From: a virus
Virus record (IMG/VR): IMGVR_UViG_3300017956_000167
Coordinates: 1-21,260 of that record
Strand: one strand, 5' to 3'
DNA: 21,260 nucleotides
Positions 1 through 21,260 of this stretch are shown in pieces (position 1 is the first letter of the stretch; each line of letters begins with the position of its first letter). A model generated the notes under the pieces. It was not told the DNA's origin. It was given only the letters and a program-made list of their open reading frames with translations, and searched no databases. The position numbers were made by a program, and so were the translations under genes.

Positions 1-193
1 CTAGATTGTCATACCATTCACCAATCTCTTCGTTTGCTTCCATCTCTACAGCAGAAGAGAAATCTACAATTACACCACCAACATCGTCTACTTCAAACGT
101 AGCATTTATATCTTCTTCTTCAACAGCTTCTGGTAAAACATTAATGTTTTCTTCTGTTGGTATCTGTTCAAAAGGATTTTGTTCTATAGCCAT
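1..193 (-). CDS. Probable phage portal protein, N-terminus only (cut by window edge)
   Basis: This reading frame starts at an ATG at 193 and runs off the left edge of the window, giving 64 codons. An AGGA ribosome site lies 7 nt before the ATG. The protein begins MAIEQNPFEQIPTEE, then has a very acidic stretch (VEEEDINATFEVDD) followed by DFSSAVEMEANEEIGEWYDNL. Portal proteins of P22-like marine podoviruses often start with a similar acidic tail and an E-W-Y-x-N-L element before the portal body. The position as fourth gene of a leftward terL operon fits a portal. This is an inference from the N-terminal pattern and gene order, because the portal body is outside the window. It could instead be another head protein. 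Confidence 0.55.
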   Translation of the reverse strand, partial: MAIEQNPFEQIPTEENINVLPEAVEEEDINATFEVDDVGGVIVDFSSAVEMEANEEIGEWYDNL

Positions 194-210
194 TTATTTA
201 TCCTAATTTA

Positions 211-1113
211 TTAGGTATCTACTAAATCAGAAACAAAGTTTCTTGCTTCTTGACTTGTCATATTTTTAGTTGTTTCTTGAATTTCTGCTTTTTGTTCGGG
301 ACTAAATTTCTCATCTACTCTATCAGATAAATCTTTACCTACTTTATCTGAGAAATTTTCAAATGCTCCAAGCAGATCTCCAGACATTAGAGACGCTATT
401 CCTCTAGCTGTTGGATTAGCCAATGGAGATTCTACTCCAAATTGACCTAATGCTTTAGCACCTATTTGATATTTACTTTCAGGATCTCCAAGTATAGCAC
501 TTGCCATAAGATTTGATGGAGACATAGCTGTCATGCCTCTAATAGCATCATAACCAAAACCTGCTAAATCTCTTACTCCTCCCATCATGCCCATTCCAGC
601 AGCTTGTGCTGCTTCTGCAAAAGATGGAGCTTGATAACTGTATTCACCTGTACGTGGATCTATATTTACATCTACACCTAATCCCATTGCAGATAGATTT
701 GCTATTGCATCTAATTCATCTTGTGCATATGACTGTCTATCAAGTCCAGCTTTTCTATCAAAATATCCAATATCCACTAAATCATTATAACCAAATGAAC
801 CTTGTCTTTCAGCATAATCTATTGCATTATCTAATGATTGTTGATCAAATCCCATGTCTGGATCTGCCGCAGCAGCAGCCTCCGCAGCAGCAGCCGCTGC
901 CGCTTGTGAAGCACTTACATTACCTTGTACATCTTCTAATCCTGTATAATCTGGAGCTTGACTTGGATCAGTTGTTGTGCCATCACTACCATCACCATCA
1001 CCGCCATCACCAAAACAACAGTGATTTAATTCATAATCATTGTATAGATTATTCCAAGAACGGGTAGAAGACCACCCATCATTCCACATAGGTCTTTTAA
1101 ATTCTTTGAACAT
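211..1113 (-). CDS. Ala/Gly-rich protein of unknown function in the virion module
   Basis: This is a 300-residue protein that I cannot assign to a family. I chose the ATG at 1113 because GGGAGA lies 8 nt upstream; a GTG at 1128 would add five residues. The first 30 residues are rich in Trp, Asn and Tyr. A Cys-Cys pair and a Gly/Asp run (about residues 32-45) follow, then an almost pure Ala segment (about 71-83). The remaining ~215 residues look like an ordinary soluble protein with several Gly/Ala/Met-rich amphipathic stretches (for example AAGMGMMGGVRDLAGFGYDA) and a charged C-terminal helix. It overlaps the upstream HlyC-like gene by 17 bp and lies 17 bp before the probable portal gene. A virion-associated or internal head protein is plausible. 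No signal peptide is seen. Confidence 0.75.
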   Translation of the reverse strand: MFKEFKRPMWNDGWSSTRSWNNLYNDYELNHCCFGDGGDGDGSDGTTTDPSQAPDYTGLEDVQGNVSASQAAAAAAAEAAAAADPDMGFDQQSLDNAIDYAERQGSFGYNDLVDIGYFDRKAGLDRQSYAQDELDAIANLSAMGLGVDVNIDPRTGEYSYQAPSFAEAAQAAGMGMMGGVRDLAGFGYDAIRGMTAMSPSNLMASAILGDPESKYQIGAKALGQFGVESPLANPTARGIASLMSGDLLGAFENFSDKVGKDLSDRVDEKFSPEQKAEIQETTKNMTSQEARNFVSDLVDT

Positions 1114-1489
1114 TACTTGTTCTCCCACTCCCCAATCTTCTAAAGTTTACTACTTTAGGTAGATCTTTTTCTTTTCTTAATTTATCCAATCTCTTTAATG
1201 CAATATCTCCACCACCATAAGGACAAATAATATTTACTAACCATAAGTTATTTCCAGAGTTCCAATCATCAGGCTTTAAATTATATTTTCTTTCTGCATA
1301 TAATTTAGATGTTTCATCTGATAGTAAAGCCCAACTAGCCCAACAAAGTGGAACTTCTTTATCTTCATAAATAATGTACTGTCCTAATTCTAATGGTGGC
1401 AACACCAAGTTGTAAATAGCTTTTAATCTTATATTATTTAAATTATCTGTTAAAGATAAAATATCTAATACTTTTTTTAAATCTTTCAT
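1097..1489 (-). CDS. HlyC-like (RTX toxin-activating acyltransferase fold) protein, catalytic residues replaced
   Basis: This 130-residue protein resembles HlyC, the lysine acyltransferase that activates RTX haemolysins (GNAT-type fold). From memory of E. coli HlyC, residues 14-92 here align without gaps to HlyC 20-98. Shared features include LP (30-31), QY (37-38), SWA-LS (52-57), Y64, DW-SG (75-79) and P-(Y/F)-G (90-92). HlyC His23 falls on Leu17 and Asp92 on Asn86. There is no histidine anywhere in the protein, so the known dyad is missing and the protein stops short of HlyC's C-terminal region. It sits between terL (42 nt upstream) and the Ala/Gly-rich gene (17 bp overlap), with no RTX toxin gene in view. 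The start ATG has only a weak ribosome site. The fold is likely; acyltransferase activity is doubtful. Confidence 0.75.
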   Translation of the reverse strand: MKDLKKVLDILSLTDNLNNIRLKAIYNLVLPPLELGQYIIYEDKEVPLCWASWALLSDETSKLYAERKYNLKPDDWNSGNNLWLVNIICPYGGGDIALKRLDKLRKEKDLPKVVNFRRLGSGRTSNVQRI

Positions 1490-1531
1490 ATTATTAGTAT
1501 AGCATACTTTTTTCTAATTCACGAATTATAT

Positions 1532-3070
1532 TTATACATTCCAGTATGTAGCTCTACTCTTTCTACTGTCTTCCTCATAGTCAGGATCATCTGGGTGAGT
1601 AAGATGCCATGAATCTTTCATGTAGTGTACTGCCATTGTTAGAGCATCCACTTGGTCATCATGGGCCGCATTTGGAAAACGTATAAGTTCTTCTACTAAG
1701 TCATCTGCCCACTTCTTGTTCATGGGTATCCAGACTCTACCTGATTCCATCATGGGAGTTGCAGCATAAACTCTGGATACCTTATCCTTGTCGGGATTAT
1801 ATTCTAATACTGGTAGTCCTGCTCTACGCATGTCTTGTATGAGAGACTGTCCAGATGCTTTCTTCTCTACCATGCAGATGTCAGGCTTATGTTGGTTGTA
1901 TAACTTCTGAGCCATACGCCTTAGTTCTGGATATTCATATCTACCTTTGATATTACCTAGCAATATGAGATGTGGAGCAAAGTCTTCATACCCTTGATTA
2001 TCTTGGTTATACATGTAGAAGATACCCCATGTCTGTATGACACTGTAGTCAGCCGTATTTGATGTAGAGAAAGCTGTATCATAAGTCTGTATTACAAAAT
2101 CACAGCTAGGTGGTTCTCCATACTCCCAGTTCTTTAACCATCTCTTCTTGATTAAACCACCTTCTTCTGGTGTGGGATCTTGCATGTACAGAGCATTCCA
2201 ATAACGAGATCCATTTGAAGCTTTGATCTCATTCTCATCTACCTTGAGTACATGATCTGGTTTCCATTCTGGAAAATAGCTGTGGCCTACAGGTAAGTCA
2301 AGGAGTTCTGCTGCTTCATCGTCCAACCATGCTGGTATCTTTACGACATCCCAAGGTATTGTCTCATAGTCTGGCATGTTCTCTTGTTGTTTTAGAAGCC
2401 AACCACAGAGATCATCATAGTGATACCGTGTATTGATTATAACTATCGCACCATCTGGCATGATACGAGTTCTCAGACCAGCAGGATACCACTCTTTTAT
2501 AAATCTTCTACCTGCACTTGAGATAGCATCTTCTTCAGACATAGCATCATCAAGGATTGCAACATGAGCACCACGACCAGCTATCTGACTACGTACACCA
2601 GCAGCATAATATGTACCGTTTTTGTTTGTCTTCCACTTACCTGCTGCCCTTACATCACTACGTAGTTCCACACCACGGAATACCTTTTTAAATTCTTCTG
2701 TATTTACGATGTCTCTTACTGATCTACCAAAGTCACTTGCCAGTTGATCACTGTGAGATATGGTCAATAGCTCATGTTCAGGGTTTCTACCTACGTACCA
2801 TGCAGGAAATAGCTTGGAGCAGACAACAGATTTTGATGAACGTGGAGGGAGGAAGACCATCAGCCTCTTGATCTCACCTGATTCTACCTTTTGTAGCTTA
2901 TCAGAGATCACTTCTATGTGTCTACCCATTTTAAAGTCAGACACAATCTGTGGAGCCATTAGTCTTACGAAGGAAAGAAAGTCAGTATTACATTGAAGAT
3001 TCACTTGTTGAGACAACAAACCTTCTAACTGCATATAAGTTTCTATATAGTTACTATTTATTTGTTCCAT
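1532..3070 (-). CDS. terL: Terminase large subunit (ATPase-nuclease packaging motor)
   Basis: This 512-residue protein is the DNA-packaging motor, which translocates concatemeric phage DNA into the prohead and cuts it. The N-terminal ATPase half has a Walker A of the terminase type, LPPRSSKS (74-81, usually PPRxGKS), and an AGRGAHVAILDDAMSEED block (164-181) with Walker B acidic residues D174 and D175. The C-terminal RNase H-like nuclease half shows D331 in QTYDTAFS, E402 in VEKKASG and D471/D472 in HDDQVDALT. Full length is typical of TerL. It is the first gene of the leftward module. The ATG at 3070 has no ribosome site but has a strong promoter directly upstream. The next Met (residue 13) also lacks one. 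No small terminase subunit is recognised in the window. Confidence 0.96.
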   Translation of the reverse strand: MEQINSNYIETYMQLEGLLSQQVNLQCNTDFLSFVRLMAPQIVSDFKMGRHIEVISDKLQKVESGEIKRLMVFLPPRSSKSVVCSKLFPAWYVGRNPEHELLTISHSDQLASDFGRSVRDIVNTEEFKKVFRGVELRSDVRAAGKWKTNKNGTYYAAGVRSQIAGRGAHVAILDDAMSEEDAISSAGRRFIKEWYPAGLRTRIMPDGAIVIINTRYHYDDLCGWLLKQQENMPDYETIPWDVVKIPAWLDDEAAELLDLPVGHSYFPEWKPDHVLKVDENEIKASNGSRYWNALYMQDPTPEEGGLIKKRWLKNWEYGEPPSCDFVIQTYDTAFSTSNTADYSVIQTWGIFYMYNQDNQGYEDFAPHLILLGNIKGRYEYPELRRMAQKLYNQHKPDICMVEKKASGQSLIQDMRRAGLPVLEYNPDKDKVSRVYAATPMMESGRVWIPMNKKWADDLVEELIRFPNAAHDDQVDALTMAVHYMKDSWHLTHPDDPDYEEDSRKSRATYWNV

Positions 3071-3077
3071 AGTATAT

Positions 3078-3106
3078 ATTATACACTATACAGTAAGACT
3101 CTACAA
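3078..3106 (-). promoter_or_regulatory. Strong sigma70-like promoter for terL operon
   Basis: On the minus strand a TTGTAG -35 box (3101-3106) is separated by 17 nt from a perfect TATAAT -10 box (3078-3083). A start point about 7 nt beyond the -10 box falls at roughly 3070-3072, on or next to the terL ATG at 3070. The message would then have almost no 5' leader, consistent with the missing ribosome site. Promoter assignment is by consensus only. Confidence 0.6.
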
Positions 3107-3347
3107 TAGAGAATACTAAAAAAATATAAAAAAATATACTATAGAGCTACTACAAAGCATACTTTATAGTACCGGACTGTGGTATTTTAGCAACAGTGAT
3201 AGATATCTTTTTATTTCTAGATGATAATGCCTAGTATTTTGCTAAATATGTGAGTGGGGTATATATATAATATGCATGCGTGTGCGTTTTTGCGTGTACC
3301 CCTACGCATTATGCGACTCAGCCATGCAAATTTTGCAAAGGAAACCT

Positions 3348-3395
3348 AATTAAACCTCTGTAGTAGTAACATAGTGTTACTACAGAGGGTTAATT
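3348..3395 (+). repeat. Bulged hairpin, copy 1 of a repeated intergenic element
   Basis: The outer AATTAA/TTAATT clamp (3348-3353 with 3390-3395) and CCTCT/AGAGG close on a GTA bulge (3360-3362). An 8-bp stem follows, GTAGTAAC (3363-3370) with GTTACTAC (3376-3383), around the loop ATAGT. No T-tract follows, so it is not a classical terminator. Copies 2 and 3 lie at 3812-3864 and 4072-4107. Confidence 0.8.
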
Positions 3396-3579
3396 AGTAG
3401 TTAATTGCTGACGAAATCTCGCTAATTCATCCGAAGGATGGAGAGATTGGTAACATTCACTACTACGTAGTGGCTAGACAAAATCACTCAAGTCTTTGAC
3501 TTGCAAGGCTTTTTCACTGCTTTGCAGTCAATGCATAGCTGCTCTGCAAAGGATGAAATGCTATGCATTTTGAAGAGGC

Positions 3580-3608
3580 TTGACAAGGCCAAATGACGAT
3601 ACTATTGT
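3580..3608 (+). promoter_or_regulatory. Probable rightward early promoter
   Basis: A perfect TTGACA (3580-3585) is followed after 17 nt by TATTGT (3603-3608), which matches 4 of 6 consensus positions. Transcription would begin near 3615 and read the small-gene operon starting at 3667. The stem-loop at 3610-3643 would then lie at or near the 5' end of the transcript. Confidence 0.6.
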
Positions 3609-3609
3609 A

Positions 3610-3643
3610 GCTTTTAGTACGAACTCTAGTGAGTTCTAAAAGC
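3610..3643 (+). other. Stem-loop at the predicted 5' end of the rightward transcript
   Basis: GCTTTTA (3610-3616) pairs with TAAAAGC (3637-3643), and GAACTC (3621-3626) pairs with GAGTTC (3631-3636). The loop is TAGT, and an unpaired GTAC (3617-3620) lies on the 5' side. It lies between the predicted promoter and the ribosome site of the gene at 3667. A 5' hairpin can protect phage mRNA from decay; that role is inferred. Confidence 0.6.
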
Positions 3644-3666
3644 GAGCAATAGAGAGAGGAAAAACA

Positions 3667-3819
3667 ATGCCGTATATATTCGTTGGTTTACTCATGGCAT
3701 TCTTTGCCATGTTTGCTGCTGATCGTTTCAACGATCCATGGCTGATTGGAGGCTGTGGAATACTGTTCCTTATAGGATCAGTATATGTAATTCTTGGTGT
3801 TAAAGACGAAGTTAATTAA
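3667..3819 (+). CDS. Small membrane protein with two transmembrane segments (holin-like candidate)
   Basis: This 50-residue ORF has a clear ribosome site (AGAGAGG about 7 nt before the ATG) just downstream of the rightward promoter. Two hydrophobic segments are visible: about residues 3-18 (YIFVGLLMAFFAMFAA) and 26-45 (LIGGCGILFLIGSVYVILGV). They are joined by a short polar turn, D-R-F-N-D-P, and followed by the charged tail KDEVN. The size and two-helix hairpin shape are those of small holins, but also of many phage-encoded membrane proteins that alter the host. The endolysin gene lies far away at 10484, so lysis function is only a guess. Its stop codon is embedded in hairpin copy 2. Confidence 0.7.
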   Translation: MPYIFVGLLMAFFAMFAADRFNDPWLIGGCGILFLIGSVYVILGVKDEVN

Positions 3820-3864
3820 TAACTCTGTAGTAGTAACGAAGTGTTACTACAGAGTTTTAATTAA
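3812..3864 (+). repeat. Bulged hairpin, copy 2
   Basis: The TTAATTAA arms (3812-3819 with 3857-3864) enclose AACTCT/AGAGTT. Inside are a GTA bulge (3827-3829) and the conserved 8-bp stem GTAGTAAC/GTTACTAC (3830-3837 with 3843-3850) around the loop GAAGT. The left arm contains the stop codon of the small membrane protein gene. Only four T residues follow the core stem, which would be weak as a terminator. Confidence 0.8.
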
Positions 3865-3882
3865 AATATTATGGAGAAAATC

Positions 3883-4062
3883 ATGTCAAATCTAGTATCA
3901 AATCTTCAATTTGAAATCGACCAGTTCCTTGATAGCAAGTATCAAGTTCATACTTCCACCTGTGGTGGAGCAGTAGATCTTCATGACCACGAAGGATGGT
4001 GGCTAGCTACGCTAGACGAAGACGAAGCAAATATTGAAAATATTTCTGCGATATCATTCTAA
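3883..4062 (+). CDS. Small acidic protein of unknown function
   Basis: This 59-residue protein is not recognised. I chose the ATG at 3883 because GGAGA sits just upstream of it; an ATG at 3871 would have no ribosome site and would contain the one used. The sequence runs from a helix-like start (MSNLVSNLQFEIDQFLDSKY) through a TCGGAVDLHDHEGWW segment to an acidic end (LDEDEANIEN). It lies between hairpin copies 2 and 3, so each small gene here is separated by a structured element. A host-acting early protein is possible. Confidence that it is expressed rests on the ribosome site and the position. Confidence 0.65.
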   Translation: MSNLVSNLQFEIDQFLDSKYQVHTSTCGGAVDLHDHEGWWLATLDEDEANIENISAISF

Positions 4063-4071
4063 CCTATTAAC

Positions 4072-4107
4072 CTCTCTATAGTAGTAACCTTGTGTTACTA
4101 CAGAGAG
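4072..4107 (+). repeat. Bulged hairpin, copy 3
   Basis: CTCTCT (4072-4077) pairs with AGAGAG (4102-4107). The bulge is ATA (4078-4080), and the same 8-bp stem GTAGTAAC/GTTACTAC (4081-4088 with 4094-4101) surrounds the loop CTTGT. In all three copies the stem is invariant, the loop ends in GT, and the bulge is 3 nt on the 5' side. The outer stem differs between copies but keeps its pairing. Confidence 0.8.
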
Positions 4108-4167
4108 TTATATAGAACTGTTCAACAACCAGCCAGAAGCAAGTGCTTCGATACATAGGAGATAATC

Positions 4168-4365
4168 ATGGCTACATTCCAAATCTTTGTTAAAGGTAAG
4201 AAAAATAAAACATCTTGGATTGACCTTGAAAAAGGTAAAGACATATTCAGCAAGTCTGCTGAAACTGGGATGCCAATCAGAGTTATCCACCCTTCGGGTA
4301 GCTTCAAAGTGATCCGCAATGCTGACAATCTCCCAGAGGGAGAGCCAACATCTAGCAGAGCCTAG
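4168..4365 (+). CDS. Small basic protein of unknown function
   Basis: This 65-residue protein has a good ribosome site (AGGAGA 7 nt before the ATG). It is lysine-rich in the first half (VKGKKNKTSWIDLEKGKD) and contains IRVIHPSGSFKVIRNADN, which looks like two short beta strands. I do not recognise a family. A short GAAGC-AAGT-GCTTC stem-loop lies just upstream of its ribosome site (about 4136-4149), and another hairpin follows its stop codon. Two leftward ORFs cover the same DNA but have no ribosome site and are taken as shadows. Confidence 0.7.
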   Translation: MATFQIFVKGKKNKTSWIDLEKGKDIFSKSAETGMPIRVIHPSGSFKVIRNADNLPEGEPTSSRA

Positions 4366-4366
4366 A

Positions 4367-4398
4367 CTAAATAATAAACCTACAAGGGTATTATTTAG
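4367..4398 (+). other. Intergenic hairpin
   Basis: A perfect 10-bp stem, CTAAATAATA (4367-4376) with TATTATTTAG (4389-4398), is topped by CCT/AGG across a 2x1 internal loop with an ACA loop. It lies directly after the gene ending at 4365 and before the ribosome site of the gene at 4422. No T-tract follows, so it looks like a processing or stability element rather than a terminator. Confidence 0.65.
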
Positions 4399-4421
4399 AA
4401 ACTTTAACAATGGAGTATATT

Positions 4422-4625
4422 ATGAAAATTTTACCTTTAAGAGATGGTAGCACAGGTTTTCGTTTTCAAGTATTTGGTATTCAAGGTTTATTCCGCAGGA
4501 GAGCTTTTAAAAAGCTGTGGAATGTTGGATCAGGTGAAACCTGTAATAAAATCAACTTTGGTAAGAATGTCTTATACATTCAAAAATCCACACCATCTAA
4601 ATACTTTGCAAGATTTGCAGGTTAA
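4422..4625 (+). CDS. Small basic protein of unknown function
   Basis: This 67-residue protein starts at 4422 (GGAG 7 nt upstream); the in-frame ATG at 4410 overlaps that ribosome site and is unlikely. The sequence is basic and Phe-rich (GFRFQVFGIQGLFRRRAFKK), with a C-terminal half of short hydrophobic strands (NVLYIQKSTPSKYFARFAG). I do not recognise it. A second ORF shifted by one frame (4444-4632) has no ribosome site and is rejected. A long hairpin begins at the stop codon. Confidence 0.65.
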   Translation: MKILPLRDGSTGFRFQVFGIQGLFRRRAFKKLWNVGSGETCNKINFGKNVLYIQKSTPSKYFARFAG

Positions 4626-4690
4626 TATATAAATTAAATGGGGTTACAGCGAAGCTGTACTTCATGTAGCCCCATTTGGTGTATATATTA
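4622..4690 (+). other. Long compound intergenic hairpin
   Basis: AAATGGGGTTACA (4636-4648) pairs with TGTAGCCCCATTT (4665-4677) over 13 bp with one G-T pair. TAATATAT-type arms (from 4622 and up to 4690) extend the stem across an internal loop. The apical part can fold alternatively as ACAGC-GAA-GCTGT. It fills the gap between the genes ending at 4625 and starting at 4707. There is no T-tract. Confidence 0.65.
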
Positions 4691-4706
4691 GCAACAGGAG
4701 ATAGCT

Positions 4707-5342
4707 ATGCTAGTAAAAGAAGCTAAAACATACGGTAATATATCTCAAGGTAATACAAAGATGCCGGGTACTACCTTTGCCATAGATGCATTTGCTTGCA
4801 TTACAGGTAGTAAACTTGCAAAGATAGAAGGTACACCTTGCCACTCTTGCTATGCAAGAAAGTTGCAGAAGCTACGTCCTAGTGTGGATCAAGGCTGGAA
4901 GGCTAATCTTGCCAAGTGGCAGAAGTCTGACAAGTCTATGTGGGTCTTTGCTATGGTCTTTCAAATAGAAAGATACAACACAGATGGCTATCATAGATGG
5001 TTTGACAGTGGAGACTTACAGTCTGTAGAAATGCTTAAAAACATCGTAGATGTTGCATTGCTAACACCAAAGATCCAACACTGGCTACCAACTCAAGAGC
5101 GTAGCATCGTTAAACAGTACCGCAAACAGTATGGACAAGAGCCATCTAATCTAGTGATTAGAGTATCAGCATCAAAAGTAGATGCACAAAAAGCTCCAGA
5201 CTTTGCTAATACATCTACAGTATTCAAGGACAAAGCACCCATTGGCAAAGTATGCAAAGCAAACACTAGAGGTAATCAGTGTGGCCCTTGCAGGGATTGC
5301 TGGGATGCCACTGTCGAGATTGTATCCTATCCAAAGCACTAA
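4707..5342 (+). CDS. Gp88-like cysteine-rich phage protein
   Basis: This 211-residue protein has a clear ribosome site (AGGAGA). Two cysteine groups are visible: C31, C45 and C48 (TPCHSCYARK), and C183, C192, C195 and C198 (C-x8-C-G-P-C-R-D-C). Between them are HRWFDSGDLQS (96-106) and HWLPTQER (125-132). This layout is that of a phage family I know as gene product 88 (Gp88): a CxxCYA start, an (R/H)xxxSGD block and a W-x-x-T-x-(R/E) block. Its biochemical function is unknown to me. The cysteines suggest bound metal or an iron-sulfur cluster. It is the largest protein of the early block and is flanked by hairpins on both sides. Confidence 0.65.
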   Translation: MLVKEAKTYGNISQGNTKMPGTTFAIDAFACITGSKLAKIEGTPCHSCYARKLQKLRPSVDQGWKANLAKWQKSDKSMWVFAMVFQIERYNTDGYHRWFDSGDLQSVEMLKNIVDVALLTPKIQHWLPTQERSIVKQYRKQYGQEPSNLVIRVSASKVDAQKAPDFANTSTVFKDKAPIGKVCKANTRGNQCGPCRDCWDATVEIVSYPKH

Positions 5343-5343
5343 C

Positions 5344-5394
5344 TTAATTGGAACTCTTAGTAGAGTATCTACGATACTAAAGAGTTACAATTAA
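5344..5394 (+). other. Bulged hairpin related in design to copies 1-3
   Basis: The TTAATTG/CAATTAA clamp (5344-5350 with 5388-5394) encloses AACTCTT/AAGAGTT. An asymmetric internal loop of 5 nt on the 5' side and 1 nt on the 3' side follows, then AGTATC/GATACT with the loop TAC. The TTAATT clamp, the ACTCT stem and the 5'-side bulge repeat the plan of copies 1 and 2, but the inner stem sequence differs. Confidence 0.7.
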
Positions 5395-5408
5395 ATATGG
5401 AGATTGTA

Positions 5409-5648
5409 ATGAAAAAAATAATCCACATCAATCAGCACATCATTAAACGCAATGCCAAAACTGGAGAGCGTAACCCTGTAATTACTTGTAAGACATACAA
5501 GTCTAATGACTATGCTCATGAGGTTGCTATTGATGGCCCTTGCAAGATAGTGTATAGTCCAGACAAGCCGCTATCTTGTGGGGCTAAAGTGTGGATAGAG
5601 ACAGAAGCCGGAGTACAATTAAAGATTGTAGAGGAGACTTTGAAATAA
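5409..5648 (+). CDS. Conserved small phage protein (HINQHxIxxNAKTG family), unknown function
   Basis: This 79-residue protein starts at 5409 (GGAG 9 nt upstream). The sequence IHINQHIIKRNAKTGERNPV, then KTYKSNDYAHEVAIDGP and SPDKPLSCGAKVWIETEA, matches a small protein I have seen in many environmental phages and some bacterial genomes, always annotated as hypothetical. It looks like a compact beta-rich domain. No function is known to me. Its stop codon overlaps the next start codon (TAATG), which suggests translational coupling. Confidence 0.75.
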   Translation: MKKIIHINQHIIKRNAKTGERNPVITCKTYKSNDYAHEVAIDGPCKIVYSPDKPLSCGAKVWIETEAGVQLKIVEETLK

Positions 5649-5857
5649 TGCCAACATATAATTTTTTAATTAAATGTATTGAGTGTGATGGTGAAGGAGA
5701 ATACCAACTAAGTTCAAATCCATCTTCCCCTATTTATGAGTGTAGATATTGTCAAAATGGTTGGACTGAAGAGACAGACTTCTATGATTCCATAAAAGAC
5801 CTTCAGCAAGATTATCCTGATGCTGTAGACATCTTTGATGTAGATGACGAATTTTAA
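5648..5857 (+). CDS. Small zinc-ribbon protein (DnaJ-type CxxCxGxG start)
   Basis: This 69-residue protein starts at the ATG that overlaps the upstream stop, with AGGAGA 11 nt before it. Residues from about 9 read CIECDGEGEY, and from about 29 CRYCQNGW. The two CxxC pairs, the first followed by xGxG, look like one zinc-binding unit of the DnaJ central domain. The C-terminal 30 residues are acidic (DLQQDYPDAVDIFDVDDEF). Such small zinc ribbons are common in phage early regions and may bind nucleic acid or a host protein. The target here is unknown. Confidence 0.7.
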   Translation: MPTYNFLIKCIECDGEGEYQLSSNPSSPIYECRYCQNGWTEETDFYDSIKDLQQDYPDAVDIFDVDDEF

Positions 5858-5875
5858 TAAAAAGGAGTGCAAGTA

Positions 5876-6088
5876 ATGGAATTAACAATGTATAATATAG
5901 ATGAAGTACAAGTTCAAGAACGTAAGCATAAAAATTTTTCTGTATACTCTGTTACAGTAACCGGAAAGACTTACGGAGATAAGGTATATCAGACTGAAAT
6001 CAAGCTATTCTCTGATGATACCTCTAAATCTTTTAATGATTTAGTAGGTCAAATCCAGACAGTGGACATGGAGAAAGATGAAGAATAA
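5876..6088 (+). CDS. Small protein of unknown function
   Basis: This 70-residue protein starts at 5876, with a strong AAGGAG 8 nt upstream. A GTG at 5867 lies inside that ribosome site and is rejected. The sequence suggests alternating beta strands (FSVYSVTVTGKTYGDKVYQTEIKLFSDD) and a charged C-terminal end (DMEKDEE). I do not recognise a family. It overlaps the next gene by 11 bp. Confidence 0.7.
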   Translation: MELTMYNIDEVQVQERKHKNFSVYSVTVTGKTYGDKVYQTEIKLFSDDTSKSFNDLVGQIQTVDMEKDEE

Positions 6089-6227
6089 AATATCCAGACT
6101 GCGTAGTACGCATCATAAATATATGGGTCAGCTTAGACGTAGTGGTGCGGCTGGCCCACATAAGGACAAGTCAAAAGAGATACCTCGTAATGAAAAACAC
6201 AAAGGAAAAAAAGATGAAAAGATTTAA
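6078..6227 (+). CDS. Small, strongly basic protein (RRSGAAGPHKDK motif)
   Basis: This 49-residue ORF overlaps its neighbours by 11 and 14 bp. It is rich in Lys, Arg and His (MKNKISRLRSTHHKYMGQ, then RRSGAAGPHKDKSKE, ending KHKGKKDEKI). I recall RSGAAGPHKDK-like patterns from small uncharacterised proteins of many phages, which supports it being real despite its size. The upstream GGAGAAAG serves as ribosome site. A nucleic-acid binding role is possible from charge alone. Confidence 0.65.
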   Translation: MKNKISRLRSTHHKYMGQLRRSGAAGPHKDKSKEIPRNEKHKGKKDEKI

Positions 6228-6354
6228 ACTGGCATTTGAAAATGGACAAGTTGTTGATATCATTGGCAGAAACTGGAAGGATGCAGTAGAGAATTATCTG
6301 AAATCTTCAGAGATGTCTCCAGTAGATATAAAGGATATCAAAGAATGGACGTGA
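6214..6354 (+). CDS. Small protein of unknown function
   Basis: This 46-residue protein begins MKRFKLAFENGQVVDIIG and ends DIKDIKEWT. I chose the ATG at 6214 because AAAGGA lies about 8 nt upstream; the longer in-frame version from 6142 would run through the previous gene. It overlaps the genes on both sides. The pattern (two short strands, then WKDAVENYLKSS as a helix) suggests a small alpha/beta fold. No family is recognised. Confidence 0.65.
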   Translation: MKRFKLAFENGQVVDIIGRNWKDAVENYLKSSEMSPVDIKDIKEWT

Positions 6355-6506
6355 AGTTTTCATATAAAGAATATGAGATAATAAAAAAACATATGAATTT
6401 ATATCTACAAAACTACAAGATAGGTGATCCATTTGACATAGAGCCTATGATTGCTAAGAGTATTATTCATAAGATAGAAAAAGAGATGGAAGATGAATTG
6501 CCATAA
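6345..6506 (+). CDS. Small charged helical protein of unknown function
   Basis: This 53-residue ORF starts within the end of the previous gene (10-bp overlap), with AAGGA upstream of the ATG. The sequence MDVKFSYKEYEIIKKH, then YKIGDPFDIEPMIAKSIIHK and an acidic KEMEDELP end, looks helical. Without it there would be a 138-bp hole in an otherwise gapless array. I do not recognise a family. Confidence 0.6.
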   Translation: MDVKFSYKEYEIIKKHMNLYLQNYKIGDPFDIEPMIAKSIIHKIEKEMEDELP

Positions 6507-6678
6507 ATGTAATACTGACATAGGAGTGCGAGGTGAAAAAGGCTTTCTTCTTGACAGTTTGAATGTGTGTTGTTATTGTTGGATAAAGATTGACAAGGAG
6601 AAAAAACATGGGAGAAAAAGAACCAACCCTAGACACCAGATCATACAATCACGTCAACATTCTGCGAGAAGAAATTGA
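6493..6678 (+). CDS. Small cysteine-rich putative zinc-finger protein
   Basis: This 61-residue ORF begins MNCHKCNTDIG and has a second cluster NVCCYCWIK about 24 residues later. Together they make two CxxC-type pairs that could hold one zinc ion. The C-terminal 25 residues are basic and lie in DNA shared with the next gene, an unusually long overlap of 71 bp. That makes either the end of this ORF or the start of the next less certain. GAGATGGAAG precedes the ATG. It could be a real zinc finger like those at 5648 and 7548, but confidence is moderate. Confidence 0.5.
   Translation: MNCHKCNTDIGVRGEKGFLLDSLNVCCYCWIKIDKEKKHGRKRTNPRHQIIQSRQHSARRN
6551..6579 (+). promoter_or_regulatory. Possible internal promoter with the same boxes as the 3580 promoter
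   Basis: TTGACA (6551-6556), a 17-nt spacer and TATTGT (6574-6579) match the hexamers and spacing of the rightward promoter at 3580-3608. It lies inside the cysteine-rich ORF and could serve the gene starting at 6608. It may be coincidental, because TTGACA here also encodes part of a protein. Confidence 0.35.
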
Positions 6679-6799
6679 GTTGTTAAAGTCTTATGCAACT
6701 CAGGTTTCTGATAATGCAAAGTTAGTACAAGATATTGAAACAACTACACATATGTTACACTGGCACATTGAAAAGATAATGAAGGAGAATGGCAAGTGA
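6608..6799 (+). CDS. Small helical protein of unknown function
   Basis: This 63-residue protein starts at 6608 with AAGGAG 8 nt upstream; the longer frame from 6590 would include the ribosome site. The sequence (YNHVNILREEIELLKSYATQ, then SDNAKLVQDIETTTHMLHWH) reads as two amphipathic helices with leucine/isoleucine spacing, possibly a helical hairpin or coiled coil. It ends in GTGA, overlapping the GTG start of the next gene. No family is recognised. Confidence 0.65.
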   Translation: MGEKEPTLDTRSYNHVNILREEIELLKSYATQVSDNAKLVQDIETTTHMLHWHIEKIMKENGK

Positions 6800-7107
6800 G
6801 TGATGTTTATAAACATAGAATAGGTTACTCAAGTAAGCTAAGAGCCATGCAACATTTTGTAGATAAAGAATACTTTATATTTAATGAAACCAATCAAGGG
6901 CCAATAGATTTTGTAGCTGTACATTCAGATGGTGATGTTAAGTTTATTGAATGTAAAACTTTATCAAGAAGATCAGATGGTTCTAAAATACATAGAATAC
7001 TTTCAATAAAACAAAAGAATTTAAATAAAAATTTTATAAAAAATAAAATAAATGCTAAAGTAGAAATAGTTTATGTTGACCCCGAAACAAATGAGGTATG
7101 GGCATGA
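6796..7107 (+). CDS. Small PD-(D/E)XK nuclease-like protein
   Basis: This 103-residue protein starts with GTG at 6796 (AAGGAG 9 nt upstream; GTGA overlap with the previous stop). The core reads GPIDFVAVHSDGDVKFIECKT, so D38, E52 and K54 form the D...E-x-K pattern of the PD-(D/E)XK nuclease superfamily. It is preceded by a helix and followed by two Lys-rich helices. The size resembles archaeal Holliday-junction resolvases and small phage or VRR-NUC-type nucleases. The DNA is notably AT-rich with many AAA and ATA codons. A role in DNA processing is likely; the substrate is unknown. Confidence 0.65.
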   Translation: MSDVYKHRIGYSSKLRAMQHFVDKEYFIFNETNQGPIDFVAVHSDGDVKFIECKTLSRRSDGSKIHRILSIKQKNLNKNFIKNKINAKVEIVYVDPETNEVWA

Positions 7108-7253
7108 GTATGGAATGGTATCAAGAGATTGCACTAGAAAATATCTACGAAGAAATCGTAGATGAGTTACTGAAGACAGACTTGTCTGTGCGTGAAGCTG
7201 AAACGCAAGCGGCAGAGTTAGCTAGAGAAAAATACATGGAGATGTCAGAATGA
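7104..7253 (+). CDS. Small helical acidic protein of unknown function
   Basis: This 49-residue ORF is joined to the previous stop by ATGA, with GAGG 7 nt upstream. The sequence (MSMEWYQEIALENIYEEIVD, then KTDLSVREAETQAAELAREK) looks entirely helical and acidic. Its stop again overlaps the next start by ATGA. The double overlap is the main evidence that it is translated. Unrecognised. Confidence 0.6.
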   Translation: MSMEWYQEIALENIYEEIVDELLKTDLSVREAETQAAELAREKYMEMSE

Positions 7254-7456
7254 AAGAATATAATTGGAACTATGAACGTGATCCTATTCCTATACTTAAC
7301 TATGTAGAGAGAATCTATGATCAAATAAATGATGTTTGTCAAACTCTTAGAGATTTTGAAGGAGATATGTATATATCTGATCTGAGAAAACTATATGATA
7401 TGGAGCATAAACTAGCATATTTAGTTGGGCAAATTAAAAATGAGAGTGAAGAATGA
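7250..7456 (+). CDS. Small helical protein of unknown function
   Basis: This 68-residue protein begins MKEYNWNYERDPIPILNYVE and is helical to its acidic end (NESEE). GGAG lies 8 nt before the ATG, and both ends overlap neighbours by ATGA. I do not recognise a family. Leu/Ile spacing in YVERIYDQINDVCQTLRDF and YDMEHKLAYLVGQIK would allow a helical hairpin. Confidence 0.65.
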   Translation: MKEYNWNYERDPIPILNYVERIYDQINDVCQTLRDFEGDMYISDLRKLYDMEHKLAYLVGQIKNESEE

Positions 7457-7551
7457 GTGATAAGAAAAAGGAAAAAGAACTTAAAGATATTTTAGAAAAA
7501 ATATTAAACAGAACAGATTCAAAGTTAGGAGAGTGGAGAAAAATAAAATGA
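7453..7551 (+). CDS. Very small charged ORF in the coupled array
   Basis: This 32-residue reading frame (MSDKKKEKELKDILEKILNR, then TDSKLGEWRKIK) begins and ends with ATGA overlaps to its neighbours. It fills an otherwise empty 91 bp. The peptide would be a single charged helix. It may be real, or may serve mainly to carry ribosomes to the next gene. Length alone gives little support. Confidence 0.45.
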   Translation: MSDKKKEKELKDILEKILNRTDSKLGEWRKIK

Positions 7552-7940
7552 GTAAAATAAAAATAAAAAAATCTGATTTAACTTATATCATGGATTGGAT
7601 AGGAGGTAGACAGGCAATTTCAGAACTTCATATAGATTGGATATTTCCTGAAGATAATAAATATAATTATAAATGTGGAGAAGATGGTTGGCTCCCTCAA
7701 TCGGCTTGGGAAGATTGGTTTATGGAAGCAGTAGAAAGATTTAACGAAGGCTACACTTATAATCCTTTAGATGGTGACATAGGATTAAGACATGAAACTA
7801 ATTTATATAAAGAGCTATGTCCTGAATGTAAAGGCGAGGGAGAAGGGGGATGTCATGTCTGTGAAGATGAAGAATATGTCTTCTTACCTAAAGAAGAATG
7901 TAAAAAGATTTTTGCTAAAGAATTAAAGAGAAAAAAATGA
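7548..7940 (+). CDS. Protein with one zinc-ribbon motif, unknown function
   Basis: This 130-residue protein starts at 7548 (GGAG 9 nt upstream; ATGA overlap). The N-terminal half is rich in Trp and Asp (YIMDWIGG, LHIDWIFPEDN, SAWEDWFMEAVERF). Near the C-terminus is CPECKGEGEGGCHVCEDE, a CxxC-x6-CxxC arrangement with a DnaJ-like CxGxG element. The Lys-rich end (KKIFAKELKRKK) overlaps the next start by 4 bp. It may be a metal-binding adaptor. I know no named family. Confidence 0.65.
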   Translation: MSKIKIKKSDLTYIMDWIGGRQAISELHIDWIFPEDNKYNYKCGEDGWLPQSAWEDWFMEAVERFNEGYTYNPLDGDIGLRHETNLYKELCPECKGEGEGGCHVCEDEEYVFLPKEECKKIFAKELKRKK

Positions 7941-8503
7941 ATATATTCTATTTACACGCCAACCCAGAGTGGGCGGCATCTATGCACTGTGACAAACATG
8001 TAGTCAAGATGATCTTGGAGTCTGCACAATTGTTGTCTACAGCACATCGTTTACTTGATGGTGTAATGTCTGTAGAACTGTCAGAGAAGGGACGTAAGCG
8101 TAAGGTGTGGACATTATCAGATAAGCGAGAGTCTATATTATACAAGGCATCACACATCAATCACCCCTCTGCTAAGTGGGTGCGAGAAAGTAACTTTAAT
8201 TATATCTGGTTGTACAGATTACTAGATAGTTTGTGTACTCAATACACATCAAGGTACTACAAACTACACAAAGTAGAAAGAGATGGTCTTCTATTACATT
8301 TACACAGGCTACCTCATAACATACCATTCACACCTGCTACACCTATACCACAGTGTATGCCAGACGAGTTTAAAGTAGATGGAGATCCAGTAAAAGCATA
8401 TCGTAACTATTACATGGGACATAAAGTAGAAATGAAAAAGTGGAATCATTCACTCACACCAGAATGGTGGTCAGAAAAAATGACAGAGTGGATGTTCGAC
8501 TAG
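7937..8503 (+). CDS. Conserved phage protein (CDKHVVKM family), unknown function
   Basis: This 188-residue protein begins MNIFYLHANPEWAASMHCDK, then HVVKMILESAQLLSTAHRLL. It continues with NHPSAKWVRES and NFNYIWLYRLLDSLC, and ends CMPDEFKVDGDPVKAYRNYY. I have seen this arrangement in many cyanophages and other marine phages, always as a conserved hypothetical protein. The invariant Asp, His, Cys and Arg residues suggest an enzyme. Function is not known to me. It starts at an ATGA overlap with the previous gene. Confidence 0.75.
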   Translation: MNIFYLHANPEWAASMHCDKHVVKMILESAQLLSTAHRLLDGVMSVELSEKGRKRKVWTLSDKRESILYKASHINHPSAKWVRESNFNYIWLYRLLDSLCTQYTSRYYKLHKVERDGLLLHLHRLPHNIPFTPATPIPQCMPDEFKVDGDPVKAYRNYYMGHKVEMKKWNHSLTPEWWSEKMTEWMFD

Positions 8504-8511
8504 GGGGAACA

Positions 8512-8871
8512 ATGAGAACAGGCAAACCACATTCAGAAGAATTAAAAACTGATGTACTCAGACTATTTGAAGAAACAAATATGTCTGCAAGAGATATAGC
8601 TAAAGCTATGAATAAAAAATATAAATATTCATTGCATCAGAAGTTGACTAGGTTATCCTGTTTAGGTATAAAGTGGAGAGCAGGTAAGTGTAAACCAAGA
8701 GAGGTGAAACATACAGTATATGTAAGATCATTTCCATTAGGTAATGAAAGAATAATGTTTAATAATCACCCCAGCGGTGAGTACATAAGATCGTTAGCTT
8801 ACAATGAGTTGGAAGATAAACTTCCAGAAGAAGAAAGAAAAGAAAGATTAACAACTGCATTGAAAGGATAG
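8512..8871 (+). CDS. Putative helix-turn-helix DNA-binding protein
   Basis: This 119-residue protein starts at 8512 with GGGGGA just upstream; the longer frame from 8440 lies inside the previous gene. The first 55 residues (KPHSEELKTDVLRLFEETNM, then SARDIAKAMNKKY and KLTRLSCLGIKWRAGK) fit a helix-turn-helix with the SARDIAKAM turn. The layout loosely recalls GcrA-type regulators of alphaproteobacteria (acting on the host cell cycle), but the match is weak and from memory. The C-terminal half is charged and unassigned. A phage transcription regulator is plausible. Confidence 0.6.
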   Translation: MRTGKPHSEELKTDVLRLFEETNMSARDIAKAMNKKYKYSLHQKLTRLSCLGIKWRAGKCKPREVKHTVYVRSFPLGNERIMFNNHPSGEYIRSLAYNELEDKLPEEERKERLTTALKG

Positions 8872-8875
8872 ATAG

Positions 8876-9754
8876 ATGCAACAACTACTTGAAAAAAGAG
8901 ATGTAATGTTCCCAGTATACACACAAAGTGTACAGGGAATAGGTGGAAAGATCCATGCACCTGATGTTAAGATGCTAACACGTATAAATAATAATGGTGC
9001 TGAAGAGTACATCTCAGTAGTAAATAAAGACTATCGTGTAGTAGAGAATGCAGAAGTGCTTGAACCTCTACAACAACAGATGATTAACTTTTTTGATCCT
9101 ATTGTATTAGAAGACGTACACATTAAAGATACTATTCTTAAAAATGGTAGAACATGCTTCTCTGAATACATCTTTCCAAAGATAAAGCATGGCATTGAGA
9201 CTGATACAGGACATAAGACTGAGTTTGGTCTGCGCTTTGTAATGAAGAATAGTTTTGATGGTAAGGGATCAGTAGTCATGTGGTCTGGTCTGATAGATTT
9301 CTTCTGCACTAATGGTACAGTTACAGGTAAGTATGATGTCACTCGCAAGAGACACACTCGTAACTTTCATACCAGTGGTTTCTTAGATGCATTTGAGAAA
9401 ACATTAGAAGAACATTCACACATTGTGAATCAGTATCAAATCCTTGCAGATCAAAAGGTTAGCACATATAAGGTGAGAGATTTGTTTAAGAAGCTGACTA
9501 AATCTCCTGAAAAAAGCAGGAGAAACAATACGTTAGCAAGCAAACTTAACAGGCAGTTTGAAATAGAACGTCTAACTCGTGGAGATAATATGTTCTCTGT
9601 TATGTCTGCTCTGACACACTATTCCTCTCACACAACAGGTGACTTTTCCTTGACACGTAGTGGAGATCATGGTACTCTCTACAAACGTCAGGAAAAAGTG
9701 ACGAACTGGTTAAACTCAAACATATGGAAGGAGTTTGTAAATGAAGTAGTATAA
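8876..9754 (+). CDS. DUF932 family phage protein
   Basis: This 292-residue protein has AGGA 7 nt before its ATG. It resembles the DUF932 (phage/plasmid-like) family in length and in blocks such as YISVVNKDYRVVENAEVLEP near the N-terminus. The core has SFDGKGSVVMWSGLIDFFCTNG and a late region has NMFSVMSALTHYSSHTTG. DUF932 proteins are common in phages and conjugative elements next to anti-restriction or DNA-handling genes. Their biochemical role is not settled. It is the last gene before the strong terminator at 9810. Confidence 0.75.
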   Translation: MQQLLEKRDVMFPVYTQSVQGIGGKIHAPDVKMLTRINNNGAEEYISVVNKDYRVVENAEVLEPLQQQMINFFDPIVLEDVHIKDTILKNGRTCFSEYIFPKIKHGIETDTGHKTEFGLRFVMKNSFDGKGSVVMWSGLIDFFCTNGTVTGKYDVTRKRHTRNFHTSGFLDAFEKTLEEHSHIVNQYQILADQKVSTYKVRDLFKKLTKSPEKSRRNNTLASKLNRQFEIERLTRGDNMFSVMSALTHYSSHTTGDFSLTRSGDHGTLYKRQEKVTNWLNSNIWKEFVNEVV

Positions 9755-9809
9755 TTTCCTATTAGTATTTTCATGTTTAATTTCGTTTTCGGTTGTTCGT
9801 TGTAAACTA

Positions 9810-9856
9810 GGAGAGTGGGGGGGTTTCTTCCCTTCCCTACCACTCTCCATTTTTTT
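9810..9856 (+). terminator. Intrinsic terminator after the DUF932 gene
   Basis: GGAGAGTGG (9810-9818) pairs perfectly with CCACTCTCC (9840-9848), and the G-run can extend onto the C-rich loop. A run of seven T (9850-9856) follows. It closes the transcription unit of small early genes read from the 3580 promoter. Confidence 0.9.
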
Positions 9857-9857
9857 G

Positions 9858-9866
9858 TGATATAAT
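9858..9866 (+). promoter_or_regulatory. Possible extended -10 promoter after the terminator
   Basis: TGATATAAT is a perfect extended -10 element directly behind the terminator. No -35 box is visible. The predicted start would fall after the AGGAG ribosome site of the gene at 9878, which argues against use for that gene. It could still serve genes farther downstream. Confidence 0.35.
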
Positions 9867-9877
9867 AGGAGTATGTT

Positions 9878-10090
9878 ATGCAATTACCTCAGTTCAAAAC
9901 AGAAGAACAAGTAACAGCATACCTACGAGGTGATAATGATCCACTTGTAATGCAAGCACTAGAAGAGTATTGGGATATTATTTTATGTGATACTCCAATA
10001 ACTGAAGTAGACTTTGAAGAATTAAATGGTTGGATAGAGTATGAATTAAACGAGTGGGAGGATCACTACGATAAATGGTCTGAAGAATAA
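9878..10090 (+). CDS. Small acidic protein of unknown function
   Basis: This 70-residue, very acidic protein is rich in Glu, Asp and Trp (LNGWIEYELNEWEDHYDKWS). AGGAG lies 6 nt before the ATG. The acidic, Trp-containing character is like that of small phage proteins that mimic DNA or bind host enzymes, but nothing specific is recognised. It is the first gene after the terminator. Confidence 0.7.
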   Translation: MQLPQFKTEEQVTAYLRGDNDPLVMQALEEYWDIILCDTPITEVDFEELNGWIEYELNEWEDHYDKWSEE

Positions 10091-10100
10091 GGAGATTGTT

Positions 10101-10253
10101 ATGGGAATGAGTATGCGTGAAGCAGTTACAGATGCAGTAGAGATACTCTCAATGCTACATCTAAATGGTACAGTAGTAACAAAAGATAACGATAATCTTT
10201 CAGAAATAATTCATACATTAACTTGTTATTTAGATGAGTGTCCAGATGATTGA
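10101..10253 (+). CDS. Small protein of unknown function
   Basis: This 50-residue ORF has a good ribosome site (GGAG 6 nt before the ATG). It starts MGMSMREAVTDAVEILSMLH and ends TCYLDECPDD. It is probably two helices. It lies 10 bp after the previous gene. Not recognised. Confidence 0.6.
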   Translation: MGMSMREAVTDAVEILSMLHLNGTVVTKDNDNLSEIIHTLTCYLDECPDD

Positions 10254-10289
10254 TAAAATTTTAAAGTTTCTTTTTTGGCCTTTATTCTA

Positions 10290-10487
10290 ATGTATATTAT
10301 TACACAAGCTGATGGTAAAAAGATCAGCAATATCAATGAGATAGATGTTCTTGTTGATACAGAAACTGAACAGATATGTACGTTTAAAACTATGGTAGAG
10401 GCTTTAGATTATCTAAGTGAGTCAGGTGTATATGTAGAGAGTCTACAAAATCTACCATTCAATATAAAAATTGAGAGGCTTCAATGA
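10290..10487 (+). CDS. Small protein of unknown function
   Basis: This 65-residue protein starts MYIITQADGKKISNINEIDV. I take the ATG at 10290; no good ribosome site is seen, and a TTG at 10275 is the only earlier option. Later segments (TEQICTFKTMVEALDYLSES, then GVYVESLQNL) suggest a beta-beta-alpha-beta fold. It overlaps the endolysin start by 4 bp (ATGA), so it may be translationally coupled to lysis. Not recognised. Confidence 0.6.
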   Translation: MYIITQADGKKISNINEIDVLVDTETEQICTFKTMVEALDYLSESGVYVESLQNLPFNIKIERLQ

Positions 10488-10966
10488 GAATATTAATATT
10501 TTTATTTATGTCAATGGCACTTGCAATATTTCTATCATCAACTGTTAAAGCTGATCAGAAAGCATGTCTAGCTGAAGCTGTTTACTTTGAATCAAGATCA
10601 GAAAGTTTTATAGCACAGTTAGCTGTAGCTAATGTAGTGCTTAATAGAGTAGCTTCTAAGTACTATCCTAATAATATTTGTGATGTAGTACATCAATCTA
10701 AAACTTATGATGGACATCCAATAAGAAATAAATGTATGTTCTCTTACTGGTGTGATGGTAAACCAGAAAGAATAAAAGATATTAAAGCATATAAAGTAGC
10801 TATAGATGTAGCTGATCTTGCTTTATCTGGTGTGGTTGTCGAACATGTGATGGGTGCTACGCACTACCATGCACATTATGTAACGCCCCACTGGGCAACG
10901 GCACCTAGCTTTGAAACACTGACTCAAATAGGTAGTCATATATTTTATGTTGACATGAGGAATTAA
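10484..10966 (+). CDS. SleB-family cell wall hydrolase with signal peptide (endolysin)
   Basis: This 160-residue protein belongs to the SleB/Hydrolase_2 family of peptidoglycan lytic enzymes. An N-terminal signal sequence (MRILIFLFMSMALAIFLSS) ends near VKA (residue 23). The mature part begins with CLAEAVYFESR, where E31 or E36 is the likely catalytic acid. The family hallmarks LAVANVVLNRV, YPNNICDVV, CMFSYWCDG and GATHYHAHYVTPHW follow. The signal peptide suggests export by the host Sec system, as for SAR or secreted endolysins, so access to the wall may not need a large holin hole. It is the best lysis gene in the window and is read with the early/replication genes. Confidence 0.88.
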   Translation: MRILIFLFMSMALAIFLSSTVKADQKACLAEAVYFESRSESFIAQLAVANVVLNRVASKYYPNNICDVVHQSKTYDGHPIRNKCMFSYWCDGKPERIKDIKAYKVAIDVADLALSGVVVEHVMGATHYHAHYVTPHWATAPSFETLTQIGSHIFYVDMRN

Positions 10967-10979
10967 AATGACATATAAT
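10950..10979 (+). promoter_or_regulatory. Consensus sigma70-type promoter ahead of the replication block
   Basis: A perfect TTGACA (10950-10955) and a perfect TATAAT (10974-10979) are separated by 18 nt. They lie across the end of the endolysin gene and the start of the coiled-coil gene. Transcription would begin near 10986, inside the coiled-coil gene, and could read 11119 onward into the primase-helicase. Assigned by consensus only. Confidence 0.5.
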
Positions 10980-11126
10980 GTTGAGATGGATAAACTCATA
11001 GAACAAAATCGTGAGCTACGAAAACTAATAAAGTTTCGTGACGATGAGCTTAACAAGCTAAGACTTGAGTTATCACGTCTTAAACAAACAAGAAATAATT
11101 CATGGGCAGTAATGAAAGATGACTAA
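10968..11126 (+). CDS. Small coiled-coil protein next to the endolysin
   Basis: This 52-residue ORF has GAGG 8 nt before its ATG, 1 bp after the endolysin stop. The sequence MDKLIEQNRELRKLIKFRDD, then ELNKLRLELSRLKQ, shows Leu/Ile at heptad spacing across nearly the whole length, so a parallel or antiparallel coiled coil is likely. Position after an endolysin recalls spanin subunits, but no membrane segment or lipobox is present. Function is left open. Confidence 0.65.
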   Translation: MTYNVEMDKLIEQNRELRKLIKFRDDELNKLRLELSRLKQTRNNSWAVMKDD

Positions 11127-11304
11127 AAATTTATGGCAGATGGATCGCAACGAAATATTTCGTGATCTTGTTGATCAATATTTAGATGAAGGCTACTCCA
11201 AGAGAGAAGCACGTAAGCTGGCAAAGCAGGAGGCTGACGAGATAATGATTGACAAGAATGAATTTGTTGATACTGTTTGGGAAGAAAGTTTCCATGACCG
11301 CTAA
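11119..11304 (+). CDS. Small charged protein of unknown function
   Basis: This 61-residue protein begins MTKNLWQMDRNEIFRDLVDQ and continues YSKREARKLAKQEADEIM. It is helical and highly charged, and overlaps the previous gene by 8 bp and the next by 11 bp. The ribosome site is weak, which fits translational coupling. No family is recognised. Confidence 0.6.
   Translation: MTKNLWQMDRNEIFRDLVDQYLDEGYSKREARKLAKQEADEIMIDKNEFVDTVWEESFHDR
11249..11276 (+). promoter_or_regulatory. Possible promoter upstream of the primase-helicase
   Basis: TTGACA (11249-11254) is followed after 16 nt by TACTGT (11271-11276), preceded by TGA to give an extended -10 (TGATACTGT). The same TGATACTGT and TTGACAA elements occur in the promoter ahead of the SSB gene at 15456-15484. 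It lies inside a gene, so coincidence is possible. Confidence 0.4.
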
Positions 11305-11449
11305 GTGGTTACTCATATATAGAAACTCAGTGATTGTAGATACTTTCAATACAAAGTATGCAGCAAGAAAGGAGATTGATAATCGTAGACAACTTGCACA
11401 CATGTTAGGAGAAGATGTAGATAGAATATATCAAATAAGAAAGATGTAA
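11294..11449 (+). CDS. Small basic protein of unknown function
   Basis: This 51-residue protein starts at 11294 (MTAKWLLIYRNSVIVDTFNT); the longer frame from 11249 would overlap the previous gene by 56 bp. It is followed after 1 bp by the primase-helicase gene. The first 18 residues resemble beta strands, and the rest (KYAARKEIDNRRQLAHMLGE) is a basic helix. Unrecognised. Confidence 0.6.
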   Translation: MTAKWLLIYRNSVIVDTFNTKYAARKEIDNRRQLAHMLGEDVDRIYQIRKM

Positions 11450-11450
11450 A

Positions 11451-13094
11451 ATGGAAGACAGTACACTTGTGTCACACAATGCCTGTCCTGAGTGCGGATC
11501 AAGCGATGGCAACGCACTGTACTCAGACGGGCATACTTTTTGTTACGTTTGCAAAACTTATGGCAAAGAAGGAGAAGCCGAATTGATACCGCAACAACAA
11601 ACATATCCTCGCATCAATGGCCTACAAAGAAATCAATCAGTTAAAAAGCACTGGGTTACTGCTGAAATTACAGATAGAAAAATCCAAGAAGAAACATGTC
11701 GTGTATATGGTGTAACTGTTGTTCGTAATGGTACTCAGATTACAGAACATATGTACAAGTATAATGATAAAGATGGTAATCATATAGCTACAAAGTTCAG
11801 ACGTACTCAAGACAAACAGTTCTGGTCTGAAGGCCCACTCAATGAAGCAGGTTTATTTGGTCAGAGTGTTTTTGGTAAAGGTGGTAAATACATCACAGTG
11901 TGTGAAGGTGAGATAGATGCGATGTCTGCCTATCAGTTGCTTGGTTCTAAGTGGCCTGTTGTGTCTATCAAGAATGGTGCGGCAAGTGCATACAAGAACT
12001 GCCAACAATCACTGGACTACCTCAACAAGTTCGATCAGATTGTACTATGCTTTGACAATGATAAGGCTGGGCGTGAAGCACAACAACAAGTAGCCCGACT
12101 GTTTGAGCCAAACAAATGTAAGATCATGAGCCTTGATCTGAAGGATGCTAACGAGTATCTCAAGACAGGACAACGTGAGAAGTTTGTTCGACAGTGGTGG
12201 GATGCATCAACGTATACACCTGCTGGTATCATCAACCTTGCGGATCTTGGAACTTCTCTGTATGAGGAAGCACACTATCAGACCTGTCTATATCCTTGGC
12301 CTAAACTAAACGAGAAGACCTATGGTATGCGTACTGGTGAGCTAGTGACGTTCACATCAGGTGCAGGTATGGGTAAGTCCAGCATCATGCGTGAGCTAAT
12401 GCATCACATCATGTCAAACACAGAAGATAACATTGGTGTGCTTGCTCTTGAAGAGAACACACGTAACACTGCGTTCAATATTATGAGTGTGGAAGCTAAC
12501 GCCAGACTGTACATCAAGGAGATACGTGATCAGTACACACAGGAGCAACTCAACGAGTGGCAGAAAAAGACTATTGGATCTGGTAGGTTCTTTGCCTTTG
12601 ATCATTTTGGTTCTATTGCCAACGATGAAATACTAGATCGTGTACGCTACATGGCAAAGGCACTGGAATGTAAGTGGGTGTTTCTTGATCACTTGTCTAT
12701 CCTTGTTTCAGGTCAGGAAGACAATGGAGATGAACGTAAGTCCATTGATATTCTGATGACCAAGCTGCGTTCTCTTGTTGAAGAGACAGGCATTGGTTTA
12801 TTACTTGTCAGTCACCTACGTAGACCTGCTGGTGATCGTGGACATGAAGATGGACGTGAGGTATCACTCTCTCACCTACGAGGGTCAGCTTCTATTGCTC
12901 ACCTATCTGACGCAGTAGTAGCATTGGAGCGCAACCAACAAGCTGACGATGAGGTAGAAGCTAACACCACAACGATTCGTATTCTAAAGAATAGATATAC
13001 TGGCGAGACAGGTGCAGCTTGCTACTTGCATTATGATAAAGAAACTGGTAGAATGTCACAGATAGATAATCCCTTCATGGAGGAAGAGGCATGA
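11451..13094 (+). CDS. T7 gp4-like DNA primase-helicase
   Basis: This 547-residue protein unwinds the fork and makes primers. The N-terminus is a zinc ribbon (C12, C15, C31, C34). The TOPRIM primase core shows CEGEIDAMSA (151-160) and CFDNDKAGREA (200-210). The C-terminal RecA-like helicase has Walker A SGAGMGKSS (303-311), the ALEEN catalytic-glutamate block (332-336), Walker B FLDHLS (411-416), LLVSHLRRP (451-459) and an arginine-finger segment ILKNRYTGETG (511-521). Length and order match T7 gp4 (566 aa). It overlaps the next gene by 4 bp. The ribosome site is poor (AAAGATG); coupling with the preceding small gene is likely. It should work with the polymerase at 13816. Confidence 0.95.
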   Translation: MEDSTLVSHNACPECGSSDGNALYSDGHTFCYVCKTYGKEGEAELIPQQQTYPRINGLQRNQSVKKHWVTAEITDRKIQEETCRVYGVTVVRNGTQITEHMYKYNDKDGNHIATKFRRTQDKQFWSEGPLNEAGLFGQSVFGKGGKYITVCEGEIDAMSAYQLLGSKWPVVSIKNGAASAYKNCQQSLDYLNKFDQIVLCFDNDKAGREAQQQVARLFEPNKCKIMSLDLKDANEYLKTGQREKFVRQWWDASTYTPAGIINLADLGTSLYEEAHYQTCLYPWPKLNEKTYGMRTGELVTFTSGAGMGKSSIMRELMHHIMSNTEDNIGVLALEENTRNTAFNIMSVEANARLYIKEIRDQYTQEQLNEWQKKTIGSGRFFAFDHFGSIANDEILDRVRYMAKALECKWVFLDHLSILVSGQEDNGDERKSIDILMTKLRSLVEETGIGLLLVSHLRRPAGDRGHEDGREVSLSHLRGSASIAHLSDAVVALERNQQADDEVEANTTTIRILKNRYTGETGAACYLHYDKETGRMSQIDNPFMEEEA

Positions 13095-13819
13095 TTTGGA
13101 AGTACAGAACAGAGCAAGATAAAGAGCATGTTGAAAATTACTTAACAGATAAGGGATTATCTTTTAGCTTTGATGAAAGATTACCTGCTTTTTATATAGA
13201 TGATCCTGACCCAAATAAACATTACATAGCTTATCAGTATTATTATACTACAGGTAGATGGGGAGTTATGTATAATAAAAGAAATAAAAATAGAAAACAT
13301 TACATGTGTAGAGATGTAGAAACTTTGGTAAATAAATATATCTTAAAAGATCAAGATGAAGTGAGTGACATGAGAAAACCTTTTGACAAAAGTGTATACG
13401 ATGAAGCAGATAAAGCTGCGAAGGATGCAGCATTTAAATTTATCAGCACCATGAACTATACAACTGTTGATACAACAGAGCGTAAAGACTTTGATATTGT
13501 ATGTAAAGCAAGAACAGAGATACATCACCTCTATGAAGTAGAAGTAAAGTATGCATGGAAAGGAGAGTGGCCTGAGTCTTGGACTGAGATACGTATACCA
13601 CATAGAAAGAAAAGATTGCTGGACAAGTGGAAGAAAGAATATCCCAATGCTCTCTTCACCTTCATGGTATTTCGTAATGATTGTAAAAAGGCTTGGCATA
13701 TTGATGCAAACATTTTACTTGACTGTGAAGTTAAAGAAGCGTATAACAGAAACATAGCTAAAGGAGAAAAGTTCTTTCACATTCCTGTAAAGGATGCGTA
13801 TATAGTAGATATAGAATGA
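13091..13819 (+). CDS. Possible two-part PD-(D/E)XK-like protein between helicase and polymerase
   Basis: This 242-residue protein overlaps both neighbours by 4 bp (ATGA), in a fully coupled replication operon. The N-terminal ~90 residues are rich in Tyr and Asp (FYIDDPDPNKHYIAYQYYYT) and unassigned. From about residue 94 (MRKPFDKSVYDEAD) a second part begins. It contains D133/D135 (ERKDFDIV) and E149-E151-K153 (YEVEVKYAWKG), then WTEIRIPHRKKRLL. The D...E-x-K pattern is that of PD-(D/E)XK nucleases. I recall similar C-terminal parts as free-standing hypothetical proteins in other phages. Met94 could be an internal start, but no clear ribosome site precedes it. A nuclease assisting replication or recombination is a reasonable guess. 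Confidence 0.6.
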   Translation: MIWKYRTEQDKEHVENYLTDKGLSFSFDERLPAFYIDDPDPNKHYIAYQYYYTTGRWGVMYNKRNKNRKHYMCRDVETLVNKYILKDQDEVSDMRKPFDKSVYDEADKAAKDAAFKFISTMNYTTVDTTERKDFDIVCKARTEIHHLYEVEVKYAWKGEWPESWTEIRIPHRKKRLLDKWKKEYPNALFTFMVFRNDCKKAWHIDANILLDCEVKEAYNRNIAKGEKFFHIPVKDAYIVDIE

Positions 13820-15450
13820 TACAAGCAGTTGTTGATATAGAAACAGATAGTCTGAATGCTACAAAGATACATTGTATTGTAGCGCAGCACTATCAAACAG
13901 GTGAGATACGTAAGTGGGTTGGCGAAGAGTGTAAACAGTTTGGCGAGTGGTCTAAAAAGATTGACCAGTACATCATGCACAATGGCATCAGCTTTGATGC
14001 TCCCACTCTGAACCGACTCACTGGTTCTAAGATTAGACCAGATCAAGTAAGAGATACTTTACTTGAATCTCAACTGTACAATCCGGTGCGTGACAAGGGA
14101 CATTCTCTAGCATCTTGGGGTGAACGTCTTGGCTTTTCAAAGCTGGACTTTGAAGAGTTTGATTACTATACACCTGAGATGTTAGAGTATTGTCAACGTG
14201 ACGTAGAGCTAACACGTAAACTAGCACAACAGCTAGAGAAAGAGAGTAAAGGTTTTTCTAAGTACTCGTATGATCTAGAAAGAAACATACGTATCATAAT
14301 TGATAGACAAGAACGTAATGGTTTTGCTTTTAATCTTATGGAAGGACAACTACTACTAGCTCAGTTAGAAGATGAACAACATGAACTAGAGAAACAATCT
14401 GTAGAAATGTTTGAGCCAACAGTAGTTGAACTTAAAACTAAAACTAAGTATATACCATTTAACATAGCAAGTAGAAAGCAGATAGCTGACCGTCTCATGG
14501 ATCGTGGTTGGAAACCAGACAAACATACAGAGAAAGGTAATGTGATTGTGAATGAAGAAGTTCTCTCACACATTGACATGCCTGAAGCTCAGATGTTCAG
14601 TCGTTACTTTCTTCTACAGAAAAGAACTGGTCTACTAAAAGCTTGGATAAAGGAGTGTAGAGATGACTCTCGTGTACATGGTAATGTTCTTACTCTTAAA
14701 ACTATTACTGGTCGCATGGCTCACCACAGTCCCAACATGGCCCAAGTACCAGCAGTATACAGTCCATATGGAAAAGAATGTCGTTCTCTCTGGACAGTAT
14801 CAAACAGAAAGACACACAAACTTGTAGGTACTGATGCTAGTGGTCTTGAACTTAGATGTCTGGCTCACTATATGAATGATCCAACATTTACTAACGAGGT
14901 TCTTACTGGTGACGTACATACTGCAAATCAAAAAGCAGCAGGACTATCTACCAGAGATCAAGCAAAGACTTTTATCTATGCTTTTCTTTATGGTGCTGGT
15001 CCTGCAAAGATAGGTAAGATAGCTGGTGGTTCAGCTAACACAGGACAAAAACTAATATCAAAGTTTCTATCTAATATGCCAGCCCTGAAAAGATTACGTA
15101 ACAATATTCAAGAGGCTGCTCGATCTGGAACTATTCCGGGTCTTGATGGTAGAAAATTACATATACGTTCAGAACATGCTGCACTTAATACTTTACTTCA
15201 AGGTGCAGGTGCTATAGTATGCAAGCAGTGGCTTGTAAACATAGATGAACGTATACGTAAGACAGGGTTAGATGCAAAGCTGGTGGCATCTGTTCACGAT
15301 GAGTATCAGTTTGAGGTAGCTAACTCTGATGTAGAAAGATTTACAAAACTAACAAAGGAGGCAATGTACACAACACAAAGAAACTTTAAATTTAAATGTG
15401 ACCTAGATTCTGACTATAAAGTTGGAAATAATTGGGCAGAAACTCATTAA
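13816..15450 (+). CDS. Family A DNA polymerase, T7-like, with 3'-5' exonuclease
   Basis: This 544-residue replicative polymerase carries proofreading and polymerase domains. Exonuclease motifs are DIE (D7, E9), NGISFDAP (D61) and YCQRDVEL (D129). Polymerase motif A is GTDASGLELR (D340). Motif B is RDQAKTFIYAFLYGAG (R380, K384, Y388, Y392), and motif C is SVHDEYQ (H494, D495). Y388 matches E. coli Pol I F762 and T7 Y526; Tyr here goes with virulent phages in published viral PolA surveys. T7 gp5 has 704 residues. The roughly 160 missing residues lie largely between the exonuclease and motif A, so the thioredoxin-binding insertion of T7 is probably absent. It overlaps the preceding gene by 4 bp. 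Confidence 0.95.
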   Translation: MIQAVVDIETDSLNATKIHCIVAQHYQTGEIRKWVGEECKQFGEWSKKIDQYIMHNGISFDAPTLNRLTGSKIRPDQVRDTLLESQLYNPVRDKGHSLASWGERLGFSKLDFEEFDYYTPEMLEYCQRDVELTRKLAQQLEKESKGFSKYSYDLERNIRIIIDRQERNGFAFNLMEGQLLLAQLEDEQHELEKQSVEMFEPTVVELKTKTKYIPFNIASRKQIADRLMDRGWKPDKHTEKGNVIVNEEVLSHIDMPEAQMFSRYFLLQKRTGLLKAWIKECRDDSRVHGNVLTLKTITGRMAHHSPNMAQVPAVYSPYGKECRSLWTVSNRKTHKLVGTDASGLELRCLAHYMNDPTFTNEVLTGDVHTANQKAAGLSTRDQAKTFIYAFLYGAGPAKIGKIAGGSANTGQKLISKFLSNMPALKRLRNNIQEAARSGTIPGLDGRKLHIRSEHAALNTLLQGAGAIVCKQWLVNIDERIRKTGLDAKLVASVHDEYQFEVANSDVERFTKLTKEAMYTTQRNFKFKCDLDSDYKVGNNWAETH

Positions 15451-15455
15451 AGTTG

Positions 15456-15484
15456 TTGACAAACGAATCACTTTATGATACTGT
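15456..15484 (+). promoter_or_regulatory. Probable promoter for the SSB gene
   Basis: A perfect TTGACA (15456-15461) is followed after 17 nt by TACTGT (15479-15484). An upstream TGA makes an extended -10. It lies in the 107-bp gap between polymerase and SSB genes, one of the few true intergenic gaps, which supports a regulatory role. Confidence 0.6.
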
Positions 15485-15490
15485 CCTCAT

Positions 15491-15536
15491 GTTGTTTAGT
15501 AGTAGACAACGTAACTCAAGGCTGGAATGGTCCAGC
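15491..15536 (+). other. Two hairpins in the leader of the SSB gene
   Basis: GTTGTTTA/TAGACAAC (15491-15498 with 15503-15510, loop GTAG, one G-T pair) and GCTGGA/TCCAGC (15521-15526 with 15531-15536, loop ATGG) lie between the SSB promoter and its ribosome site. They would form the 5' leader of the message. A role in RNA stability or translation control is inferred. Confidence 0.55.
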
Positions 15537-15557
15537 GGAAACTAAATGGAGAACTAA

Positions 15558-16016
15558 ATGAAAGATCCAATCTATATCACTGGTAAATGTCACTATGCTT
15601 CAATCACTGAACCGAATACAAAGTTCGATCCGGTGTGGAGTATTCAAGTAGAAGTGAACGATGATAACCGTTCTGTAGTCGAGAGTGCAGGACTTCCAAT
15701 CGCCAATAAAGGAGATGAGCGTGGCGATTTTGTAACAATTAAACGTAAAGTATATCGTAAAGATGGTAGCGAACGTCAGGCTCCCATTGTAAAAGACTCT
15801 CAGAATAATTTGTGGAATGGTAAATTAATTGCCAATGGTAGTTTGGTAAACGTCAAAGCAATTCCATATGATTGGAACTATGCAGGTAAATCAGGCGTAT
15901 CTGCTGACCTTGCCGCTGTTCAGGTTGTAGACTTTATTGAATACACTGATGGCAGGGAAGATTTTGCCCCCGTCTCTGGTGGATACGTACAAGAATCTAC
16001 CTCAGTGCCGTTCTAA
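15558..16016 (+). CDS. Single-stranded DNA-binding protein (T7 gp2.5-like)
   Basis: This 152-residue protein starts at 15558 (GGAG 6 nt upstream). It reads as a beta-rich OB-type protein: MKDPIYITGKCHYASITEPN, then FDPVWSIQVEV, KRKVYRKDG, NGSLVNVKAIPYDWNYAG and SADLAAVQVVDFIEY. It ends in SVPF; a terminal aromatic residue is typical of SSB tails that dock partner proteins, although this tail is less acidic than most. Its place after polymerase and primase-helicase, with its own promoter and terminator, fits the ssDNA-binding role of T7 gp2.5. Sequence identity to gp2.5 is not strong by eye. Confidence 0.75.
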   Translation: MKDPIYITGKCHYASITEPNTKFDPVWSIQVEVNDDNRSVVESAGLPIANKGDERGDFVTIKRKVYRKDGSERQAPIVKDSQNNLWNGKLIANGSLVNVKAIPYDWNYAGKSGVSADLAAVQVVDFIEYTDGREDFAPVSGGYVQESTSVPF

Positions 16017-16026
16017 TCTAAGGAGA

Positions 16027-16065
16027 GGGGGAGTAGTATTCGCTGTTGCTGCTCCCCCATTTTTT
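16027..16065 (+). terminator. Intrinsic terminator that ends at the next start codon
   Basis: GGGGGAGTAGTA (16027-16038) pairs with TGCTGCTCCCCC (16047-16058) over 12 bp with two G-T pairs and an 8-nt loop. Six T (16060-16065) follow and touch the ATG at 16066. It should end most SSB transcription and leaves the exonuclease gene without an ordinary ribosome site. Confidence 0.88.
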
Positions 16066-16935
16066 ATGAAAAATATAGATACATTAGTCTCAGATATATA
16101 TGAACTATTTAATCTCACTCCATTGGAGATGGACGAGAAGGAGGTAGACAAACATATAGATAACTTTGGAGAAATGCTGAAGGTACATATCAAAAGCTTT
16201 CTCTATGAAGTTCCCAGAGATAGAAGTAATTTAAGATTATCTTCGATTGGTAAACCTGATCGTCAGATATGGTATGACATACATAGAAAGTTAGATGGAA
16301 CACAATTAAAACCATCTACACGTATTAAGTTTTTGTATGGATATATTCTTGAAGAGCTTTTACTTTTGTGTGCTTCTATTGCTGGACACTCTGTCACAGA
16401 TCAACAGAAAGAAGTCTCTGTTGGTGGCGTCTTAGGACATCAGGACTCTATCATAGATGGTGTTCTTGTTGATTGTAAGTCAGCAAGTGGTAATGGTTTT
16501 AAAAAGTTTAAGTTTAATACTTTGTTAGAAGATGATCCCTTTGGTTATATTGCACAGATATCTGCATATGCTCAAGCAAATGGCTTAGATCAAGCAGCTT
16601 TCCTTGCAATAGATAAATCAACTGGAGAAATATGTTTATCTAAAGTACATAACATGGAGTTTATTAATGCAGAAGCTCGTGTTAACTCTCTTAAACAAGT
16701 TGTATCAAATGATCAGCCACCTACTAGGTGCTTTCCTGATCTTCCTGATGGCAAGTCTGGCAATCGTAAGTTGGGTATTAACTGTGTGTATTGCAGCCAC
16801 AAGTCGGAGTGTTGGTCTGATGCTAATCAAGGTAAAGGCTTACGTGTTTTTCAATATGCAAAGGGTAAAAGGTTTCTTACACATGTAGAAAAGGAACCTG
16901 ATGTAGAAGAAGTATATGCACTGGAAGTTTCATAG
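16066..16935 (+). CDS. PD-(D/E)XK exonuclease (RecB/Cas4-like)
   Basis: This 289-residue protein has the RecB-type nuclease motifs. R66 lies in GKPDRQIWYD, a helix carries E97, LGHQDSIIDG supplies H125 and D127, LVDCKSAS supplies D136 and K138, and YIAQISAYA is the Q-x3-Y motif (Q164, Y168). Four C-terminal cysteines (C222, C240, C243, C249, including CVYCSHKSEC) could bind iron-sulfur or zinc. The Cas4-type N-terminal cysteine is not present. It probably resects or degrades DNA, in a role like T7 gp6 or gp3. The ATG at 16066 touches the terminator's T-tract and has no ribosome site; earlier in-frame starts would lie inside the SSB gene. Confidence 0.85.
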   Translation: MKNIDTLVSDIYELFNLTPLEMDEKEVDKHIDNFGEMLKVHIKSFLYEVPRDRSNLRLSSIGKPDRQIWYDIHRKLDGTQLKPSTRIKFLYGYILEELLLLCASIAGHSVTDQQKEVSVGGVLGHQDSIIDGVLVDCKSASGNGFKKFKFNTLLEDDPFGYIAQISAYAQANGLDQAAFLAIDKSTGEICLSKVHNMEFINAEARVNSLKQVVSNDQPPTRCFPDLPDGKSGNRKLGINCVYCSHKSECWSDANQGKGLRVFQYAKGKRFLTHVEKEPDVEEVYALEVS

Positions 16936-17305
16936 TAAACCAGACACAATAAATAACTTTGGGTTTGTCTATCTTATTACAAACAAAAAAACAAAGAAAG
17001 CTTACATAGGTTGTAAGCAATACTTTGTTAAACGAAATGGTAAGAATGTCGAATCAAACTGGAGATCCTATACTGGATCAAGTAAGTATCTGAATGAAGA
17101 TATTAAAAAACTTGGTAAGAAAAACTTTACGTTTAAAATTTTATTAGAGTGTAAGAACAAAAGAAGTTTAAGATATTATGAGTGTTATTATCAAATGTTA
17201 CATAAAGTATTAACAACAACATTGGAGGGTACGGATGAGCCAGCTTACTATAACAATTATGTAGGTGGTAAATTCTATCGTCCAGTTCAAGAGCTAGATG
17301 TCTGA
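16916..17305 (+). CDS. Free-standing GIY-YIG endonuclease
   Basis: This 129-residue protein opens its domain with GFVYLITNKKTKKAYIGCKQ, where FVY and YIG are the two signature triplets (Y19, Y30). The catalytic-type Arg (R50 in NWRSYTGSSKYL) and Glu (E89 in YYECYYQ) are in order. There is no obvious DNA-binding tail, as in small Seg-like or homing endonucleases of phages. It overlaps the exonuclease gene by 20 bp and the next gene by 8 bp. The gene looks richer in A+T than nrdA nearby, as expected of a mobile gene. It could be a homing endonuclease or a domesticated nuclease. Confidence 0.75.
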   Translation: MHWKFHSKPDTINNFGFVYLITNKKTKKAYIGCKQYFVKRNGKNVESNWRSYTGSSKYLNEDIKKLGKKNFTFKILLECKNKRSLRYYECYYQMLHKVLTTTLEGTDEPAYYNNYVGGKFYRPVQELDV

Positions 17306-17612
17306 AGAGTTTGGAAATCTATACGATTTAGCTGAAAAAAATTCAGATAGATCTTTATACATTGCAATAATTCTTCAGGCTCTTCTTGACTTGACTAAAC
17401 CAAAAGAGTATGATGAAACAATTCAAACAGCAATCCAGCGTGATCAAGCAAGCGCATGGGTGTTTGCTTCTATTGGTGTAACGTGTGATAATTTTGTTGA
17501 GACTTGTGAGCTTGCAGGTTTCGAACCAAGAACAGTTAGGAACTTTGCATTAAAAGCAATAACATCAGGGGATATAAATGAAATTAGAAGAAGACTCCAC
17601 TCATTCCTATGA
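17298..17612 (+). CDS. Conserved phage protein of unknown function (R-Q-ASAWVF type)
   Basis: This 104-residue protein begins MSEEFGNLYDLAEKNSDRSL and contains YIAIILQALLDLTKP. It ends its conserved part with ASAWVFASIGVTCDNFVETC and ELAGFEPRTVR. I recall small phage and prophage proteins with an xExxxWlf...FxxvCxlAGldPxxvR pattern, annotated as hypothetical. It looks all-helical. Its last 35 bp are shared with the DUF3310 gene. No function is known to me. Confidence 0.7.
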   Translation: MSEEFGNLYDLAEKNSDRSLYIAIILQALLDLTKPKEYDETIQTAIQRDQASAWVFASIGVTCDNFVETCELAGFEPRTVRNFALKAITSGDINEIRRRLHSFL

Positions 17613-17868
17613 GAACAGAGATGCTTATATTCTTAGACGTATGAAAGAATCTGCATTAGAAGAACAGATAGGTGGCAGCCACTATAAAGATTGTCAGATA
17701 CAACCAGTAGAGTATATAGTTAGAAATGGTTTAGACTTTCTTGAAGGTAACATTATTAAATACACAACAAGGCACAGAACAAAAGGACAAGGTAAAGAGG
17801 ACATACAAAAGGTAATACATTATGCGGAAATGATTCTGCATTTTTACTACGAGGGGCAAGATGATTAA
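17578..17868 (+). CDS. DUF3310 family protein
   Basis: This 96-residue protein has GGGGA 7 nt before its ATG. The core GGSHYKDCQIQPVEYIVRNG, then LEGNIIKYTTRHRTKGQGKE and DIQKVIHYAEMIL, matches DUF3310. That family is widespread in phages, often beside nucleotide-metabolism genes and sometimes called a nucleotide kinase-like protein without proof. The adjacent nrdA overlaps its end by 8 bp, which supports a link to dNTP supply. Confidence 0.85.
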   Translation: MKLEEDSTHSYENRDAYILRRMKESALEEQIGGSHYKDCQIQPVEYIVRNGLDFLEGNIIKYTTRHRTKGQGKEDIQKVIHYAEMILHFYYEGQDD

Positions 17869-19651
17869 CGACATTATTAAAGTTTCTCCAGAGAGAGATG
17901 ACTTATTCGATGAACTTGGGATAGCTCGACTTAAAGAATCTTACATGATGGACCATGAGCTATCTCCACAAGAGAGGTTTGCATATGTTTCCAGATGTTT
18001 TGGCACTAATGAAGAACATGCTCAAAGGCTTTATGAATATTCTTCAAAGCATTGGTTATCCTATTCAACTCCTATACTATCATATGGGCGTTCCCGGCGT
18101 GGCCTTCCTATTAGCTGTTATCTTAATTATATACACGATAGTGCAGAGGGTTTAGTTGATAACTTATCAGAAACGAATTGGCTTAGTATGCTTGGCGGTG
18201 GTGTTGGTATTGGCTTTGGTATTCGCTCTAGCGATGATAAGAGTACTGGAGTCATGCCACATCTCAAGATGTACGACTCCTCTAGTCTTGCTTATAGACA
18301 AGGACGCACAAGACGAGGATCATATGCGGCATACTTAGACATCTCACACCCAGATGTATTAATGTTTCTTGAGATGCGAAAGCCTACTGGCGATCAGAAC
18401 TTTCGTTGTCTTAACATGCATCATGGTATTAATATATCAGATGAGTTTATGAATGTGCTTGAACACTGCATGGTCAATCCATATGCTGATGATACTTGGG
18501 ACTTGGTTGATCCACACAGTAAGAAAGTATGCGATGTAGTCTCTGCTAAAGAACTGTGGCAACGTATTCTAGAGATGCGTATGCAGACAGGAGAACCTTA
18601 CTTACACTTTATAGATAAGTCTAATGCTGAGATGCCATCATGGTTGAAGCAGAGAGACTTAAAAATAAATCAATCTAATCTTTGTTCAGAGATTATCCTA
18701 CCAACATCTGTAGACAGGACGGCAGTATGCTGCTTATCTTCTGTTAATCTAGAATACTTTGATGAATGGTCTAAAGACAAATACTTTCTTATGGATACAC
18801 TGGAGATGTTAGATAATGTTCTACAATCTTTTATTGAAGAAGCTCCTGATAGTATTAGTCGTGCTAAGTTTTCCGCTATGCGTGAACGCTCAGTCGGTGT
18901 TGGAGCATTGGGATTCCATGCCTACTTGCAAGCTAAGAACATTCCATTTGAATCAGCAATGGCTAAGTCAATCAACATGCGAATGTTTAAACACATACGA
19001 ACAGAACTTGATCGTGCAAACAGAGGCTTGGCAGTCCTTCGAGGAGAAGCACCTGATGCAGCAGGAACAGGGTTACGTTGTTCTCATGTCATGGCAATTG
19101 CCCCTAACGCTTCAAGTTCGATTATCATGGGAAACACATCACCCTCAATTGAACCTTGGAGAGCTAACGCCTATCGCCAAGATACTCTTAGTGGTTCCTT
19201 TCTAAATAAGAACAAGTTCTTAGATAAGATAATCAAAGAGAAGTGTGAGAAAGATAGTAAGCTAAACTATGATCGTATCTGGTCAAGTGTTATAGCTAAT
19301 GATGGATCTGTGCAGCACCTACGTTGTCTTGAACCAGAGGAGAAAGAAGTATTCAAGACTGCTATGGAGATAGATCAAAGATGGGTGATTGAACATGCAG
19401 CAGATAGACAGCAGTACATAGATCAGTCTCAGTCTCTGAATGTTTTCTTCAGACCAGATGTTGACATAAAGTATCTACATGCTGTACACTTCATGGCATG
19501 GAAGAAAGGTCTGAAGACTATGTACTATTGTAGATCAGAGAAGATTGGTAAGGCTGATAAGGTCAGTCGTAAGATAGAACGTCAGATCATTGACGAGTTA
19601 AGTATGGAAGCACTTGCTTCTGGTGAAGAATGTCTAGCATGTGAGGGGTGA
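17861..19651 (+). CDS. nrdA: Ribonucleoside-diphosphate reductase alpha subunit (class Ia)
   Basis: This 596-residue enzyme makes deoxyribonucleotides from ribonucleotides together with NrdB. The substrate and radical site shows C86 (ISCYLNYI), NLCSE with N273, C275 and E277, and C290 (VCCLSSVNL). These correspond to E. coli C225, N437, C439, E441 and C462. The radical-path tyrosine pair is in TMYYCRSE, and the redox tail is C591 and C594 (ECLACEG). E. coli NrdA has 761 residues. The N-terminal ATP-cone is missing here, so the usual dATP shut-off is probably lost, as in several phage enzymes. Host thioredoxin or glutaredoxin must reduce the tail, since none is seen in the window. Confidence 0.96.
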   Translation: MINDIIKVSPERDDLFDELGIARLKESYMMDHELSPQERFAYVSRCFGTNEEHAQRLYEYSSKHWLSYSTPILSYGRSRRGLPISCYLNYIHDSAEGLVDNLSETNWLSMLGGGVGIGFGIRSSDDKSTGVMPHLKMYDSSSLAYRQGRTRRGSYAAYLDISHPDVLMFLEMRKPTGDQNFRCLNMHHGINISDEFMNVLEHCMVNPYADDTWDLVDPHSKKVCDVVSAKELWQRILEMRMQTGEPYLHFIDKSNAEMPSWLKQRDLKINQSNLCSEIILPTSVDRTAVCCLSSVNLEYFDEWSKDKYFLMDTLEMLDNVLQSFIEEAPDSISRAKFSAMRERSVGVGALGFHAYLQAKNIPFESAMAKSINMRMFKHIRTELDRANRGLAVLRGEAPDAAGTGLRCSHVMAIAPNASSSIIMGNTSPSIEPWRANAYRQDTLSGSFLNKNKFLDKIIKEKCEKDSKLNYDRIWSSVIANDGSVQHLRCLEPEEKEVFKTAMEIDQRWVIEHAADRQQYIDQSQSLNVFFRPDVDIKYLHAVHFMAWKKGLKTMYYCRSEKIGKADKVSRKIERQIIDELSMEALASGEECLACEG

Positions 19652-19652
19652 C

Positions 19653-20213
19653 ATGGAATTAACTGCTGAAATAGTTAGAGAGTTATTAGATTATAATCCT
19701 AATACTGGAGAGCTTTTTTGGAAGAAAAGACCTCTAAAGTATTTTAAAAATAAACATGATAGAGATAAATGGAACGGTAAATTTTCTGGTAAGGAAGCAT
19801 TCACTACTATCTATCGTCAAAAAACTGGAAGAATTTCAAGAAAAGAAGGTAGAATTTTTGGAAAAAAATATTTAGCACATCGTATAATATGGCTACATTA
19901 TTATGGTTGTTTACCTAAAAATCAAATAGATCATATTAATCATGATCCAACTGATAATAGAATAATTAACCTTAGAGAAGTTACTCCTTCTGAAAATAAT
20001 AGAAATAGAACACTACAATCTAATAATAAAGTAGGACATAATGGTGTTTACTATGATAAAGATAATAATAAATATAGAGCACACATAGCAATTAATAATG
20101 TTAGTAAATGTTTAGGACGTTATACTACTCTTGAAGAAGCAGTAGAAGCTAGAAGAATAGCTAATATAAATTATAATTTTCACGCTAATCATGGGGCAGA
20201 GAAAAATGACTGA
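19653..20213 (+). CDS. HNH-AP2 homing endonuclease inserted between nrdA and nrdB
   Basis: This 186-residue protein starts at 19653 (GAGGGG just upstream), 1 bp after the nrdA stop. The HNH nuclease motif is IDHINHDPTDNRIINLREVT (92-111) followed by N114-N117, with D93, H94, H97 and N102. An AP2-type DNA-binding domain follows: GVYYDKDNNKYRAHIAINN (131-149), then LGRYTTLEEAVEARR. This is the usual build of free-standing phage homing endonucleases. The codons (AAT, AAA, ATA, TTA) are much more AT-rich than those of nrdA and nrdB, which suggests transfer. Its last 8 bp overlap the nrdB start, and its end supplies the nrdB ribosome site. T4-like phages carry mobE in the same nrdA-nrdB gap. Confidence 0.9.
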   Translation: MELTAEIVRELLDYNPNTGELFWKKRPLKYFKNKHDRDKWNGKFSGKEAFTTIYRQKTGRISRKEGRIFGKKYLAHRIIWLHYYGCLPKNQIDHINHDPTDNRIINLREVTPSENNRNRTLQSNNKVGHNGVYYDKDNNKYRAHIAINNVSKCLGRYTTLEEAVEARRIANINYNFHANHGAEKND

Positions 20214-21177
20214 GTTAAAACTACAAGATGAACGAGATTACTTTAAACCATTTCATTATCCTTGGGCTTATGATGCATGGCTAAAGCATGAGCAATCACA
20301 CTGGCTGCATACTGAAGTGCCAATGATTGAAGATGTCAAGGACTGGAAAGATAAACTATCTACAGAAGAGAAGTACTTTCTCACAAATATTTTTCGTTTC
20401 TTTACACAGTCAGACATAGATGTATCTGGTGGGTACGTAAATAATTATCTGCCTAACTTTCCACAACCAGAGATACGTATGATGTTGTCGGGCTTTGCTG
20501 CTCGTGAGGCTTTACATGTAGCTGCATACTCACATCTCATTGAGTCTCTTGGTATGCCAGAGACAACATATAATGAGTTCAATGAGTATGAAGCTATGCG
20601 AGACAAGCATGAGTTCTTCAAGGCAAACGTGTCCTCTGGTAAGCTGCCTATACCTCTACAGATTGCAGCTATCTCTGCTTTCACTGAGGGCTTGGCATTG
20701 TTCAGTAGCTTTATTATGCTGCTTAACTTTCCTCGACATGGCAAGATGAAGGGCATGGGACAGATAGTTACATGGTCTATTGTAGATGAAACACAACATG
20801 CAGAAGGTATGATCAAGTTATTTAGAACTTATGTAGAAGAGAATAGGAATGTTTGGAATGACAAAACCAAATCAGAAATCTATAAGACGGCAACTAAGAT
20901 GGTTGAACTGGAAGATAAATTTGTCGATCTTGCGTTTAAGATGGGTGCGATTGATGGCCTCACTCCGACAGAAGTTAAGGAATACATTCGGTATATAGCA
21001 GATCGTAGACTAATATCTATGGGCATGAAAGGCATATTCAAAGTCAAGACTAACCCATTGCCGTGGGTAGAGACTATGATTAATGCTCCTACTCATACAA
21101 ACTTCTTTGAGAACAGAGCTACAGACTACGCTAAAGGTGCATTACAAGGAGACTGGTCAGATGTTTGGGCAAACTAA
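20206..21177 (+). CDS. nrdB: Ribonucleoside-diphosphate reductase beta subunit (class Ia)
   Basis: This 323-residue subunit holds the di-iron centre and tyrosyl radical. Ligand candidates are D70 (TQSDIDVSGG), E101 and H104 (AREALHVAAYSH), E161 (FTEGLAL), and E195 and H198 (DETQHAEG). The radical tyrosine is Y108, four residues after H104 as in E. coli (H118, Y122), so this is the tyrosyl-radical type. I chose the ATG at 20206; 20191 would add five residues inside the HNH gene. The ribosome site (GGGGCAGAG) is formed by the end of the HNH gene. It should pair with the NrdA above, using its C-terminus (GDWSDVWAN). Confidence 0.95.
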   Translation: MTELKLQDERDYFKPFHYPWAYDAWLKHEQSHWLHTEVPMIEDVKDWKDKLSTEEKYFLTNIFRFFTQSDIDVSGGYVNNYLPNFPQPEIRMMLSGFAAREALHVAAYSHLIESLGMPETTYNEFNEYEAMRDKHEFFKANVSSGKLPIPLQIAAISAFTEGLALFSSFIMLLNFPRHGKMKGMGQIVTWSIVDETQHAEGMIKLFRTYVEENRNVWNDKTKSEIYKTATKMVELEDKFVDLAFKMGAIDGLTPTEVKEYIRYIADRRLISMGMKGIFKVKTNPLPWVETMINAPTHTNFFENRATDYAKGALQGDWSDVWAN

Positions 21178-21260
21178 AGAACACCTACAAGAAGTGGAGA
21201 TGTCTTACTGGCAGCACTTCTGGTTTGCACTTGGTTTGATTCCATTCTTTCTATTTGCAA
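21161..21260 (+). CDS. N-terminus of a small membrane protein (DUF6356-like), cut by window edge
   Basis: The reading frame starts at 21161 (AAGGAG 9 nt upstream), overlaps the nrdB end by 17 bp and runs off the window after 33 codons. It begins MFGQTKEHLQEVEMSYWQHF and turns hydrophobic (WFALGLIPFFLFA). I recall small phage and bacterial proteins with a similar ExxMxYxxHFxFAL start and two membrane segments (DUF6356 type). Function is unknown. Confidence 0.65.
   Translation, partial: MFGQTKEHLQEVEMSYWQHFWFALGLIPFFLFA

Follow-up and report, generated by a model that had tools for sequence, protein, structure and literature searches.

We identified a solidly supported, covarying family of RNA hairpins that lie on the sense strand between the small early genes of a group of phages, in multiple copies and restricted to one clade. 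The family is recurrent, absent from Rfam, and carried by phages known here from environmental records alone. Our proposal, made tentatively and at somewhat less than an even chance, is that the hairpins may be intercistronic mRNA processing or stability elements working like the RNase III sites of phage T7. The window, a 21,260-bp virus record, contains a terminase large subunit gene, which served to find relatives and is oriented divergently to a cluster of small early genes; beyond this cluster lie genes for a T7-type primase-helicase, DNA polymerase A, a Cas4-like exonuclease, and ribonucleotide reductase. The closest annotated terminases, about 41% identical, belong to phage 023Pt_psg01 and Pelagibacter phage HTVC027P.

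Three hairpins had been picked out in the window by a sequence-only reading, and all three were found where it had placed them, with the 8-bp arms GTAGTAAC/GTTACTAC, a loop of the form NNNGT, and the outer stems that it quoted (Table 1). Each copy has a longer stem than first described, spanning 52 nt once an AT-rich outer arm is included, and RNA folding against shuffled sequences gave z-scores of -5.6, -5.3, and -4.6 for copies 1, 2, and 3. The core pattern, allowing up to two mismatches, matches nine times in the window over both strands, against 1.5 matches expected. Element 1 occupies the leader upstream of the first early gene and has an A·G mismatch 12 pairs below its apex. Element 2 overlaps the stop codon of the 50-aa ORF and is followed by the 59-aa ORF, and element 3 begins 2 nt past the stop of the latter, with the 65-aa ORF downstream.

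Table 1. Positions of the hairpin elements and associated features in the window and in related records.
Feature	Record	Position	Strand	Detail
Terminase large subunit (phrog_38)	window	1532..3070	-	divergent orientation
Element 1, class A	window	3346..3397	+	loop ATAGT; covariance model E 1.7e-8
Conserved leader, element 1 to class C element	window	3398..3601	+	conserved in 24 distinct relatives
Class C element	window	3602..3652	+	CTATTG..GCTTTTA[GTAC]GAACTC-TAGT-GAGTTCTAAAAGC..CAATAG; fold z -4.1
Small early ORF	window	3667..3819	+	50 aa
Element 2, class A	window	3813..3864	+	loop GAAGT; covariance model E 2.7e-5
Small early ORF	window	3883..4062	+	59 aa; in relatives, a class A, B, or C element stands upstream of the orthologue
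Element 3, class A	window	4064..4115	+	loop CTTGT, bulge ATA; covariance model E 3.2e-3
Small early ORF	window	4168..4365	+	65 aa
Class B relict	window	4369..4396	+	arms AAATAATAAACC..GGGTATTATTT kept, apex missing; direct comparison with relatives
Class B element	window	5344..5394	+	apex GTAGAGTATCTACGATAC; covariance model E 4.8e-11
Lysine-rich late protein	G001	45560-46243		
Lysine-rich late protein	G004	41745-42383		
Lysine-rich late protein	G007	4904-5518		
T-arm-like stretch, about 120 nt	L014	1526-1695	-	
T-arm-like stretch, about 120 nt	L028	178-347	-	
T-arm-like stretch, about 120 nt	L052	1681-1850	-	
T-arm-like stretch, about 120 nt	L254	6248-6417	-	
ACTTA-bulge hairpin	L251	8891	-	
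ACTTA-bulge hairpin	L264	12367	+	
ACTTA-bulge hairpin	L270	1558	+	
ACTTA-bulge hairpin	L309	2328	-	

The window holds more than these three class A elements, including a related form (class C), a complete class B element, and a class B relict. The class C element ends 14 nt upstream of the start codon of the 50-aa ORF, and the complete class B element has a stop codon (5340-5342) immediately upstream and an ATG at 5409, 14 nt downstream. At the site of the relict, two relatives (L026 and L074) carry the apex, and a third (L018) has lost still more than the window has. The leader from element 1 to the class C element is conserved and probably forms an early promoter or operator region; it contains a CATCC..GGATG inverted repeat, palindromic sequence (CACTACTACGTAGTG; TACTAC..GTAGTA), and a TTGACA at 3580 with TATTGT 17 nt on. 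A separate long intergenic hairpin, ATGGGGTTACA..TGTAGCCCCAT, with extra bases on its 3' side, is found at 4623-4690.

The exact core pattern of class A occurs in 12 IMG/VR stretches, one of which (L006) has no lower stem. In relatives with this core, the inner part does not vary and changes in the outer stem are compensated; the pairing described earlier for CCTCT/AGAGG and AACTCT/AGAGTT is kept, and AAATAT/ATATTT, CCCTT/AAGGG, and CCTTC/GAAGG add further compensated variants. At the same intergenic sites, other relatives have different apices on a similar stem, GTAGAGTATC-TTAC-GATAC in class B and GAACGAACTC-TAT-GAGTTC in class C. Upstream of the 59-aa ORF or its orthologue stands a class A element in the window, L026, L074, and L056; the element there is class C in L028 and L044 and class B in L228, L095, L262, and L299. 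Since different apex classes precede the same orthologous gene, the classes look interchangeable, which makes the recognition factor testable.

When the class B apex pattern was searched with the stem left unspecified, 72 viral stretches matched, and the lower stem was paired (at least 4 of 6 positions) at 76 of the 78 distinct viral sites, the exceptions being in L284 and L275. A chance repeat is ruled out by these paired lower stems at sites found by apex only, together with the excess of core matches and the fold z-scores. The same apex matched seven times in bacterial genomes (L316-L322), where 2 to 5 of the 6 lower-stem positions pair and the sites look like chance, and the matches to a loose pattern with any 3-7-nt loop were also regarded as mostly chance. 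A covariance model built from 55 class B elements of other phages, with the window sequence left out, recovered all three reported hairpins and the complete class B element as a fourth. Within the 55-element alignment the class B apex is nearly invariant and the stems drift, differing even among copies of one genome. A further hairpin type in some relatives has an ACTTA bulge, a GCTTTC/GAAAGC upper stem, a variable loop (TTT, GGGAC), and covarying outer stems. Rfam 15 gave nothing at the gathering threshold in the window or eight relatives, and nothing at E<=1 in window positions 3000-5700. The RNA family is new but of a familiar kind, that of intercistronic phage hairpins, and its constant apex, for which two folds are possible, is unusual.

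An ungapped alignment of the 55 class B elements shows both-sided changes at 17 of 23 pairs, and 89.6% of its cells pair in the true register versus 30-54% with the partner slid, figures in which the innermost pairs are favored by construction, the elements having been gathered with a 7-nt complementary seed. The apex-only count of 76 of 78 is free of that effect, and class A alone has both-sided changes at 10-11 pairs. On the gene-sense strand, the first 12 pairs include 35 G·U versus 7 A·C, and all 20 pairs, where the outer register is uncertain, include 49 versus 29; as counts from related, non-independent sequences, these describe a trend rather than a formal test. The excess of G·U over A·C on this strand points to the sense RNA as the functional form. 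Conservation and covariation are both present in relatives, and the sequence-only proposal that selection acts on RNA shape stands, strongly supported by the covarying lower stems and the wobble bias.

Strong palindromes between genes might also be intrinsic terminators or DNA operators, a reading that we regard as extremely improbable. The bias toward G·U over A·C argues against a DNA operator, of which an asymmetric apex on covarying stems would be unexpected, and no consistent T-tract follows the arms, as a terminator would need immediately behind a G+C-rich stem. The earlier judgment that the hairpins do not look like terminators agrees with this and with their site between closely spaced genes; T content after the arms varies, and none of the window elements received a terminator call.

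Outward from the apex, the elements comprise about 11 almost perfect pairs of variable sequence, a mismatch at pair 12, and an AT-rich arm of 7-8 pairs. Pair 12 is unpaired in 43% of elements, mostly as A·G (35 of 119), against 0-7% for pairs 1-11. The distribution of arm lengths has a sharp peak at 19-20 pairs and a lesser group at 11, made up of elements with no predicted pairing in the outer arm. In relatives, each element occupies the gap between a small early gene's stop and the Shine-Dalgarno sequence of the gene that follows: where an upstream stop was found (94 elements), it is mostly no more than about 10 nt from the start of the arm, and the median distance from arm end to the next start codon is 23 nt. 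This exact placement, along with the strong folding, would suit hairpins that remain uncut and act as stability or insulation devices, either blocking exonucleases or barring ribosome read-through and translational coupling between close cistrons. We consider this unlikely, as a generic barrier needs neither a constant apex nor a 19-20-pair ruler nor a mismatch at pair 12.

The 3-nt bulge that the earlier reading described as fixed on the 5' side held up in part. A bulged register is possible in all three class A copies, whose 5' arm holds GTAGTA and so allows two registers, but the minimum-energy fold is bulged in copy 3 only. The lowest-energy fold of copies 1 and 2 is a continuous stem, the bulged form of copy 2 being 2.0 kcal/mol less stable; besides copy 3, the class C element of the window has its best fold with the bulge. 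Across 119 elements, both registers are available in 94, the symmetric one only in 19, and the bulged one only in 5. The symmetric register, with a tandem GA/GA or GUA/GU internal loop, 2-3 pairs, and a small loop, was computed to be 1.4-7.4 kcal/mol more stable where both exist, in a set that leans that way through having been collected with arms in the symmetric register. With the symmetric GA/GA loop favored in most relatives, we reject a fixed 3-nt bulge as the main selected feature for most elements. The duplicated 5' segments differ by class (GUA/GUA, AGU/AGU, GAAC/GAAC, GUU/GUU), with both copies and their partner changing together between classes. On these modeled folds, a bistable element whose 3' strand would pair with either copy of the segment in most classes is conceivable but quite unlikely; if it were so, a factor-driven switch between a continuous GA/GA-capped helix and a bulged one could gate the cutting or reading of each early cistron.

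The elements are found in the early cluster of five records of about 56 kb (G001, G004, G007, G013, and G014), mostly close together and with a few outlying matches, and a record may hold up to about eight on the sense strand (L296). Another record grouped as element-bearing, G008, has class C-like elements only and gives no model match. The model search found no elements in G002, G003, G005, G006, G009, or G010, and no equivalent hairpins were seen by eye in the early region of the element-free relatives. Because close relatives, with terminases about 90% identical, have neither the elements nor an equivalent, their function appears to be dispensable in the wider group, a point that weighs against the processing reading. 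There were no model matches in the partial records of 023Pt_psg01, HTVC027P, HTVC023P, and DSL-LC04, and blastn against isolate phages returned nothing for class A and weak partial matches only, at E 1 or worse, for class B. In some relatives, about 120 conserved nucleotides lie between a class B element and the next gene; this stretch includes a T-arm-like GGGTTTGGGTTCGATTCCC and is closed by GAACTATTCGA/TCGGATAGTTC. ARAGORN found no tRNA in L028, L052, L056, or L254.

The comparison of gene content between six element-bearing and six element-free genomes, which is confounded by kinship, yielded no convincing cognate protein. Two families follow the elements most closely: a lysine-rich late protein, at most 227 aa long, and an early ORF of 71 aa without assigned function. 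The lysine-rich protein is present in six of six element-bearing and none of six element-free genomes, with a longer ORF in G013, and its tracking is probably an effect of kinship.

A somewhat unlikely yet serious alternative to processing is that an RNA-binding protein of the phage or the host binds at the apex, which would serve as a translational operator or a boxB/put-like antitermination site, with the stem as its presenter. The near-invariance of the apex within a class on drifting stems would be expected of such a site, as would a copy in the leader that precedes the first gene, with further copies ahead of several small genes, and the two registers possible in most elements are what a protein- or RNA-dependent switch would require. 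It is harder to reconcile with several apex classes substituting before the same gene, and none of the early protein families that follow the elements has an obvious RNA-binding role. Antitermination normally needs one site per operon, which counts against that version in particular. Lambda boxB/nut hairpins and phage coat or translational operators consist of a lower stem, a small defect, a short upper stem, and a compact loop; the elements share this layout, on stems that are far longer. The put RNA of HK022 acts on the zinc-binding domain of the RNA polymerase beta' subunit. This early leader RNA, about 70 nt long, has two stem-loops as well as bulges and a G-A contact, and one site lies downstream of each early promoter (PMC9378689). 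The elements resemble it in these features of an early leader RNA (stem-loops, bulges, and G-A contact) and differ in being single-hairpin units with separate spacers, several per operon.

The many copies among small, variable early genes, with classes swapping at the same site, also recall mobile regulatory cassettes that would aid the shuffling of such genes. One example is the T4-type PeSL (promoter early stem-loop) cassette, cited in PMC4503421, in which an early promoter adjoins each stem-loop. PeSLs are like the present hairpins in being stem-loops that recur among small early genes in a plastic region, and unlike them in that the hairpins here have no promoter at a fixed distance. The TTGACA of the leader does lie 17 nt before the outer arm of the next element, but no -35 or -10 at a fixed distance was found in 119 elements, and stems differ within one genome, so the copies are not recent. 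We therefore find mobile cassettes very unlikely. The early region of phage N4 offers another parallel, its virion RNA polymerase promoters being short single-strand DNA hairpins; the elements are likewise small hairpins in an early region, whereas their wobble bias points to RNA. A search for T7-type RNA polymerase (PF00940) gave no match in 12 records and none in the control.

Among processing, stability, and protein binding, the three roles first suggested, processing or stability fits the position of the hairpins best. In the sense transcript, each element would fold into an irregular hairpin of about 20 bp with a compact conserved apex, and a double-strand-specific endoribonuclease may cut in or near the mismatch or the outer stem. 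The simplest candidate enzyme is host RNase III, since no phage-encoded RNase III was detected in the phages examined, in a search to which control genomes did give matches. The polycistronic early transcript would then become separate messages with hairpins at their new ends, which could uncouple and stabilize the adjoining cistrons. We infer cleavage, the enzyme, and the effect on mRNA from what the elements have in common with T7 sites: their position and length, the mismatch, the sense strand, and the lack of terminator or promoter signals. This resemblance favors processing or end protection. RNase III needs no fixed apex sequence, and the constancy of the apex, which processing leaves unexplained, keeps a binding protein a serious rival; perhaps the apex is read by a host or phage protein.

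We also folded the RNase III sites R0.3, R0.5, R1, R1.1, and R1.3 of T7 early mRNA at the positions that we take to be theirs. At these presumed positions they form irregular hairpins much the same in size as ours, and in four of five the cut falls 27-35 nt ahead of the start codon. In both systems, several irregular hairpins lie between small early genes, on the sense strand, near the next start, and with no terminator tail. The elements here are, like T7-type sites, irregular hairpins about two helical turns long that contain an internal defect (arms of 19-20 pairs, mismatch at pair 12), set between cistrons of an early operon just before the next gene. T7 sites have constant stem bases and a larger internal loop, whereas the present family has a constant apex and a variable stem, and stems like the T7 AAGGTC/GGCCTT were not seen in it by eye. 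As no sequence is shared, we class the elements as working alike rather than as members of the T7 group. The covariance model is ready for use in annotation, and the family can be set beside the intergenic cutting of early mRNA in T7 as an independent case for comparison.
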